The translations under genes and the position numbers were made by a program. From positions 31,835 to 95,834 of the forward strand of contig JARYMM010000006.1 of NCBI GenBank assembly GCA_029907105.1: a DNA stretch of 64,000 bases, given 5' to 3'. Of the stretch, positions 1 through 64,000 are shown piece after piece. Every line of letters begins with the position of its first letter. Position 1 is the first letter of the stretch. The DNA comes from Anaerolineae bacterium. Lineage in GTDB: Bacteria > Chloroflexota > Anaerolineae > UBA3071. The notes beneath the pieces are model-generated. The model was not told the origin of the DNA. It saw only the letters and a program-made list of their open reading frames with translations, and ran no database searches.

Positions 1-1
1 A

Positions 2-514
2 CTGCCCACCGCACAGGTGGCCCAGGCCTTGCAGGAGAAGTGGCAGGTGCCCCCGCAGCGGGCGGAGCTGCTGGCGCGGCTCTCGCAGGGGCGGCTGGGT
101 TGGGCGGTGACCATGCTCACCGATGCCAGGGCCTGGTCACAGCGCACCCAACGCCTGGACGACCTGTTGACCCTCAGCAGCCAGAACCGCGTGGAGCGCA
201 TGCGCTACGCCGAACGCTTGAGCCGCCAGGACGACGCCATCAGCGTGCTTCAGCTCTGGTCGAGTTGGTGGCGCGACGTGCTCCTGCTGCAACACGGCTG
301 CGAGGACCAGGTGGCCAACATTGACCGCCTGGAGGTGTTGCGCGGCCAGGCCGGCCGCTACGACGAGCAGCAGGCGCGGGCTTTCCTGGAGGCGCTGACG
401 AGCACCGGCCGTTATCTGGAGCAAAACGCCAACGCCCAATTGGCCCTGGAGGTGCTACTGCTGCGGCTGCCGCGGCCGGCAGCTCCACAAGGGGAATCCA
501 ACTTATCGAGGTGA
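2..514 (+). CDS. holB: DNA polymerase III delta-prime subunit, C-terminal part (5' end outside window)
   Basis: Clamp-loader subunit of the replicative polymerase; only the last ~170 codons are here, in the frame that starts at base 2. The GTG at base 17 used by the ORF track is internal, because the frame stays open to the window edge. The visible segment is helical with no Walker motifs, which would lie upstream. The SQGRLGWAV stretch resembles the helix after the lid domain in DnaX/HolB proteins. The main support is the neighbour: in Bacillus subtilis holB is followed directly by ricT (yaaT), and the same order is seen here after a 108-base gap. A DnaX-type subunit is the alternative. Confidence 0.7.
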   Translation: MPTAQVAQALQEKWQVPPQRAELLARLSQGRLGWAVTMLTDARAWSQRTQRLDDLLTLSSQNRVERMRYAERLSRQDDAISVLQLWSSWWRDVLLLQHGCEDQVANIDRLEVLRGQAGRYDEQQARAFLEALTSTGRYLEQNANAQLALEVLLLRLPRPAAPQGESNLSR

Positions 515-622
515 GAGAAGAAGTCGCACTATCGCATTTGCCGCGCACCAACAACCTTGCCGCTGCCCGTCGTGGCGCTGCAGCGCATTCCACAAGCCAA
601 AAACGGAGGAAGATAACAAATC

Positions 623-1510
623 ATGCCAACGGTGGTGGGTATCAGCCTAAAACCCGTTTCAAAGATCTACTATTTCAGCCCCGGTCGCCTGGACGACCTG
701 ACAGCAGGGGAGTATGTGATCGTCGAGACCGCCCGCGGACAGGCCCTGGGCCAGGTGGTCATGCCGCCGCGCGAGGTGCCCGAGACGGAGATCCCGGCGG
801 ACCTGAAGCCGGTGCTGCGGCGAGCCACCGCCTGGGATGCCATCCAGCAGGATCAGTACCATCAGCGCGAAGCGGAGACGCTGGCCCGCACGCGCGAAAT
901 CGTGGCCCAGCAGAACCTGCCCATGAAGGTGGTCGGCGTGGAGTACAGCTTTGACGGCAGCCGCCTCACCGTCTACTTTTCGGCCGAAAAGCGCGTTGAT
1001 TTCCGCAACCTGGTCAAGGAACTGTCCAAGACTTTCCGGACGGCGGTGGAGATGCGGCAGATCGGCGCGCGCGACGAGGCCAGGCTGCTCAATGGCTACG
1101 GCCGCTGCGGCTATCGGCTGTGCTGCGCGGCCTGGATGCGGGAATTCGCGCCTGTCTCCATCCGCCTGGCCAAGTTGCAGGACCTGCCCTTGAACCCTGA
1201 GGAGATTTCCGGCTGCTGTGGACGGCTTCTCTGTTGCCTGCGTCACGAGAGCGATGTCTATGCCGAAGCGCTGGCCCGCCTGCCGCAGAAACGCAGCAAG
1301 GTGCTCACCAAACACGGCGAGGCGATTGTGGAAAGGGTAAACCCGCTGAAGGAGACGGTCGTGGCCAGGTTGGAGGGCAGTGAAACCCTGATCGAAGTGG
1401 AGATGAGCGAACTGGTCACGGCCGAGGCCGACAAGCAAGCGCCGCGCCCACGCCGCGCCCGAGGCCGTCGTCGCTCATCCTCGCGCCGACGAGCAAAGCC
1501 CCAGGCGTAA
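623..1510 (+). CDS. ricT: PSP1-domain protein, RicT/YaaT family
   Basis: 295-residue cytoplasmic protein. The middle holds the family's cysteine signature, GRCGYRLCCAAW followed by GCCGRLLCCLRHE, so it has the paired cysteines that in B. subtilis RicT help bind an iron-sulfur cluster in the RicA-RicF-RicT complex acting with RNase Y. The C terminus (from about residue 272) is an Arg/Ser-rich basic tail. The ATG at 623 follows a GGAGGAAG ribosome site at slightly long spacing. It sits directly behind holB as in Firmicutes. Whether RNase Y control is conserved in this lineage is inference. Confidence 0.9.
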   Translation: MPTVVGISLKPVSKIYYFSPGRLDDLTAGEYVIVETARGQALGQVVMPPREVPETEIPADLKPVLRRATAWDAIQQDQYHQREAETLARTREIVAQQNLPMKVVGVEYSFDGSRLTVYFSAEKRVDFRNLVKELSKTFRTAVEMRQIGARDEARLLNGYGRCGYRLCCAAWMREFAPVSIRLAKLQDLPLNPEEISGCCGRLLCCLRHESDVYAEALARLPQKRSKVLTKHGEAIVERVNPLKETVVARLEGSETLIEVEMSELVTAEADKQAPRPRRARGRRRSSSRRRAKPQA

Positions 1511-1563
1511 GTGGTAACTGCCTACCCTCGGCCTTGCAACGTGAGATATGGCGGTGGGTTGGC

Positions 1564-1596
1564 GTCATTGCGAGCCCCGAAGGGGCTCGCAGTGAC
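1564..1596. repeat. Palindromic repeat, GTCATTGCGAG family
   Basis: Two 15-base arms (GTCATTGCGAGCCCC and its complement with one mismatch) around a GAA loop, between the convergent ricT and lipA genes. The same GTCATTGCGAG terminus recurs at 35563, 35621 and, inverted, 35716. It could act as a bidirectional terminator stem, but no T-run follows on either side. Confidence 0.7.
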
Positions 1597-1656
1597 AGGG
1601 CAGGTAGTTACCATAAGCGCCTGATCACTGTTCCGCCGTGGGGTAGCTCCACATCC

Positions 1657-1746
1657 TGTCATGCTGAGCGGGGTTCAGGCGTCAAACTTCGTTGCCCGGC
1701 CGACTCCAGCGAAGCATCCCCTTGCCTGCATGGCGAGGCGAGAACC
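1657..1746. repeat. Dispersed ~90-base repeat, copy 1 (overlaps the 3' end of lipA)
   Basis: The segment beginning TGTCATGCTGAGCGGG and running through CCGACTCCAGCGAAGCATC to the GAGAAC end is matched, in reverse orientation and with scattered substitutions, by 40973-41062. The copy supplies the stop codon and about the last 29 codons of lipA. Confidence 0.85.
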
Positions 1747-2630
1747 TGTCTCTGTTGCCCGGCATGGTACGACGAGCGCACCAGCGGCCCCGCCTCCACC
1801 CAGGCAAAGCCCCTGGCCTCGCCCGCCGCGCGCAACTGCTCGAACTCCTCGGGGGTGTAATAGCGGGCAATGGGCAGATGGTAGCGGGAAGGTTGCAGGT
1901 ACTGGCCCAGGGTCAGGATATCACAGCCGACGGCCCGCAGGTCGTCCATCACCGCCAGCAGTTCCTCCCAGCTCTCCCCCAGCCCCACCATCAGCCCTGA
2001 CTTGGTCAGCCCCTGGGGATGCATCTCCCTGGCCCGGCGGAGGACCTGCAGCGAGCGCTCGTAGTTGGCCTGGGGGCGCACCGTCGGATAAAGCCGGGGC
2101 ACCGTCTCCAGGTTATGGTTGAGGATGTCGGGAGCGGCGTCCATGACCAGTTGCAGCGCGGCGCGCTGGCCGCCGAAGTCGGGGATCAGCACCTCCACGG
2201 TGCAGTCGGGCAGGCGTTTCCGGATCTCGCCCACCGTGCGGGCGAAGATGGCCGCTCCGCCGTCGGGCAGGTCGTCGCGGGTGACGGAAGTGAGCACGGC
2301 ATGGCTCAGGCCCATCAGGGCCACCGTCTCCGCCACCCGGAGCGGCTCGTCCTCGTCCGGCGGCGAGGGGCGTCCCGTCTTCACGTTGCAGAAACCACAG
2401 TTGCGGGTGCAGATTTCCCCCAGCAACAGGAAGGTGGCCGTGCCCTGGCCCCAGCATTCGCCGATGTTGGGGCAGGCGGCCTCCTCGCAGACGGTATGCA
2501 GCCGGTGGCCGCGCATCAGCGCTTTGAGACGGAGATAGTCGTCGCTGGTGGGGGCGCGCACCCGCAGCCAGGCCGGACGGCGGCCCGGCGTCAAGTGTTC
2601 TTCTGCACTGCGACTGCGGACACCATTCAC
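1659..2630 (-). CDS. lipA: Lipoyl synthase
   Basis: Radical-SAM enzyme that inserts two sulfurs into protein-bound octanoyl groups to make lipoyl cofactors. Both iron-sulfur motifs are present: the auxiliary cluster site [13 protein letters not shown] and the radical-SAM site [10 protein letters not shown]. Other family blocks are [13 protein letters not shown] and [15 protein letters not shown]. The natural end of the family is near [10 protein letters not shown]; the last ~29 residues here ([12 protein letters not shown] onward) are encoded by a dispersed repeat and look unlike any LipA tail. Its start overlaps the end of the upstream lipoprotein gene by 4 bases (ATGA), which suggests coupled translation. 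No lipB is visible nearby. Confidence 0.95.
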
Positions 2631-3175
2631 CTGACCTGCTCCCTGGCCACAAAGCGCAGGCCGGCCAAAAACTCATCCCACAGCGGCCCCAATTCCTGCT
2701 GACGCCGCGGCGGCGCCTGGCCGCTGAGATCGTACAATCTCCCTTCCACGTCCACCAGCAGCCGTCGCTCGCCGGGGCAGGTGAAGCGCACCGCCTGGTG
2801 GCCCTGGAAGGTCACCCCCTCCTCGACGAGGCACTCCGGGGCGCGCCGATAGGGTGGGGACAGAACCTGCACCGCCTCGGCCAGCGAGGCGTAGCCGGAC
2901 AATAGCAGCACGCTTAGGCGCAATGCCTCCCCCTGCTGCGAGCGCTGCTGGGCGGTCAGCGGTTCCCGCAGCCACACGGCCGGTGGCCCCTCCGCCGAAT
3001 CCGGGCGGCTATACACCTCCCAGCCCGCCGGCAGGCGCAGGCTCACCCCCAGCACCTCGCTCTGGAAAACGCCCGTCTGCGGCCCGGCAGGCGGCGTGAA
3101 AGGCGGCTGGCAGGCTGAAAGCAGCACACTCAGCCACAGCAGCCCGCACAGCAGCCGTGTCACTTTGTCTCCCAC
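2627..3175 (-). CDS. Hypothetical lipoprotein
   Basis: 182-residue protein with a clear lipoprotein signal: a charged start, a hydrophobic stretch and a lipobox ending LLSAC at about residue 21, so it is probably anchored on the outer face of the membrane. The mature part contains [15 protein letters not shown], a pattern common in secreted beta-rich proteins of the PsbP/DUF1795-like type, but I do not recognise a defined family. It lies between the carboxyltransferase gene (37-base gap) and lipA (4-base overlap), so the three are probably co-transcribed. Function unknown. Confidence 0.8.
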
Positions 3176-3212
3176 GTCCCGCTCCTCTGCTCCTCCGCTC
3201 CCCTGCTCCCTG

Positions 3213-4757
3213 TTACACCGGCATCAGGCCGTGCTTCTTGGCCGGGTTGGTGGCCACCTTGCCGCGCAGGATGTCCAGGGCGGCGATCAGCCGCGGCCGC
3301 GTCTCCCGCGGCTCGATGACCTCGTCAATCTGGCCCATGTCGGCGGCGGCATAGGGGTTGTGGAAGCGAGCCTTGTACTCGGCCACGAACTGCGCCCGCA
3401 GTGCAGCGGGGTCTTCGGCTTCTTGCAGCTCGCGGCGGTAGAGGATATTCACCGCGCCGTCGGGCCCCATGACGGCGATCTCCGCTGTGGGCCAGGCGAA
3501 GGCCAGGTCGCTGCGCATCTGCTTGCTGCTCATGGCGATGTAGGCCCCGCCAATGGCCTTGCGCGTGACCACGGAGATCTTGGGCACGGTGGCCTCGCAG
3601 TAGGCGTAGATCACCTTGGCCCCGTGACGGATGATGCCGCCGTGCTCCTGGTCCACGCCGGGCAGGTAGCCGGGGCAGTCCACGAAGGTGATGACGGGGA
3701 TGTTGAAGGCGTCGCAGATGCGCACGAAGCGGGCGATTTTGTCGCTGCTGTCAATGTCCAGCACGCCGGCCAGGTGCAGCGGCTGGTTGGCCACGATGCC
3801 CACCACGTACCCGTCGAGGCGGGCCAGGCCGACGATGGCGTTGCGCGCGTAGTGGGCCTGCACCTCCAGGAAGCTGCCGCGGTCAAAGACGCGAGCGATG
3901 ACTTCCTGCATGTCGTAGGGGGCCGTTTCGTCGAGGGGGACGATGTCGTTCAGCTCCTCATCCATGCGCTGCGGGTCGTCGTCCGGCTCCACACGACGGG
4001 GGTCCTCCACGTTGTTGGGCGGCAGGTAGCTGAGCAGTTGCTTGACCAGCAAGAAGGCCTGCTGCTCGCTCTCGGCGACGAAGTGGGCCACGCCGCTCTT
4101 GACGTTATGGGCCATCGCTCCGCCCAGCTCGCCGAAGGTCACCTCTTCGCCGGTGACCGTCTTGATCACATCCGGGCCGGTGATGAACATGTAGCTGGTG
4201 CGCCGCACCATGATGACGAAGTCGGTGAGGGCCGGGGAGTAGACGGAGCCGCCGGCGCAGGGCCCCAGCATGAGCGAGATCTGGGGGATGACGCCGGAGG
4301 CCAGCACGTTGCGGGTGAACAGCTCGCCATAGGCGGCCAGGCTTTTCACCCCTTCCTGGATGCGCGCCCCGCCCGAATCCAAAAGGCCGATGACAGGGAT
4401 GCCGCAGTCCAGGGCCAGGTCCATGATGCGGCAGATTTTCTGGGACTGCACCTCGGAGAAGGAACCGCCCAGCACGGTGAAATCCTGGGCGTAGATGGCC
4501 ACTTTACGGCCGTTGATCGTGCCGAAGCCTGTGACCACTCCATCGCCGGGGAAGCGTTTATCGGCCATGCCGAAGGCCGTGCAGTCGTGGGTAGCCAGCG
4601 CGCCCAGTTCCTGGAAGCTGCCTTCGTCCAGCAGCGCGGCCAGCCGTTCACGGGCGGTGAGCTTGCCCTTGTCGTGTTGCGCCGCCACCCGTTCCGGGCC
4701 GCCGCCGGCCACGGCCCTGGCGCGCATTTCCCGCAGTTTCTCGATGTGATCAGGCAT
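3213..4757 (-). CDS. Acyl-CoA carboxylase carboxyltransferase (beta) subunit
   Basis: 514 residues, the usual length of the propionyl-/methylmalonyl-CoA carboxyltransferase family. It transfers carboxyl from biotin to an acyl-CoA. Both crotonase-like halves are present: the N-terminal LLDSGGARIQEGV and LGPCAGGSVYSPALTDF oxyanion-hole segments, and the C-terminal ITFVDCPGYLPGVDQEHGGI and KAIGGAYIAMSS blocks. The ATG follows a GGAGGATGACC ribosome site. No biotin carboxylase or biotin carrier gene is in the window, so the partner subunits must be elsewhere. Propionyl-CoA is the likeliest substrate, but the sequence alone does not fix it; a decarboxylase alpha subunit is an alternative. Confidence 0.9.
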   Translation of the reverse strand: MPDHIEKLREMRARAVAGGGPERVAAQHDKGKLTARERLAALLDEGSFQELGALATHDCTAFGMADKRFPGDGVVTGFGTINGRKVAIYAQDFTVLGGSFSEVQSQKICRIMDLALDCGIPVIGLLDSGGARIQEGVKSLAAYGELFTRNVLASGVIPQISLMLGPCAGGSVYSPALTDFVIMVRRTSYMFITGPDVIKTVTGEEVTFGELGGAMAHNVKSGVAHFVAESEQQAFLLVKQLLSYLPPNNVEDPRRVEPDDDPQRMDEELNDIVPLDETAPYDMQEVIARVFDRGSFLEVQAHYARNAIVGLARLDGYVVGIVANQPLHLAGVLDIDSSDKIARFVRICDAFNIPVITFVDCPGYLPGVDQEHGGIIRHGAKVIYAYCEATVPKISVVTRKAIGGAYIAMSSKQMRSDLAFAWPTAEIAVMGPDGAVNILYRRELQEAEDPAALRAQFVAEYKARFHNPYAAADMGQIDEVIEPRETRPRLIAALDILRGKVATNPAKKHGLMPV

Positions 4758-4822
4758 AGGTCATCCTCCGCTCCGAAAATGTCACCCTGAGCGCAGCGAA
4801 GGGTCTGAGTGCAGCGAAGGGT

Positions 4823-4886
4823 CTACCTCGAAAATAGACGCCTGGACCATTTTCGTCCCTGGTGGTGTCCGCAGGGACGTGACAAC
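4823..4886 (-). repeat. 64-base dispersed repeat, copy 1 (reverse)
   Basis: Reverse-complement match to 29034-29097 over the whole 64 bases with a few substitutions; a shorter copy is at 35744-35790. The core contains an internal stem GTCCCTG/CAGGGAC. Confidence 0.85.
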
Positions 4887-5038
4887 TCCTCTCATGTTGG
4901 AAGAGATTCTTCGCTCCCTGCGGTCGCTCAGAATGACACTCCGAGCGACATATAGTTGTAGTAATGAAGGAGAATCTCCCTCAGACTCCTCAGTTCCCTC
5001 TATCCCTGGCCTAGCTGACATCACCGGGAGCAGGCAAT

Positions 5039-5067
5039 TTGGCCGCACGGGGGCATTGATGTATAAT
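5039..5067 (+). promoter_or_regulatory. Promoter for tRNA-Ser(CGA)
   Basis: TTGGCC, 17-base spacer, then TATAAT ending 11 bases before the tRNA. The second tRNA-Ser gene has the same layout (TTGCCC, 17 bases, TATAAT). Confidence 0.7.
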
Positions 5068-5078
5068 TCCCCTGGCTC

Positions 5079-5170
<92 letters not shown>

Positions 5171-5331
5171 GTGCCCGGCAAAGGACGAACGACGAAGAAC
5201 GGATTCGCCGTTCGTCCTTCGTCTTTCGTCGTTGCTCACCAAGCCCCTTCGCCCCGCCTTCGGTTGCAGCCCGGCCGCATGAGGGTCACCGAACCTCATT
5301 CCCCATTCCGCAATCCGCAATCACTTGCCTC

Positions 5332-6366
5332 TCACATCTCTACCAGCGCCTTGATCACCCCGTCCGCCCGTGCCTCAACCAGGGCAAAGGCTGCCGCCGC
5401 CTCCGCCAGCGGGAAGCGGTGGGTGATCAGCGAGCGCACGTCCACCAGCCCTTGTTGCACCAGGGCCATGGCGCGGGGATAGGTGTGTTTCATCCGCCGC
5501 ACCAGCTTGAGGGTCAGTCCCTTGCGCCGCGCCGTGCTGGCCGGGAAGGTCAGGGTGTCCTGCAGCGACGGGATGCCGGCCACGATCACGCGGCCACCCG
5601 GCCTGGCTATGGCCACGGCCTGCGCCACCGTCTCCGCCGCCCAGGCCGCCTCGAAGACCACGTCCACGCCACGGCCGCCGGTCAGCTCCTCGATCCAGGC
5701 CACCGGATCGGCCAGGTTGGCCTGACACACTCCATCGGCCCCCAGCCGTCCGGCCATAGCCAGCCGTTCGGGAACCAGGTCGGTGGCGTAGACGCGGCGT
5801 GCGCCGCCCAGCCGCGCCACCTGCAGGATCAGCAGCCCGATGGGCCCGCACCCCAGCACGGCGACGGTGTCGCCAGGCTTCAGCTTGGCCAGGTTCACCG
5901 AATGAAGGGCCACGCCCAGCGGCTCCAGCATGGCCCCGTCGGCGAAGCTCAACTCGTCCGGCAGGGGGAAGACCAGCCGGGCGGGATGGGCGATGAACTC
6001 GCGCAGGCTGCCCCTGGTGGGCGGCATGCTGACGAAGAGGATATGCGGACAGAGGTTGGGATGGCCGGCCAGGCAGAACTCGCAGTGGCCGCAGTTGATG
6101 GCCGGCTCCACAGCCACCGGCGTGCCTAGCGGCGGGCCTTCCACCCCCGCGCCCAGGGCAACGATCTGGCCGGCGAACTCGTGTCCCAGCTCGTGCGGCC
6201 CGGTAACCTTATCGGAGCCGATGCCGCCGTCCTGGAAGTAGTGCACATCGGAGCCGCAGATGCCCACGGCGCGCACCCGGATGAGCACTTCCCCCGCCTG
6301 CGGCTCGGGACAGGGCACCTCTTCCACGCGCAGGTCGTGCCGGCTGTACAGGCGTGCAGCTTTCAT
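5332..6366 (-). CDS. Zinc-dependent alcohol (polyol) dehydrogenase, MDR family
   Basis: 344-residue NAD(P)-dependent dehydrogenase of the sorbitol/threonine dehydrogenase branch. Catalytic zinc residues are visible in GICGSDVHYF, ELGHEFAG and LEPLGVALHS; the structural zinc site is the four-cysteine block CGHCEFCLAGHPNLC. The dinucleotide-binding loop is VLGCGPIGLLILQ. The ORF track start at 6825 is a shadow extension: the protein begins MKAARLYSRHDL at 6366. The gene lies 11 bases downstream of the M24-like gene on the same strand, so the two are probably one operon. The substrate is probably a sugar or polyol; sorbitol, xylitol and threonine dehydrogenase cannot be told apart here. Confidence 0.9.
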   Translation of the reverse strand: MKAARLYSRHDLRVEEVPCPEPQAGEVLIRVRAVGICGSDVHYFQDGGIGSDKVTGPHELGHEFAGQIVALGAGVEGPPLGTPVAVEPAINCGHCEFCLAGHPNLCPHILFVSMPPTRGSLREFIAHPARLVFPLPDELSFADGAMLEPLGVALHSVNLAKLKPGDTVAVLGCGPIGLLILQVARLGGARRVYATDLVPERLAMAGRLGADGVCQANLADPVAWIEELTGGRGVDVVFEAAWAAETVAQAVAIARPGGRVIVAGIPSLQDTLTFPASTARRKGLTLKLVRRMKHTYPRAMALVQQGLVDVRSLITHRFPLAEAAAAFALVEARADGVIKALVEM

Positions 6367-6377
6367 GCGTTCCCTTC

Positions 6378-7469
6378 TCAATCCAGCACCAGGATCGCCG
6401 GCCGGGGGATGATCTGGCCGTCCACTTCCGCCTCTATCACAGGCCAGCCGGGGATGGCCGTCAGGATCTCGTTGGCATGGGCGCCGACCAGGATGGTGTC
6501 CTCCGACTTGGTGCCGGTGATGGAAGGGTTCCAGGCGAAGGCCTGCCCCTCGTAGACCACCTCGTCCGATGCCGCCGTGGCCACATGCTCGCGCGGCTCG
6601 TAGGCCGCCGAGCCGCCCTGATGGTGCAGTTTCCATTCCTCGGCGTAGCCGGCCGCGGCGTAGGTAGCCACGGCCTGGGAGAAGACGTCGCCCAGGCGGG
6701 CACCAGGGCGGGTGGCGGCGATGAAGGTGGCATCCACGCGGGCGCAGGCTTCCTGCTTGCGCTGGAGCTCTTGCGGCAGGGGCCCGAAATGCACCAGCCG
6801 GGTGATGGAGCAGACCAGCCCCCACCTGCGGCCGCAGAGCACGAGCATGGCGTAACGTTCCAGGGCCTTGTCTGCGGGCAGGGGATGGCGGAAGCTGAAG
6901 ATGCGCCGGTCGGTGGCGATGAGGTTGACAATGGGCTGCACGCCGCGCGCCTGCGTCTCACTGGCCAGCAGAGCAGCGATCTGGTACTCGCTTTGCCCGG
7001 GCTGCACCTGGCCGATGGCGGCGTCCATGGCCTCGGCGCAGAGCCGGCCCAGTTGGCGGAAGCGTTCCCCTTCCTCCGGCAGGAGGCGGGCGCGCAGTTG
7101 TGCGATCTCCGCCGAGAGGTCGGTAGCGCCGGGGTAGGGGACATCCGCGCCCAGGCGCAGGCCACCGGCCAGTTCGGCCACCGGGTTGGCGCCCTCGTAC
7201 CAGAAGGGAGCCACGATCTGGAAGCCCTGCTGGTCGAGCTTCTCCTCCTGGGCCAGCCGCGTGGCCTCGATGTTGTTGGTCAGGACGTAGTCGCCCTGGG
7301 GGGTGAAGAGCAGGGAGGCGGCGCCCAGGTCGGAGGCCGTGTTAACGTAGGAGGCCGCCCCGCAGGTCGCCCAGGCGAAGCTGCTGACTCGCTGCAGGAG
7401 CAGGGCGTCCAGCCCATGCCTCTCCAGCAGCTCTTTGATCCGCTGTTGCTTTAGCTGTCGTTCGTTCAT
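6378..7469 (-). CDS. M24-family (Xaa-Pro aminopeptidase/creatinase-like) protein, metal site degenerate
   Basis: 363 residues from the ATG at 7469, which follows the ribosome site GAGGTGG; the ORF track start at 7541 is 24 codons too early. An N-terminal creatinase-like domain precedes a C-terminal pita-bread domain. Where active M24 enzymes have a DxG and an sDiTRT motif supplying two metal-binding Asp, this protein has LVLCGRRWG and VCSITRLVHFG (about residues 209-228). The glutamate of the usual EPG motif is replaced in AWNPSITG; the last metal Glu is kept in TKSEDTILV. It is therefore probably not a conventional dinuclear metallopeptidase; creatinase shows that this fold can work without metal. 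It lies just upstream of the polyol dehydrogenase. Confidence 0.85.
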   Translation of the reverse strand: MNERQLKQQRIKELLERHGLDALLLQRVSSFAWATCGAASYVNTASDLGAASLLFTPQGDYVLTNNIEATRLAQEEKLDQQGFQIVAPFWYEGANPVAELAGGLRLGADVPYPGATDLSAEIAQLRARLLPEEGERFRQLGRLCAEAMDAAIGQVQPGQSEYQIAALLASETQARGVQPIVNLIATDRRIFSFRHPLPADKALERYAMLVLCGRRWGLVCSITRLVHFGPLPQELQRKQEACARVDATFIAATRPGARLGDVFSQAVATYAAAGYAEEWKLHHQGGSAAYEPREHVATAASDEVVYEGQAFAWNPSITGTKSEDTILVGAHANEILTAIPGWPVIEAEVDGQIIPRPAILVLD

Positions 7470-7568
7470 GATTCCACCTCGTCGAGAGTATTGCCTGCTT
7501 GAAAGCAAGCGCAATATACCCGCGAAGCGGCGAAAAGTCAAACCCGCGCCCTCCAGCGCGCGGCTGAT

Positions 7569-7597
7569 TTGCCCATGCCAGGCCTTGTGTGTATAAT
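7569..7597 (+). promoter_or_regulatory. Promoter for tRNA-Ser(GGA)
   Basis: TTGCCC, 17-base spacer, TATAAT, ending 7 bases before the tRNA. Confidence 0.7.
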
Positions 7598-7604
7598 CCC
7601 ATCC

Positions 7605-7695
7605 GGAGAGGTCGCATAGCCTGGTCTAGTGCGCGCGCCTGGAGAGCGCGTAGGGTCGTTGGCCCTCGTGGGTTCAAATCCCACCCTCTCCGCCA
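7605..7695 (+). tRNA. tRNA-Ser (anticodon GGA)
   Basis: The acceptor stem GGAGAGG pairs with CCTCTCC, then G and encoded CCA. The anticodon loop CTGGAGA gives GGA, reading UCC and UCU. There is a long variable arm, and the T-arm is GTGGG-TTCAAAT-CCCAC. Confidence 0.95.
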
Positions 7696-7697
7696 AA

Positions 7698-7729
7698 GCG
7701 GTGGCCCTCCGCCACCGCTTCTCTTTTTT
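7698..7729 (+). terminator. Rho-independent terminator of tRNA-Ser(GGA)
   Basis: Perfect 8-base stem GCGGTGGC/GCCACCGC with a CCTCC loop, followed by TTCTCTTTTTT. The end of the T-run is also the start of the next promoter's -35 box. Confidence 0.9.
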
Positions 7730-7756
7730 GACAAAATCCCCAAGGTCGAGTACTAT
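7728..7756 (+). promoter_or_regulatory. SRP RNA promoter
   Basis: TTGACA, 17-base spacer, TACTAT. The predicted start at about 7763 coincides with the first paired base of the SRP RNA. Confidence 0.85.
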
Positions 7757-7762
7757 ACCGGC

Positions 7763-8030
7763 GGCCGTGCTAGATGGGGAGCTAGCGGTGCCCTGTACCC
7801 GAAATCCGCTATAGCGGGGTCGAATTCCCCCTCGAGGGCTTTGCGCGGGCAGCACTGCCCTGTTAAGTGGCGTTGAAGGCTGGGTCCTGCGCGGCAGGAG
7901 CCTGTGAACCCCGTCAGGTCCGGAAGGAAGCAGCGGTAAGCGGTCCCTCCTGGGTGCCGCAGGGTCGCCTGGCCGGAGCCGGCTGGCAGGGACAGGCTGC
8001 TAACGGCGGCTCGACAGGGGGTGCACGGCC
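7763..8030 (+). ncRNA. ffs: Signal recognition particle RNA, large (Alu-containing) bacterial type
   Basis: The 5' GGCCGTGC pairs with the 3' GCACGGCC, closing a ~268-base RNA. The 5' Alu-like part (GCTAGATGGGGAGCTAGCGG, then CCGCTATAGCGGGG) and the apical S-domain GTCAGGTCCGGAAGGAAGCA match the scRNA known from Bacillus. The small E. coli-type 4.5S RNA lacks the Alu part. Together with Ffh this RNA targets nascent membrane proteins to the translocon. It is transcribed from its own strong promoter; rfbB begins 27 bases downstream with no obvious terminator between. Confidence 0.95.
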
Positions 8031-8057
8031 AGCACTTATGACAAGAGGCGAATCATT

Positions 8058-9065
8058 TTGAGGAATTTACTGGTCACCGGCGGGGCCGGCTTCATCGGCT
8101 CCAACTTCGTCCGCTACCTGCTGGACAAATACCCCGATTATCGTGTCGTCGTCTACGACAAGCTGACTTACGCCGGCAACCTGGATAACCTGCTGGACAT
8201 CCAGGACGACCCGCGCTACACCTTCGTGCGCGGCGATATCTGCGACGTGGCGAGGGTGGAAGCGGTCGTGCAAGAGTACGACATTGACGCCATCGTCAAC
8301 TTTGCTGCCGAGACACATGTGGACCGTTCCCTCATGCAGCCGGGCAGTTTCATCCAGACCGACGTCTACGGCACCTACGTGCTGCTGGAAGCGGCGCGCA
8401 AGTTCGGCCTGGAACGCGTCCACCAGGTGAGCACGGATGAGGTCTACGGCCAGGTGCTGGAGGGGGCCTCCCTGGAAACGGATCCCCTGATCACCCGCTC
8501 GCCCTACTCCGCTTCCAAGGCCGCCGGCGATCTGATGTGCCTGGCCTACTTCACCAGTTTCGGCGTGCCGGTGACCATCACCCGCGGCTCCAATAACATC
8601 GGCCCCTACCAATACCCGGAGAAGGCCGTCCCTCTCTTCATTACCAACGCCATTGACGATATCCCCCTGCCCCTCTACGGCGACGGACGGCAGATGCGGG
8701 ATTATCAGTACGTGCTGGATCACTGCGAGGGGATCGACGTGGTGCTGCACCAGGGTGTGCCCGGCGAGATCTACAACCTGGGCACCAGTGTGGAGACGGA
8801 GAACATCGTCATGGCCCGGTTGATCCTCGACCTGCTGGGCAAGCCGCACAGTCTCATCCAACACGTCACCGACCGTCCCGGGCACGACCGCCGTTACTCC
8901 CTCAACTGCGACAAGATCGCCGCGCTGGGCTGGCGCAGTCGCCACTCCTTCGAGGAGGCGCTGGAAAAGACCGTGCGCTGGTATGTGGACAACGAGTGGT
9001 GGTGGCGCAAGATCAAGACGGGGGAGTACTGGGAGTACTATAGACGGCAGTACGAAGGCCGGTAA
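8058..9065 (+). CDS. rfbB: dTDP-glucose 4,6-dehydratase
   Basis: 335-residue short-chain dehydrogenase-type enzyme converting dTDP-glucose to dTDP-4-keto-6-deoxyglucose for deoxysugar (for example rhamnose) synthesis. The NAD-binding loop GGAGFIGSNFVRYLL is at the N terminus, the catalytic STDEVYG is near residue 119-125, the YSASK active-site motif near 150, and ITRGSNNIGPYQYPEK follows. The start is a TTG at 8058 with AAGAGGCG eight bases upstream. Length is normal. No rfbA, rfbC or rfbD follows, so it is isolated from the rest of the pathway here. It may be read from the SRP RNA promoter. Confidence 0.92.
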   Translation: MRNLLVTGGAGFIGSNFVRYLLDKYPDYRVVVYDKLTYAGNLDNLLDIQDDPRYTFVRGDICDVARVEAVVQEYDIDAIVNFAAETHVDRSLMQPGSFIQTDVYGTYVLLEAARKFGLERVHQVSTDEVYGQVLEGASLETDPLITRSPYSASKAAGDLMCLAYFTSFGVPVTITRGSNNIGPYQYPEKAVPLFITNAIDDIPLPLYGDGRQMRDYQYVLDHCEGIDVVLHQGVPGEIYNLGTSVETENIVMARLILDLLGKPHSLIQHVTDRPGHDRRYSLNCDKIAALGWRSRHSFEEALEKTVRWYVDNEWWWRKIKTGEYWEYYRRQYEGR

Positions 9066-9110
9066 TCGAGATCAAAATCCAAAGCTCAAAATGCTCCTGG
9101 ATTTTCCCCT

Positions 9111-9139
9111 TTGACTTTGCCGCCGAGTCGGATTATAAT
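9111..9139 (+). promoter_or_regulatory. Promoter of the YvcK gene
   Basis: TTGACT, 17-base spacer, TATAAT. Transcription would start around 9146, at the GGAGG ribosome site, giving a leader of only about 10 bases. The ORF track start at 9111 lies inside the -35 box and so cannot be used by this promoter. Confidence 0.8.
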
Positions 9140-9155
9140 CTGGCCCGGAGGAAAG

Positions 9156-10460
9156 ATGAAGCCTGGCATCCGCCGAGGGTTGCTGCGATGGCTGTTGCCC
9201 GGCATGCACGTCAAGCGCTGGCTGCTCCTGCTCATCGCCGGCATCACCCTCTTCAGCCTGGGTTGCGCCTACCTTCTGCGGGCCCTCTATGACGTGCGGC
9301 CGCTGCCCTCGTTCTTCTATTATCTGACGTTGCAATTCATCCCCCGCTGGGGCCGGGCGCTGCTGCTGGGCGCGGTGGGGGGCGTGTTGATGGCCGTGGG
9401 GCTGGTGCGTCTGAACCGGGCGCTGCTGGCCCCCTTCCTGCGCCCCGGCCAGGAGAAGGTGGTGGATGCGCTCTACCGCCATCGCCAGCGGCAGCGGGGG
9501 CCGAAGGTGGTGGCCATCGGCGGCGGCACGGGGCTCTCGGTGCTGCTGCGCGGCCTCAAGGAGTACACCGACCACCTCACGGCCATCGTCACCGTGGCCG
9601 ATGACGGCGGGAGTTCGGGGCGCTTGCGGCGGGAACTGGGCGTGCTGCCGCCGGGCGATTTCCGCAACTGCCTTGCCGCCCTTTCCGAAGCGGAAGGATT
9701 GACCACCCGTCTGTTCCAGTACCGCTTTGGTGAAGGGGCCGGGCTCGACGGCCACAGCTTCGGCAACCTCTTCATCACGGCCATGGCCGGCGTCACCGGC
9801 AGCTTCGAGCAGGCCCTGGTGGAATCAAGCCGCGTGCTGGCCGTGCGCGGGCGAGTGCTCCCCTCGACGTTGCAGGACGTCACCCTCTGCGCCGACCTGC
9901 GGGAGGAGAGGGAAGGGATGGAGGCCGGCTGGCGGCGGGTGGAGGGGGAATCGAGCATCCCCAGGCAGGCAGGCACCATCGAGCGGGTGTTTCTGGAGCC
10001 GGAGGAAGTGTCGGCCTATCCGGAGGCAGTCAAGGCCATCCTGGAGGCCGACCTGATCGTCGCCGGGCCGGGCAGCCTCTACACCAGCGTGCTGCCCAAC
10101 CTGCTGGTGCCGGACGTGACCCAGGCCATCCGCACATCGAGGGCCATGAAGGTGTACGTCTGCAACGTGGCCACGCAACCTGGGGAAACCGGCGGTTACA
10201 GCGTGAGCGATCACCTGCGGGCCCTGCAAAAGCACGTGGGGCCTGGCCTCTTCCATCTGGTGCTGGCCAATGACCGTTTTCTGGGGGCCATGGCCGGCCC
10301 ATCGTGGGGATTGGAATGGGTGCGCCTTTCGCCGCAGGATGAGGTGGACTGTCGGCTGCTCACGGCGGACCTGGTGGATGAGACCTTCCCCTGGCGGCAC
10401 GATTCGCACAAGCTGGCCCGCTGCCTGATAGAGCTGTACGAGACGCATTCGAGGGAGTAG
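9156..10460 (+). CDS. YvcK/CofD-like protein with N-terminal membrane anchor
   Basis: 434 residues from the ATG at 9156 (GGAGGAAAG upstream). The C-terminal ~315 residues are the YvcK/YbhK fold: VVAIGGGTGLSVLLRGLKEY, TVADDGGSSGRLRRELG, GDFRNCLAALSE, SFGNLFITAM and IVAGPGSLYTSVLPNLL. In B. subtilis YvcK is needed for growth on gluconeogenic carbon sources and cell shape, and binds UDP-sugars. Unlike YvcK it has an extra ~110-residue N-terminal region with two hydrophobic segments (RWLLLLIAGITLFSLGCAYLL and ALLLGAVGGVLMAVGLV), so it is probably tethered to the membrane. It stands alone between its own promoter and terminator. Confidence 0.9.
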   Translation: MKPGIRRGLLRWLLPGMHVKRWLLLLIAGITLFSLGCAYLLRALYDVRPLPSFFYYLTLQFIPRWGRALLLGAVGGVLMAVGLVRLNRALLAPFLRPGQEKVVDALYRHRQRQRGPKVVAIGGGTGLSVLLRGLKEYTDHLTAIVTVADDGGSSGRLRRELGVLPPGDFRNCLAALSEAEGLTTRLFQYRFGEGAGLDGHSFGNLFITAMAGVTGSFEQALVESSRVLAVRGRVLPSTLQDVTLCADLREEREGMEAGWRRVEGESSIPRQAGTIERVFLEPEEVSAYPEAVKAILEADLIVAGPGSLYTSVLPNLLVPDVTQAIRTSRAMKVYVCNVATQPGETGGYSVSDHLRALQKHVGPGLFHLVLANDRFLGAMAGPSWGLEWVRLSPQDEVDCRLLTADLVDETFPWRHDSHKLARCLIELYETHSRE

Positions 10461-10474
10461 TGTCCGTTAAGCGA

Positions 10475-10506
10475 ACGGGGCGGGGAGTGTTCCCCGCCCC
10501 GTTTTT
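10475..10506 (+). terminator. Rho-independent terminator of the YvcK gene
   Basis: An ACGGGGCGGGGA stem with its complement around a GTG loop, followed by TTTTT. The very GC-rich stem lies 14 bases after the stop codon. Confidence 0.92.
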
Positions 10507-10522
10507 CGTGCCCTGTTTCAGG

Positions 10523-10595
10523 TGAGCCGCGAGGGAGTCGAACCCCCAACCCACGGATTAAGAGTCCGTTGCTCTGCCAGTTGAGCTAGCGGCCC
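10523..10595 (-). tRNA. tRNA-Lys (anticodon CTT)
   Basis: Read on the minus strand: acceptor GGGCCGC/GCGGCTC (one G-U), D-arm GCTCAACTGGCAGAGC, anticodon loop CTCTTAA giving CTT (codon AAG), and T-arm GGGGG-TTCGACT-CCCTC. CCA is not encoded (CCT follows), unlike the two serine tRNAs. It is the only minus-strand gene after 7.5 kb. Confidence 0.93.
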
Positions 10596-10606
10596 ATCTG
10601 ATATAC

Positions 10607-10634
10607 ATTATACCAGGCTCGCCGTTTTTGTCAA
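10607..10634 (-). promoter_or_regulatory. Consensus promoter for tRNA-Lys
   Basis: On the minus strand, TTGACA (10634-10629), a 16-base spacer, and TATAAT (10612-10607): a perfect sigma70 consensus with the tRNA 11 bases downstream. Confidence 0.9.
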
Positions 10635-10680
10635 ACTGACCATGCCCACAATTGTCATTTGCGGCTCTGCCGAGCTATGC

Positions 10681-10686
10681 TATAAT
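10681..10686 (+). promoter_or_regulatory. -10 box of the M23 peptidase gene (near-leaderless)
   Basis: A perfect TATAAT ends 9 bases before the ATG at 10696, leaving at most a few bases of 5' leader. The -35 region is weak (TTTGCG at 17 bases). Confidence 0.6.
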
Positions 10687-10695
10687 TGGCTCGCT

Positions 10696-11859
10696 ATGCG
10701 ACGATCAGGACCTTGCCCGGCTTGGCTTCGGGCCAGCCTGTTGCTGTCCGCCATCTGGGCCTTGCTTCTCGGATACCCCAGTGCTGTATATCCGCCCACG
10801 GCCACGCCCCAGGGGGCGGAGATGATGTCCCCAACCCCAACCATCGTGCCGCCGGCCTCGCCAACCGCTACGGTCACCGCGGCCTCTTCGCCGGCCGCGC
10901 CCACCGCAACAGCGGCCCTCACCCGTCTGTTGTCCACACGCACCCCCACCCTTACCGTCACCACCCCTCTGCCCACAGCCAGGCCTTCGGCTACGGCCCG
11001 GCTCTCGCCTTCGCCCACGGCGACGCCACGTCCGCCCACCGCCACGCCCGCACCCATCCAGCCTGGCCGTCTCTGGCCCACGGCGGATACCACCCAGGTT
11101 GCCGACCACTACTGGCTGGCCCGGCCCTTCGCTCCTGATGTCCGACAGTGGCCTGACCCCACCTATCTCTACGGTTCCACGGCCCGGGGACGCCTCCGTG
11201 CCCACCACGGTATAGACATTCCCAATGCACAGGACACGCCGGTGCTGGCTGTGGCTCCTGCTGTTGTGCTCTTCGCCGGCCGCGACGCCGACATCGCCTT
11301 TGGCCCCCAGACCGATTTCTACGGCCAGCTCGTCATCCTGCGGCTTGACCAGCGCTATGGCGACCGACCTCTTTACGTCCCCTACGGTCATCTTTCGGCA
11401 ATCTACGTCAGAGAGGGAGAGCACGTGGACACAGGACAGCCGCTCGGCGCGGTGGGCATGACCGGCATCGCCATGGGGCCACACCTGCATCTGGAGGTGC
11501 GGCTGGGGGCCAACGACTACGAAAGCACGCGCAATCCGGGGCTGTGGCTGGAACCCCTGCCGGGGCATGGCACCCTGGCCGGGCGGTTGCTCGACGCCGA
11601 AGGGCGCACCCTCCCGGAGGCCTCGGTGCTGATCTACAGCGGCGGGGATGAGGAGCATCTCTGGCGGGTGGTCACCGTGTACGCTGACGATCCGGGGCTC
11701 CACCCCGATGACCGGTGGGGGGAGAACTTCCTCCTCGCCGACGTGCCGGCCGGACGCTACCGGCTGGCCGCCCAGGTGGATGGACGGGTGGTCAGCCAGC
11801 AAGCGGTCGTTGAGGAAGGGCAGACGACATTCGTTGACCTGACCCTGAGGCGGGAATGA
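10696..11859 (+). CDS. Secreted M23 (LytM-type) peptidoglycan peptidase
   Basis: 387 residues from 10696; the ORF track start at 10642 lies upstream of the -10 box. Order: signal peptide (RASLLLSAIWALLLG), a ~90-residue Thr/Pro/Ala-rich linker (PTATP repeats), an M23 domain, and a ~90-residue C-terminal beta domain (AGRLLDAEGRTLPEASVLIY) of carboxypeptidase-regulatory type. M23 zinc and active-site residues are present: HHGIDIP, YVPYGHLSAI and GPHLHLEVR. Such enzymes cut peptidoglycan cross-links or stems, and the long linker suggests the domain is held away from the membrane. Monocistronic by position. Confidence 0.88.
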   Translation: MRRSGPCPAWLRASLLLSAIWALLLGYPSAVYPPTATPQGAEMMSPTPTIVPPASPTATVTAASSPAAPTATAALTRLLSTRTPTLTVTTPLPTARPSATARLSPSPTATPRPPTATPAPIQPGRLWPTADTTQVADHYWLARPFAPDVRQWPDPTYLYGSTARGRLRAHHGIDIPNAQDTPVLAVAPAVVLFAGRDADIAFGPQTDFYGQLVILRLDQRYGDRPLYVPYGHLSAIYVREGEHVDTGQPLGAVGMTGIAMGPHLHLEVRLGANDYESTRNPGLWLEPLPGHGTLAGRLLDAEGRTLPEASVLIYSGGDEEHLWRVVTVYADDPGLHPDDRWGENFLLADVPAGRYRLAAQVDGRVVSQQAVVEEGQTTFVDLTLRRE

Positions 11860-11905
11860 GCCTGCTGCCCACCGGCCCTTCCTGTGTTAACCCCCTGGCG
11901 AATTC

Positions 11906-11934
11906 TTGACGTCTGGCGAGAAATCTGGTATCAT
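11906..11934 (+). promoter_or_regulatory. Promoter of the first CUT1 sugar transporter locus
   Basis: TTGACG, 17-base spacer, TATCAT. A 25-base palindrome lies 13 bases downstream, over the expected start site. Confidence 0.7.
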
Positions 11935-11947
11935 ATTATGGCAATGC

Positions 11948-11972
11948 GAAAACGATACATGACATCGTTTTC
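11948..11972. promoter_or_regulatory. Palindromic operator-like site
   Basis: Perfect 9-base arms GAAAACGAT and ATCGTTTTC separated by seven bases, just downstream of the -10 box and before a LacI-type HTH gene. The half-site ATCGTTTTCAT recurs with one change as ATCGTCTTCAT at 21687, before the second zinc dehydrogenase gene. Confidence 0.65.
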
Positions 11973-12020
11973 ATGAGTCGGTTCCATTGTTTCGCCCTCT
12001 GTATCCCCAAGGAGCGACCG

Positions 12021-12266
12021 TTGCCAGGCATCAGCGATGTCGCCAGGCAGACAGGTGCCTCCCCGGCTACGGTTTCGCGTGTCATCCAGGGCGCGAAGAA
12101 TGTGCGTCTGGCCACCCGCGAGAGGGTGGAACGCGCCATCCAGGAGCTGGGCTACGCGCCCGCTGCTGTGGCACAGAGCCTGCGCTCCAGGCACACTCGC
12201 TCGCCGGCCCTGGCGGTCTCCGACATCACCAATAGAGAGAGGAGGTGGTCCGCAGCAACAAGATGA
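12021..12266 (+). pseudogene. Truncated LacI-family regulator (DNA-binding domain only)
   Basis: 81 codons from a TTG start with AAGGAG six bases upstream (the ATG at 11973 used by the track has a poor context). The DNA-binding domain is complete: ISDVARQTGASPATVSRVIQ, the RERVERAIQELGYAPAAVAQSLRS hinge-helix region, then ALAVSDITN. At that point normal LacI proteins continue with PFF and ~260 residues of sugar-binding domain. Here the frame leaves the family and stops after 13 more residues. The sensing and main dimerisation domain is missing, so it is a deletion remnant or, less likely, a mini-repressor. It stands immediately before the sugar transporter it would be expected to control. Confidence 0.75.
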
Positions 12267-12389
12267 CAGACTGTCCAACGTGGACGAGGCAGGGATCGGG
12301 AAACGCCCCATCCGCTCCTGCCTGTTTTCCGAGGGGCATAGCCCAAAGGGGTGCTCACCCCGCCCTTTCCACAACGAAGGAGGACAAAG

Positions 12390-13958
12390 ATGTACCGCAA
12401 ATTGTTTGCTGCATTGGTGGCCTTCAGCCTGCTCGTGGTCCTGGCCGGCTGCCCGGTGCCGCAGGTGGTCGAGAAAGAGGTGGTCAGGACCGTCGAGGTG
12501 GTGAAGGAAGTGCCGGTAGAGAAAGAGGTGATCAAGGAGGTCGTCGTCACCCCTACTCCCCTGGCCAAGCCCTTCGAGGGAGTGGAGGTCAACATCCTGA
12601 CCTTCACCGGCCCCCAGATCGCTGAACCGCTGCAGCGGCGCGGCCCCGACTTCACCGCCCTGACCGGGGCCAAGATCAACGTGATCATCGTGCCCTTCAG
12701 CGACCTGTATCAGAAGATCCTGACCGACCTGGCTACAGGGACGAATGCCTTCGACGGTTTTGTGTTCGCGCCACAGTGGATGGTGGACTACATTGTCCCC
12801 GGTTACCTGGAGGATCTGACCGACCGGGTGGCCAATGACCCGGCCATCGAGTGGGAAGACATTGCCCCCTTCTTCCGCGATTTCAGCGCTACCTATGAAG
12901 GCCGCATCTACACCATCCCCCTCGACGGCGACTTCCACATGGGCTACTACCGCACCGACCTGATTGACACACCGCCGAAGACATGGGACGAGTACCTCGC
13001 CCTCGCCGCGCAGTTCCACGGCCAGGATCTCAACGGTGACGGCGATCCCGACTATGGCTCCTGCATCTCCAAGAAGCGCGGCGCTCAGGCCTACTGGTTC
13101 ATCACCTCCATCGCCAGCGCCTTCATCCAGAGCCAGGGCACGTCGCAGGGCGCTTTCTTCGACACCGAGACGATGAAGCCTCTGTACAACAACGAGGCCT
13201 TCGCCAAGGCGTTGGAGATTTACAATGAGACCACGAAGTATGGCCCGCCGGATGAGCTCAACCTGGACGTGGGCGACACGCGCAGCCTGTTCACCTCCGG
13301 CCGCTGCGCGCTCTCCCTGGACTGGGGGGACATCGGCACGCTGGCCATTGACCCCACCATCTCCGTGGTGCAGGACAAGACCGGTGCCTTCATCCTCCCC
13401 GGCGCGACAGAGGTGCTGGACCGGGCGACCGGCAAGCTGGTTCCTTGCGATGAGACCACCTGTCCCTACGCGATTGACGGCGTGAACCACGCCCCATTCG
13501 CAGCCTATGGCGGTTGGTCGGGCGGCATCAACGCCGCTGCCGATCCCATCGTCAAGGACGCGGCCTACGCCTTCTTCTCCTACATGTGCCAGCCGGCGCA
13601 GTCCAATGTGGACGTGACCATTGGCAAGACGGGCTTCAACCCTTACCGCACCTCGCAGTTCCTGAACCGCCAGCAGTGGGTGGAGGCGGGCATGAGCCCT
13701 GAGGCCGCGGCCAACTACCTCGGCGCTATCGAGGATAGCCTCAACAGCCCGAACATGGTGCTGGACCTGCGCATCCCGCAGAACCAGCGCTATCAGCAGG
13801 TGGTGCTGGACACGGCCGTCAGCCAGTTCCTGGCCGGAGAGATCACTCTGGAACAGTGCATGCAGCAGATCTACGACGGCTGGGAGGAGATCACCGAAGA
13901 ACTGGGACGCGCGGAGCAGCTCGCCGCCTATCGCGGCACTCTGGGCGTGAAGAAGTAG
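12390..13958 (+). CDS. CUT1 sugar ABC transporter, solute-binding lipoprotein
   Basis: 522 residues from the ATG at 12390 (GAAGGAGGA upstream; the track start at 12351 is too early). The lipobox LVVLAGC at about residue 18 is followed by a charged stalk (VVEKEVVRTVEVVKEVPVEKEV) and then a family 1 (MalE-type) binding domain. The domain includes a calcium-loop-like DLNGDGDPDYG and a WGDIGTLA segment near the ligand cleft. It captures a sugar or oligosaccharide outside the membrane and delivers it to the two permeases downstream. A strong hairpin separates it from them. The ligand is not predictable; neighbours suggest a pentose or deoxysugar. Confidence 0.9.
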   Translation: MYRKLFAALVAFSLLVVLAGCPVPQVVEKEVVRTVEVVKEVPVEKEVIKEVVVTPTPLAKPFEGVEVNILTFTGPQIAEPLQRRGPDFTALTGAKINVIIVPFSDLYQKILTDLATGTNAFDGFVFAPQWMVDYIVPGYLEDLTDRVANDPAIEWEDIAPFFRDFSATYEGRIYTIPLDGDFHMGYYRTDLIDTPPKTWDEYLALAAQFHGQDLNGDGDPDYGSCISKKRGAQAYWFITSIASAFIQSQGTSQGAFFDTETMKPLYNNEAFAKALEIYNETTKYGPPDELNLDVGDTRSLFTSGRCALSLDWGDIGTLAIDPTISVVQDKTGAFILPGATEVLDRATGKLVPCDETTCPYAIDGVNHAPFAAYGGWSGGINAAADPIVKDAAYAFFSYMCQPAQSNVDVTIGKTGFNPYRTSQFLNRQQWVEAGMSPEAAANYLGAIEDSLNSPNMVLDLRIPQNQRYQQVVLDTAVSQFLAGEITLEQCMQQIYDGWEEITEELGRAEQLAAYRGTLGVKK

Positions 13959-13978
13959 GACTCTGGCCCATCGCACTT

Positions 13979-14016
13979 ACCTCAAGGCCCGGCTGGTAAG
14001 GGCCGGGCCTTGAGGT
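13979..14016 (+). terminator. Hairpin after the binding-protein gene
   Basis: Perfect 15-base stem ACCTCAAGGCCCGGC with an eight-base loop, 20 bases after the stop codon, with no T-run. It is more likely an RNA-stabilising or partial-termination hairpin than a full terminator, since the permeases follow on the same strand. Confidence 0.75.
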
Positions 14017-14108
14017 ACTGCACCTTTGCGCCCCCTGCTCCCTTGCGATTTTGCGACCCTGCTCCCGCCGGACAGCCATGTCCTCGGATGGGTATTGGGG
14101 GAGGCGTT

Positions 14109-15245
14109 ATGCAGGCTGAACGAGCATTGGAAAACCCCAACGGGCGATGGCACAGGCTGAGCGAATGGGCTGAACGCATGGCCGGCAATGTCTTCATCTG
14201 GCCGGCCGTTCTGGTCGTCCTCTTCCTGTCCATCTTCCCGCTCATTATCTCTCTCTATCTATCGTTATCGCGCTTCAAGTTCGTCAAGGGCGGGTTCGAG
14301 ATCAAGTTTGTCGGTCTGGCCAACTACGCCAAGTTGCTGTTCGGCAGCGAACGGACGCATTTTCTGGGCCTCCTGGCTACTCCCTCTCCTCTGGGCTGGC
14401 TCGTGCTGGCTGTCGTGGCCGCATTTCTGCTCCGCTCCCTGGTGCGCTATGCCCGCCGCGAAACCCGCTCCCTCGGCGGCCTGGTCGGCCGCATCCTGTC
14501 GGCGGCCATCTTGAGCTTCGGCGTCTGGCTGCTGGTGTGCACCCTCAGCAAGGGCGGCCGGCCCGGCACATTGGTCGTCACGCTGATCTACGTCTTTGTG
14601 GGCATTATCGTGCAATATCTTCTGGGGCTTGGCCTGGCCGTGCTGACCACGCAGCAACTGCCGGGCCGCCGCTTCTTCCGCGTCGTCTTCCTGCTGCCGA
14701 TGATGATCACGCCGGTGGGAGTGGCCTACGTGTTCCGCATGTTGACCGATACCGACAAGGGGCCGTTCCGGCCCATCTGGCAGGCGATGGGGTTGGGGCT
14801 TTTCTCCTGGGTTAACGACCCCTGGGGGGCGCGGGCGGCGGTGATGATCGGCGACATCTGGCAGTGGACGCCCTTCATGTTCATCGTGCTGCTGGCCGCT
14901 CTGGAAGGCCAATCCGTCGAGTTGATCGAAGCAGCATTGGTAGACGGCGCCAATCGCTGGCAGATTTTCTGGAGCATCACCCTGCCCCAGATCCTGCCCG
15001 TCAGCACGACGCTGATCCTGATCCGCATGATCGAGGCCTTCAAAATCGTGGACCTGCCCAACGTGCTCACCAACGGCGGGCCGGGCACGGCCACCGAGTC
15101 CCTGACTTTACAGGCTTATATCAGTTGGCGGTCTCTCGACCTGGGCGGCTCGGCGGCCATCGCCTACCTCCTGTTATTGATGGTCACCTTCATCGGCATG
15201 GCCTACGTTAACCTGATCCGCAGCCGCGTGGCGGAGGGGGGATGA
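14109..15245 (+). CDS. CUT1 sugar ABC permease (MalF-like) with extra membrane segments
   Basis: 378 residues from the ATG at 14109 (GGGGGAGGCG upstream; the track start at 14010 is too early). The C-terminal MetI core has the EAA loop LIEAALVDGANRWQIFWSITLPQILP that contacts an ATPase. The family usually has ~290 residues; the excess is an insertion after YAKLLFGSERTHF, with two hydrophobic stretches (LGWLVLAVVAAFLLRSL and ILSAAILSFGVWLLVC) around a basic loop, before the normal TM helices resume at VTLIYVFVGIIVQYLLG. The stop overlaps the next permease start (ATGA). No ATPase gene is linked, so a shared one is presumably used. Confidence 0.9.
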   Translation: MQAERALENPNGRWHRLSEWAERMAGNVFIWPAVLVVLFLSIFPLIISLYLSLSRFKFVKGGFEIKFVGLANYAKLLFGSERTHFLGLLATPSPLGWLVLAVVAAFLLRSLVRYARRETRSLGGLVGRILSAAILSFGVWLLVCTLSKGGRPGTLVVTLIYVFVGIIVQYLLGLGLAVLTTQQLPGRRFFRVVFLLPMMITPVGVAYVFRMLTDTDKGPFRPIWQAMGLGLFSWVNDPWGARAAVMIGDIWQWTPFMFIVLLAALEGQSVELIEAALVDGANRWQIFWSITLPQILPVSTTLILIRMIEAFKIVDLPNVLTNGGPGTATESLTLQAYISWRSLDLGGSAAIAYLLLLMVTFIGMAYVNLIRSRVAEGG

Positions 15246-16282
15246 TGGAAGCAATGCAAAGGCTGTTCCAGCGCCGATCACTGCACAGGCCCTCTCCTGT
15301 GGGGATGGCCTTGTCATACACCATGCTGGGGACATGGGCCCTGGTCGTGCTGTTCCCCCTGTACTGGCTGCTGGTGACCTCTTTCAAGCTGCCCGTTGAT
15401 GTGAATATGGGGCCCTTTTATCTGCCCGGCGTGGATTTCAAGCCCTCGCTGCACGCCTGGGAGTATATCTTGGTGGGCGATCTCAGCAATGATACCATCC
15501 GCCCTTACATCAACACGGTGATCGTGGCCCTCACCAGCGCCTCGCTGGCGCTGATATTGGGCACTGCCGCCGCCTATGGTCTGACCCGCTTTCAGTATCG
15601 GCCGCGCCTGGGGGCTATCCTGTGCTTCATCGGCTGTCTGGCCCTGGCCATCATCGCCGTGACCCTGGGAGCGCCCTGGCAGATCGCGCTGGTCGTGGCC
15701 CTGGTCCTGTTCGTCATCCTGTTGCAGACCATCGGCAAGCGCTTCCAGCGCTCCCTGGGCAACAGGGACATCGCCTTCTGGCTGATCTCGCAGCGCATGT
15801 TGCCACCGGTGGCCGTGGTGATCCCCATCTACGTGCTGTTCCAGCGGCTGCATCTGCTGGACACACGCACGGCCTTGATCATCACCTATCTGGCTTCTAA
15901 CCTGCCCATCGTCGTCTGGCTGATGCGCGATTACTTCCAGACCATCCCCATCGAGCTGGAGGAGTGTGCGGCCATTGACGGTGCCTCGCGCTATCGCATC
16001 TTCTGGGCTATTGTGGTGCCCCTGGCCCTGCCCGGGCTGGTGGCCACGTTCCTGTTCGTGCTGGTGTTCGCCTGGAACGAGTACCTGTTGTCGTTATTCC
16101 TGTCCAGCTCGCGTGCGCAGACGTTGCCGCTGACCGTGGCGGCGCAGAACGCCACCCGCGGGCCGCAGTGGTGGTACATGTCGGTGCTCATCCTGATCAT
16201 GATCGTCCCCGTCATCGCCATGGCCATCGCCCTGGAGCGCTACATCGCCCGCGGGCTGTTGGTGGGCGCCATCAAGGGCTGA
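15242..16282 (+). CDS. CUT1 sugar ABC permease (MalG-like) with extra membrane segments
   Basis: 346 residues against ~280-290 for the family and 288 for the homologue at 38939. The extra ~50 residues sit after AAYGLTRFQYRPR and contain two hydrophobic segments (LGAILCFIGCLALAIIAVTL and QIALVVALVLFVILL), before IAFWLISQRMLPPVAVVIPIYVLF, which aligns with the other permease. The EAA loop EECAAIDGASRYRIFWAIVVPL and terminal RGLLVGAIKG are intact. It forms the translocation pore with the preceding permease, whose stop codon it overlaps by 4 bases. Confidence 0.9.
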   Translation: MMEAMQRLFQRRSLHRPSPVGMALSYTMLGTWALVVLFPLYWLLVTSFKLPVDVNMGPFYLPGVDFKPSLHAWEYILVGDLSNDTIRPYINTVIVALTSASLALILGTAAAYGLTRFQYRPRLGAILCFIGCLALAIIAVTLGAPWQIALVVALVLFVILLQTIGKRFQRSLGNRDIAFWLISQRMLPPVAVVIPIYVLFQRLHLLDTRTALIITYLASNLPIVVWLMRDYFQTIPIELEECAAIDGASRYRIFWAIVVPLALPGLVATFLFVLVFAWNEYLLSLFLSSSRAQTLPLTVAAQNATRGPQWWYMSVLILIMIVPVIAMAIALERYIARGLLVGAIKG

Positions 16283-16358
16283 GGCCGAGGAAGGACGAAT
16301 TTAATGAGGGGAAACGTCGGTCATGCTCGAAACGGAGCACGTTGCCCGGAGGCTGGCC

Positions 16359-17810
16359 ATGGCCTTGATGAGCAGAGACGACTATATTGAATCTCTGCGC
16401 GGTATGAACAAGCGGGTGTTTATCATGGGCCAGGAGGTCACGAACCCGGTTGACCATCCCCTGGTGCGGCCGTCGCTCAACGCCTGCGCCATGACCTACG
16501 AACTCGCCCGGCAACCCGAGTACGCCGGCCTGATGCTGGCCACCTCCAACCTGACAGGGCAGACGGTCAACCGGTTCACACACCTGCACCAGAGCACAGC
16601 AGACCTGGTGGCCAAGGTGAAGATGCAGCGCCTGCTCGGACAGATGACAGGGTGTTGCTTCCAGCGCTGCGTGGGCCTGGACGCGCTGAACGCCCTGGAT
16701 TCGGTGACCTATGACATGGACCAGGCCCTGGGGACCAGGTACCATGCCACCTTTCGCCACTACCTGCGGCAGGTGCAGGAACGCGACCTGGTGGTGGACG
16801 GCGCCATGACCGACGCCAAAGGCGACCGCCAACTGCGCCCTTCACAGCAGGCAGACCCGGACCTGTTCGTGCACATCGTGGAGAAGACATCCGATGGCCT
16901 GGTGGTGCGCGGCGCCAAGCTCCACCAGACCGGAGCGCTGAATTCGCACGAGATCATCGTTATGCCCACACAGACGCTCTCGGAGAAGGAGCGGGACTAC
17001 GCCGTCGCCTTCGCCGTCCCGGCCGACGCCCCCGGCATCGTGATGGTCTACGGCCGGCAGCCTTCGGACACGCGCCGGCTGGAAGACAGCCAGCTCGATG
17101 TGGGCAACCCCCAGTTCGGCGGGCACGAGGCGGTGATCATCCTGGATGACGTGTTCGTCCCCTGGGAGCGGGTGTTCATGGCCGGCGAATACGCCTTCAG
17201 CGGGCTGCTCGTCGAACGCTTTGCCGGCTATCACCGCCAGAGCTATGGCGGCTGCAAGACGGGCGTGGGCGATGTGTTGATCGGAGCGGCGCAGGCGGTG
17301 GCTCAGGCCCAGGGCACGGACAAGGCATCGCACATCAAAGACAAGATCGTGGAGATGATCCACCTCAACGAGACGATGTATGCCTGCGGCATCGCCTGCT
17401 CGGCGGAGGGCCAGGCGACGGCTTCAGGCACCTATCTGGTCAACCTTTTGCTGGCCAATGTGTGCAAGCTCAACGTGACCCGTTTCCCTTACGAGATCGC
17501 GCGCCTGGCCCAGGACATCGCCGGCGGCCTGCTGGTCACGTTGCCATCGGAGAAGGACCTGGCTCATCCCGAAGTGGGGCCTTACCTGAAGAAGTATCTG
17601 CACAGTGTGGATCGCTATACGACGGAAGAACGCTGCCGGATGCTCCGGCTGATGGAGAACCTCACCCTGGGGCCGGGGGCGGCGGCCTATCTCACGGAAT
17701 CCATGCATGGCGCCGGCTCGCCGCAGGCGCAGAGGATTATGCTGGCGCGGCTGGCCGACCTGGAGGAGAAGGTGCGCCTGGCGCGCAGGCTGGCAGGAAT
17801 TGAGCAATGA
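16359..17810 (+). CDS. abfD: 4-hydroxybutyryl-CoA dehydratase / vinylacetyl-CoA isomerase homologue
   Basis: 483 residues. It matches Clostridium aminobutyricum AbfD along its whole length as I recall that sequence, for example HQSTADLVAKVKMQRLLGQ, ERFAGYHRQSYGGCK, HLNETMYACGIACSAEG and TESMHGAGSPQAQRIM. All four iron-sulfur ligands are present (two Cys in GCCFQRC near residues 100 and 104, His292, Cys299), so the FAD/4Fe-4S active site looks intact. The start at 16359 is preferred: GGAGG lies six bases upstream and MALMSRDDYIESL aligns with the AbfD N terminus; the track start 16323 adds 12 unrelated residues. The start of the kinase gene overlaps its stop by 4 bases, which is unexpected for a fermentation enzyme. 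It may act on another hydroxyacyl-CoA. Confidence 0.9.
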   Translation: MALMSRDDYIESLRGMNKRVFIMGQEVTNPVDHPLVRPSLNACAMTYELARQPEYAGLMLATSNLTGQTVNRFTHLHQSTADLVAKVKMQRLLGQMTGCCFQRCVGLDALNALDSVTYDMDQALGTRYHATFRHYLRQVQERDLVVDGAMTDAKGDRQLRPSQQADPDLFVHIVEKTSDGLVVRGAKLHQTGALNSHEIIVMPTQTLSEKERDYAVAFAVPADAPGIVMVYGRQPSDTRRLEDSQLDVGNPQFGGHEAVIILDDVFVPWERVFMAGEYAFSGLLVERFAGYHRQSYGGCKTGVGDVLIGAAQAVAQAQGTDKASHIKDKIVEMIHLNETMYACGIACSAEGQATASGTYLVNLLLANVCKLNVTRFPYEIARLAQDIAGGLLVTLPSEKDLAHPEVGPYLKKYLHSVDRYTTEERCRMLRLMENLTLGPGAAAYLTESMHGAGSPQAQRIMLARLADLEEKVRLARRLAGIEQ

Positions 17811-19318
17811 CCAGGGAAACCTATATCCTGGCCCACGATCTGGGCACCACGGGCAATAAAGCCAATCTCTTCAACGGACGGGGACAGCCGGTGGCCAGCA
17901 GTTTCGTCGGCTACGAGACGGCCTACCCTCACCCCGGCTGGGCGGAGCAGGAGGCCGCCGGCTGGTGGCGGGCGGTGTGCCAGTCAACACGGCGACTGCT
18001 GGCGCAAAGCGGGGTTGCCGCAGGTGACATCGCCGTCATCAGCTTCAGCGGGCAGATGATGGGCGCGCTGCCCGTGGACGGGGAAGGCAGGCCACTGCGC
18101 CCGTCCATCATCTGGGCCGACCAGCGGGCCACGGCCGAGGCCGGGCTCCTGGCCGAACGCTGCGGCTTCCAGGAGGTCTATCGCCGTACAGGGCACCGCG
18201 CTGGCGCTTCCTATAGCGCGGCCAAGATGCTGTGGATCCAACGCCATCAGCCGGAACTGTATGCCCGCGCCCACAAGTTCCTGCAGGCCAAGGACTACGC
18301 CGCCTACAAGCTCACCGGCGTCTTCGCCACCGACTATTGCGATGCCTCGGGCACCAATCTCTTCGACCTGGCGCGGCGCGACTGGGCGCTGGATATCGTG
18401 GAGGCTATCGGGCTGGACCCGCACAAGCTGCCGCCGGTACATCCGTCCACGGCTGTCATCGGCCGGGTGACGCCACAGGCAGCAGCGGAGACGGGCCTTC
18501 TGGCGGGCACGCCGGTGGTCATCGGCGGCGGCGACGGCGGCTGCGCCACCGTGGGGGCGGGTTCCGTGCAGCCGGGCGACGCCTACAACTACGTCGGTTC
18601 CTCGTCCTGGATCGCCGTGACCGCCGAGCAACCCCTCTACGATGCGCAGATGCGCACCTTCACCTTCGCCCATCTGGACCCGCAGCTCTGTTTCCCCACC
18701 GGCACGATGCAGTGCGCCGGCGGTTCCTTCGACTGGCTGGAGCGGCTGCTGCGCGGCGATGGCCAGGGCCAACTGTACGAGGAACTGAGCGCTGCGGCGG
18801 CGGAGGTACCGCCGGGGGCCGGTGGGCTCCTCTTCCTGCCCTATCTTATCGGCGAACGCAGCCCGCACTGGAACCCGCGGGCGCGCGGGGCCTTTGTCGG
18901 GCTGACCATGACGCACGGCCGCGCCGAGATGGCCCGTGCCGTGCTGGAAGGCGTGGCCTTCAACCTCAAGATCATCCTCGATGCCTTCCTGGAGCAGGGG
19001 GCGGAGATCACCGCCATGCGGCTCATCGGCGGCGGGGCGCGCAGCCCCGTGTGGCGGCAGATCCTGGCCGATGTCTACGGGCTGCCCATCCTGCGGCCGG
19101 CGCTGCTGGCCGAGGCCACGGCGCTGGGCGCGGCCATCGCCGGCGGCGTAGGGGTGGGGCTGTTCCCCGACTTCAGCGTGGCCCACGAGTTCGTGCAGGT
19201 AGAAGAGGCAGAGCGGCCCAATGGCGCAGCGCAGGCGCGCTATGCCGAGGTCTATCCGCTGTTCCGGGAGGCCTATCGGCTGCTGGAGCCGATGTTCGAG
19301 AGATTGGGGCAGGTGTGA
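17807..19318 (+). CDS. FGGY-family carbohydrate kinase (xylulokinase-like)
   Basis: 503 residues. ATP-dependent kinase of pentuloses or related sugars. The N-terminal phosphate loop is AHDLGTTGNKANLF, the substrate loop ISFSGQMMGALPVD leads to LRPSIIWADQRA carrying the catalytic Asp, and the second ATPase domain has GGGDGGCATVGAGS and LIGGGARSPVWRQILADVYG. The pattern is closest to xylulokinase, but FGGY specificity cannot be read from motifs. It starts within the abfD-like stop codon (ATGA), so the two are translationally coupled. It is one of four FGGY kinases in the window. Confidence 0.88.
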   Translation: MTRETYILAHDLGTTGNKANLFNGRGQPVASSFVGYETAYPHPGWAEQEAAGWWRAVCQSTRRLLAQSGVAAGDIAVISFSGQMMGALPVDGEGRPLRPSIIWADQRATAEAGLLAERCGFQEVYRRTGHRAGASYSAAKMLWIQRHQPELYARAHKFLQAKDYAAYKLTGVFATDYCDASGTNLFDLARRDWALDIVEAIGLDPHKLPPVHPSTAVIGRVTPQAAAETGLLAGTPVVIGGGDGGCATVGAGSVQPGDAYNYVGSSSWIAVTAEQPLYDAQMRTFTFAHLDPQLCFPTGTMQCAGGSFDWLERLLRGDGQGQLYEELSAAAAEVPPGAGGLLFLPYLIGERSPHWNPRARGAFVGLTMTHGRAEMARAVLEGVAFNLKIILDAFLEQGAEITAMRLIGGGARSPVWRQILADVYGLPILRPALLAEATALGAAIAGGVGVGLFPDFSVAHEFVQVEEAERPNGAAQARYAEVYPLFREAYRLLEPMFERLGQV

Positions 19319-19320
19319 GG

Positions 19321-19376
19321 GAGGCAAGAGGCAAGAAGCAAGAGGCAGGAAGCAAGAAGCAAGAGGCAAGAGGCAG
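19321..19376. repeat. Heptamer tandem repeat (GARGCAR) x8
   Basis: Eight consecutive 7-base units, all GAGGCAA, GAAGCAA or GAGGCAG, starting three bases after the kinase stop codon. Purine-only apart from the C. Confidence 0.9.
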
Positions 19377-19443
19377 GGAGTAGGGCGGGCGGTGGCCCGT
19401 TTGTAAACATCGTGCACACAAGACCAGAAAGGAGCATGTCATC

Positions 19444-19752
19444 ATGAGAAGGCTCACGCACATCAGTCCAGGATCAGCATTCAAGGTCGGTCTCGTCGTC
19501 TATGGGTTGCTTTTCGCCATCTTCGGGCTCATTGCCCTCCTGTTCACCTCCATGGGCATACGCGCCCTGCGCAGCTTCATCAACATCGGAGGCATCGGCT
19601 TCTTCCGAGGTCTGCTGGCGTACATCCTCGGCGTGGTGCTCTACGGTGTGGTGGGCGGTGTGATCTCCGCCCTGGTCGCGGCCATCTACAACGGCGTGGC
19701 CAGTTGGACCGGCGGCCTGGAGATCCAGCTCAGCCCAGAAGCCAAGGAGTGA
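19444..19752 (+). CDS. Small integral membrane protein (DUF3566-like)
   Basis: 102 residues. Two hydrophobic segments (VGLVVYGLLFAIFGLIALLF and a long one from RGLLAYILGVVLYGVVGGVISALVAAIY) are followed by the C-terminal YNGVASWTGGLEIQL, which resembles the YNxVAxWxGGIEIEL ending of a widespread small membrane family related to DUF3566. Function is not known for that family. An ACT-domain gene starts at the very next base, so the two are co-translated. The family name is from memory and moderately certain. Confidence 0.7.
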   Translation: MRRLTHISPGSAFKVGLVVYGLLFAIFGLIALLFTSMGIRALRSFINIGGIGFFRGLLAYILGVVLYGVVGGVISALVAAIYNGVASWTGGLEIQLSPEAKE

Positions 19753-20148
19753 GTGAAGAGCCTGGCCCTCACCGTGCTGCCGGGGCGGCTGGCCATCTGT
19801 CGTCTGGCGGCAGATGCGCCCCTGCCCGCAGGGCTTGATCGCGCCCACTTCTGCTCGGTCACCCGCACTCCGGAGGAGCTTTCGCTTGTCCTGCCGGAGG
19901 AGATGGTGGAGGCCGGCTGGCAGGCTGAGACAGGTTATCGCGCCCTGCAGGTGCTGGGGCCGCTCGATCTCAGCCTGACCGGCGTGCTGGCCGCCCTGGC
20001 CGCACCGCTGGCCGCGGCCGGCGTGAGCATTTTCGCCATTTCCACCTACGACACGGACTATGTCCTGGTCAGGGAGGGCGACCTGGGGAAAGCACAGCGG
20101 GCGCTGGTGGCGGCAGGGCATGAGGTGACCGAGTGGCCGGGGCAATGA
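19753..20148 (+). CDS. ACT-domain protein
   Basis: 131 residues from a GTG that directly abuts the preceding TGA. The pattern LPGRLAICRLAAD, CSVTRTPEELSLVLPEE, LGPLDLSLTGVLAALAAPLAAAGVSIFAISTYDTDYVLV is that of stand-alone ACT_7/CASTOR-type proteins, which bind amino acids or similar small ligands. No catalytic domain is attached, so a regulatory or ligand-sensing role is likely. It does not obviously belong to the surrounding sugar pathway. Confidence 0.85.
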   Translation: MKSLALTVLPGRLAICRLAADAPLPAGLDRAHFCSVTRTPEELSLVLPEEMVEAGWQAETGYRALQVLGPLDLSLTGVLAALAAPLAAAGVSIFAISTYDTDYVLVREGDLGKAQRALVAAGHEVTEWPGQ

Positions 20149-20248
20149 GGCAGCGAGGCACCGGGGCACAATGAGGCACCGAGGCACCGGGGCACCGAGG
20201 CACCGAGGCACCGGGGCACCGAGGCACCGGGGCACTGAGGCACCGGGT
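20149..20248. repeat. Octamer tandem repeat (RGGCACCG)
   Basis: About a dozen degenerate copies of AGGCACCG/GGGCACCG fill the ~100 bases after the ACT gene. The units are contiguous without spacers, so it is not CRISPR. Confidence 0.9.
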
Positions 20249-20291
20249 AACTTCGCTTGCTTTGAGTAAGCTGGACAGAAGAGGAGATGCG

Positions 20292-21380
20292 ATGGAGGAG
20301 CTCATCATCCACCTGCTGCCTGAGGTTTTCGGCGAGGGAGAGCGAGTTCTCGTCAAGGCCGGGGAATTGTCTGCCGTGGCTTTCCGCTACGACAGCGGCG
20401 TGTGCGGGCTGCGGCTGCAAAACGAGCGCGGCCACATCATCCTGCTGCCCTTCCAGGGCCAGCAAATCTGGGACGCCGTCTTCGGGGGCCGCACGCTGAC
20501 CATGCGCTCCATGTTCACCGAACCGCGGCCGACGCAAGTCTACCTGGAGACCTACGGCGGCTTCCTGCTGCACTGCGGGGTCACAGCCATGGGCGTCCCT
20601 TCGGCCGAGGACACCCACCCGCTGCACGGCGAGCTGCCCAACGCGCCCTACCAGCGGGCCTGGCTGGCCATCGGCGAGGACGAGCGGGGCGTCTACATGG
20701 CCCTGAGCGGCGAGTATCAACACACCGTAGCCTTCCAGACCAACTACATCGCCCGGCCGGAGGTGCGGCTGTACGCCGGTTCGACGCGCATGCCCATTTC
20801 CATCACCATCGAGAACCTCAAGCGCACGGAGATGGAGCTCATGTACCTGGCGCACGTCAACTTCCGGCCCGTGGACGGTGGCCGGCTGGTCTATAGCGCC
20901 CCCTGCACGCCCGAGCACGTGCGCGTGCGCTCCAGCATCCCTTCGCACATCCGCCCACCGGCGGGATATGCCGGGTTCCTGCAGGAACTGGCCGGGCATC
21001 CCGAGCGGCACAACGTGCTATCGCCAGGGCTGGCCTTCGATCCCGAGGTGGTCTTCTTTATTGACTACCTGGCCGATGAGGCGGGGTGGGCGCACTCCAT
21101 GCAGGTACATCCCGACGGCTCGGCCGATTTCATCAGCCATCGCCCTGAGCAGTTGGACCACGGCATCCGCTGGATTTCGCGCACGCCGGATCAGGACGCC
21201 CTGGGCATCGTGCTGCCGGCCACCGCCGAGCCGGAGGGCTACCACGCCGAAAAGGCCAAAGGCAATGTCCGCACTCTGCCCGGCGGCACTTCCGTTCGTT
21301 TCGACATGGAAGCTGGCTACCTGACGCCAGAAGAAGCACGGGATATGGAAGTCAAAATCAAACGCATACTGGCCTGCTGA
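20292..21380 (+). CDS. Aldose 1-epimerase-like (DUF4432-type) protein
   Basis: 362 residues from the ATG at 20292 (GAGGAG five bases upstream; the TTG at 20262 lies by the repeat). Almost all beta-strand, with the features of galactose-mutarotase-fold proteins of the DUF4432 group: GHIILLPFQGQQIWDAVFGG, GGFLLHCGVTAMGVPS, HPLHGELPNAPYQRAW and SITIENLKRTEMELMYLAHVNF. These interconvert sugar anomers or bind sugars, which fits a locus with a dehydrogenase and an L-fucose isomerase homologue directly downstream. Catalytic assignment is inferred from the fold only. Confidence 0.75.
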   Translation: MEELIIHLLPEVFGEGERVLVKAGELSAVAFRYDSGVCGLRLQNERGHIILLPFQGQQIWDAVFGGRTLTMRSMFTEPRPTQVYLETYGGFLLHCGVTAMGVPSAEDTHPLHGELPNAPYQRAWLAIGEDERGVYMALSGEYQHTVAFQTNYIARPEVRLYAGSTRMPISITIENLKRTEMELMYLAHVNFRPVDGGRLVYSAPCTPEHVRVRSSIPSHIRPPAGYAGFLQELAGHPERHNVLSPGLAFDPEVVFFIDYLADEAGWAHSMQVHPDGSADFISHRPEQLDHGIRWISRTPDQDALGIVLPATAEPEGYHAEKAKGNVRTLPGGTSVRFDMEAGYLTPEEARDMEVKIKRILAC

Positions 21381-21712
21381 TCTCGCAGAAGTGGCGGCTG
21401 CTGCCAGTATGTCGGAGACACAAGTGCCGCTGGTGGAAATCTTCCCACCTGTGCGGTTGGTAGGTAGAGTAGTAGGACAACTGCGAGCAGTTGTCCTACT
21501 ATTGCTCGCCTCCGGCGGCCGCTCCCTCTGTGCTCCGCGGCAAAAACAGAGCTGGTAGCCAGCAGCGCCCGTCGCAACCGCACAGGTAGCCAACTTTGCC
21601 TGTGAGTTTTGTGGTGTCACAGAGGCAGATTCTTTGGCAAGAGTGGGAGTTACTAAGATGGCTTCTCAGGCAGAGAGAATGAAATCGTCTTCATCGGAGT
21701 GGAGGGATTGGG
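21381..21712. other. Gap with perfect palindrome and possible operator
   Basis: 332 bases without a gene. It holds a perfect 32-base palindrome at 21470-21501 (15-base arms TAGTAGGACAACTGC, two-base loop) and, close to the next start, the sequence ATGAAATCGTCTTCAT (21682-21697), which shares ATCGTYTTCAT with the operator-like site at 11964-11974. No convincing promoter was found. Confidence 0.65.
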
Positions 21713-22741
21713 ATGAGAACTCTATGGGGCAAGGCAGGCTTTCGGTTTGAGATGCGGGAGGTGCCGACGCCGGAGCCGGGGCCAGGCGAGGTAGTGGTCA
21801 AGATCGCCGCCTGCGGCATCTGCGGCACCGACCGGCACTTCCTGCGCCATAACCAGGAGTGGACGCCGCTGGGCCATGAGGTGGTGGGCACTATCGCCGC
21901 CGTAGGGCCGCACGTGGAACGCTGGCAGGGCGGCGAAACGGTCATCGTGGAGAACCACACCGGCTGCGGCGTCTGCGAGCAGTGCAAGAACGGCCGCGCC
22001 CTCTATTGCCAGAACCTGACCACTTACATGGAGGATCGCGCCGGCTTCGCCGATTACCTGCGGGTGCGGGCGGACATGGTGCAGGCTTATGATGCGGGGA
22101 CGCTGAGCCCGCAGCAGGCGGCGCTGGCCGAGCCACTGACCGTGGCCCTCGACCTCCTGCAGCGCACCGATCCGGACCTCAACGACGAGGTGGCCGTCTT
22201 CGGCCCGGGGGCTATCGGGCTGATGGTCACCCGGCTGGCCAAGCTGCGCGGGGCGCGGCGCGTCTTCCTGGCCGGCTCCAACCGCTCCACGCCGCGTGGC
22301 CGTCACCGGCTGGAGGTGGGCCGGCAGATGGGTGCCGACGTTGTGCTGGCCGAGGCCGAGGACGACATCGTGGCCGAAATCAAAGCCGCCGTGCCGCAGG
22401 GGGTGGACCGGGTGCTGGTCACGGCGCCGCCGCGCACACTGCCTGCAGCCTTCGAGATCGCCCGCTTCGGGGCCATCGTCGGCTTCATCGGCATCGAGTT
22501 CGGCGAGGGAGCGAACGTGACCTTCGATGCCAACGCCTTCCACTTCCAGAAGCTGCAACTGCGGGCCTCCCACGCCATCCCCAACCACTACTTCCCCATG
22601 GCGCTGGACTTGCTGGCCCGCCGCGTGGTGGATCCCGATTTGCTCCTCAGCCACGTCTTTTCTCTCGACGAGTACGAGGAGGCGTTTCGGGTTCTGACCG
22701 ACCCGCAGCAGACGGCGATCAAAGTCGTATTGGTGCCCTGA
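21713..22741 (+). CDS. Zinc-dependent sugar/alcohol dehydrogenase, MDR family
   Basis: 342 residues. Catalytic zinc residues are in CGICGTDRHFL, PLGHEVVG and AEPLTVALDL, the structural zinc site is CGVCEQCKNGRALYC, and the Rossmann loop VFGPGAIGLMVTRLAKL is near residue 163. It resembles sorbitol/threonine dehydrogenase-type enzymes and is only distantly like the one at 5332 (different spacing, HTGCGVCEQC). It sits between the mutarotase-like gene and the L-fucose isomerase homologue, so it may oxidise the same sugar or its polyol; L-fucose dehydrogenase-type activity is possible but unproved. Confidence 0.9.
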   Translation: MRTLWGKAGFRFEMREVPTPEPGPGEVVVKIAACGICGTDRHFLRHNQEWTPLGHEVVGTIAAVGPHVERWQGGETVIVENHTGCGVCEQCKNGRALYCQNLTTYMEDRAGFADYLRVRADMVQAYDAGTLSPQQAALAEPLTVALDLLQRTDPDLNDEVAVFGPGAIGLMVTRLAKLRGARRVFLAGSNRSTPRGRHRLEVGRQMGADVVLAEAEDDIVAEIKAAVPQGVDRVLVTAPPRTLPAAFEIARFGAIVGFIGIEFGEGANVTFDANAFHFQKLQLRASHAIPNHYFPMALDLLARRVVDPDLLLSHVFSLDEYEEAFRVLTDPQQTAIKVVLVP

Positions 22742-22843
22742 AACAACAGGGATTGCGGAATGTGGAACGCAGGACGAGAAATGAGGATTTCCATTCCGCA
22801 ATTTGCAATGGTCGTTAAGGATGTCACAAAAGGAGACGTATCC

Positions 22844-24562
22844 ATGACAGAAGCGATTCGTCTGGGAGAAACGGTGAGCGCAGAGGCGCGCACGCCGGCC
22901 ATCGGCGTGTTCGTCGCCGGCGACCCGCGCATTGATGAGGAGAGCCGCCAGCGCTGCCGTAACATCGTCAAGATGGCTGCCGACATCCTGGCCCAGCGGG
23001 TGAAGCTGCCCGATGGCTCGCCGGCCAGGGTGGTCTGGTCGCCGGTGCTGGTGGACGGCGAAGCGCAGGCGGACCTGGTGGCCCGGCAGTTTCTGGATGC
23101 CGGCGTGCGGGTGCTGGTCTGCACACCGGACACCTGGGCCTTTCCACAGCTCAGCGTCATCTCCCTGCTGCAGCAGTTCCCCAAGGACACGCCGATCAAC
23201 TTCACCTGCGGCAACAGCGGCCCTAAGCCGGGCGTGGTCTTCTCCCACGCCATCAACGGCGCGCTGGCCCAGTATGGCCGACTGGCCCATCTCAACGTGG
23301 GCACCTGGCCAGACACAGGGATGCATCCGGTGATGACCGAGGCCACCGCCCAGGCCATGGTGGACTGGGCCTTCGCCGCCGTGACCACGCAGGCGCTGAA
23401 GGGCCGCCGGGTGGTCATCTTCGGCCACGATTCCATGGGCATGGAGACCGCCCTGGCCCACGTCATCCCCACGCGACGCCAGTTCGGCCTGGAGATCACC
23501 CGTCTGGACATGAAGCTCCTGGCCGACATGTTGCAGAAGGGGGCCTACGACGCCGAGGAACTGAAGGCTTTCCGGGCCTGGGTGGACCGGCATCTGGGCC
23601 CGCGGCTGGAGCTGCGCGACGAGGCCGATTCCCGGCGCTTCGATCAGAGCCTGGCCCTGTATCTCATCGTGCGCGACCTGCTGAAGGACCTCAACGCGGT
23701 GGGCGGCGGCTTCATGAGCCAGTTGGAGTGGGGCTCCGACCCGCGGGGCATCCCGCTGCCGGTGGCCGACGCCATGGAGTCCTTCTTCAACTCCACCTTC
23801 GACCACAACGGGCGCAAGGTGCCCCTGCCCTTCGCCACGGAAGCGGACGTGCAAGGGCTGTTGACCATGCTCTTCTTCTCCGCTTTGACTGGCGGCAATC
23901 CGCCGCTGTTCATGGACTTCCGCAAGGTGTGGGAGCGGTGGGAGCTGGAAGCTCTGGCTGCCGAGATAGGGATGGAGCTGCCGGCAGACGAGCTGTGGGC
24001 GCAGAAGGGTCTGGTGGACGGCGACAACTCCGGCAGCGCTTCGCTGGACTGGGCAGCCGCGCCGGGGGCCAGCGTCGAGGAGATCATGGCCCGGGTGGGC
24101 TTCCCGCTGGCCGACGAGCACTACTTCCCTGGCCTGGGCAACTCGGTCACCTTCGTCTCCCCCGGCGGGCTGGAGGGCATCGCCGGCCGGCTGACCTACA
24201 GCAGCCTTTCGGGACTGTTCGGCCTGACCTGGGACGAGGCGACGACGGCGGAGGTGCCGGAACCGTTGGCCCGGGCGCTTTGCCAGGCGACGACGGCCAC
24301 CTGGCCGCACACCTTCGTCGTGCCCAGGTACGCCACCATGGGCGAGTACAAGCACTTCGCCCCGGCCAACCACTTCCACATGATCCAGGGGCTGAGCCCA
24401 GCCCGGCTGGAGTACTGGATGGACTTGAACAACGTGCTTTCCCAGACCCCCTGGGCAGCCCGGCCAGCCTATATCGAGGGTGTGGACCGGCCGATCCCGC
24501 TGCTCTATCTCATGAACGGCGGCGAGACAAATGCCAAGCTCATGCTGGGCCGGGGGCTGTAG
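22844..24562 (+). CDS. L-fucose isomerase family protein (FucI-like)
   Basis: 572 residues from the ATG at 22844 (AGGAGACG upstream), close to E. coli FucI (~590). Aldose-ketose isomerase of the L-fucose/D-arabinose type. Candidate metal ligands in family order are Glu in FATEADVQG, Asp in PPLFMDFRKV and His in APANHFHMIQG; the N-terminal FTCGNSGPKPG block also fits. The preceding gap carries a perfect 11-base inverted repeat ATTGCGGAATG (22752-22802). Sugar specificity could be L-fucose, D-arabinose or a relative. Confidence 0.85.
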   Translation: MTEAIRLGETVSAEARTPAIGVFVAGDPRIDEESRQRCRNIVKMAADILAQRVKLPDGSPARVVWSPVLVDGEAQADLVARQFLDAGVRVLVCTPDTWAFPQLSVISLLQQFPKDTPINFTCGNSGPKPGVVFSHAINGALAQYGRLAHLNVGTWPDTGMHPVMTEATAQAMVDWAFAAVTTQALKGRRVVIFGHDSMGMETALAHVIPTRRQFGLEITRLDMKLLADMLQKGAYDAEELKAFRAWVDRHLGPRLELRDEADSRRFDQSLALYLIVRDLLKDLNAVGGGFMSQLEWGSDPRGIPLPVADAMESFFNSTFDHNGRKVPLPFATEADVQGLLTMLFFSALTGGNPPLFMDFRKVWERWELEALAAEIGMELPADELWAQKGLVDGDNSGSASLDWAAAPGASVEEIMARVGFPLADEHYFPGLGNSVTFVSPGGLEGIAGRLTYSSLSGLFGLTWDEATTAEVPEPLARALCQATTATWPHTFVVPRYATMGEYKHFAPANHFHMIQGLSPARLEYWMDLNNVLSQTPWAARPAYIEGVDRPIPLLYLMNGGETNAKLMLGRGL

Positions 24563-24621
24563 ACAGATGGGAGACGGCGCGCGGAGGGGCCTCACGACTT
24601 GCGCAAACCGGCCACCGTTTC

Positions 24622-24649
24622 TTGACTTTTCGCCGCTTTCGCATATAAT
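24622..24649 (+). promoter_or_regulatory. Promoter of the LacI-family regulator gene
   Basis: TTGACT, 16-base spacer, TATAAT, with a LacI-type palindrome overlapping the predicted start at about 24656. Confidence 0.85.
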
Positions 24650-24656
24650 GGCGGCA

Positions 24657-24679
24657 GGGTCTTAAAACGTTTTAGACCC
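24657..24679. promoter_or_regulatory. LacI-family operator
   Basis: Perfect 12-base palindrome TAAAACGTTTTA, with the central CG pair typical of LacI/GalR sites, flanked by GGGTC and GACCC. It lies directly behind the -10 box of a LacI-family gene, so repression by roadblock or start-site occlusion, most simply autoregulation, is likely. Confidence 0.85.
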
Positions 24680-24742
24680 GCCCTCTTTTCCCTGGACTCC
24701 GTCGCCGGAAAGCAGGCGGCTTTCTCCCCTGGGGGGTCAGAA

Positions 24743-25768
24743 GTGGGAAGAGTGACCATCAAGGATGTGGCGCGGCGCGCCGGCGTATCCACAGGCACCG
24801 TCTCTAATACCCTGAGCGGCAAGCAGCCCGTGTCGGAGGCGACACGGCAGCGGGTGCTGGAGGCTATCGAGGAGTTAGGCTATCATCCCAACGAGGTGGC
24901 GCGCAGCCTGGTCACGCAGCGCAGCCACACACTCGGCGTCGTGGCCATGGGTTTCGATTACTTCGGCCCTTCTCAGACTGTGACCGGCATCGAGAGAGAA
25001 GCCAGACGTCAGGGATACCTCGTCACCCTCAGTGTTGTCAGCCCTGACGATACAGACGCCGATGAGGTGCTGCAAGCCCTGGTGGACCGCCGCATGGATG
25101 GCATCATCTGGGCCGTGCCGGAGATTGGCGACAATCATGCCTGGATCGAGAACGGCATCCCCCTGGAATTACCCGTGGTGTTCACGAACATGGAGAGACG
25201 ATCGGACGTCGCCGCGACGGTCGTTGACAACTTCGCCGGGGGGAAGACGGCCACGGAGCATTTGCTGAGCCAGGGGCGTCGTCGGATCGGGCACATCACC
25301 GGCCCCCTTGTCTGGTGGGAGGCCCGCGAGCGGCGACGGGGCTGGCAGGCGGCGCTGCGCGCCGCCGGCCTGGCCGATCAGACGACCTGGTGGGAAGAGG
25401 GAGACTGGTCGGCCAGGAGCGGCAGAGAAGCCATGGAGCGGCTGCTGGCCCGCTGCCCGCAGGTGGATGCCGTCTTCGTACAGAATGATCAGATGGCCCT
25501 GGGAGCCATCACGGCCCTGCGTGGTCGTGGCCTGCGGGTGCCGGAAGACGTTGCCCTGGTAGGCTTTGACGATATCCCCGAGGCGGCCTACTTCGAGCCT
25601 CCCCTGACCACGATACGGCAGGACCTCTATGAGCTTGGCCGTGCCACTGTGCAAACGCTGCTGGAACTCATTGAGACCCCTGATGCCCGACAGTGCTACA
25701 TCTCACTAAAGCCCCAACTGATCGTGCGGGAGAGCTGTGGCGGTGTCATCTCCCGCGCACCGTCGTGA
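24743..25768 (+). CDS. LacI-family transcriptional regulator
   Basis: 341 residues, full length. N-terminal HTH TIKDVARRAGVSTGTVSNTL, hinge helix YHPNEVARSLVTQRSHT, then a periplasmic-binding-type sugar-sensing domain ending in VALVGFDDIPEAAYFEPPLTTIRQD, which is diagnostic of the family. The start is GTG at 24743 behind a GGGGGGT stretch. Its promoter carries a LacI-type palindrome, so it probably represses itself and, by position, may control the fucose-isomerase genes upstream or the CUT2 transporter downstream. The effector sugar is unknown. Confidence 0.93.
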   Translation: MGRVTIKDVARRAGVSTGTVSNTLSGKQPVSEATRQRVLEAIEELGYHPNEVARSLVTQRSHTLGVVAMGFDYFGPSQTVTGIEREARRQGYLVTLSVVSPDDTDADEVLQALVDRRMDGIIWAVPEIGDNHAWIENGIPLELPVVFTNMERRSDVAATVVDNFAGGKTATEHLLSQGRRRIGHITGPLVWWEARERRRGWQAALRAAGLADQTTWWEEGDWSARSGREAMERLLARCPQVDAVFVQNDQMALGAITALRGRGLRVPEDVALVGFDDIPEAAYFEPPLTTIRQDLYELGRATVQTLLELIETPDARQCYISLKPQLIVRESCGGVISRAPS

Positions 25769-25789
25769 TGAAAGGCGACAGAAGCGTGG

Positions 25790-25861
25790 TTGACGATTGG
25801 GCGTTTTGAGGATACGATGGAGTTTGTGCTGACCCTGTTAACCCCAGGACTGGTCCTGGGG
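25790..25861 (+). promoter_or_regulatory. Promoter and palindrome before the CUT2 transporter operon
   Basis: TTGACG, 17-base spacer, TACGAT (25790-25818), followed 23 bases later by a perfect palindrome CCCCAGGAC-TG-GTCCTGGGG (25842-25861) within the leader. The palindrome may be an operator or a leader hairpin; it does not resemble the LacI site at 24657. Confidence 0.6.
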
Positions 25862-26009
25862 ACCTCTTTGAGCGTTTATGAAGGGAGGTGATAGCCGCCT
25901 GAGCATGTGGTTCTCCGCGTGTCGCTTCGTTGTCCAATTGGGGACAACACAACCTTCACACAGGGGGATCTGGCAAAGAAGCCCCATTGGTTTTGCGAGG
26001 AGGAATGAC

Positions 26010-27047
26010 ATGAACCTCAGAAGACTCAGTTTGTCCATTGGTGCGCTGGTCGTGTTGGTGCTGCTGATCACGGCCTGCGCGCCGCCAGCGGCGGCACCGG
26101 CCGCGCCGGAAGCGGCAGCCCCCACTACTACCGGCAAGACCTGCGAAGGCGTGAAGATCATCTTCTTCCCAGGTGGCCCACCAGGGTGCCCCTTCGCCAC
26201 CGTCGTTTACAACGGAGCCGTAGCGGCAGCGGCAGACCTGGGCGCCGATGTGGAATACATGTGGTCGGACTGGAACCCCGAGAAGATGGTCAGCCAATTC
26301 AAAGGGGCTATGGCCACCAAGCCTGACGGCATTGCCATCATGGGCCATCCAGGAGATGATGCCTTCGAGGCGGCCGTGGACGAGGCCAGGGCCAAGGGGA
26401 TCATCGTTACCAGCCAGAACACGACCCTGCCCAGACTCGAAGCGCGGTACAAGGCCGATGGGTTCGGCTATGTTGGCCAGGAGCTCTACGAGTCCGGCTA
26501 CATGCTGGGCCAGGAAGCCATCAGGAGAACAGGCTTCGGCAAGGGCGATCGGGCCATGGTCTGGGGGCTGTTGTCCGAGCCCACCCGCGGGTTGAGGACC
26601 AAGGGCGTCATTGACGCTCTGGAAGAGGCCGGGATGACGGTGGACTACATCGAGATTGACAAGGCCACCGATGCTGATGCCACGGCAGGCACCCCGGTCT
26701 TCACCGGCTATGTGACGTCCAACCCCGATGTGAAGCTGGTCTGCACCGACCATGGCGGCCTGACCGCTACTCTGGAGACCTACTTGAAGGCGGCGGGCAA
26801 GGGCCCGGACGACATCTACGGCATCGGCTTCGATCTCTCGCCGGCCACGCTGGAGGCGATCCGCGGCGGATGGACGGACCTGGTGCTTGATCAGCAACCC
26901 TTCCTGCAAGGCTATCTGCCCATCGTGCAGATCTGCCTGACCAAGAAGTACCAGTTCTCCGGCCTGCACATTGACACGGGGTCCGGCTTTGCCCACAAGG
27001 ACAACGTTGAGGCTCTGGCCCCGCTCGTGGAGAAGCAGATCCGGTAA
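26010..27047 (+). CDS. CUT2 (ribose-type) sugar ABC transporter, solute-binding lipoprotein
   Basis: 345 residues from the ATG at 26010 (GAGGAGGAA upstream; the track start is 44 codons too early). Lipobox VLLITAC near residue 22, an Ala/Pro-rich linker, then a RbsB/LacI-like binding domain: VVYNGAVAAAADLGADVEY, KPDGIAIMGHPGDDAFEAAVDEARAKGI, and IRGGWTDLVLDQQPFLQGYLPI near the end. It captures a monosaccharide for the ATPase and permease downstream, from which it is separated by a large inverted repeat. Linked to the LacI regulator and UroD-family genes. Confidence 0.9.
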   Translation: MNLRRLSLSIGALVVLVLLITACAPPAAAPAAPEAAAPTTTGKTCEGVKIIFFPGGPPGCPFATVVYNGAVAAAADLGADVEYMWSDWNPEKMVSQFKGAMATKPDGIAIMGHPGDDAFEAAVDEARAKGIIVTSQNTTLPRLEARYKADGFGYVGQELYESGYMLGQEAIRRTGFGKGDRAMVWGLLSEPTRGLRTKGVIDALEEAGMTVDYIEIDKATDADATAGTPVFTGYVTSNPDVKLVCTDHGGLTATLETYLKAAGKGPDDIYGIGFDLSPATLEAIRGGWTDLVLDQQPFLQGYLPIVQICLTKKYQFSGLHIDTGSGFAHKDNVEALAPLVEKQIR

Positions 27048-27049
27048 TC

Positions 27050-27178
27050 GGGAGACAGGTAGATTGGTAGATTGGGAAACTGGTAGATTGGGAAACCGGT
27101 AGATCGGTAGATTGGGGCCAGGAAGCCCAACGTACCAATGTACCAATGTACCAATGTACCAATCTACCAATCTGCCAA
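27050..27178. repeat. Large imperfect inverted repeat of GTAGATTG / CTACCAAT units
   Basis: The left arm is several copies of GGTAGATTGG with variations (27057-27117). The right arm repeats GTACCAATGTACCAAT and CTACCAATCTGCCAACC (27132-27178), the reverse complement. The arms enclose a short loop, giving a hairpin of roughly 50 pairs between the binding-protein and ATPase genes. Confidence 0.85.
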
Positions 27179-27193
27179 CCAGGAGATGGCTGT

Positions 27194-27949
27194 ATGGATT
27201 ACATGCTTGAAATGAGAAATATCTCCAAACGCTTCGGGGAAGTGCAGGCGCTGCGCGACGTGAATTTTGTCGTCGCTCCCCAGGAGGTCGTGGGGTTGGT
27301 AGGCGACAACGGCGCGGGCAAGTCCACGCTCATCAAAATCGTCACCGGCTATTATCAGCAGGACAGCGGCGAGGTCTACTTCAAGGGCCAGAAGCTGGAA
27401 GACCTGTCGGTGGCCAAAGCCCGGCAGCTAGGGATCGAGACCGTCTATCAGGAACGGGCCCTGGCCGATCAGCAGACCCTGTGGCGGAACATTTTCATGG
27501 GGCGGGAGCTGACGACGCGCAACGGCTTCCTGGACGTGAGGAAGATGAAGCGGGAGACGGAGAAATTGATGGTCGGCTCCATGGGCTTCACCTCGGCGGC
27601 GGTGGCACCCGACTCCGTAGTGCGCACCTTTTCGGGCGGTGAGAAGCAGGGCGTCGCCATCGTGCGGGCGCTGTACTTCGACGCCGAACTGATCATCCTG
27701 GACGAGCCGACAATGGGCCTGTCGCTGTCGGAGACCAGGAAATTGCTGGACTTCGTCGGCGGGATCAAAGAGGCCGGCAAGAGCTGCATCTTCATTGACC
27801 ACAACGTTTTTCACGTCTACTCCGTTGCGGACAGGGTTGTAGTGCTGGACAGAGGTATGGTGGCAGGCGAATTCTTAACCAAAGATATCGCGCTGGACCA
27901 GCTCATGGACAAGATGTACCGGGTCGCTCAGACCGGACATCTGGATTGA
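27194..27949 (+). CDS. CUT2 sugar ABC transporter, single-domain ATPase
   Basis: 251 residues from the ATG at 27194 (AGGAGATGGC upstream). Walker A GDNGAGKST, Q-loop VYQERALAD, signature FSGGEKQGVAIVRAL, Walker B LIILDEPTMGLS, switch His in FIDHNVF. Classical ribose/xylose transporters use a ~500-residue fusion of two such domains (RbsA, XylG); this one has a single domain, as in the FrcA-type group, and must act as a homodimer. The signature has GGEKQ, the usual form in this subgroup. It powers import through the permease immediately downstream. Confidence 0.92.
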   Translation: MDYMLEMRNISKRFGEVQALRDVNFVVAPQEVVGLVGDNGAGKSTLIKIVTGYYQQDSGEVYFKGQKLEDLSVAKARQLGIETVYQERALADQQTLWRNIFMGRELTTRNGFLDVRKMKRETEKLMVGSMGFTSAAVAPDSVVRTFSGGEKQGVAIVRALYFDAELIILDEPTMGLSLSETRKLLDFVGGIKEAGKSCIFIDHNVFHVYSVADRVVVLDRGMVAGEFLTKDIALDQLMDKMYRVAQTGHLD

Positions 27950-27996
27950 TGACTCATGGAGAGTCGGGCTTCTCCAGGGGGAAAAGGAGCCATCCC

Positions 27997-29034
27997 ATGC
28001 CCAATCACGCTGCAGAGGGAGTTGAAATGACCTCTACCGCCTCTCAAGCCCGGGTGCAGGCACGCCATTTGCCCGCTCTGGCCCGCTTTGCCCGCACGTA
28101 TGGCCTGCAGATAGGCATCATTTGTGTCCTGCTGGCCATATGGGGGCTTTTCACCATTGGGGCACCCAAGACCTTCCTCTCATCCGAAATCTACGCTGCC
28201 TACATGTCCACCATCCCGTTCTTTGCGGTGATGGCTTTGCCCCTGACCATGGTGGTGATCGCCGGCGAGATGGATCTCTCATTCCCTTCCATCATGGCCA
28301 TGGGCATGCTAGTGTTTGTCAGGGTTTTTGAAACCACCGGCAGCGTGCTCCTCTCTTTTATCCTGTGCCTGGCCGCCGGATTCGCCATCGGGTTACTGAA
28401 TGGAGTCATCGTGGTCAGGACAGGCATTCCCTCGCTTGTGGCCACCATCGGCACACAGTTCTTCTGGCGCGGTGCGGTTCTGGTCATCACCGGCGGGAGG
28501 CCCGCCTCCCTGGTCCCGATCAAAGGGACGCTCCTGTATAACGCCCTGGTGGGCAGGTGGGGCGGTTATGTGCCCGCGCAGATGATCTGGACCGTGGTGG
28601 TGGCTATCCTCGTGTGGGTCTTGTTGAACCGTCATCAATTCGGCGCGCACGTGTACCTGGTCGGGGACAACGAAGACAGTGCCAGGTTAATGGGTGTCAA
28701 CGCTGACCGGACGAAAATCATGGTCTTTGCCGTCGTTGGCCTTGCCGCGGCCTTCGCCGGCGTCCTGGCCAGCCTGGAAGTGAATTACTTCTGGGTGACC
28801 CTGGGGGAAGGATACATGCTGCGCACGCTGGCCGCCGTGTTCCTGGGCGGCACCTCGGTGTTCGGCGGCACGGGGACCGTCCTGGGCACTTTCGTCGGCT
28901 GCTTCATTATCGGGGCCATCGAAGCCGGCATTGTAGCCGTCGGCCTGACCGGCTTCTGGACGCAACTGCTGTATGGCCTGATCATCATCCTCTCCGTGTC
29001 CATGCACGCCATGGTAAGGCGAAAATTAGAGTAG
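27997..29034 (+). CDS. CUT2 sugar ABC transporter permease (RbsC-like)
   Basis: 345 residues from the ATG at 27997, which has AAAAGGAG seven bases upstream; the TTG/ATG starts at 27946-27949 overlap the ATPase stop and are possible but lack a site. About ten hydrophobic segments. Family blocks include VVIAGEMDLSFPSIMAMG, NGVIVVRTGIPSLVATIGT, GDNEDSARLMGVNADRTK and FLGGTSVFGGTGTVLGT. It forms a homodimeric sugar channel with the ATPase. The final codons (LE-stop) lie at the edge of a dispersed repeat beginning GAGTAGTTGTCA. Confidence 0.93.
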   Translation: MPNHAAEGVEMTSTASQARVQARHLPALARFARTYGLQIGIICVLLAIWGLFTIGAPKTFLSSEIYAAYMSTIPFFAVMALPLTMVVIAGEMDLSFPSIMAMGMLVFVRVFETTGSVLLSFILCLAAGFAIGLLNGVIVVRTGIPSLVATIGTQFFWRGAVLVITGGRPASLVPIKGTLLYNALVGRWGGYVPAQMIWTVVVAILVWVLLNRHQFGAHVYLVGDNEDSARLMGVNADRTKIMVFAVVGLAAAFAGVLASLEVNYFWVTLGEGYMLRTLAAVFLGGTSVFGGTGTVLGTFVGCFIIGAIEAGIVAVGLTGFWTQLLYGLIIILSVSMHAMVRRKLE

Positions 29035-29097
29035 TTGTCACGTCCCTGCGGACACCACCAGGGACGAAAATGGTCAAGGCATCTATTTTCGAGGTAG
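29034..29097 (+). repeat. 64-base dispersed repeat, copy 2
   Basis: GTTGTCACGTCCCTGCGGAC onward to GAGGTAG; matches 4823-4886 in reverse over the full length and 35744-35790 over its first 47 bases. The similarity extends a few bases leftward (GAGTAG), into the permease stop codon. Confidence 0.85.
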
Positions 29098-29143
29098 AAC
29101 CCGCTGCGAAGCGGGATGCGGAGCTGCCTTTTGGGGGAGGGGG

Positions 29144-30259
29144 ATGAAGCATCGGGATCGAGTGCAGATGGCGCTCAGCCACGAGGAGCCCGACAGATGC
29201 CCCATGCAGATCAGCTTTACGCCGGAGTTCGCTGCCCGCCTCAAGGATGAGCTGGGGCTGACGGACGACAATCTGCACAATCCCCACGGCGGCGGCAACA
29301 CCTACATGCTGGAGCGCATCCTGGACGAGGACATGCTCCTGACCTCGGTAGGCTGGGCCAATTCCTATTACGCCACCGAAACGTACAGCGAGGATGGTGT
29401 CACCTATACCGACGAATGGGGCGTGGGCTGGAGGAACGTGGCCTACGAGACCCGCTTCGGCACGGGCCATTACACGGAGATGGTAGTGCATCCCCTGGCT
29501 GACGACGCAGCCATCGCTTCCTATGTGCCGCCCGACCCGCAGCGGCCGGAGCTGTACACCGAAGCGGCCAGGGTTATCGAGGAGTTCAGGGAGGAGTACT
29601 GGATCGTCGGCGTGACGGTCACCACCATCTGGGAGACGGCCTGGGCGCTGCGCGGATACGAACAGGCGCTGATGGACCTGGCCCTCAACCCCGACCTGAT
29701 GGAGCAGATTCTGGACATCCCTTTCAACTATCACCTGGCCGCCGCCCAGAAGCTGGTGCAGATGGGCGTGGACATGATCTGGATCGGGGACGATGTGGGC
29801 GCGCAGCAGCGCATGCTCATCTCCCCCGCGACTTGGCGACGCTTTTTCAAGCCGCGCATGGCGGCCTTCATCTCCACGCTGAAGCGCACCAACCCTGCCG
29901 TCAAGGTCGCTTATCATTCCGACGGAGCCATTGAGCCCATCATCCCTGACCTGATCGAGATCGGATTGGACGTGCTCAATCCCATCCAGCCGCGATGCAT
30001 GGACCCTGTCCGGCTGAAGAAGATGTACGGAGACAGGCTGTGCTTCTGGGGCTCCATTGACGAGCAACACACATTGCCCTTCGGGACGCCGGTGGAGGTA
30101 CGGCAGGAAGTGATGGCCCGGCTGCAGACGCTGGGCAGGGGCGGTGGCCTGATCATCGGGCCGACCCATCATGTGCAGTTGGATACACCGCTGGAGAACT
30201 TCTGGGCCATGGTCCACGCCATCCGGGACACGCCCTACGCTTCTTTGTGGCACGGCTGA
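29144..30259 (+). CDS. UroD-family protein 1 (methyltransferase-like), HSDG type
   Basis: 371 residues of the uroporphyrinogen decarboxylase fold, which also includes the cobalamin:coenzyme M methyltransferases MtaA/MtbA. The N-terminal block is MKHRDRVQMALSHEEPDR and the C-terminal part is LIEIGLDVLNPIQPRCMDP and FWGSIDEQHTLPFGTP. At the place where methyltransferase-type members carry a zinc-binding H-x-C, this protein has H258-S-D260 (AYHSDGAI). No corrinoid protein is nearby. It follows the CUT2 transporter genes after 109 bases, so its substrate may be an imported sugar derivative, but the reaction is unknown. Confidence 0.85.
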   Translation: MKHRDRVQMALSHEEPDRCPMQISFTPEFAARLKDELGLTDDNLHNPHGGGNTYMLERILDEDMLLTSVGWANSYYATETYSEDGVTYTDEWGVGWRNVAYETRFGTGHYTEMVVHPLADDAAIASYVPPDPQRPELYTEAARVIEEFREEYWIVGVTVTTIWETAWALRGYEQALMDLALNPDLMEQILDIPFNYHLAAAQKLVQMGVDMIWIGDDVGAQQRMLISPATWRRFFKPRMAAFISTLKRTNPAVKVAYHSDGAIEPIIPDLIEIGLDVLNPIQPRCMDPVRLKKMYGDRLCFWGSIDEQHTLPFGTPVEVRQEVMARLQTLGRGGGLIIGPTHHVQLDTPLENFWAMVHAIRDTPYASLWHG

Positions 30260-30589
30260 GTCAGGCTGCCTTCCGTGCGTCGAAGGGCAAGGCTGATGAC
30301 GAAAGACGAGTTGAGTTCGGTGTTCAGGGTTCGGATTTCGGAGTGCGTTGTGGTCGCCGTCGAACTCCGAACTCCGAACACTTCAGCGTTGGTCATCCGT
30401 CCTTCGTCGAGTCCTTTGTTGAAGCTCCCTTCTTCTCTACTTTCCGCTAAGTTGGGGTTTTGAGCCATTTTGGGCCATTTTGCGCTCCGATGACCTACTA
30501 CATGCGGTAGCCTGAATCAACAAAGCTACTACATGTAGTGGCAAAACAAGTTAGCGGAAACTAAAGTTCTTGGGAAGAGGGAATAAGGA
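30260..30589. other. Gap with terminal-inverted-repeat element and two palindromic sites
   Basis: 330 bases without a gene. At 30439-30453 and 30548-30562 lie inverted 15-base ends (13 of 15 matching; core TTTCCGCTAA). Between them are two operator-like palindromes, CTACTACATGCGGTAG (30495-30510) and GCTACTACATGTAGTGGC (30525-30542), with centres 31 bases apart, and a GCCATTTTG direct repeat. The left part holds GGACGAA/TTCGTC and GAACTCCGAACTCC low-complexity sequence. Confidence 0.65.
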
Positions 30590-31738
30590 GTGAAGCCACG
30601 AGACAGGGTCATGCTGGCCCTCAACCACCAGGAGCCCGACCGCATTCCCATTGACCTGGGCGGGACGATTTGCTCCTCCATCCACAGGGATGCCTACATC
30701 GCGCTCAAGCAGCACCTGGGCCTGGAGGTGGAGGAGCTCCGGATGGTGGACTACATCCAGCAGTTGCCCTACCTGGACGAGGCCCTCCTGGAGCGGTTGG
30801 GGGCGGATTTCCGCATGGTGCAGTTGCCGGCAGCCACAGCGCCGGATGTGGCCATCTTCGAGGAAGGGAAGTACTACGCTCTTATTGACCGCTGGGGTTC
30901 CAAATTGCACATGCCCAAAGAAGGCGGACTGTACTTCGATTGGGTGGAGTTCCCCATCAGGGAGGCCAGCATGGAGGCCCTGGACAGCTACACCTGGCCA
31001 GAGCCCGATCCTCCCGAGGCCATCGCCGAGCTTCGCCAGCAGGCCAAATATCTCTATGAGCACACGGACTACGCCCTGGTGGGCAACGCCATCATCGGCG
31101 GGGGCATTTTCGAGCAGCCGGCCCGCGTCATGGGGCTGGAGAACTTCCTCATCGCCCTGGTGCGGGAGCCTCGCTTCGCCGACCGCCTGATGGAGCAGAT
31201 CACCGACATCTACATCGAATCCTGCAACAACTACCTGGATCAAATCGGCGAGTACCTGCAGGTGTTCTGCTACTGGGATGACCTGGCGGGCCAGGATGGC
31301 TGGCTGATCTCGCCGGAGCTCTATCGCCGCATGGTCAAGCCCAAGCAACGCCGCCTGCTGGAGGCCATCAAGCGCAAGACAGAGGCCAAAATCTACTATC
31401 ACGGCTGCGGCGCGGTCTTCGACCTGATCCCCGATCTGATCGAGTTGGGCTTCGACATTCTCAATCCCGTGCAGGTCTCCGCCCGTGGCATGGACACCCG
31501 GCGGCTCAAGCAAGAGTATGGCCGGGACATCACTTTCTGGGGCGGCGGGGTGGACACTCAGCACGTGCTGCCTTTCGGCACGCCGGCCGAGGTGGCCGAC
31601 GAGGTCAGGCGGCGCATTGATGATCTGGCCCCGGGCGGCGGTTTCGTCTTCGCCGCCGTGCACAACATTCAGGCTCGCGTGCCACCACAGAACATCGTGG
31701 CGGCATTCGAGACGGCGCTGGGGTATGGGCGGTATTAG
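30590..31738 (+). CDS. UroD-family protein 2 (methyltransferase-like), HGCG type
   Basis: 382 residues, GTG start at 30590 behind GAGGGAATAAGGA. Same fold and blocks as the protein at 29144 (MKPRDRVMLALNHQEPDRIP at the start; LIELGFDILNPVQVS and FWGGGVDTQHVLPFGTP near the end). Here the putative zinc motif is H271-G-C273 (YYHGCGAV), as in methyltransferase-type members. It is followed after 40 bases by a fucose/arabinose-type isomerase gene, so the pair may be one transcript started in the operator-rich gap upstream. Substrate unknown. Confidence 0.87.
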   Translation: MKPRDRVMLALNHQEPDRIPIDLGGTICSSIHRDAYIALKQHLGLEVEELRMVDYIQQLPYLDEALLERLGADFRMVQLPAATAPDVAIFEEGKYYALIDRWGSKLHMPKEGGLYFDWVEFPIREASMEALDSYTWPEPDPPEAIAELRQQAKYLYEHTDYALVGNAIIGGGIFEQPARVMGLENFLIALVREPRFADRLMEQITDIYIESCNNYLDQIGEYLQVFCYWDDLAGQDGWLISPELYRRMVKPKQRRLLEAIKRKTEAKIYYHGCGAVFDLIPDLIELGFDILNPVQVSARGMDTRRLKQEYGRDITFWGGGVDTQHVLPFGTPAEVADEVRRRIDDLAPGGGFVFAAVHNIQARVPPQNIVAAFETALGYGRY

Positions 31739-31778
31739 CCAATCAGCAAATCATAAATCGGCAAAGGAGAAAAGGTTC

Positions 31779-33176
31779 ATGGAAGAGGTGACTATCGGGT
31801 TCGTGCCGGCTCACCGCGTGCCTTTTGACGAGGAGTGGGCCGTGGACATGCGGCGCCGCACGCTGCAGGCGCTGGACAAGGTGGAGGGGCTGGATCTGGT
31901 CGTCCCCGACGAGAACTGGACGCAGAATGGCCTGGTGCGCGACGACAACGACGCCGAGGCGGTGATTGACCTCTTCAGCTCGGCGGACGTGGCGGGCGTG
32001 ATCATCGGCGCCATGACTTTCGGCGACGAGATTTCCGCCGTCAGCGTGGCCGAAGCGCTGGGCGTGCCTGTCTTGCTCTTTGGCACCAAAGAGGGCGAGT
32101 TCACCGCCGACGGCAACCGCCGCTCCGATTCCTTCTGTGGCACGCTGTCCATCTCCTCCGGGCTCTACCGGCGCAAGATCCCTTTCATCTTTGGCGGCAT
32201 CTTCTTCCCCGAAGAGGAGGAGTTCGTGGCCTCGGTGGACGATTTCGTGCGCACCTGCGCCATCGCCCGCGGCTTCTACGGGGCACGCATCGGGCTGGTG
32301 GGGCCGCGGCCGGAGCGCTTCGAGACCTGCGCCATCAACGAGTACCCCATGATCGAGCAGTTCGGCCAGCGGGTGGTGCCGATCTCCCTGGCCGACGTCT
32401 TCGCCGCCGCCAACGCCCTGACCGATGATGATCCGCTGATCACGGCCATTGTGGACGAGATGTGCGAGGTCGCCGATTGCCGCGCTGTGGATCGCACAGC
32501 GCTGTTCAAGGCGGCCAAACTGGAACAGGCGTTGCTCAATTGGGCCGATGAGAAGGACCTCTCGGGCATGGGCGTGCAATGCTGGACGGCCATGCAGGAA
32601 ATCTACGGCATCTCCTCCTGCACCACCATGGGCCGGCTGACGGAGCGGGGGATCATGACCTCCTGCGAGGTGGACATCCACGGGGCGCTGACCATGCTGG
32701 TGCAGCACCTGGCCTCTCTGGGCACGGCGGTGCCGCACTTCATTGACTGGACGATCCGGCATCAGGAGCTGGAGGATGTTTTCCTGGCCTGGCACTGCGG
32801 CAACGCCCCGCAGGGGCTGGCCTGTGCCGGTTGCCCGCCTCGCCTGCGTTCGCACAGCATCCTGAACCGGCTGGTGGGCGATCAGGTCTCGCAGGGCACG
32901 GCCGAGTTCCAGCTCAAGCCCGGCGTGGTCACCCTCAACCGGCTGGTGGAGTACGACGGGCAGTTCAAGATGCTCATCACCACGGGGGAGATCATCCCCA
33001 GCGACCAGGAACTGCGCGGCTCCTGGAGCTGGGTGCAGGTGGATGATCTGGACTACCTGTACCGCGTGCTCGTCGAGGAGGGCTTCATCCACCACGCCAG
33101 CATGATTCATGGCGACTTCACCGTGCCCATCGCCGACTTCTGTGACTTCGCCGGCATCGAAGCGGTCATTGTATAG
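31779..33176 (+). CDS. L-fucose/L-arabinose isomerase family protein
   Basis: 465 residues from the ATG at 31779 (AAAGGAG upstream; the track start at 31485 runs through the UroD gene). Sugar-isomerase fold: N-terminal domain with GVPVLLFGTKEGEF and RIGLVGPRPERF, C-terminal domain with SCEVDIHGALTMLVQHLAS and FLAWHCGNAP, the Glu and His being candidate metal ligands. It would convert an aldose to the ketose used by the kinase at 33302, whose product would be cleaved or epimerised by the class II aldolase at 34852. It is shorter and clearly different from the FucI homologue at 22844. Confidence 0.85.
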   Translation: MEEVTIGFVPAHRVPFDEEWAVDMRRRTLQALDKVEGLDLVVPDENWTQNGLVRDDNDAEAVIDLFSSADVAGVIIGAMTFGDEISAVSVAEALGVPVLLFGTKEGEFTADGNRRSDSFCGTLSISSGLYRRKIPFIFGGIFFPEEEEFVASVDDFVRTCAIARGFYGARIGLVGPRPERFETCAINEYPMIEQFGQRVVPISLADVFAAANALTDDDPLITAIVDEMCEVADCRAVDRTALFKAAKLEQALLNWADEKDLSGMGVQCWTAMQEIYGISSCTTMGRLTERGIMTSCEVDIHGALTMLVQHLASLGTAVPHFIDWTIRHQELEDVFLAWHCGNAPQGLACAGCPPRLRSHSILNRLVGDQVSQGTAEFQLKPGVVTLNRLVEYDGQFKMLITTGEIIPSDQELRGSWSWVQVDDLDYLYRVLVEEGFIHHASMIHGDFTVPIADFCDFAGIEAVIV

Positions 33177-33183
33177 AAGGATT

Positions 33184-33244
33184 CCCCTAACCCTTCCCCC
33201 TTGGCGTCTGTTTCTCTGGCTCTCTGGGGGAAAGGGTTTAGGGG
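33184..33244. repeat. Hairpin repeat of CCCCTAACCCTT type
   Basis: CCCCTAACCCTTCCCCC pairs, with two bulges, with GGGGGAAAGGGTTTAGGGG across a 25-base loop, between the isomerase and kinase genes. No T-run; it resembles the C/G-rich palindromic repeats seen inside genes elsewhere in the window. Confidence 0.75.
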
Positions 33245-33301
33245 ATAGGGGCCGCACCTCTCTGTGCGCTACGGAACGTTGAAACGAACAAGGAGATGGT
33301 C

Positions 33302-34843
33302 ATGCCCTTGCTACTCGGTTTGGACATCGGCACCACGGGCACGCGGGCGCTGCTCGTGGACGAAGAGGGACACGTGGTAGCCAGCGCCGTGTCCGAGTAC
33401 CCACTGTACACCCCACAGCCGCAGTGGGCAGAGCAGGACCCCGCCGACTGGTGGCGGGCCACCATCGAGGCCACGCGGGCCGCGCTGGCCCGCGCCGGCG
33501 TGGGCGGCGAGGCGGTCGGCGGCGTTGGCCTGTCCGGGCAGATGCACGGCGTGGTGCTGCTCGACGAGCACGATGAGGTGCTGCGCCCGTCCATCATCTG
33601 GTGCGACCAGCGCAGCCAGGCGCAATGCGATTGGATCACCGAGCGGGTGGGCGCGCAGCGGCTCATCGAGCTGACCTGCAACCCGGCGCTGACCGGCTTC
33701 AGCGCCCCCAAGCTGCTCTGGATCCGCGACAACGAGCCGCGCACATACGAACGGGGACGCAAGTTCCTGCTGCCCAAGGACTACATCCGCTTCAAGTTGA
33801 CGGGAGAGTACGCCAGTGAGGTCTCCGACGCCTCCGGCACGACGCTCTTCGACGTGCGCAGGCGGCGCTGGTCAGAGGAGGTGCTGAACGCCCTGGGCGT
33901 GGAGCGCGACCTCTTGCCCGAGGTGTACGAATCGCCGGTGGTAAGCGGCAGGGTGAGCGCCTCGGCGGCGAAGGCGACCGGGCTGGCTCCGGGCACGCCA
34001 GTGGTGGGCGGGGGCGGCGACCAGGCCGCCGGCGCCGTGGGCAACGGCGTGGTGGAAAGCGGCATCCTCTCCTCGACCATCGGTTCCAGCGGGGTGTTGT
34101 TTGCCTTCACCAACGAGCCGGTGCTGGACCCCAAAGGGCGCATGCAGAGCTTCTGCCACGCCGTGCCCGGCAAGTGGCATGTCATGGGCGTGACGCAGGG
34201 AGCCGGGCTTTCGCTGCGCTGGTTCCGCGACAACTTCGGCGAGGCGGAGATGCTGGTCAGCAACCTGACCGGCATTGACCCCTACGTCTTGCTGGACCGG
34301 GAGGCGGAGCAGGCGCCCGTGGGCTCGGAGGGTCTGCTCTTCCTGCCCTATCTGATGGGCGAGCGAGCGCCGCACCTCGACCCCGACGCCAAGGGCGTCT
34401 TCTTCGGCATCACGGCGCGGCACACGCGGCTGCACATGGTACGAGCCATTTTCGAGGGCGTGGCCTATAGCCTGCGCGATTCGCTGGAGATCATCCGCGG
34501 CGAGATGGCCATTGCGGTGGAGCAGGTGCGGGCCTCGGGCGGCGGCGGGCGCAGCGCCCTCTGGCGGCAGATCCAGGCCGATGTGTTCAACACGGAGATG
34601 GTGACCATCAACGTGTCTGAGGGGCCGGCCTACGGTGTGGCGTTGCTGGCCGGCGTGGGCACGGGGGTTTGGGGCAGCGTGGAGGAAGCCTGCCGGGCGA
34701 CCATTGAGGTGGTGCAGCACATCCGGCCCATCCCGGAGAACGTGGCCGTCTACGAGCGGTTTTATGGCATCTACCGGGCGCTGTATCCGGCGCTGAAGCC
34801 GCAGTACGATGCCGTGACCGCCGCCGTGGCGGCGACGGTGTGA
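33302..34843 (+). CDS. xylB: FGGY-family kinase, xylulokinase type
   Basis: 513 residues from the ATG at 33302 (AAGGAG eight bases upstream). N-terminal LGLDIGTTGTRALLVDEEG, substrate loop VGLSGQMHGVVLLDEHDEVLRPSIIWCDQRS with the catalytic Asp, phosphate-binding GGGGDQAAGAVGNGV, C-terminal ASGGGGRSALWRQIQADVF. The SGQMHG motif and IIWCDQR are characteristic of XylB. It lies between an aldose isomerase and an AraD-like gene, so its substrate is a ketopentose or deoxyketohexose made by that isomerase; L-ribulose or L-fuculose are alternatives to D-xylulose. Confidence 0.88.
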   Translation: MPLLLGLDIGTTGTRALLVDEEGHVVASAVSEYPLYTPQPQWAEQDPADWWRATIEATRAALARAGVGGEAVGGVGLSGQMHGVVLLDEHDEVLRPSIIWCDQRSQAQCDWITERVGAQRLIELTCNPALTGFSAPKLLWIRDNEPRTYERGRKFLLPKDYIRFKLTGEYASEVSDASGTTLFDVRRRRWSEEVLNALGVERDLLPEVYESPVVSGRVSASAAKATGLAPGTPVVGGGGDQAAGAVGNGVVESGILSSTIGSSGVLFAFTNEPVLDPKGRMQSFCHAVPGKWHVMGVTQGAGLSLRWFRDNFGEAEMLVSNLTGIDPYVLLDREAEQAPVGSEGLLFLPYLMGERAPHLDPDAKGVFFGITARHTRLHMVRAIFEGVAYSLRDSLEIIRGEMAIAVEQVRASGGGGRSALWRQIQADVFNTEMVTINVSEGPAYGVALLAGVGTGVWGSVEEACRATIEVVQHIRPIPENVAVYERFYGIYRALYPALKPQYDAVTAAVAATV

Positions 34844-34851
34844 GGTAGCCG

Positions 34852-35493
34852 ATGCTCGAGGCCTTGCGCGAGGAAATCTGCCAACTGCATCTGGAACTGC
34901 CTAAGTGGGGCCTGGTCACCTGGACCAGCGGCAACGTCAGCGGGCGCGACCGCCAGACGGGCTACGTGGTCATCAAGCCCAGCGGCGTGCGCTATGAGGG
35001 CCTGCGCCCGGAACTGATGGTGGTCGTAGACCTGGAGGGTCGAGTGATCGAGGGCGAGCTCAAGCCCTCGTCTGATACGGCCTCCCATCTCTACATCTAC
35101 CGTCATCGGCCCGACGTGGGCGGCATCGTGCACACCCATTCGCCCTACGCCACCGCCTTCGCCGCCGTGGGTCAGCCTATCCCTGTTTACCTGACAGCCA
35201 TCGCCGACGAGTTCGGCTGTGCCATCCCCTGTGGCGGCTTCGCCCTCATCGGCGGCGAGGAAATCGGCCGCGAAGTCGTGGAGAACATCGGCGATTCGCC
35301 GGCCATCTTGCTCAAGCAGCATGGCGTGTTCACCATTGGCCCGGACCCAACGGCGGCGGTAAAGGCTGCCGTGATGGTCGAGGACGTGGCGCGCACGGTG
35401 TTTCTCGCCCGGCAACTGGGTGAGCCGGAGGTCATCCCCGAAGAAGCCGTGCGCAAGCTCCGCCGGCGTTATGCCGAGGAGTATGGGCAGTAA
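34852..35493 (+). CDS. Class II aldolase/epimerase (AraD/FucA family)
   Basis: 213 residues. Zinc enzyme family of L-ribulose-5-phosphate 4-epimerase and L-fuculose-phosphate aldolase. Block 1 WTSGNVSGRDRQTGYVVIKPSG, block 2 LKPSSDTASHLYIYRHRP leading to the zinc histidines in IVHTHSPYATAFA, then FGCAIPCGGFALIGG, and the third zinc His in LKQHGVFTIG. SSDTASH and the IPC motif lean toward AraD, linking to the pentose phosphate pathway. It follows the kinase by 8 bases, completing an isomerase-kinase-epimerase/aldolase set. Confidence 0.88.
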   Translation: MLEALREEICQLHLELPKWGLVTWTSGNVSGRDRQTGYVVIKPSGVRYEGLRPELMVVVDLEGRVIEGELKPSSDTASHLYIYRHRPDVGGIVHTHSPYATAFAAVGQPIPVYLTAIADEFGCAIPCGGFALIGGEEIGREVVENIGDSPAILLKQHGVFTIGPDPTAAVKAAVMVEDVARTVFLARQLGEPEVIPEEAVRKLRRRYAEEYGQ

Positions 35494-35984
35494 GCTTCCT
35501 GTTACCTCATCATCAGTGAAATTCTTGCACAGTAACTATCTTGACAATGTTACATTTCGCCAGTCATTGCGAGTCCGCCATGGCAGGCCCCGCCATTCTA
35601 AAGGGCAGAAACTTCCTGGTGTCATTGCGAGGAGGCAGTTTTTGCCGACGAAGCAATCCCCAAGTCCCGAGTCGGAGATTGCTTCGCTGCCCCTTCGCTT
35701 TGCTCAGGGCTTCGGCTCGCAATGACAGGCAAGTTTCTGAGTAGTTATCATGCCCCTGCGGACACCACCAGGGACGAAAATGGTCCAGGCGGATGAAGCT
35801 CGCAACGACGGGGCTGAAATCCTTCTTGGCTCCGGCTCATCCGTGCTGGGAGAGACGGAATCGCAGAAAGGGGGTGATCATCGAGGACGAGAACACGGCA
35901 AGCCAGGGCTGTACCCCATCGTTCGCTATCTGCGACGCGGCGCGTCGGAGATAGCCTCATTTGAATCCAAAGGAGGATGAAAAC
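35494..35984. repeat. Repeat-filled gap before the second CUT1 operon
   Basis: 491 bases. Contents: a GTCATTGCGAG repeat end at 35563; a 106-base element (35621-35726) with perfect 11-base terminal inverted repeats; a 47-base copy of the 64-base dispersed repeat (35744-35790); then non-repetitive leader to the AAAGGAGGATG ribosome site. No convincing complete promoter was found. Confidence 0.75.
35621..35726. repeat. 106-base MITE-like element
   Basis: Perfect ends GTCATTGCGAG and CTCGCAATGAC, with a nested perfect 10-base inverted repeat CGAAGCAATC (35649-35658) and GATTGCTTCG (35677-35686). No coding potential. Related ends occur at 1564-1596 and 35563. Confidence 0.8.
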
Positions 35985-37727
35985 ATGAAACGCTTCGCTA
36001 CGGTTATGGTTGTCGTCCTGGTGGCTGCGGGCCTGCTCACCGGCTGTCCTGCGCCTCAGGTCGTCGAGAAAGAGGTCGTCAAGACCGTGGTGGTCGAGGT
36101 CGAGAAGCCAGTGGAGAAGGTGGTGGAGGTCGTGGTGACCCCCACGCCGGCACCTGCACCCGAACAGGTCTTCATCAGCGGCTTCCCCACGACCGATGAG
36201 AACGAGGCCAAGACAGCCCAGGCAGCCTTCGAGGCCGCGGACAAGGGCAACCCCGACCCGGCCTGGAAGGGCAAGAAGTTCACCATCGGTGTCTATTCCG
36301 GCGGGCAGCGCGGCCCCATCTCCGGCCCGCTCTACTTCTGGCGGCCCAAGTTCGAAGAACTGACCGGCGCGACCTATGACATCGTGGAGATCCCCTTCGC
36401 CGAGCTGCGGGAGAAAATCTTCACCGACCTCATGACCGGGGCCGGCAACTACGATGTGATCATCAACTGCAGCAACTACTACGGCGATTACATCCTCAAC
36501 GACTGGATCGTGCCCATTGACCAGTACTTCGACGACCCACGCTTCCCGCAGTGGGATCGTGACTCCATTGCCCCGGCCGTGGCCAACCTGATGAAGTGGG
36601 GCGATACCTGGTACGGCGGCAATAACGACCACGATGCCCAGGTGCTCTACTACCGCCGGGACATCATCGAGGATCCGGAGTGGCAGGCGGCGTTCGAGGC
36701 CGAGATGGGGCATCCCATGCCTGTGGCCATGGATACCTGGGAGGACGTCCTGGAGATCGCCAAGTTCTTCAACGGCAAGGACTGGAACAAGGACGGCGAC
36801 CCGGACAATGGCATTGCCTTGCACCTCAAGGTCGGCGGCCAGGGCTTCTTCCACTTCATGGCCATCTCCGCACCTTACGTGGTGATCCCCTATCCGGGTG
36901 ATCCTCCGACCAAGGTCACCAGGTACCACAACGTCTACTGGTTCGACCCGGAGACCATGGAGCCCCTGATCAACTCGCCGGGCCATGTGCGGGCCTTGGA
37001 GATGGTGCTCGAGCTCTCCAAGGCCGGTTCCCCGGCCATGTGGGGTTGGAGCCTGGGTGAGGCGTGGGCTGACTTCCTGTCCGGCAACGCCATCATGACC
37101 TTCTCCTGGGGCGACGTGGGCTCGCTGTCGCAGGACCCGACCCAGTCGGTGATCATGGGCAAGCTGGGTGCCCGCGGCATTCCCGGCACCAAGCACCCCT
37201 ATGACCGCGAGAAGGGTCAGTTCCTGGACCTGGAGGAGCCCAACTTCGTGGGCAACCAGGTGGGCTGCTCCTGGCATCCGGCGATCTCCAAGCTGGCCGA
37301 GGACCCAGACCTGGCCTACTACTTCATCGCCTGGCAGTCCACGCCGGAGATCAACCACTGGAACGTGGCCTACGGCTGGACCGGTGTAGACCCCGGCACC
37401 GCCTATGACTGGTTCCCGCCCTACGGCACGGCCACAGTGGAGGAGTACGTGGCTGGTGGTTATGATCCCGGCGACGCTGTAGAGTTCATCGGTGCCTACC
37501 AGGACAACTTCTACAACTATCCCATCTTCCAGAACTACATGCGCATCCCCGGCACCCCGGAGATGCAGGAGATCTGGGATGTGCACCTGTCCGAGGCGGT
37601 CACCGGCCAGGTGTCGGCGCAGGAGGCCCTGGATCGCACTTACAACGACTGGGTGCGCATCATTAACGACTACGGCAAGGACACCCTGCTGAAGCTGTAT
37701 CAGGAGTCCATCGGCTACGCGCCGTAG
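35985..37727 (+). CDS. CUT1 sugar ABC transporter, solute-binding lipoprotein (second system)
   Basis: 580 residues from the ATG at 35985 (AAAGGAGGATG upstream). Lipobox AAGLLTGC, then a Val-Glu-Lys stalk (VVEKEVVKTVVVEVEKPVEK) and PTPAPAP linker, then a large family 1 binding domain. It has DWNKDGDPDNG, a calcium-loop-like segment also seen in the protein at 12390, and FSWGDVGSL where that protein has LDWGDIGTL, so the two are paralogues of different length. It delivers its ligand to permeases 38063 and 38939. A stable hairpin and a repeat-rich gap separate it from them. Confidence 0.9.
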   Translation: MKRFATVMVVVLVAAGLLTGCPAPQVVEKEVVKTVVVEVEKPVEKVVEVVVTPTPAPAPEQVFISGFPTTDENEAKTAQAAFEAADKGNPDPAWKGKKFTIGVYSGGQRGPISGPLYFWRPKFEELTGATYDIVEIPFAELREKIFTDLMTGAGNYDVIINCSNYYGDYILNDWIVPIDQYFDDPRFPQWDRDSIAPAVANLMKWGDTWYGGNNDHDAQVLYYRRDIIEDPEWQAAFEAEMGHPMPVAMDTWEDVLEIAKFFNGKDWNKDGDPDNGIALHLKVGGQGFFHFMAISAPYVVIPYPGDPPTKVTRYHNVYWFDPETMEPLINSPGHVRALEMVLELSKAGSPAMWGWSLGEAWADFLSGNAIMTFSWGDVGSLSQDPTQSVIMGKLGARGIPGTKHPYDREKGQFLDLEEPNFVGNQVGCSWHPAISKLAEDPDLAYYFIAWQSTPEINHWNVAYGWTGVDPGTAYDWFPPYGTATVEEYVAGGYDPGDAVEFIGAYQDNFYNYPIFQNYMRIPGTPEMQEIWDVHLSEAVTGQVSAQEALDRTYNDWVRIINDYGKDTLLKLYQESIGYAP

Positions 37728-38062
37728 CAGAGAGTGCACACCCCGATGGAGCGCTGGGGGAGGGATTCGTCTGGGCGGGTCCCTCCCCCTTCCTTCAGCC
37801 TGATGTGATCTGATCTTTAAGGACCGCAAAAGTCACTCTGAGCGCAGCGAAGAGTCTGAGCGCAGCGAAGAGTCTGAGCGCAGCGAAGAGTCTCCTGCGC
37901 ACGCCGAGATGCTTCGCTCCGCTCAGCATGACGAGCGGGTTTTGCTTTACCGTCTTTATTCAGGAGCGGATCAGAGGTCAGCGGAAGAGCGGAATAAACG
38001 AAAAGGGGGCCATGGTTCCGCTCCCTTCGCTTTTCCGCTGACCACCTGTAAGGAGAGAGGCA
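37728..38062. repeat. Gap with post-binding-protein hairpin and 18-base tandem repeat
   Basis: 335 bases. A GGGGGAGGG/CCCTCCCCC hairpin (37756-37789, 15-base loop, followed by TTCCTTC); three perfect 18-base units TCTGAGCGCAGCGAAGAG (37837-37890) and related ATGCTTCGCTCCGCTCAGCA sequence; then an inverted repeat GGTCAGCGGAA ... TTCCGCTGACC ending just before the permease ribosome site. Confidence 0.8.
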
Positions 38063-38926
38063 ATGCAAGAAAAAGGCCGCATCAAATGGCTGTTCGTCGG
38101 CCCCGGTATCTTTTGGGTGCTGGCCTTCACCATTTTCCCCCTGCTCTATTCCCTGGTGTTGAGTTTCCTGCGCAAGCGGTTGGGGCAGCCGGCCAGCTTC
38201 AACTTTCCGGAGAACTTCGTCCGCGCCTTTGGCGACTATCGCTTTTGGGACACGCTGAAGGTAACCCTTCTCTTCGTGGTGGCCAGCGTGGTGCTGACGG
38301 TAACCATCGGCCTGTTGCTGGCTTTGCTCTTCAACCGCGAGATCCGTGGGCGACGTGTCTTCCGCTCGCTGTTCACCATGCCTCTCTTCACCGCTCCCAT
38401 CGCTTTAGGCTACCTGGGCCTGACCATCTTCCATGAGGATGTCGGAGCGGTCAACACCATCCTCAGGGCCTTGGGTATGGTGAACCTGCCACGCTGGTTC
38501 TCCGACATCTGGTTAGCGCGACTGGCCATCATTATCGTGGATGTCTGGCAGTGGACTCCTTTCTGTTTCCTGGTCCTGCTGGCTGGTCTGCAATCCCTGC
38601 CCAGAGAGGTCTATGAGGCGACGGCGCTGGATACTTCCTCCGGCTGGGATGTCTTCCGTTATGTTACGCTGCCGCTCTTGAGGCCCGTCCTGTTCACCGT
38701 GGTCATGCTGCGGCTGGTGGAGGCCTTCAAGATCCTGGACATTCCCTTCAGCATGACCAGCGGCGGTCCCGGCGCGGCCACGCAGACCTATTCCTTCTAT
38801 ATCTACCTGACAGGTTTGCGCAGTTTCAACTTCGGCTACGCTTCGGCGCTGGCTTACATCTTGCTGGTGGTGATGATGGTGATCAGCATGTTCTTCTTCA
38901 ACCGTCTGCGCGAGATATACGAGTAG
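38063..38926 (+). CDS. CUT1 sugar ABC permease (MalF-like, second system)
   Basis: 287 residues, the usual family length, with six predicted membrane segments starting WLFVGPGIFWVLAFTIFPLLYSLVLS. The EAA loop is EVYEATALDTSSGWDVFRYVTLPLLRP and the family block FSMTSGGPGAATQTYSFYIY is near the C terminus. AAGGAGAG precedes the ATG. It pairs with the permease 12 bases downstream. Unlike its counterpart at 14109 it lacks the extra hydrophobic insertion. Confidence 0.93.
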   Translation: MQEKGRIKWLFVGPGIFWVLAFTIFPLLYSLVLSFLRKRLGQPASFNFPENFVRAFGDYRFWDTLKVTLLFVVASVVLTVTIGLLLALLFNREIRGRRVFRSLFTMPLFTAPIALGYLGLTIFHEDVGAVNTILRALGMVNLPRWFSDIWLARLAIIIVDVWQWTPFCFLVLLAGLQSLPREVYEATALDTSSGWDVFRYVTLPLLRPVLFTVVMLRLVEAFKILDIPFSMTSGGPGAATQTYSFYIYLTGLRSFNFGYASALAYILLVVMMVISMFFFNRLREIYE

Positions 38927-38938
38927 GGAGGTGCCATC

Positions 38939-39805
38939 GTGACAACCTATGGAGCCCGGCGTCCCGGCGTCATCAGAACGGCATTGCTCTGGCTGGTCAT
39001 CATCGGAGCCACAGCCTGGCTGGTGTTCCCCTTCTATTGGGCCATCATCACCTCGCTCAAACCGCCAGGGGTCATCCTGACCAAGCCATCGCTCATCCCC
39101 TTCTTGCAGTTCAAACCCACCTTCTACAACTGGCAGATGGAGTTCACCCAGCGGTGGCGGGAGATCAGCCGGGCGCTGAGCAACAGTGTGATTATTTCTG
39201 CAGGAGCCACGCTGGTTTCCATCACCCTGGGCACTCTGGCCGGCTATGGGCTGGCCCGCTTCCGCTTCACCGGCCGGATGCAGAACAAGGACCTGACGCT
39301 CTGGTTCCTGTCGCAACGCTTCCTGCCGCCTATGGTCACCGTGATCCCTTTCTTCCTGGTGATCAAAGCTGTGGGCTTGCTGGATACCCGGTTGGCGTTG
39401 GTTCTGGTCAATACCACGTTCACCATCCCCTTCTCCGTGCTCATCATGCGCGACGTTTTCAAGGAATTGCCGGAGGAGATGGAGGAATCGGCCTGGGTGG
39501 ATGGCGCCTCGCACTTCCAGAGTTTCTGGTACATCGCCTTGCCCCTGGCCGCGCCGGCCATGGCCGCCGCCGCCGTGATCTGCTTTGCCTTCTCCTGGAA
39601 CGAATTCATCTTCGCCCTGTTCCTCACCCTGAAAGCGGCCCAGCCGATCACCGTCGTCATTGCCGGGGTGGAACACACCCAGGGCATCCAGTTCTGGTTC
39701 GTGGCCACGCGCCTCCTGTTCGCCATCATTCCGCCCACGCTGCTGGCGCTGACCGCCCAGCGGTACATCGTGCGCGGCCTGACCTTCGGCGCGGTGAAGG
39801 GGTAG
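38939..39805 (+). CDS. CUT1 sugar ABC permease (MalG-like, second system)
   Basis: 288 residues from a GTG with AGGGAGGTGCC upstream. Membrane segments begin LLWLVIIGATAWLVFPFYWAI; AGYGLARFRFTGR joins directly to LTLWFLSQRFLPPMVTVIPFFLV without the ~50-residue insertion seen at 15242. EAA loop EESAWVDGASHFQSFWYIALPLAAP, terminal RGLTFGAVKG. It completes the second CUT1 system; as in the first, no ATPase gene is linked. Confidence 0.93.
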   Translation: MTTYGARRPGVIRTALLWLVIIGATAWLVFPFYWAIITSLKPPGVILTKPSLIPFLQFKPTFYNWQMEFTQRWREISRALSNSVIISAGATLVSITLGTLAGYGLARFRFTGRMQNKDLTLWFLSQRFLPPMVTVIPFFLVIKAVGLLDTRLALVLVNTTFTIPFSVLIMRDVFKELPEEMEESAWVDGASHFQSFWYIALPLAAPAMAAAAVICFAFSWNEFIFALFLTLKAAQPITVVIAGVEHTQGIQFWFVATRLLFAIIPPTLLALTAQRYIVRGLTFGAVKG

Positions 39806-39814
39806 CGGGATATG

Positions 39815-39845
39815 GTAGGGGGCGCAGCGCCGCTGCGCCCCCTAC
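39815..39845. repeat. Perfect palindromic repeat (GTAGGGGGCGCAGCG)
   Basis: 15-base arms around a single-base loop, 10 bases after the permease stop. A near-identical palindrome lies in frame inside the GH20 gene at 57788-57816. Confidence 0.9.
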
Positions 39846-39866
39846 TGTACGAATTGGCAGGGAACC

Positions 39867-40844
39867 ATGAACCTCGTGGAACAGAAGCCCTTCGACGCCG
39901 TCTGCCTGGGCATCCTCGTCGCCGACATGTTCAGCCCGCCGCTGCCCGAACCGCCCGCTCCAGGCCAGCTCGTCGTGGTGGACGACCTGCCCCTGGATGC
40001 CGGTGGCTGCGCCGTCAACACCGGCGTGTCGCTGACCCGGCTGGGCGCCCGCGTCGCCCTCATCGGCAAGGTGGGCAACGATGTCTTCGGCGACTTCATC
40101 ATCGGCCTGATGAGGGAAAAGGGCCTCGACACCTCCGGCATCCGCCGTTCGGCGACCCTCCCCACTTCCAGGACAATGGTCATCCCCGTGTTCGGCCAGG
40201 ACCGGCGCTTCATCCATACCTTCGGCGCCAACGCCGAGTTGACTCTCGAGGACGTGGACCTGGACCTGGTGGCCAGGGGGAAGGTGCTCTACGTCGGCGG
40301 CTATCTGGGACTGCCCCGCCTGGATCAGGCAGCTCTGGGCGAGCTTTTCGCCTTTGCCCGGGCGCGAGGGGTGCGCACGGTCCTGGATGTCATTGTGCCG
40401 GCGACGGCAAGCTTCAGCCTGGATGATGTCCTTGGCCAGGTGCTGCCCCTCACCGACGTATTTCTGCCCAACGACGACGAAGCTGCCCTGCTCACCGGCG
40501 AAACAGACCCCGAACGCCAGGCGGCGGCCTTCCTCACTCTGGGCTGCGGCACGGCGGTGATCACCCTGGGTGAGCGCGGCGTCCTGGCCAGGACAGCCAC
40601 TCAGACGGTGCAGGCGCCGGCCTTTCCGGTGCACACGGTGGACCCCTCCGGCGCCGGCGATGCTTTCGACGCCGGCTTCATCATCGGCCTGTTGGAGGGC
40701 TGGGATCTGGTCCGGACGGTGGAGTTTGCCTGTGCCATCGGCGCTTCGGCGACGATGAAGCTGGGCTGCACGACAGGTGTGTTCACGCGGGCCGAGGCTC
40801 AGGCCTTCCTGGCCGCGAACAGGTTGCCGATCAGCGTCAGTTAG
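39867..40844 (+). CDS. PfkB-family carbohydrate kinase
   Basis: 325 residues of the ribokinase fold. Substrate-binding region DAGGCAVNTGVSLTRLGARVALIGKVGNDVFGD, then the ATP/anion-hole signature TVDPSGAGDAFDAGFIIGLL with the catalytic Asp of GAGDAF. It phosphorylates a sugar or nucleoside; closest in general pattern to fructokinase/ribokinase-type members. It lies 61 bases after the second CUT1 permease and so probably phosphorylates the imported sugar or its product. A palindromic repeat sits in the gap. Confidence 0.9.
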   Translation: MNLVEQKPFDAVCLGILVADMFSPPLPEPPAPGQLVVVDDLPLDAGGCAVNTGVSLTRLGARVALIGKVGNDVFGDFIIGLMREKGLDTSGIRRSATLPTSRTMVIPVFGQDRRFIHTFGANAELTLEDVDLDLVARGKVLYVGGYLGLPRLDQAALGELFAFARARGVRTVLDVIVPATASFSLDDVLGQVLPLTDVFLPNDDEAALLTGETDPERQAAAFLTLGCGTAVITLGERGVLARTATQTVQAPAFPVHTVDPSGAGDAFDAGFIIGLLEGWDLVRTVEFACAIGASATMKLGCTTGVFTRAEAQAFLAANRLPISVS

Positions 40845-41166
40845 TACTACAACCACACTTGGTGGTATGTGTCATGCTTTCGACGGGCTCAGGCCAGGGC
40901 TGAGCGGGTTTACACGCCTGTTCCCATAGTGCACGCAACGCTAGCGAAGCATCCGTTCGCTGCGCTCAGGCCAAGTTCTCGCGTCACCACGCAGGCAAGA
41001 GATGCTTCGCTGGAGTCGGCCGGGCAATGAAGTTTGACGTCTGAAACCCGCTCAGCATGACAAGTACGGTTGTAGTATTCGTCAGAAGCGTGTAGCACGC
41101 ACAGCCGGTAGATACGTGTAGCACGCACAGCCGGTAGATAAAGGACGAAGGACAAAGAGTGGAGAG
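40845..41166. repeat. Repeat-filled gap before UroD protein 3
   Basis: 322 bases. It contains CTAGCGAAGCATCCGTTCGC-type sequence, the reverse copy of the ~90-base dispersed repeat (40973-41062; other copy at lipA), and a perfect 26-base direct repeat (41089-41114 and 41115-41140). No promoter was recognised. Confidence 0.8.
41089..41140. repeat. Two perfect tandem 26-base repeats
   Basis: Unit CGTGTAGCACGCACAGCCGG plus TAGATA, twice without spacer, 27 bases before a UroD-family start codon. Confidence 0.9.
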
Positions 41167-42255
41167 ATGAACAGACGAGAACGGGTATGGCAGGCCATCC
41201 ACCATCAGGAGACGGATTTCGTCCCCTACAATTTCCATGCTGTGCCTGGCGTGTGGCAGAAGGTGTGCCGGCATTACGGGCTCACGGACACCCATGAGGC
41301 CATGGAGTTCATCGGCAACCACATCGTCAAGGTGGGCTCCGACTTCAACTACAACCCCTGGGCCGATGAGGTGGGGCGGGTGGAGCTGACCGTCAGCGGC
41401 GGGCCGGTGCACACAGCGCTCGATAGCGAAGGTGGGCTGCACCGCGACGAGTTCGGCTGCCTCTGGGATCGCACGGGCAGCCTGCCGCACCCGGTGGCCT
41501 ATCCGCTGGCCGAGAAGCCTGACCTGCATGGCTATACGTTCCCCGACCCTTACCGCCAGGGCCGTTTCGATCAGGCCCGCGAGCTGGCCGACCGCTATCG
41601 CGGGGAAGTGTTCCTCTTCGGCAAACTGGGCATGGCCCTCTTCGAGCGGGCCTGGTCCATCCGGGGCATGACCCAGTTGCTCATGGACATGGTGGAACGG
41701 CCGGAGTTCGTGGAGGAGCTGTTGGACCGCATTCTCACCGAGTGGAACCTGCCCATCATTGACCAGCAACTGGCGCTGGGGGTGGATGGCTTCTATTTCG
41801 CCGACGATTGGGGCTCCAAGACGGGGCTCATCTTCAGCCCCAGGATGTGGCGGCGCTTCATCAAGCCACGGCTGGCGGTCATGTATCAGCGCTGCCGTGA
41901 AGCGGGCGTGGTTGTGGCCCAGCATTCCGATGGGGCCGTCGGCGTCCTGTTCCCCGACCTGATCGAGATCGGCTTGCAGGTGTTCAATCCCCTGTCGCCG
42001 TCGGTCATGGACCCGCCAACGGTCAAGGCGCAGTACGGCGACCGGCTGTGCTTCTACGGCGGCATTGACGTGGAGCGCACGCTGCCTTTCGGCACGCCGG
42101 AGGAGGTGCGGGGAGAGATGCGCCACATGGCCGAGCTCATGGGCCGGGGCGGCGGCTACATCCTGCAGAGTTCGCACACCATCCTCGACGACGTGCCCCT
42201 GGCGAACCTGGTGGCCTACATCGAGGAAGTGCGCCAGATGGCTGGGCTGACGTGA
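41167..42255 (+). CDS. UroD-family protein 3, HSDG type
   Basis: 362 residues. Start MNRRERVWQAIHHQETDFVPY; later LIEIGLQVFNPLSPSVMDPP and FYGGIDVERTLPFGTPEEVR. The putative zinc position reads H253-S-D255 (AQHSDGAV), like the protein at 29144 and unlike that at 30590. Its stop overlaps the start of an aldolase-like gene by 4 bases, which in turn overlaps an FGGY kinase, so the three are a tight operon. The reaction is unknown; the context suggests processing of a phosphorylated or modified sugar. Confidence 0.85.
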   Translation: MNRRERVWQAIHHQETDFVPYNFHAVPGVWQKVCRHYGLTDTHEAMEFIGNHIVKVGSDFNYNPWADEVGRVELTVSGGPVHTALDSEGGLHRDEFGCLWDRTGSLPHPVAYPLAEKPDLHGYTFPDPYRQGRFDQARELADRYRGEVFLFGKLGMALFERAWSIRGMTQLLMDMVERPEFVEELLDRILTEWNLPIIDQQLALGVDGFYFADDWGSKTGLIFSPRMWRRFIKPRLAVMYQRCREAGVVVAQHSDGAVGVLFPDLIEIGLQVFNPLSPSVMDPPTVKAQYGDRLCFYGGIDVERTLPFGTPEEVRGEMRHMAELMGRGGGYILQSSHTILDDVPLANLVAYIEEVRQMAGLT

Positions 42256-43169
42256 GGGTCATGCTTGTACCATTCACAGAACTCCTGGCCGAGGCTTTGG
42301 CCGGCGGTTACGCCGTCGGCTACTTCGAGGCCTGGGACATCTACTCGCTGGAGGCTGTGCTGGAAGCGGCCGAGGCCGAGAACGCTCCGGTGGTGCTGGG
42401 CTTCGGCGGGGTGATGATGGAGCCGGCCTGGTTCGACGGCGGCGGACTGGAGCGGCTGGGGGCCCTCGGACTGGCCACGGCTACGGCGGCCAGGGTGCCG
42501 GTCTCGCTCCTCCTCAACGAGGTCACCACCTTCGCCCAGGTGGTGCGCGGCATCCGCGCCGGCTTCAACGCCGTCATGCTCAGCACGAGCGAGCTGCCTT
42601 ACGCCGAAAACGTCCGTCTGACCCGCCGGGTGGTGGAGGTGGCGCATGCCGTCGGCGTGGGCGTGGAGGCGGAACTGGGCTCGCTGCCCGATGCCTCGGG
42701 CGAGATGGACGACGAGGGACGCCTGACCGACCCTGACGAGGCTGCCCGCTTCGTCGAAGAGACGGGGGTGGACGCCCTGGCCGTCTCCGTGGGCAACGTG
42801 CACGTGCTGACGCATGGGCAAGCCGTCATTGACTGGGAGCGGCTGGCGGCCATCCACCGGGCGGTGGCGGCGCCGCTGGTCCTGCACGGCGGCACGGGAT
42901 TTCCCGAAGAAGGCATCGCCCAGGCCATCGCCCTGGGCGTGGCCAAGGTCAACATCGGCACGGTGCTGAAGCGGGCGTTTCTGGAGGGCATCGCTGAAGC
43001 GATTGCGGCACTTCCTGCGGGGGTCAGCGTGCAACAGAGCATGGGCTCGCGCAAAGCAGCCGACGTCTTGCAGCAGGGTAAGGAGCGCGTGCGGGAAGAG
43101 GTTGTGCGGCGCATCCGGCTGTGGACAGATGTCGGACGACGAAGGATGGACAAAGGACGGATGGCATGA
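42252..43169 (+). CDS. Class II fructose-bisphosphate aldolase family protein with altered active site
   Basis: 305 residues (GTG at 42252 overlapping the previous stop; ATG at 42261 is an alternative). The TIM-barrel family is clear from GVEAELGSL, TDPDEAARFVEETGVDALAVSVGNVH and PLVLHGGTGFPEEGI. In active class II aldolases the sequence LHLDHG supplies the catalytic Asp and a zinc His; the aligned segment here is LLLNEV (N89, E90). The other zinc His (H184, H212) remain. Ordinary aldol cleavage is therefore doubtful; it may bind zinc differently or have another role. It lies between a UroD-family gene and a kinase with 4-base overlaps on both sides. Confidence 0.85.
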   Translation: MRVMLVPFTELLAEALAGGYAVGYFEAWDIYSLEAVLEAAEAENAPVVLGFGGVMMEPAWFDGGGLERLGALGLATATAARVPVSLLLNEVTTFAQVVRGIRAGFNAVMLSTSELPYAENVRLTRRVVEVAHAVGVGVEAELGSLPDASGEMDDEGRLTDPDEAARFVEETGVDALAVSVGNVHVLTHGQAVIDWERLAAIHRAVAAPLVLHGGTGFPEEGIAQAIALGVAKVNIGTVLKRAFLEGIAEAIAALPAGVSVQQSMGSRKAADVLQQGKERVREEVVRRIRLWTDVGRRRMDKGRMA

Positions 43170-44671
43170 GCTTGCTAGGATTGGATATCGGCATCACGGG
43201 CTGCAAGGCGGTGGCTTTCAACCCCGAGGGCGAGATGCTCGCCCAGGCTTACCGCGAGTATCGCCTCTACCAACCGCAGCCCGGCTGGATGGAGTTGGAC
43301 CCGGCGGAGGTCTGGGCGGCAGTGGCCGGCGTGATCCGCCAGGTAGCGACGGCTGTTCCCGGCGACCCGGTCCAGGCGCTGAGCGTGTCCACGCACGGCG
43401 AATCGGTGGTGCCGGTGGACGCGCAGGGGCAGCCCCGTTACGGTTTCATCACTGCCATTGACACCCGTGCCGGCGAACAGGCCCGCTGGTGGGATGAGCG
43501 GTTGGGCAAGGAGCGCATCTTCCGCATCACCGGCATGCCGCTGCACCCCATGTACACGGTCAACAAGCTGATGTGGCTGCGGCAGCACGAGCCACAGGTG
43601 TTCGCGGCGGCCCATCGCTTCCTGTGCATGCAGGATTTCGTCTTCCACCAGTTGGGGCTGCCACCGACCATGGACCGCACCCTGGCCACGCGCACCATGG
43701 CCTTCGACGTGTCGCGGCTGGCCTGGTCGGAGGAGGTCCTGGAGCTGGCGCAACTGGATGTGGCGCGGCTGTCGCAGGTGCGGCCCTCGGGCACAGTCAT
43801 CGGCGAGATACCGACCGCTGTGGCCGAGGAGCTGGGGCTGGCCCGAGGCGCCGTAGGAGTGACTGGGGGACACGACCAGCCCTCCGGCGCGCTGGGCTGC
43901 GGGGCCGTCGCCGAGGGCATCGCTATGGACTCCACAGGCACCGTGGAGTGTGTGGCCGTGGCCTCGCCGCGGCTGGTACTGGCCCCGGAGCTCATGGAGA
44001 GCAATCTGCCCATCGCCCCGCACACCGCGCCGGGCATGTACCTGGTGCTGGGCTATTCTTCCACCGGCGGAGCGTTGCTGCGCTGGTACCGCGACAACTT
44101 CGCCCGCGCCGAGCAACAGGAGGCCAGGCGGACAGGCCAGGACGTCTATGACCTGATCCTGCAACAGGCCACGCCGGGGCCATCGCCGGTGCTCATCCTG
44201 CCGCACTTCGTGGGCGCCGGGACGCCCTCCATGGACGCCGCATCCAAAGGGGCCATCCTGGGCCTGGACCTGAGCACGACCCACGGGCAGATCATCAAGG
44301 CCATCCTGGACAGCGTCAGCTACGAGGTCAAGCTGAGCGTGGATGCTATGGAGGCGGCGGGCATCGCCGTGCGGGAGCTGCGCGCCTTCGGCGGCGGCGC
44401 CAAATCGCCCCTCTGGCTGCAGACCAAGGCCGACATCTTCGGCAAGCCGGTGTGCGCCGTCGCCGTCTCCGAAGCGCCCTGCCTGGGGGTGGCCATCCTG
44501 GCCGGCGTGGCCACCGGCGTGTTTGCCTCCCTCGAGGAGGCCCTGGCCCAGATGGTGCGCATCGGGCGCACCTACGAGCCGGACCTGGCCCTGCACGAGC
44601 GATACATGGAGAAGTTCGCCGTCTTCCAGCAGGTCTATCCGACGCTGGCGGAGCTCAATCACCGGTTATGA
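43166..44671 (+). CDS. FGGY-family carbohydrate kinase
   Basis: 501 residues from the ATG at 43166, overlapping the aldolase-like stop; the track start at 43121 is too early. N-terminal LLGLDIGITGCKAVAFNPEG, substrate loop LSVSTHGESVVPVD leading to FITAIDTRA with the catalytic Asp, then GVTGGHDQPSGALGCGAV and RAFGGGAKSPLWLQTKADIFG. The STHGES motif differs from the SGQMHG of xylulokinase, so specificity is likely different (gluconate, L-fuculose or erythritol-type kinases are options). It forms an operon with UroD protein 3 and the altered aldolase. Confidence 0.87.
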   Translation: MSLLGLDIGITGCKAVAFNPEGEMLAQAYREYRLYQPQPGWMELDPAEVWAAVAGVIRQVATAVPGDPVQALSVSTHGESVVPVDAQGQPRYGFITAIDTRAGEQARWWDERLGKERIFRITGMPLHPMYTVNKLMWLRQHEPQVFAAAHRFLCMQDFVFHQLGLPPTMDRTLATRTMAFDVSRLAWSEEVLELAQLDVARLSQVRPSGTVIGEIPTAVAEELGLARGAVGVTGGHDQPSGALGCGAVAEGIAMDSTGTVECVAVASPRLVLAPELMESNLPIAPHTAPGMYLVLGYSSTGGALLRWYRDNFARAEQQEARRTGQDVYDLILQQATPGPSPVLILPHFVGAGTPSMDAASKGAILGLDLSTTHGQIIKAILDSVSYEVKLSVDAMEAAGIAVRELRAFGGGAKSPLWLQTKADIFGKPVCAVAVSEAPCLGVAILAGVATGVFASLEEALAQMVRIGRTYEPDLALHERYMEKFAVFQQVYPTLAELNHRL

Positions 44672-44728
44672 GGCAGGTACATTCTACCAGTTTCCCGATC
44701 TGTCAACCGAACGAGGGAGGAGATCATC

Positions 44729-46411
44729 ATGAGCAAGACAAAGTACGCTATCGGCATTGACTTTGGCACGGAATCAGGCCGCGTCGTGTTGGTGGACGTG
44801 GCCACAGGCGAGGAGGTAGCCACCGCCGTCCATCCCTACGGCGACGGCGTGATTGACGAGGTCCTGCCGGGCACCGACATCCGGCTGCCGCCCGACTTCG
44901 CCTTGCAGAACCCTGCCGACTACATCGAGGTGCTCAAGGTGGCCGTCCCCGCCGTGCTGCAGCAGGCGGGCGTGAGCGCCGACGATGTCATCGGCCTGGG
45001 CACCGATTTCACGGCCTGCACGATGATGCCCATTGACGAGGAGGGCGTCCCCTTGTGCCTGAAGCCGGAGTGGCGCAATAACCCCTACGCCTGGGTCAAG
45101 ATCTGGAAGCACCACGCTGCCCAGCCCGAAGCCAACGAACTCAATCGCATCGCCCGCGAGCGGGGCGAGGAGTGGCTCTCCCGCTACGGAGGCAAAATCT
45201 CCTCCGAATGGCTCTTCCCCAAGATCTGGGAGACGCTGAACAAGGCCCCGGAGGTGTACGAGGCTGCCGACCGCTTCATCGAGGGAGCCGATTGGATCGT
45301 GCTGCAACTGACGGGCAACGAGCGGCGCAACTCCTGCACGGCCGGCTACAAGGCCATCTGGGAGAAGGGGACGGGGTATCCCTCGGAAGATTTCTTCGCC
45401 GCCCTGGACCCGCGGCTGCGGCACGTGGTGGATGAGAAGCTCTCGCGCGATATCTACCCGCTGGGCGGGCGCGCCGGCGGCCTGACCGAGCAGGCGGCGC
45501 AGTGGACAGGGCTGCGGCCGGGCACGGCGGTCTCCATCGGCAACGTGGACGCCCACGTCTCCGTGCCCGCGGCCACGGTGACCGAGGTTGGGCGCATGGT
45601 GATGATCATGGGCACCTCCACCTGCCACATGGTGCTGGGCGAGGAAAAACGCATCGTGCCCGGCATGTGCGGCGTGGTTGAGGACGGCATCATCCCCGGC
45701 CTCTTCGGCTACGAGGCCGGCCAATCGTGCGTCGGCGATCACTTCGCCTGGTTCGTGGAGCATTGCGTGCCGGCCAGGTATGAGGCGGAGGCCAAGAGCC
45801 GTGGGCTGAACCTGCACCAACTACTGGAGGAGAAGGCTGCTGCCCTGCGGCCGGGCGAGAGCGGCCTGGTGGCCCTGGACTGGTGGAACGGCAACCGCTC
45901 GGTGCTGGTGGACGTGGACCTGACCGGCCTGCTCCTGGGGGCCACATTGCTGACCAAAGCGGAAGACATCTACCGCGCCCTCATCGAGGCCACGGCCTAC
46001 GGCACGCGCATCATCATCGAGACCTTCGAGGAGAGCGGCGTGGCCGTGAACGAAATCGTGGCCACGGGCGGCCTGCCGGAGCGCAACAAACTGCTGATGC
46101 AAATCTACGCCGACGTCACCGGGCGGACCTTCAACGTGGCCGCCTCCGGGCAGGCGGGCGCTCTGGGCTCGGCCATGTTCGGGGCCGTGGCCGCGGGCAA
46201 GGCTGCCGGCGGCTACGACACCATCTTCGAGGCGGCGAAGCACATGGCTCACCTCAAGGATGAGGCTTTCCACCCCATTCCCGAGAACCAGGCCGTGTAC
46301 GACCGGCTCTACGCCGAGTACAAGATCCTGCACGACACCTTCGGCCGCGGGGCCAACGACGTGATGAAGCGGCTGAAGCGCCTCAAGGCCGAGGTTCTGG
46401 GAGTGGCATGA
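44729..46411 (+). CDS. araB: L-ribulokinase
   Basis: 560 residues, the usual AraB length. [24 protein letters not shown] at the N terminus, [42 protein letters not shown] and [19 protein letters not shown] are strong ribulokinase blocks. It phosphorylates L-ribulose (and D-ribulose in some bacteria). GGGAGGAGATCATC precedes the ATG. With the AraD-like gene at 34852 and the isomerase-family gene at 31779 it could complete L-arabinose catabolism, although these are 10 kb apart. Confidence 0.93.
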
Positions 46412-48264
46412 GCCTGCCAAAGCCCAAGCTCAAAGCCCAAAGCTCAAAGGGCAAACTCCAAACCTCAAACTCCAAACTTGAAACTGCCTTTGCCGGATGG
46501 TGGCGGGTGACCTGGCGACGCGTTCTCCTGCTGAGCGGCTTTGCGCTGCTCTGCGGCCTCCTCTCCTGCCAGCGGCAACCCGCGCCGCAGGTCGTTGTCC
46601 CAACATCGCCTGTCGCCGAAACGCCCACCCTCACCGCTCCTCCCCCACAAGCGGGGGAGGCCGGGAGGGGGCCGACGGCGGTTTATCATCCGCTCACGGC
46701 CACGCTCACTCCGACTCCCTCGCCCGCGGTCATTATGCCAACCTCTGCTCCCTCTCCCACGGCCACGCCGGCTATCCGCCTGGCGCTGGCGGCTGAGTTG
46801 CCGCCGCCTATCGAAGAGGCCGCCCGCGCCTGGGCCGCCGGGCAGGGCGTGGCCATTGTGGAGGATGCCGCCGAGCTGCGCCTGGACCTCAACCCCGCGC
46901 CGGATGGCCGCCTGGTCAGCGAACGCCTCTACGTGCCTGTGCAGCGCTTCCCCACGCTGCGCGAGGAGGTCACGCTGGACGAACTGCGCCAGAGCTGGGC
47001 AGGGGCGGGCGGTTTCGCCTGCCTGCTGCTGAGCGAGGCAACGGCGGCCGAGCTGGCCGCGCTGTGGGGGCCGCCGGGGGAGGGTGTCGAGATGGTGCCC
47101 GACGGCGAGTTGACGGAAGCGCTCTGGCAGGACGAGCAGGCGGTGGCCATCGTGCCCTTCGAGCGGCTGGAGCCGCGGCTCAGACCGCTGCGGCTGGATG
47201 GCCTTTCGGCGGTGGACAACCGGCTGGCGCAGAGCGACTGGCCGCTGGCGCTGCGCGTCTGGCTACACGGTGCACGAGCAGAGGCGGAGGGACTGCTCAC
47301 ACGTCTGCGGGAGAGCGTGCCCGCCACCAACCGCGATGCAGCCAGGCTCACCGTGCTGGTGATGACCGGGGTGACGGCCATGGCCCGTATGACGGCCTGG
47401 AAGATGGAGGTCTACGAGGATTACGCCTATCCGGCCCACGTCATCGGCCCCGAGCTGGCCGCTGCTGACATCACACACATCAGCAACGAGGTGCCTTTTG
47501 TGCCCGGCTGCGTGGCCGACCCCACACTCAACAACATCGTCCTCTGCTCCAGGCCGGAGTACCTGGCCGCACTGGACGAGGTAGGGGCAGACATTGTCGG
47601 ACTGACGGGGAACCACCAGAACGATTTCGGCCCCGAGGCCATGCTGGAATCGCTGGAAATCTATGCCGGGCACGGGCTGCCCGTGTACGGCGGCGGGGCC
47701 AACGACGAAGAGGCGCGCCGACCGCTCCTCATCACCCATAACGGCAATCGGCTGGCCTTCTTAGGGGCCAATGAGTTCGGCCCTGCCGAGGCCTGGGCCA
47801 CGGCCGACAGCCCCGGCTCGGCCCGCTTCGATCTGGAAACCATGCAGGCGGACATCGCCGCCGTGCGGCCCCAGGCGGACGTGGTGCTGGTGGAGCTTCA
47901 GTACACCGAGTTCAACGACCAGGGCGACTACCAGACGGAGCCGCTGCCCAGGCAGCGCGCGGACTTCCAGGCGCTCAGCGCCGCCGGGGCGGACATCGTC
48001 ACCGGCGTGCAGGCGCACCAGCCGCAAGCGCTGGAATTCACCGCCGATGGCATCATCCTTTACGGCCTGGGCAACCTCTTCTTTGACCAGATGTGGTGGG
48101 AGGCGCGGCAGGGATTGATTGCCCGCCATGCCATCTACGAGGGCCGTCACATCAGCACGGAGCTGCTGGTGACCATCCTGGAGGATTGGGCGCAGCCTCG
48201 CTGGGCCACGCCTGCGGAGCGCGAAGAGGTCTTGCGCACCGTCTTCGCCGCCAGCGGCTGGTAG
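46408..48264 (+). CDS. CapA-family (PGA_cap) lipoprotein with N-terminal extension
   Basis: 618 residues if the ATG overlapping the araB stop is used. The first ~30 residues ([20 protein letters not shown]) are encoded by low-complexity CAAACTCCAAAC repeats, and a GTG at 46507 (then [20 protein letters not shown] with a lipobox-like end) may be the real start. After a Thr/Pro-rich linker comes a ~200-residue domain, then the CapA/PGA_cap metallophosphatase-like domain: [49 protein letters not shown] and [10 protein letters not shown]. CapA proteins act in polyglutamate capsule export, but many homologues have unknown roles. A C/G-rich palindrome is translated at residues 78-85. Confidence 0.85.
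46639..46660. repeat. Palindromic repeat inside the CapA-like gene
   Basis: CCTCCCCC-ACAAGC-GGGGGAGG, followed by CCGGGAGGGGG; read in frame as [11 protein letters not shown] within the linker. Confidence 0.8.
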
Positions 48265-48571
48265 GCTCAGCGCATCCTGGTTCCAGTACACGGCTTGCGC
48301 AGCGATCAGGCGCAAGCCACAACATGTATGAGGGGTAAACGAGGGGACGCCCCTCGTACTCCCCGGGCTTCCGCTGCGCACGCCCGTACATCACAGATTT
48401 TGACAAATGCCCCGTTTCGTGATACCATATCATCGTGCTCGGCTCAGGCATTGGCAGCGGCGCGATCCTCCACGACAGGAGCCGTCGCAGGGCGGTGAGA
48501 GCAGCATCCTCAGGGCCGTGGCCCAGGGTGCTGGCTCAGGGTTTGAGGATCATGTAGAGAGGCAGCAGGAC
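48265..48571. other. Gap with hairpins and the Opp-type operon promoter
   Basis: 307 bases. A GGCTTGCGC/GCGCAAGCC hairpin (48292-48318) follows the CapA-like gene; a smaller palindrome ACGAGGGG-ACG-CCCCTCGT is next. A good promoter then appears, and the leader of ~135 bases holds no evident gene. Confidence 0.7.
48400..48428 (+). promoter_or_regulatory. Promoter of the Opp-type transporter operon
   Basis: TTGACA, 17-base spacer, TACCAT. Transcription would start near 48435, inside the upstream extension of the track ORF (48407), which argues for the later ATG at 48572. Confidence 0.75.
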
Positions 48572-49654
48572 ATGGGCGTACCTAGCGCACTCCGTAGCCC
48601 TAAATCGGCATCTGTCGGCACGGCCAGGCTGATTCGCCGCATCGTTTCCAACTATCTGCTACGTCGGCTGCTGAAGGCCCTCTTCACCGTCTTCTTCGTC
48701 ACCACTTTAATCTTCTTTCTCATCCGGCTGATGCCCTCCAACCCCATCGAGGTGTATATTAACGAACTCATCGTCCAGTATGGCTTCTCCTACGAGGACG
48801 CGCGCAACCAGGCGGCCTCCCTTTTCGCCATTGACCTGGATGCCCCGATGGCTGTCCAGTACCTGGACTTTCTCAGACATCTGTCGCGGGGTGACCTGGG
48901 GAATTCGCTGCGCTCGCCGGGGACAACTGTGCTCAGCGTCATCGCCAAATTCCTGCCCTGGACGCTCTTCAGCGTGGGCACGGGCCTCCTGCTCAGCTTC
49001 ACCCTGGGGGTCAGCCTGGGCATGTTGATGGCCTACAAACGGGAGTCTTCCCTGGAACCCGTCCTGGCGGGGATCGGTTCGTTTCTGAGCTCGGTGCCCA
49101 ACTACATCATCGGCATCCTGCTGCTGGTCTTCCTGGGGGTGCGCTGGGAACTGGTGCCCATCGGCCAGATGCGCGGCTCGATGACGCCGGGGATAAAGCC
49201 CAGCTTGACCCTGGAATTCATCAGCGACATCTTCTTCCACGCCGCTTTGCCCATCGCCACCTATGTGCTGACCACCGTCGGCGGCTGGATGCTGACCATG
49301 AAGAGCAGCACCATCAGCACCCTGGGCGAGGATTATGTGACCGTGGCCCGGGCGCGCGGGTTGCCGGAGACGCGCATCACGACAGCCTACGTGGGGCGCA
49401 ACGCCGCCCTGCCGCTCTTCACCCAGTTGGCCATCAGCATCGGCTTCATCGTCGGCGGTTCCATCCTGATCGAGCAGATTTTCGTCTACCAGGGCATCGG
49501 CTACCAGCTTCTGGTGGCCATCAGCAATCGCGACTATCCGGTCATGCAGGGGATCTTCCTGATCATCACTGCCTCCGTCATCGCCTCCAACTTCCTGGCC
49601 GATTTCCTCTACAGCCGGCTGGACCCGCGCGTGCGGATTGTCGGACGGGAGTAG
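48572..49654 (+). CDS. Opp/Dpp-type ABC permease (DppB-like)
   Basis: 360 residues from the ATG at 48572 (GAGGCAGCAGGAC upstream). Typical DppB architecture: LLRRLLKALFTVFFVTTLIFFLIRLMP at the N terminus, a periplasmic loop, then the MetI core with an EAA-like loop EDYVTVARARGLPETRITTAYVGRNAALPLFTQ, and the family end DFLYSRLDPRVRIVGRE. With the next permease it forms the channel of a peptide- or oligosaccharide-importing system; all five components are in the window (permeases, two ATPases, binding protein at 53371). Confidence 0.93.
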   Translation: MGVPSALRSPKSASVGTARLIRRIVSNYLLRRLLKALFTVFFVTTLIFFLIRLMPSNPIEVYINELIVQYGFSYEDARNQAASLFAIDLDAPMAVQYLDFLRHLSRGDLGNSLRSPGTTVLSVIAKFLPWTLFSVGTGLLLSFTLGVSLGMLMAYKRESSLEPVLAGIGSFLSSVPNYIIGILLLVFLGVRWELVPIGQMRGSMTPGIKPSLTLEFISDIFFHAALPIATYVLTTVGGWMLTMKSSTISTLGEDYVTVARARGLPETRITTAYVGRNAALPLFTQLAISIGFIVGGSILIEQIFVYQGIGYQLLVAISNRDYPVMQGIFLIITASVIASNFLADFLYSRLDPRVRIVGRE

Positions 49655-49658
49655 TCCT

Positions 49659-50573
49659 ATGGCGCAGCAGAGCGTCTCACTCTACCAGCGCACGGGCATC
49701 GAGTGGCTCAGGGATTTCCTGAGAGGCATCGGCTCGTTTCTGAAGCTCATCGCCAGCAACCGGGTGGGGCTCCTGGGCTTCATCATGGTCATCTTCTTCA
49801 TCGTCCTGTCCACCGTTGGGCCCCGCTTCGTTCCCCTGGACACCAAGACCAAGGTGACCCAGATCTACGTTCCCCCTTCCCGGGAGCATCCGTTGGGCAC
49901 AGATCATCAGGGGCGGGATATCTGGTCCCAGATCGTGCATGGAGGGAAGGACATCCTGTACGTGGCCTTTCTGACCGGGCTGATCTCGACGTTCATCGGC
50001 GTCGTCCTCGGCTCGCTGAGTGCCATCATCGGGGGCGGATTCGATTCCCTGATGACCACCCTGGCCGACATCTGGCTGACCATTCCCCAATTTCCCCTGC
50101 TGGCCGTGCTGGCCGGCTTCATCCGGCTGGACAGCCTCTCCCTGCTGGCGCTGATCCTGGCCGTGCTGAGCTGGGCCGGCCTGTTCCGGGCGGTGCGTGC
50201 CCAGGTCTTCTCGCTCAAGGAGCGGGACTATGTGGAGGCAGCCCGCGCCCTGGACCTGGGCCTGAGGCACATCGTGTTCTCCGAGATCCTGCCCAACATG
50301 ATGAGCTACATCGCCATCAGCTTCACCTTTGCCATGACCTCGGCCATCTATGCCCAGACCAGCCTGGTCTTCCTGGGCCTGGTGCCCATCTCCACCAGCA
50401 ACTGGGGGGTGATGATCAGCCTGGCCTGGACACGAGGCGCCATTTTCTCCAAGGACAGCATCTACTACATCATGTCGCCGATCATGGCCATCGCCCTGCT
50501 GCAACTGGCGCTGGTCTGGATGGGGCGCTCCCTGGAGGCCGTCTTCAATCCCCGGCTGAGGGCGGGTGGATAA
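49659..50573 (+). CDS. Opp/Dpp-type ABC permease (DppC-like)
   Basis: 304 residues from the ATG at 49659 (GGGAG six bases upstream; the track's TTG at 49638 overlaps the preceding gene). DppC hallmarks: RVGLLGFIMVIFFIVLSTVGP, the conserved HPLGTDHQGRDIWSQIVHGGKDIL block, and the EAA loop RDYVEAARALDLGLRHIVFSEILPNMM. The unusual loop MTSAIYAQTSLVFLGLVPIS is still family-like. It follows the DppB-like gene by 4 bases. Confidence 0.93.
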   Translation: MAQQSVSLYQRTGIEWLRDFLRGIGSFLKLIASNRVGLLGFIMVIFFIVLSTVGPRFVPLDTKTKVTQIYVPPSREHPLGTDHQGRDIWSQIVHGGKDILYVAFLTGLISTFIGVVLGSLSAIIGGGFDSLMTTLADIWLTIPQFPLLAVLAGFIRLDSLSLLALILAVLSWAGLFRAVRAQVFSLKERDYVEAARALDLGLRHIVFSEILPNMMSYIAISFTFAMTSAIYAQTSLVFLGLVPISTSNWGVMISLAWTRGAIFSKDSIYYIMSPIMAIALLQLALVWMGRSLEAVFNPRLRAGG

Positions 50574-50683
50574 CGGCCTTACGGGGTATATCCCGGAGTG
50601 GCCGATACGAAGGCTGCCCGTATTCCGCAACCTGTGGTGAGCGAAGTCGAACCATCCGCATTCCGCAATGAGAGTGACCGGTG

Positions 50684-51781
50684 ATGAACCGCAGAAGTGC
50701 GCAGCCTATATTGACCTGGACAGAGGGGCCGGAGGCGGATGTGCCGCTCTCCGTTCGCGACCTGTGGGTCGAGTACCGCGCCCCACGCGGCGCAGTCAAG
50801 GCGGTGCGCGGGGCCAGCTTTGACCTCTACAAGGGCGAGACCCTCTCCCTCACCGGCGAGAGCGGTTCGGGGAAGACGACCCTGGCCCTGAGCCTGATCC
50901 GGCTGCTGCCGCGGTCGGCTAACGTTCGCAAGGGTCAGATCATCTACCGCCGAGATGGCCAGGAATACGACGTCCTCTCTCTGGATGCGGGGGACCTGCG
51001 GCAATTCCGCTGGAAAGAGTGCGCCATGGTCTTCCAATCGGCCCTCAACGCCTTCAACCCGGTGCTGAAGATCTGGGATCAGATGTACGATACGGTTAAG
51101 GCCCATGACCACAGCGAGCGGGAGGAGGTGCGCAGGCGGGCCCTGGACCTGCTGCGGCTGGTGCAACTGGAACCGGAGCGGGTCATCAACGCCTATCCCC
51201 ATGAGCTTTCGGGCGGCATGCGCCAGCGGGTGCTCCTGGCCATGAGCCTCCTGCTGAACCCCCAGGTCATCATCCTCGACGAGCCGACCACGGCGCTGGA
51301 CATCCTGACCCAGCGCACGATCATTGACCTGCTCCGAAAGCTGAAGGAAGAGCTCGGCTTTTCCATGGTGTTTATCTCCCACGACCTTTCCCTGGCCGCC
51401 GAGTTGGCCGACCGCGTGGCCACCATGTATGCCGGCCGGGTCGTCGAGGTGGGGAATGTGTACGAGATTTTCTACCGCCCGAAACATCCCTATACCCTGG
51501 GGCTGATCAAAGCCGTGCCCACGGTGACGGGCGGCTTCCAGGAGTTGGCTTCCATCTCAGGGTCGCCGCCCGATCTGATCAATCTGCCGACGGGCTGCAA
51601 GTTTCACCCCCGTTGCCTCTATGCTATGGAGAGATGCCGGGAAGAGGAGCCAGAGCTGATCCCGGCTACCAAAGGGCATCTCGTGGCCTGCTTCTGCTGG
51701 GAACAGGTACAGGCGGACTGGGACAGGGAATGGCAGCAGCGAGAGCCGGAGGCCATGGAGGTGGCATGGCCGAGAAGTTGA
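50684..51781 (+). CDS. Opp/Dpp-type ABC ATPase (DppD-like)
   Basis: 365 residues. Walker A TGESGSGKTT, Q-loop VFQSALNAFNP, signature LSGGMRQRVLLAMSLL, Walker B VIILDEPTTALD, switch FISHD. The C-terminal oligopeptide-transporter extension has three cysteines (TGCKFHPRC and later VACFC), as in OppD/DppD proteins that can hold an iron-sulfur cluster. A GTG three bases earlier is the other possible start. The 110-base gap before it holds TATTCCGCAA and CATTCCGCAATG repeat sequence. Confidence 0.94.
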   Translation: MNRRSAQPILTWTEGPEADVPLSVRDLWVEYRAPRGAVKAVRGASFDLYKGETLSLTGESGSGKTTLALSLIRLLPRSANVRKGQIIYRRDGQEYDVLSLDAGDLRQFRWKECAMVFQSALNAFNPVLKIWDQMYDTVKAHDHSEREEVRRRALDLLRLVQLEPERVINAYPHELSGGMRQRVLLAMSLLLNPQVIILDEPTTALDILTQRTIIDLLRKLKEELGFSMVFISHDLSLAAELADRVATMYAGRVVEVGNVYEIFYRPKHPYTLGLIKAVPTVTGGFQELASISGSPPDLINLPTGCKFHPRCLYAMERCREEEPELIPATKGHLVACFCWEQVQADWDREWQQREPEAMEVAWPRS

Positions 51782-52740
51782 TCGAACTGGACCACATCGG
51801 CCGGACCTTTGGCCAGGGGAAGCAGAAGGTGCGGGCCGTGGATAACGTCTCCCTGACCATCAAGGAAAGGGACATCTTGTGTCTGGTCGGCGAAAGCGGC
51901 TGCGGGAAGACGACCACGGGGAGGATCGCCGCCGGGCTGCTGCGCCCTTCGGAAGGGCGCGTCCTCTTTCAGGGCCAGGACGTCTGGGCCATGGAGCGCA
52001 AGGAGTTCAAACGCTACCGCAAGGCGGTGCAGATCGTCCACCAGGACCCTTACGCCTCGCTCAACCCGACCCATACCGTTTACAAAATCCTGAGCGCGCC
52101 TCTGCTGCGCCACAACCTGGTGACCAACGCCAGGGAGGCCCGGCTCAAGTGTGCGCAACTGCTGGAGATTGTGGACCTGACGCCGCCGGGGGACTTTCTG
52201 GACAAGTATCCCCATCAATTGAGCGGGGGCCAGCGGCAGCGGGTCTCCGTGGCCCGGGCGCTCACCGTCAATCCCAGCTTCATCGTCGCCGATGAGGCCG
52301 TGTCCATGATTGACGTCTCCATCCGGGCCAGCCTGCTGGGCATGCTCTCGCGGCTGCGGGAGCAGTTTGGGGTGACCTTCCTGTTCATCACCCACGACCT
52401 GGCCCTGGCCAAGCATTTCGCCTGGGAGCACACGATTGCCGTGATGTATGTGGGGAGCATGGTGGAGATCGCTCCCACGCCGCAGTTGATAGATGAGCCG
52501 CTGCACCCCTATACCCAGGCGCTGCTGGTGGCCATTCCCGAGGCCGACCCCCATCTGACGCGCAACAAGCCCAGGGTGAGCCTGCGCAGCATGGACGTGC
52601 CCAGCCTGCTCAACCTGCCTTCCGGCTGCCGTTTCCATCCCCGCTGCCCCCGCTTTGTGGAAGGGCTCTGCGACCAGCAGGCGCCGGACCTGGTGCCGGT
52701 CGGGGACGGCCGCTACGTGGCCTGCCACAGGGTGAGTTAG
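51766..52740 (+). CDS. Opp/Dpp-type ABC ATPase (DppF-like)
   Basis: 324 residues from the ATG at 51766 (GGAGGTGGC upstream), overlapping the end of the DppD-like gene by 16 bases; the track start at 51613 is too early. Walker A GESGCGKTT, Q-loop VHQDPYASLNP, signature LSGGQRQRVSVARAL, Walker B FIVADEAVSMIDVS with Ala-Val in place of Pro-Thr after the catalytic Glu, switch FITHD. The C-terminal extension has SGCRFHPRCPRF and a final VACHRVS. It is the second ATPase of the heteromeric pair. Confidence 0.94.
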   Translation: MAEKLIELDHIGRTFGQGKQKVRAVDNVSLTIKERDILCLVGESGCGKTTTGRIAAGLLRPSEGRVLFQGQDVWAMERKEFKRYRKAVQIVHQDPYASLNPTHTVYKILSAPLLRHNLVTNAREARLKCAQLLEIVDLTPPGDFLDKYPHQLSGGQRQRVSVARALTVNPSFIVADEAVSMIDVSIRASLLGMLSRLREQFGVTFLFITHDLALAKHFAWEHTIAVMYVGSMVEIAPTPQLIDEPLHPYTQALLVAIPEADPHLTRNKPRVSLRSMDVPSLLNLPSGCRFHPRCPRFVEGLCDQQAPDLVPVGDGRYVACHRVS

Positions 52741-52923
52741 ATGGACCCGCAGATCGGTCGGGCAGCATTCAGGATCGCTTTCTATCTCGTCTTTACGGCG
52801 GGCATCCTCTTGCTGTTCCTGAAGCCGGGCACGGCGGAGTTCGGCGTGACCCTCTTGGCTTTGCTGGTGGGGTTGATTTTCGTCGCCGCGGTGATCCTGC
52901 TGCTGCGGCGGTCGTCACGTTGA
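52741..52923 (+). CDS. Small two-helix membrane protein
   Basis: 60 residues, starting at the base after the ATPase stop codon. Two hydrophobic segments (IAFYLVFTAGILLLFLK and GVTLLALLVGLIFVAAVILLLRR) joined by a short loop. I do not recognise the family. Its position inside the transporter operon, between the ATPases and the binding protein, and the zero-base junction suggest real translation, perhaps as an accessory of the transporter; that is inference. Confidence 0.6.
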   Translation: MDPQIGRAAFRIAFYLVFTAGILLLFLKPGTAEFGVTLLALLVGLIFVAAVILLLRRSSR

Positions 52924-53370
52924 GAACGCCATTAAGAGATAGTGTCACCCTGAGCGGGTTTACGACATGCGGTACGCTGCGGCGAGCCACTAGCGAAGGG
53001 GCTTGACACCTGCTGAGGGAGATTCTTCGCTGGTCTGACGCCGCGACGAGAGACTCGGGACCAACCCGCTCAGAATGACTGTTATTCTCGATAATCTCTA
53101 TTCTGCAACTGCGGGCCTGAGAAGGGGGAGGGTAGAGAATGGGACATCTTGTGACCTTGCGCCTTTGCGACCCAGCGCCTTTGCGACCCTTCGGGCTGAG
53201 CCCCTCAGGGCGAAGCCTTGCGACACGGCGACGAACCAACCGGGCGACAAAATGAAAGGAGGTGGTGCTATCGCTCAATACGATCTGTTGTTGGCTGATG
53301 GCGTTCGAGGAGGAACGCCGTCGAGACGTTGGAACAGCCGCATCGTTCATTCCTTAAGGAGGAGGAAACC
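52924..53370. repeat. Repeat-containing gap before the Opp-type binding protein
   Basis: 447 bases. CACCCTGAGCGGGTTTACGA to CCCGCTCAGAATGAC (52945-53082) is bounded by inverted CTGAGCGGG/CCCGCTCAG and resembles the repeat sequence at 4895-4940 and 40870-41062. GCGCCTTTGCGACCC occurs twice (about 53159-53190). An AAAGGAGGTGGT ribosome-site-like sequence at 53250 leads to no credible gene. The real start follows TAAGGAGGAGG. Confidence 0.7.
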
Positions 53371-55236
53371 ATGAAAAGGCTCACTACACTGTTGGCGCTC
53401 GCGTTGGTGGCCACGCTTCTCGTAGCCTGCCCTGCCCCCACGCCTCAGGTCATTGAGAAGGAAGTGGTGGTGGAAAAGCCGGTCGTAGAGACCGTGGTCG
53501 TCGAGAAGGAGGTGGTCGTCGAAAAGCCGGTGGTGGAGACAGTCATCGTGGAGAAAGAGGTGCCCGCCAAGGGGCCGGCCGTGTTCGCCGGTGCCTATCC
53601 TTACCAGGTCCCGCCGGTAGGCCACTTCAACCCCTGGGTCACCAACGGCATTGTCATGGGCATCTACCGCGACCTGATGTGGCTGCCCATGGGCATGTAC
53701 AAGTGGGCGGAGGGCACCTGGGTGCCCTTCCTGGCCACGGAGTGGGAGTTTGTCCCCCCTGACCTCTTCACGGTCAAGCTGCGCCAGGGGGTCAAGTGGA
53801 GTGATGGCACCGACTTCACCTCCCAGGACATCATCACCTCGTTCAACATCGCCCGCCTGATGAACCACACGGTCTGGCGCTTCCTGGACCGCATCGAGGC
53901 CGTGGACGATCACACCGTCAACTTCTACATGTCCACCCCCTCCACGGTGGTCGAGCGCTACGTGATCCGCGGCTACCCCAGCCCTCACATCGTCTCCACC
54001 TCGCTCTTCGGCGAGTGGTCCGATCGGCTGCAGGCCCTGGTAGATGCGGGCAAGGACAAGGACTCGGAGGAGTGGCAGGCCCTGTTGAAGGAGTTCAACG
54101 AGTTCCGGCCGGAAGACACGGTGGTCACCGGGCCCTACAAGATTGACCCGGCCAGCATCAGCGAGGCCCGCCTGACCCTGGTCAAGAACGAGATGTCCTA
54201 CCTGGCCGACACGGTGAACTTCGACAAGGTCTACATCTACAATGGGGAGACGCCGACCATCACCCCGGTGGTGCTGGCCTATCAGGTGGACTATGCCACC
54301 CACGGCTTCCCGCCGGCGACGGAGAGGGCCTTCAAGGCCGAGGGCATCCGCATCCTGCGCCCGCCCATCTTCTCCGGTCCGGCCCTGTACTTCAACCACA
54401 CCATCTACCCCTTCAACCTGAAGGAGGTACGCCAGGCCATCGCCTACGCCGTCAACCGCGATGACAACGCCTATGTTTCCCTCGGCGAGTCGGCCATCGC
54501 CCAGAAGTACATGACCGGCTTCAGCGACAACATCGTGCCGCTGTGGCTCACCGAGGAAGAGATGGCCAAGCTCAACCAGTATCCCTACGACCCGGCCAAG
54601 GCCGAGGAAATCTTCAAGGGGTTGGGCTTCACCAAGGGCAGCGATGGGGTCTGGGTGACGGACAAGGGTGAGCGCATGGAGTATGAGCTCACCGCCCCTG
54701 CCGAGTATGCCGACTGGTCGGCGGCGGCGGAGAACCTGGCCGAGCAGCTCACCGCCTTCGGCATCAAGACCTCCTTCCGCGGCGTCGAGTTCCGCCAGCA
54801 TCCCATCGAGGTCAACCAGGGCAACTTCCAGTTGGCCATCCGTGGCTGGGGCGCTGGCGATCCGCACCCGCACTTCTCCTACCGCCAGGACCTCCTGGTG
54901 CACAACATCGAGGCGCCGGAAGGCCCCGGCATGAGTTTCCCCATGGTGCAGACGACGGACGTGCTGGGCGAGATTGACCTGGAGAAGAACATCGTCACCT
55001 CCGTCGAGGGGTTGGACGAGGTTGCTCAGAAGGAGAAGATCGCTCAACTGGCGCTGGCCTTCAACGAACTGCTGCCCATCGTCCCCATCTGGGAGCGCTA
55101 CGGCAACAACCCGTGCATGGATGGGCTGCATACCACCGGCTGGCCGCCGGAGGGCGACCCCATCTACCTGAACAGCCCCTACAACGACTCCTTCACGGTG
55201 ATGATGATCCTCAACGGCACGTTGAAGCCCCTGTAG
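53371..55236 (+). CDS. Opp/Dpp-type ABC transporter, solute-binding lipoprotein (family 5)
   Basis: 621 residues from the ATG at 53371 (AAGGAGGAGG upstream). Lipobox ATLLVAC, then a ~40-residue stalk of nearly perfect repeats (VVVEKPVVETVVVEKEV twice), then a family 5 peptide/nickel-type binding domain: FTVKLRQGVKWSDGTDFTSQDI and VRQAIAYAVNRDDN are diagnostic. It serves the permeases and ATPases upstream. Such family 5 proteins bind peptides but, in glycan loci, also oligosaccharides; the GH20 and GH31 genes downstream make an oligosaccharide ligand plausible. Confidence 0.92.
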   Translation: MKRLTTLLALALVATLLVACPAPTPQVIEKEVVVEKPVVETVVVEKEVVVEKPVVETVIVEKEVPAKGPAVFAGAYPYQVPPVGHFNPWVTNGIVMGIYRDLMWLPMGMYKWAEGTWVPFLATEWEFVPPDLFTVKLRQGVKWSDGTDFTSQDIITSFNIARLMNHTVWRFLDRIEAVDDHTVNFYMSTPSTVVERYVIRGYPSPHIVSTSLFGEWSDRLQALVDAGKDKDSEEWQALLKEFNEFRPEDTVVTGPYKIDPASISEARLTLVKNEMSYLADTVNFDKVYIYNGETPTITPVVLAYQVDYATHGFPPATERAFKAEGIRILRPPIFSGPALYFNHTIYPFNLKEVRQAIAYAVNRDDNAYVSLGESAIAQKYMTGFSDNIVPLWLTEEEMAKLNQYPYDPAKAEEIFKGLGFTKGSDGVWVTDKGERMEYELTAPAEYADWSAAAENLAEQLTAFGIKTSFRGVEFRQHPIEVNQGNFQLAIRGWGAGDPHPHFSYRQDLLVHNIEAPEGPGMSFPMVQTTDVLGEIDLEKNIVTSVEGLDEVAQKEKIAQLALAFNELLPIVPIWERYGNNPCMDGLHTTGWPPEGDPIYLNSPYNDSFTVMMILNGTLKPL

Positions 55237-55275
55237 GCCCCTGAGCCTGCGCCGATGACGCTGGCCGTCGGAACC

Positions 55276-55313
55276 GAGACTGCGAACCCTCGCCGTCGGG
55301 GGTTCGCAGTCTC
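55276..55313 (+). terminator. Hairpin after the Opp-type binding-protein gene
   Basis: Perfect 14-base stem GAGACTGCGAACCC with a 10-base loop, 39 bases after the stop codon; followed by TTACTG rather than a T-run. It may be a weak terminator or an mRNA-stabilising structure. Confidence 0.8.
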
Positions 55314-55336
55314 TTACTGACAAGGGAAATGCGTAG

Positions 55337-56344
55337 ATGAAAGTGTCGCTCACTGCCCCCACCCGTATTGACCTGGCCGGGGGCACGCTGGATGTGTACC
55401 CCCTCTATCTGTTCGCCGATGGCGGCCTGACGGTCAATGCCGCCATTGACGTCTGCGCGCATGTGGAGGTGGAGGAGCGGGATGACGCCCGCATCGTCAT
55501 CCGCTCCGAAGACCTGGGGGAGGAGGAGGAAATCCCCAGCCTGGCGGCTATGGAGATGGGGGGAAAGCTGGACCTGATCAAAAAGGCCCTCCGCTACTAC
55601 CGGCCCCGCCGCGGCCTGAACATCACCACGCGCAGCGAGACGCCGCCGGGCTCCGGGTTGGGCACCTCATCCGCCCTGCTCATGGCCCTCTCCTGCGCCC
55701 TGAACGAGATCAACGGCCTGGGCCTGAGCAGGGAACGCATCATTGACCTGGGAGCCAACATCGAAGCGCAGGTCATCGGCATACCCACCGGCAAGCAGGA
55801 CTACTTCCCACCCCTCTTCGGCGGCGTGCTGGCCATCTGGTTCGACGTGGACGGCTTCCGCCTGGAGGACCTCTCCGCCGGCAACGATCTCATCGAGCGA
55901 CTCAACGCCCGGCTGATCCTCTCCTTCACCAACCTCTCCCACTTTTCGGGGGCCACCAACTGGGCCATGCTCAAGCGCTACGTGGAGAAAGAGGGGGACA
56001 CGGTGGCGCGCATCCACCGCATCAAAGAGGTGGCCCTGGCCATGCGCGAGAGCCTGGCCCGCATGGACCTGGACGCGTTCGCCTGCCTGCTGGCCGAGGA
56101 GTGGGAGAACCGCAAGGGGCTGGCCGAAGGGGTGACCACGCCGCAGATCAACGGCATGATCGCTGCCGCCGCCCGGGCCGGGGCGCGGGCCAGCAAGCTC
56201 TGCGGGGCCGGCGGCGGCGGCTGCATGATCACCTATGCCGAGCCGGAGCACGTGCCCGCCGTGCAGGAGGCGCTGGCCGGCGCCGGCGCTACGGTGATGC
56301 CCTTCCGCATCGTGCGCCAGGGGATCAGGATGACCGTCAGATGA
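55337..56344 (+). CDS. GHMP-family sugar kinase
   Basis: 335 residues. N-terminal APTRIDLAGGTLDVYPLYLF, the GHMP phosphate loop ETPPGSGLGTSSALLMALSCAL and C-terminal SKLCGAGGGGCMITY are all present. The pattern is that of the D-glycero-D-manno-heptose-7-phosphate kinase/fucokinase-like branch (HddA group), so a sugar or sugar phosphate is the likely acceptor. It starts 23 bases after the hairpin behind the binding-protein gene and leads the glycan-processing genes. Confidence 0.88.
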   Translation: MKVSLTAPTRIDLAGGTLDVYPLYLFADGGLTVNAAIDVCAHVEVEERDDARIVIRSEDLGEEEEIPSLAAMEMGGKLDLIKKALRYYRPRRGLNITTRSETPPGSGLGTSSALLMALSCALNEINGLGLSRERIIDLGANIEAQVIGIPTGKQDYFPPLFGGVLAIWFDVDGFRLEDLSAGNDLIERLNARLILSFTNLSHFSGATNWAMLKRYVEKEGDTVARIHRIKEVALAMRESLARMDLDAFACLLAEEWENRKGLAEGVTTPQINGMIAAAARAGARASKLCGAGGGGCMITYAEPEHVPAVQEALAGAGATVMPFRIVRQGIRMTVR

Positions 56345-56351
56345 CAGTCTG

Positions 56352-56372
56352 GTCAGGTGACGGTCACCTGAC
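56352..56372. repeat. Palindrome between GHMP kinase and MFS genes
   Basis: GTCAGGTGAC-G-GTCACCTGAC, with outer GACA/TGTC, 7 bases after the kinase stop. Operator or hairpin; no T-run. Confidence 0.75.
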
Positions 56373-56393
56373 TGTCCCGCCGGTGGACTTTCG

Positions 56394-57653
56394 ATGAGAG
56401 AAAGCAGGCGCTGGGCAACGTCCATCCGCATCCTGAGCCGACCCGTGGCGCTGTTGCTGCTCGTGCAACTGCTCAGCGGTGTCGTGCTCTCCCCCCAGAG
56501 GTCCTTCTTCCCCATCTACCTGGAGGAGCAACTGCGCTACGCCGCGGTCTTCATCTCCGCCTTTGTGGCCATGGGACAGTTGCTGGGCATGGTGGCCTCG
56601 GTGATCGGCGGGGCGCTGTGCGATGCCGTGGGGCGCAAGTGGACGCTCGTGCTGGGGCTTATCGGCTTTGTCTTTGGCGGCCTGGTGTACGTGGCACGAG
56701 CGCCCTGGCTGGTGGCCCTGTTCTGGGCCCTCGGCGGCCTGGGGCTGGGCTTCCACACCCTGGGCGGGCAGGGTGTCCTGATTGACACCGCCAACCCGCA
56801 GCGCCTGGGAGTGCTATCGGCCTTCTACCACTGGGGGTTCACCCTCGGCGGCGCCCTGAGCAGCCCTGCCGCAGGGCTCATCCTGGATCAGCAGGGGTTC
56901 GGGGTGTTCGGCCTGACGCTGGCCCTCATCTCCCTGGCCACCGTACTGGGGACGATGGCCCTCTTGCCATCCGACACCCCTCACCCCAACCCCTCTCCCA
57001 TTGGGAGAGGGGCAGGGGTGAGGGTAGAGAGGGGCATGTCGAACCGGTCGCTGTTCGGCTACGGGGAGATCGTCCGCCGCCCGGCGGTGATCACGCTGGG
57101 ACTGGTGCGCTTCCTGCCCACCTGCTACTACGGCATGGCCAGCGTGTTGAATCCCTTGCTGATCAACCGCCTGGCCGGCAGCAAGACGGCGGTGGCCCTC
57201 TACACCACGAGCAGCCTGGTCGTGGCTACCCTGGCCCAGGTGGTGGCCGGCCGGGCCGCCGACCGCTGGGGACGGCGCTGGCCGACCCTGGTCTCCTTCG
57301 GGGCGTTGATCTTCTCGGCCATCGGCCAGGCGGCTTCGGCCACCCACCTGTGGAGTTTCTACACCTTTGGCGTGCTGGGGATCTCCGCCGCCTGGTCACT
57401 GGCCACATTGCTGCCCTGTCTGGTAGCCGACGCCGCGGCCGTCGAGGAGCGCGGCCGCGTATTGGGGATGCTGAACCTGGTATGGAACGTCGGCATGATG
57501 GTCGGCCCCCTCATCGGCGGCGCGCTGCTGGAAGTGGCCACAGGCTGGCCCTTCCTCGTCGCCGCTTTGTTGAACCTGGGCGCCATCGCCGCCGCGCTCT
57601 CCTTCTTCCGCCTGCTGACCAATTTGCCAGTTTACCAAGTTACCGATTCCTGA
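56394..57653 (+). CDS. MFS transporter with an in-frame palindromic repeat
   Basis: 419 residues, 12 predicted membrane segments in two halves. MFS motif A-like loops are GGALCDAVGRKWTLVLGL after TM2 and AGRAADRWGRRWPTLVSFG in the second half. Between TM6 and TM7 the central loop contains DTPHPNPSPIGRGAGVRVERG, encoded by a 47-base palindromic repeat (56978-57024). Because this is a cytoplasmic loop of variable length the protein may still work. Substrate unknown; context suggests a sugar, amino sugar or drug. It is followed by GH20 after 17 bases. Confidence 0.88.
   Translation: MRESRRWATSIRILSRPVALLLLVQLLSGVVLSPQRSFFPIYLEEQLRYAAVFISAFVAMGQLLGMVASVIGGALCDAVGRKWTLVLGLIGFVFGGLVYVARAPWLVALFWALGGLGLGFHTLGGQGVLIDTANPQRLGVLSAFYHWGFTLGGALSSPAAGLILDQQGFGVFGLTLALISLATVLGTMALLPSDTPHPNPSPIGRGAGVRVERGMSNRSLFGYGEIVRRPAVITLGLVRFLPTCYYGMASVLNPLLINRLAGSKTAVALYTTSSLVVATLAQVVAGRAADRWGRRWPTLVSFGALIFSAIGQAASATHLWSFYTFGVLGISAAWSLATLLPCLVADAAAVEERGRVLGMLNLVWNVGMMVGPLIGGALLEVATGWPFLVAALLNLGAIAAALSFFRLLTNLPVYQVTDS
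56978..57024. repeat. Palindromic repeat inside the MFS gene
   Basis: 22-base arms (CCCTCACCCCAACCCCTCTCCC and its complement with two central mismatches) around ATT; length and phase keep the reading frame open. The family type is familiar from many bacterial genomes. Confidence 0.9.
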
Positions 57654-57670
57654 CCATCCGGAGGACTTCC

Positions 57671-59749
57671 ATGACTGAAAACGCACTCCTGCACCTGCTC
57701 CCGCGACCGAAAGAGCTTGTCCTTCAGGCGGGCAGCTTCGAGATGGACGACGACACGCTGATCCTGCTGCCGGCCACGCCGGGCGACGTAGGGGCGCAGC
57801 GTGGCTGCGCCCCCACCGACAGCCTCTTCTGCGCTGCCCAGCAGCTCAAGGAGGAGATCGGCCGGGCCACCGGCGTCGCCGTGGACATCGTCAAGCGCTT
57901 TCGCCCGCACCGGACAGACAATGTCATCCTGCTCATCTGCGGCCAGGAGCAGGCGGCAGCCTTCGGCGTCGAGCCGCTGCGCACCGCCGCTCCCGAGGCT
58001 GTGGCCGACCAGTCCTATGCCCTGACCATCACGCCGCAGGCCGTCACCCTCTACGCCGGGTGCCCCACCGGCCTCTTCTACGCCGTGCAAACCCTGCGCC
58101 AGGTGGTGCGGCTGAGCGAGGATCGCCTTCCGGCGCTGACCATCCGCGACTGGCCGACGCTGCGCTACCGTGGGCTGATGCTGGACATCTCCCGGCGCAA
58201 GGTGCCCACCCTGAAGACGCTGAAAGAGCTGGCCGAGGTGCTCAGCGCCTACAAGCTCAACGTGCTGCAACTTTATACCGAGCACACCTTCCAGTTCGCC
58301 CGCCATCCGCAGATCGGCGCCGGCTGCGGCTCGCTCTCCAGCGAGGACATCGTGGCCCTGGACGAGCACTGCCGCCGCCTGCACGTGGAACTGATGCCCA
58401 ACCTGCAATCCTTTGGCCACTTCCACAACACGCTGATCCTGCCCGAATACCAGCACCTGGCGGAGACGGATGTCCGGTGGACGCTCAGCCCGGCCTTCGA
58501 GGAGAGCTACACCCTGCTCGACGAGCTGTACGGCGATATGCTGCCTTCGTTCACCTCCACCACCTTCAACGTGGACTGCGACGAGACATATGACCTGGGC
58601 CGCGGGGCCAGCAAAGCGCAGGCCGAGGAAATCGGCGTCGGGCGGGTCTACCTCAACCACATCCTGCGCGTGCGCGAACTGGCCGCCCGCTACGGGCGAC
58701 GCATCCAGGTCTGGGGCGACATCCTGCTGCACCACCCGGAGCTGATCGCCGAATTGCCGGAGGATGTGACGCTGCTGGACTGGCACTACGAGGCCGCCGA
58801 CGAGTACCCCACCGCCCGCACCTTCGGCGCATCCGGGCGCCCCTTCTGGGTCTGCCCTGGCGTCTCCTCGTGGAACACCCTCTTCCCGCGCCTGCACAAC
58901 GCCAACGTCAACATCCGCAACTTCGTGCGCGATGGCGTGGCGGCCGGCGCCCAGGGCATGCTCAACACCGACTGGGGCGACTACGGCCACTACCAGCCGC
59001 TGGGGCTGAGCTGGTATGGCTATCTCTTCGGCGCTGCCCAGGCCTGGACCGGCGGGACGACGAGCGATGAGGAGTTCGAGGCCGCTTTTGGCCCGCTCTT
59101 CCTCGGCCCCGAGCACGAGGTCATCCTGGACGCCATGCACAGGCTGGCGCGCACCAACACCCTGCCCGGCGTGGGGCAGTTCAACCGCTCGCATACCGTC
59201 CTGGCCCTCTTCGACGAGCCGCTGACCGGCGAGACGGTCACGGGGTTGCCGGCGGAGACGCTGTCCGAGATGCTCGCCCTGGCCGAGGAGGCGGCGGTCA
59301 CCTTCGAGATCATCGCCCCCGATCACCCGCGGCCGCTGACCCTGTACGAGATGGCCTCCGTCGCCCACCTCACCGCTTACGCCGCCCGCAAGGTGGCCCT
59401 GGCCCAGGAGATCCGCCAGGGGCTGCGCGATGCACATGTGGACGCCGACCGTATCCACGGCTACATCCTGGGCCTGCAGGCGCTGGACGCCGAGCTGGAG
59501 GAGTTGCGGGCGGAGTTCGAGGTGCTGTGGCTGGCCCGCGCTCAGCGCAGCGAGATACACGTGGCCCTGGGCTACTTCGCCAACCTGCGCGCCCGCTACC
59601 GGGCGGCCATCCTCTGGCTGGAGCAGCAGCGCCAGGCGCTGTTGCAGGGTCGGCCTGTGGATGCCGAACTGAGGACCTACAACCCCGGCGACTACGCCGT
59701 CCTCTGGCAGGAGGCGGAGCGCTTCTTCAAGCAACTGGGCATCTTGTAG
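57671..59749 (+). CDS. Glycoside hydrolase family 20 (beta-N-acetylhexosaminidase-like)
   Basis: 692 residues from the ATG at 57671 (CCGGAGGAC upstream; the track ORF start 57350 is inside the MFS gene). An N-terminal GH20b-type domain (AAQQLKEEIGRATG, SYALTITPQAVTLYA) precedes the barrel: RYRGLMLDISRRKVPTLKTLKEL, LMPNLQSFGHF, and the catalytic pair D304-E305 in FNVDCDETYDLG, with TDWGDYGHYQP later. No signal peptide, so it would act inside the cell on imported oligosaccharides. Residues 40-49 (VGAQRGCAPT) are encoded by a palindromic repeat that also occurs between genes at 39815. Confidence 0.87.
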   Translation: MTENALLHLLPRPKELVLQAGSFEMDDDTLILLPATPGDVGAQRGCAPTDSLFCAAQQLKEEIGRATGVAVDIVKRFRPHRTDNVILLICGQEQAAAFGVEPLRTAAPEAVADQSYALTITPQAVTLYAGCPTGLFYAVQTLRQVVRLSEDRLPALTIRDWPTLRYRGLMLDISRRKVPTLKTLKELAEVLSAYKLNVLQLYTEHTFQFARHPQIGAGCGSLSSEDIVALDEHCRRLHVELMPNLQSFGHFHNTLILPEYQHLAETDVRWTLSPAFEESYTLLDELYGDMLPSFTSTTFNVDCDETYDLGRGASKAQAEEIGVGRVYLNHILRVRELAARYGRRIQVWGDILLHHPELIAELPEDVTLLDWHYEAADEYPTARTFGASGRPFWVCPGVSSWNTLFPRLHNANVNIRNFVRDGVAAGAQGMLNTDWGDYGHYQPLGLSWYGYLFGAAQAWTGGTTSDEEFEAAFGPLFLGPEHEVILDAMHRLARTNTLPGVGQFNRSHTVLALFDEPLTGETVTGLPAETLSEMLALAEEAAVTFEIIAPDHPRPLTLYEMASVAHLTAYAARKVALAQEIRQGLRDAHVDADRIHGYILGLQALDAELEELRAEFEVLWLARAQRSEIHVALGYFANLRARYRAAILWLEQQRQALLQGRPVDAELRTYNPGDYAVLWQEAERFFKQLGIL
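57788..57816. repeat. Palindromic repeat inside the GH20 gene
   Basis: GTAGGGGCGCAGC-GTG-GCTGCGCCCCCAC, in frame near the GH20 N terminus; same family as the intergenic palindrome at 39815-39845. Confidence 0.88.
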
Positions 59750-59773
59750 ACCTGATCCCTGATCACCAGTCCC

Positions 59774-61324
59774 ATGCGCATCGCCATCGGTGGCATCGCC
59801 ACGGAAAGCTGTACCTTCTCGCCCCTGCCCACCCGCCGGGAGGATTTCGTCACCGCTCGCGGCGAGGAGCTGCTGCGCCGCTATCCCTTCACTGCGTTCA
59901 GGACAAGCCCCTTTCTGCCGCAGTTCGCCGCCGAGTTCATCCCCACCCTGGGCGCCTGGGCCATGCCCGGCGGTGTGGTCGAGCCCGATGCCTACCAGGA
60001 GTTGAAGGCCGAGTTCCTGCAGGCCCTGCGTCAGGCCGGCCCGCTGGATGGGCTCTATCTGGAGCTGCACGGGGCCATGTATGTGCGCGGCCTGGAGGAT
60101 GCCGAAGGCGATTGGGTGACGGCGGCGCGAGAGGTGGTGGGGCCGCAGGCGCTCATCTCCGTCAGCCTGGACCTGCACGGCAATGTCACAGCGCGGCTGG
60201 TGGAGCAGGCGGACATCCTGACCGCCTATCGCACCGCGCCGCACCGCGACGTCCTGGAAACGCGCCAGCGGGCCTGCGCCCTGCTGGTGCGCTGCCTGCA
60301 GGAGGGCATCCGGCCGCAATCGGCCTGGATACGGGTGCCGGTGATCCTGCCCGGCGAGCGGACGAGCACGGAGGTGGAGCCGGCAGCCAGCCTCTACGCG
60401 CAGTTGGAGGCGGTGGACCGGCAGCCGGGCATCCTCAGCGCCTCCATCCTGGTGGGCTACGTCTGGGCCGACGACCCGCACGCCGCGGCCAGCGTGGTCG
60501 TCACGGGGACGGACCGGGAAGAAGCCTGGCGGCAGGCGGCGCGCCTGGCCCGGCAGTACTGGGACGTGCGCAAGGAGTTCACCTTCAGCGTGCCGGCAGG
60601 CACGACGGACGAGTGCATCCGCTGGGCGCTGGCGGCGCCGGAAGCGCCGGTGTTCATCAGCGATTCCGGCGATAATCCCACCGCCGGCGGCGTGGGCGAC
60701 GTGCCGGCGGTGCTGGAACGGCTGCTGGCCCACGACGTGCCCGATGCTGTGGTCGCCGGCATGGTGGACGCCGAGGCCGTGGCCCACTGCCGGGCCGCCG
60801 GGCTGGGGGCGGAGGTCAATGTCTCGCTGGGCGGCAAGCTGGACCCCCTGCACGGCTCGCCGCTGCCCGTGCGCGGGCGGGTGGCGCATCTGGCCCCGCC
60901 GGGGCCGCCCGGCGGCGACCTGGCCGTGCTGCGCATCGGCGGCGTGCAGGTCATCCTCACCCAACGGCGCAAAGCCTTCCACACCCTGGCCGACTTCCAG
61001 CAGGCGGGCATCAACCCCCTGGCGCACAAGATTGTCGTGGTCAAGATGGGCTATCTGGTGCCCGACCTGCAACGCCTGGCGCGGCGGGCCTTTCTGGCCC
61101 TCAGCCCTGGTGCCGTGGACCAGGCTATCGAGCGCTTGCCCTATCGCCGCATCCAGCGGCCCATCTACCCGCTGGACCCCGACATGACGTGGCAACCGCC
61201 CTACCACTCCACCAATCTCTCAATGGAGGAAAGAGATGTCCAAACCCCTGGAAGCGATCCTGATCGGCGCCGGCAATCGCGGCCGCGACGCCTACGGTTC
61301 CTATGCCCTGCAGCACCCCGATGA
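59774..61324 (+). CDS. M81-family (MlrC-like) peptidase
   Basis: 516 residues. The family includes microcystinase C (MlrC). Conserved blocks: IAIGGIATESCTFSPLPT, GLYLELHGAMYVRGLEDAEGDW, SVSLDLHGNVT with its candidate zinc His and Asp, FISDSGDNPTAGGVGD, and KMGYLVPDLQ. M81 proteins often sit in peptide/oligosaccharide ABC clusters and are thought to hydrolyse small amides. The last ~29 codons run 89 bases into the next gene in another frame; the family core ends around PYRRIQRPIYPLDPDM, so this tail is probably dispensable. Confidence 0.87.
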   Translation: MRIAIGGIATESCTFSPLPTRREDFVTARGEELLRRYPFTAFRTSPFLPQFAAEFIPTLGAWAMPGGVVEPDAYQELKAEFLQALRQAGPLDGLYLELHGAMYVRGLEDAEGDWVTAAREVVGPQALISVSLDLHGNVTARLVEQADILTAYRTAPHRDVLETRQRACALLVRCLQEGIRPQSAWIRVPVILPGERTSTEVEPAASLYAQLEAVDRQPGILSASILVGYVWADDPHAAASVVVTGTDREEAWRQAARLARQYWDVRKEFTFSVPAGTTDECIRWALAAPEAPVFISDSGDNPTAGGVGDVPAVLERLLAHDVPDAVVAGMVDAEAVAHCRAAGLGAEVNVSLGGKLDPLHGSPLPVRGRVAHLAPPGPPGGDLAVLRIGGVQVILTQRRKAFHTLADFQQAGINPLAHKIVVVKMGYLVPDLQRLARRAFLALSPGAVDQAIERLPYRRIQRPIYPLDPDMTWQPPYHSTNLSMEERDVQTPGSDPDRRRQSRPRRLRFLCPAAPR

Positions 61325-62663
61325 GCTGCGCTTCGTCGCCGTGGCCGAACCGCATGAGGAGCGACGGGCGCGCTTCGCCGCCGCCCACCGCATCCCGCCG
61401 CAGCGGCAGTTCCGCACCTGGGAGGAGTTGCTGACCCTGGGGCAGGTCGCCGAGGCCGCCCTGGTCTGCACGCTGGACCGCCTGCACGTCGAGCCGGCCG
61501 TGGCCGCCCTGCAGGCCGGCTACGACGTCCTGCTGGAGAAGCCCATGGCCACCACGGTGGGCGATTGCGTGCGCCTGGTGCAGACGGCGGAGCGCACGGG
61601 GCGCATCCTGATGATCTGCCATGTGCTGCGCTACACCCCCTTCTTCTCCAAACTGCACGAGATCATCGCCTCGGGCCGGCTGGGGGAGATCATCACCGTC
61701 GAGCACCGCGAGAATGTGGTCTACTGGCACATGGCCCACTCCTACGTGCGCGGCAACTGGCGCAACAGCGACCTGGAAAGCCCCATGATCCTGGCCAAGT
61801 GCTGCCACGACATGGACATCCTCTTCTGGAACCTGGGGCCGGTGCGGCGGCTGAGCTCCTTCGGCTCGCTGAAACACTACCGTCCCGAGAACGCACCGCC
61901 GGGAGCGCCGGAGCGCTGCACCGACGGCTGCCTATACGAGGAGGAATGCCCCTGGAACGCCAAGCGGCTGTACCTGGAGCTGATCCCGCTGATGCAGAAC
62001 GCCCGCTACTCCCGCCTGTGGCGGGAGCGGCTGGTCGCCTCCCTCATCCTGGATCATCCCTCGTTCACCAGGGTAGCCCGTCGGCTGATCCCGGCGCTGG
62101 ATGCCGCCCTGGACTATCGCGGCTGGCCCATCTCCGTGATCTCCGAGTACACCACGCCGGAGGCCAGGCTCAAGGCGTTGCAGACGGGGCCCTATGGCCG
62201 CTGTGTCTACCATTGCGACAACAACGTGGTGGACCATCAGACGGTGAACATGGAGCTGGAGAGCGGGGCCACCTGTGCCATGTTCATGCATGGCCATTCC
62301 CATGAGGAGGGGCGCACCATGCGTATAGATGGCACGCGGGCCACGCTGGAGGGTGCCTTTACCATGAGGCGGAGCGAGATCACCCTTCACGATCATCGCA
62401 CCGGAAAGACGGAGAGGATCGTGCCGGAGGGGGTTCTGTACGGGCATGGCGGCGGGGATGCTGGCCTGATGGCCGCCTTCGTGCGCACGCTGCGCGAGGG
62501 CCAGGCGGAGCCGATGACCTCGGCCCGCGCCTCCCTGGAGAGCCACCTGATGGCTTTCGCCGCCGAGCAGTCGCGGGTGCAGCATGGGGTAGTGATCGAG
62601 ATGGAGGATTATCGGCGGCAGGCGGAGGTGCCGGCAGACGCATTCAGTAGCGGCCTCGGCTGA
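61236..62663 (+). CDS. Gfo/Idh/MocA-family oxidoreductase
   Basis: 475 residues, ATG behind GGAGGAAAG. N-terminal Rossmann fold AILIGAGNRGRDAYGSYAL, the family motif VLLEKPMATTVGDC with its Lys, then CHVLRYTPFFSKLHEII and CCHDMDILFWNLG, containing the candidate catalytic His-Asp. Longer than the usual ~350 because of an inserted region with RCTDGCLYEEECPWNAKRLY, a three-cysteine block known in one subgroup and possibly metal-binding. NAD(P)-dependent oxidation or reduction of a sugar derivative is expected. It overlaps the M81 gene by 89 bases. Confidence 0.9.
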   Translation: MSKPLEAILIGAGNRGRDAYGSYALQHPDELRFVAVAEPHEERRARFAAAHRIPPQRQFRTWEELLTLGQVAEAALVCTLDRLHVEPAVAALQAGYDVLLEKPMATTVGDCVRLVQTAERTGRILMICHVLRYTPFFSKLHEIIASGRLGEIITVEHRENVVYWHMAHSYVRGNWRNSDLESPMILAKCCHDMDILFWNLGPVRRLSSFGSLKHYRPENAPPGAPERCTDGCLYEEECPWNAKRLYLELIPLMQNARYSRLWRERLVASLILDHPSFTRVARRLIPALDAALDYRGWPISVISEYTTPEARLKALQTGPYGRCVYHCDNNVVDHQTVNMELESGATCAMFMHGHSHEEGRTMRIDGTRATLEGAFTMRRSEITLHDHRTGKTERIVPEGVLYGHGGGDAGLMAAFVRTLREGQAEPMTSARASLESHLMAFAAEQSRVQHGVVIEMEDYRRQAEVPADAFSSGLG

Positions 62664-62696
62664 ATCCGCTCAATCGGCTGAGCTGACCGAACGAGT

Positions 62697-64000
62697 ATGA
62701 AGGACATCGTGATCGCATCTTTATTCAAGCAATTGTCGCGCATCGCCCAGGGGGTGCGCATCCTGGGCGCGAGCCTGGTCCTCCAGTGCGCGCTCTATCC
62801 CTTTCGCAAGGCCTGCTACTCCGCCAGGTTCCGCCACGGCGGCAGTAGGGGCTGGCCAGGCATCCTCGACGCCCTGCGCCGCCCGCAAGTCGCTCCCTTG
62901 ACCCCGGCCGATTGCACTTTGCCGGGCGATGTGCGCTCAGTCCGCGTGGACGGGCGCACGGTAGAGCTGTCCTGCGAAAAGGCCGTGCTGCAACTCACCG
63001 TGCTGGCCGAGGACCTGATCCGCGTGCGATTGAGCCCCACAGGCGAATTGCCCCCGCCCTTCTCCTACGCTGTGGCCAGGGAGGATGGCGACTGGCCTGC
63101 GGTGGATGTCACTCTACACGAAGACGAGGAGACCGTCGAAATACGCACCGCACGGCTCACCTGCCGGGTGACGAAATCGCCCTGTCGCCTGGCCTTTCTT
63201 GACCCAGGCGGCACGGTGATCAGCGCAGACGCGGCGGGCATGGGTTGGCGCGGGGAACGGGTGGCCCACTGGAGACGAATCGCCCCCGACGAACACCTCT
63301 ACGGCCTGGGCGAGAAGACGGTCGGCCTGGATAAGCGCGGCCTGGCCTTCGAGATGTGGAACCGCGATCCGCAGACCTACTCCCCCGGCGATGATCCTAT
63401 CTACCTCAACATTCCCTTCCTCCTCGGCCTGTGCGACGGACGCGGGTACGGGATTTTCTACGATAACACTTTCCGCTCCTGGTTCGACCTGGGCGCTGAA
63501 CAATCGGACGTGGCCCGCTTCGAGGCTGAGGGCGGCGAGCTGCGCTACTACTTCTTCTACGGCCCCGCCTTGACCGCTGTCCTCGACCGCTATACCGAAC
63601 TGACCGGGCGGATGATCATGCCTCCACTGTGGGCACTGGGCTATCATCAGAGCCGCTGGAGCTATTATCCCGAGAGCCGCGTGCGGGAGATCGCCCACGA
63701 ATTTCGCGCCCGGCGCATCCCCTGCGACAGCATCCACCTGGACATCCACTACATGGACGGTTACCGCTGCTTCACCTGGGACCGGCGCCGCTTTCCCGAT
63801 CCGGCACGGATGATCGCCGATCTGGGGGCCCAGGGGTTCAAGACCGTGGTCTTGATTGATGCCGGCATCAAAGCCGATCCAAAGTACCGGGTCTGCGCCG
63901 AGGGTCTGGCACAGGGGATGTTCTGCACCTATCCCGATGGGCAGATCTACGGCGGACCGGTGTGGCCGGGCGAGTGCCATTTTCCGGATTTCACCAGCCC
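62697..64000 (+). CDS. Glycoside hydrolase family 31 (alpha-glycosidase), 3' end outside window
   Basis: Open from the ATG at 62697 to the window edge (434 codons); absent from the ORF track because no stop is reached. The N-terminal beta domain ends in EHLYGLGEKTVGLDKRG, followed by NIPFLLG and GIFYDNTFRSWFDLG; the barrel begins MPPLWALGYHQSRWSYYPES and IHLDIHYMDGYRCFTWD, all standard GH31 blocks. The nucleophile Asp lies past the edge. Family members are alpha-glucosidases, alpha-xylosidases and sulfoquinovosidases; the target here is unknown. A hydrophobic stretch near the start (GVRILGASLVLQCALYPF) is not a clear signal peptide. Confidence 0.88.
   Translation, partial: MKDIVIASLFKQLSRIAQGVRILGASLVLQCALYPFRKACYSARFRHGGSRGWPGILDALRRPQVAPLTPADCTLPGDVRSVRVDGRTVELSCEKAVLQLTVLAEDLIRVRLSPTGELPPPFSYAVAREDGDWPAVDVTLHEDEETVEIRTARLTCRVTKSPCRLAFLDPGGTVISADAAGMGWRGERVAHWRRIAPDEHLYGLGEKTVGLDKRGLAFEMWNRDPQTYSPGDDPIYLNIPFLLGLCDGRGYGIFYDNTFRSWFDLGAEQSDVARFEAEGGELRYYFFYGPALTAVLDRYTELTGRMIMPPLWALGYHQSRWSYYPESRVREIAHEFRARRIPCDSIHLDIHYMDGYRCFTWDRRRFPDPARMIADLGAQGFKTVVLIDAGIKADPKYRVCAEGLAQGMFCTYPDGQIYGGPVWPGECHFPDFTS

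Follow-up and report, generated by a model that had tools for sequence, protein, structure and literature searches.

A palindrome of 29 bp that lies in frame within a GH20 (beta-hexosaminidase-like) gene of an Anaerolineae (Chloroflexota) bacterium is very probably a GTAG-tagged REP that inserted there, most likely through a RAYT transposase, with selection keeping those in-gene insertions that are stop-free and preserve the frame. Other bacteria have already provided elements of this type, occasionally within genes, and the Anaerolineae case is a well-supported, clear new example. What is added here is the Anaerolineae family itself, the large share of its copies that resides in genes, the empty sites in orthologues and the frame statistics. 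The stretch of DNA analysed (the window) comprises 64,000 nucleotides, and searches were extended to the whole genome, a 3.78 Mb draft in 133 contigs. The main features of the window are collected in Table 1.

Table 1. Coordinates of the two palindrome copies in the window and of their surroundings
Feature	Position	Strand	Basis
GH20 (beta-hexosaminidase-like) gene, 692 aa	57671..59749	+	Pfam domains, translation
GTAG-type palindrome, 29 bp, phase 0, codons 40-49 (VGAQRGCAPT)	57788..57816	+	sequence and translation
CGAC, left flank of the GH20 palindrome	57784..57787	+	sequence
CGAC, right flank of the GH20 palindrome	57817..57820	+	sequence
Perfect 31-bp family copy, intergenic	39815..39845	.	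sequence; gene calling
Permease-type gene, ending just before the intergenic copy	38939..39805	+	ORF list; assignment by reading the sequence
PfkB-like sugar kinase gene, starting just after the intergenic copy	39867..40844	+	ORF list; assignment by reading the sequence

The GH20 palindrome and its empty sites

Translation from the ATG at 57671 agrees with the first-pass annotation, which had the palindrome encode ten residues of the GH20 protein. The sequence reads GTAGGGGCGCAGC-GTG-GCTGCGCCCCCAC, with two 13-nt arms (57788-57800 and 57804-57816) that pair with one mismatch around the 3-nt loop GTG, giving a hairpin of -22.3 kcal/mol. The consensus end CCT ACC of the family is CCC ACC in this copy, a change that would be synonymous for proline. 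The copy is the sole match to the 29-bp family pattern in the window, for which 0.05 matches are expected by shuffling.

The GH20 protein contains the Pfam domains PF02838 (residues 9-161) and PF00728 (residues 165-377). An AlphaFold model based on an alignment of 20 sequences has a mean pLDDT of 89.9; within its N-terminal GH20b domain, residues 40-48, between a strand (30-34) and a helix (49-67), fall below 50. The model places the insert in this predicted strand-helix loop, which is its sole long internal segment of low confidence.

A native peptide would be expected throughout the GH20 orthologues, as the first-pass annotation had pointed out; VGAQRGCAPT is present in 0 of the 9 orthologues spanning the N-terminus, and the insertion reading stands. 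The three closest orthologues (L078, L079 and L080; 68-69% identity) are shorter by exactly 11 residues (33 bp), reading ...PAQAGDGAFFAARQL at the place where the studied protein reads ...PATPGDVGAQRGCAPTDSLFCAAQQL. The L078 locus is a true counterpart, since the neighbouring MFS gene is conserved there just upstream of GH20. The CGAC tetranucleotides on both sides of the palindrome could represent a 4-bp target duplication, with 29 + 4 = 33 bp, but this is only suggestive because flanking duplications over all copies of the family are not significant (see below).

A dispersed family of GTAG-ended palindromes

The second copy in the window had been described as a perfect intergenic palindrome, and it does consist of two 15-nt arms with 100% complementarity, separated by 1 nt. 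It is situated approximately 10 bp past the permease stop codon and 21 bp ahead of the next ATG. The further claim that the same palindrome occurs at both sites holds for the family but not for the exact sequence: five G's and five C's are present in the intergenic copy (GTAGGGGGCGCAGC), compared to four G's in the left arm of the GH20 copy. The two copies thus differ by one G:C stem pair and are relatives rather than identical copies. That one family inhabits both coding and non-coding DNA is supported by the approximately 55 copies in the genome and by the empty sites in orthologues.

In the genome-wide palindrome search that the first-pass annotation had called for, the 29-bp pattern with at most 3 mismatches was found at 14 sites, compared to 1 for the reversed control, and the 28-bp pattern under the same threshold at 32 sites compared to 2. 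A looser palindrome search gave 76 matches compared to 23 for the control. The non-redundant set comprises 55 copies of 27-31 bp, dispersed over this one genome. Their terminal motif is fixed (GTAGGGGCG...CGCCCCTAC, with GTAGGGGC as the common end), and subfamilies are split by the inner stem, which is CACGG, CAAGG, GGTCT, CAGCG or GGACG. A literature search with GTAGGGGC returned unrelated primers only. The tetranucleotide GTAG is present at one end only in 34 copies, at both ends in 15 and at neither in 6, so that 49 of the 55 have at least one such end, and the terminal 4 bases are fully paired in 17 of the 55. The search pattern left the inner stem bases unconstrained, yet these pair in 94 of 105 cells for the 28-mers and in 54 of 60 for the 29-mers, compared to about 44 and 30 after shuffling. 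Pairing so far above the shuffled level indicates that the hairpin is conserved as a structure.

Among 150 genomes of the class, 87 contain the strict motif GTAGGGGCG(N4-14)CGCCCCTAC, with a maximum of 90 copies and near-zero control matches. Flanking duplications of at least 4 bp over all copies of the family number 2, compared to 0.5 expected (p ~0.1), and general target-site duplication was accordingly rejected as not significant; an in-gene copy (L002:1377) has a 5-bp GGCCA duplication at its flanks. Another copy (L098:1501-1528) sits within a longer inverted repeat (GTAAACGAAGCA ... TGCTTCGTTTAC) and resembles REPs that have been described within target palindromes.

Copies inside genes and their reading frames

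Ab initio gene calls made in this analysis, using codon scores trained on the window, place 27 of the 55 copies within genes, 25 in intergenic DNA and 3 at gene ends. Called coding sequence makes up 87% of the sampled DNA, as measured on single stretches around the copy sites, and random placement would put about 48 copies in genes. Genes are therefore under-represented but not avoided, a pattern that the loss of most in-gene insertions would produce. An earlier coding test, which asked for a good codon score over 300 nt to either side (19 of 52 copies compared to 43% of random windows), was too strict near gene ends; it was dropped and replaced by the gene calls.

The other hosts are diverse and include genes for an HdrA-like protein, an MFS protein, an ABC-2 permease, PrmC, an ARMT1-like phosphatase, NRPS (three sites), a peptidase T-like protein, MurB, a TPR protein, a MASE1 histidine kinase, SNF2 and an SDR. 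All 29 relatives with which the peptidase was compared are without 5 residues (15 nt) at the insert; one of them, a member of the same family, is 83% identical. The HdrA-like insert is found in no relative compared and amounts to a net +15 nt relative to the closest one, from genome G001. Opposite the SDR insert, the best PDB homologue has a gap of 8 residues. The MurB insert likewise falls in a gap and is missing from homologues of known structure, and the PrmC insert lies in an unaligned gap relative to HemK structures. Net length changes thus vary by site (33, 15, 15 and about 24 nt), which rules out a uniform insertion length and points to no single insertion rule. In addition to its palindrome peptide GRGARPCAPT, MurB (gene L101:831-2018) has a second insert-like stretch, GRFRISNFEFPSCLLHPASCV, that is also missing from the MurB homologues of known structure.

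The three copies at gene ends (L005:1498, L034:1501 and L037:1501) overlap the end of the gene by 1-2 bases, and GTAG provides the TAG stop; at L005 and L034, another gene begins right after it. Within genes, the 23 copies scored for phase are distributed as 9, 4 and 10 over the three phases. In the phase where GTAG would yield a TAG stop, 0 of 10 copies start with TAG and six start with GGAG, while TAG is found at 45 of 64 ends (70%) of the other copies (p = 3e-5) and in 8 of 13 copies in the other two phases (p = 0.003). Since an open frame helped to define most of these coding calls, TAG is in part missing by definition. Independent evidence for selection on frame and stop codons comes from the GGAG ends, seen in 6 of 10 copies in the stop-prone phase compared to 1 of 64 elsewhere.

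A RAYT (REP-associated tyrosine, HUH) transposase would most likely move the copies in the form of single-stranded hairpins and insert them into both genes and intergenic DNA. Survival within a gene would then need a net length change that is a multiple of three and a frame without stop codons; most subfamilies are open in two of their three frames, the third containing the TAG of GTAG. It would also need the new peptide of about 10 residues to fall in a tolerant loop, and the effect on the GH20 protein would presumably be close to neutral.

RAYT genes, rival explanations and related systems

The RAYT-family model NF047646 matches genes on contigs C58 (E = 8.9e-18), C94 (E = 6e-18) and C71 (E = 9.8e-20 in the genome scan). 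All three score below the curated cut-off of the model (C58 and C94 reach 64.6 and 65.1 in direct tests, compared to 80 bits), which also matches in genomes without such REPs. In this genome, Pfam Y1_Tnp detects C94 only and misses C58, whereas NCBIfam detects both. Three palindromes lie immediately upstream of the C58 RAYT-like gene (L117:2-739, equivalent to G000:C58:2610-3347), and a further copy of the family sits in frame within the gene, encoding AHGRTPSAPT just past the HxH motif; by sequence, no homologue of known structure was found for the C58 protein. The C71 gene is adjoined by GTAGGGCAAC-type palindromes, which form another subfamily. Within the class, palindromes occur in 75 of 114 genomes with a RAYT-family gene compared to 12 of 36 without (p = 0.0009, with no phylogenetic correction). 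These 12 genomes, among them G026 with 36 palindromes, may be incomplete, may contain a missed RAYT or may use another mobiliser. Little turned up when GTAG palindromes were sought under strict criteria next to the RAYT genes of other genomes. At REP hairpins, TnpA-REP (RAYT) relies on GTAG to determine where it cleaves (PMC8266576). Judging from these sequence associations, a RAYT is the likely mobiliser of the family, with room left for replacement-type events because net lengths vary.

That the GH20 sequence is native and only resembles the palindrome by chance has practically no credibility left. In its favour, hairpins are common in GC-rich coding DNA, to which this region belongs, and simulated windows yield 0-3 palindromes with such an arm length. 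However, this does not account for a family-consensus match where 0.05 are expected in the window, for nine GH20 orthologues without the residues, or for related in-frame palindromes in 26 other genes; orthologue comparison and genome-wide counts together rule out a chance resemblance. It is also very improbable that in-gene copies are retained for a function of the peptide or the RNA hairpin in their hosts, for example in mRNA stability. The number of copies in genes and the strength of the hairpins, including that of GH20, would suit such a role, but the hosts are unrelated (GH20, HdrA-like, NRPS, SDR, MurB, PrmC, SNF2 and others), the three frames give three different peptides, the inserts are restricted to the lineage, and far fewer copies lie in genes than the share of genes in the DNA would predict.

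The remaining alternatives concern the agent. MITE-like elements moved by a DDE transposase with target duplication, instead of RAYT-mobilised REPs, would explain the CGAC on both sides of the GH20 copy and the GGCCA at L002:1377. This is unlikely, as flanking duplications across copies are no more common than in shuffled sequence and the elements, at just 27-31 bp with a conserved GTAG terminus, are typical of REPs; an unsystematic look met no DDE element with such ends. Spread by homology, through gene conversion or hairpin template switching with the RAYT genes as bystanders, is a rather doubtful possibility. It draws on the peptidase and HdrA-like genes, where a gain of 15 nt is accompanied by loss of host bases and the host bases match the element end, in a replacement-like manner. 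In contrast, the difference at the GH20 site can be read as 33 nt simply added, palindromes and RAYTs tend to occur in the same genomes of the class, and palindromes are found at a RAYT gene, all of which favours mobilisation by a RAYT.

GTAG-REPs were defined by Di Nocera et al. (2013; PMC3733652) as carrying an unpaired tag at one end, with most REPs being intergenic. The study includes one Chloroflexota family, GTAG-23 of Thermomicrobium roseum, reports REPs inside ORFs, mostly in Opitutus terrae, and notes that GTAG often provides the TAG stops of flanking ORFs. The Anaerolineae palindromes share with these elements a size of 20-40 bp (here 27-31 bp) with GTAG ends, complementary stem changes, occurrence in Chloroflexota, copies within ORFs, the supply of TAG stops and, probably, repeat-flanked RAYT genes. 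They differ in that the subfamilies are new, GTAG is found on both strands in 15 of 55 copies (on one only in 34), and about half of the copies are located in genes. The predicted RAYT gene on C58 resembles REPtrons (PMC2817692, PMC8266576), in which a RAYT-family gene has adjacent palindromes and GTAG is the cleavage guide, but unlike these it contains an in-frame palindrome within its own sequence in addition to the three upstream copies.

Rickettsia palindromic elements (RPEs) are described in PMC3733652 as in-frame insertions in ORFs of unrelated, likely functional proteins, with the intragenic repeats of R. conorii being either members of the CGTC superfamily (RPE-4, RPE-6) or longer RPE-1 elements. 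As far as that description goes, the GH20, peptidase and HdrA-like genes are comparable in having an in-frame insertion missing from orthologues, while the Anaerolineae family, GTAG-type and 27-31 bp long, is set apart from RPEs on the basis of the literature description. The enterobacterial RU-1, RU-2 and RU-3 (PMC2759123) are likewise small mobile repeats that became in-frame parts of proteins, but are 103-168 bp long, MITE-like and unrelated in sequence.

The empty sites in orthologues document that numerous unrelated proteins of a free-living bacterium can receive short peptides from a REP family, as happens with RPEs in Rickettsia. With 27 in-gene copies, and a motif shared by more than half of the genomes sampled in the class, the family is a well-populated system for measuring insertion tolerance and the role of RAYTs. 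For annotation, peptides such as VGAHGRAPL, GRGARPCAP and EGRSDAAPL in Chloroflexota proteins should be regarded as repeat-derived. A bolder, speculative and rather unlikely reading is that Anaerolineae GTAG-REPs are not extragenic in behaviour: they would enter genes frequently and form a regular source of loop insertions of 5-11 residues, with a stop-poor sequence in all three frames and perhaps an insertion route that tends towards net changes in multiples of three.

Other palindromes are present in the window as well. The MFS gene upstream of GH20 (56394-57653, + strand) contains at 56978-57024 a palindrome of another family, CCCTCACCCCAACCCCTCTCCC...GGGAGAGGGGCAGGGGTGAGGG, which has few other copies in the genome; it is in frame and encodes PHPNPSPIGRGAGVRVERG, and at this site 11 residues fewer are present in the syntenic orthologue of L078. 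At 21470-21501, a perfect GTAG-tagged palindrome, TAGTAGGACAACTGC..GCAGTTGTCCTACTA, resembles the GTAGGGCAAC-type repeats beside the RAYT gene on C71. Further perfect or near-perfect palindromes of unrelated families, such as GTCATTGCGAGCCCC..GGGGCTCGCAGTGAC, are located at 1564-1596, 5181-5233, 10474-10503, 13978-14017 and 55276-55313.
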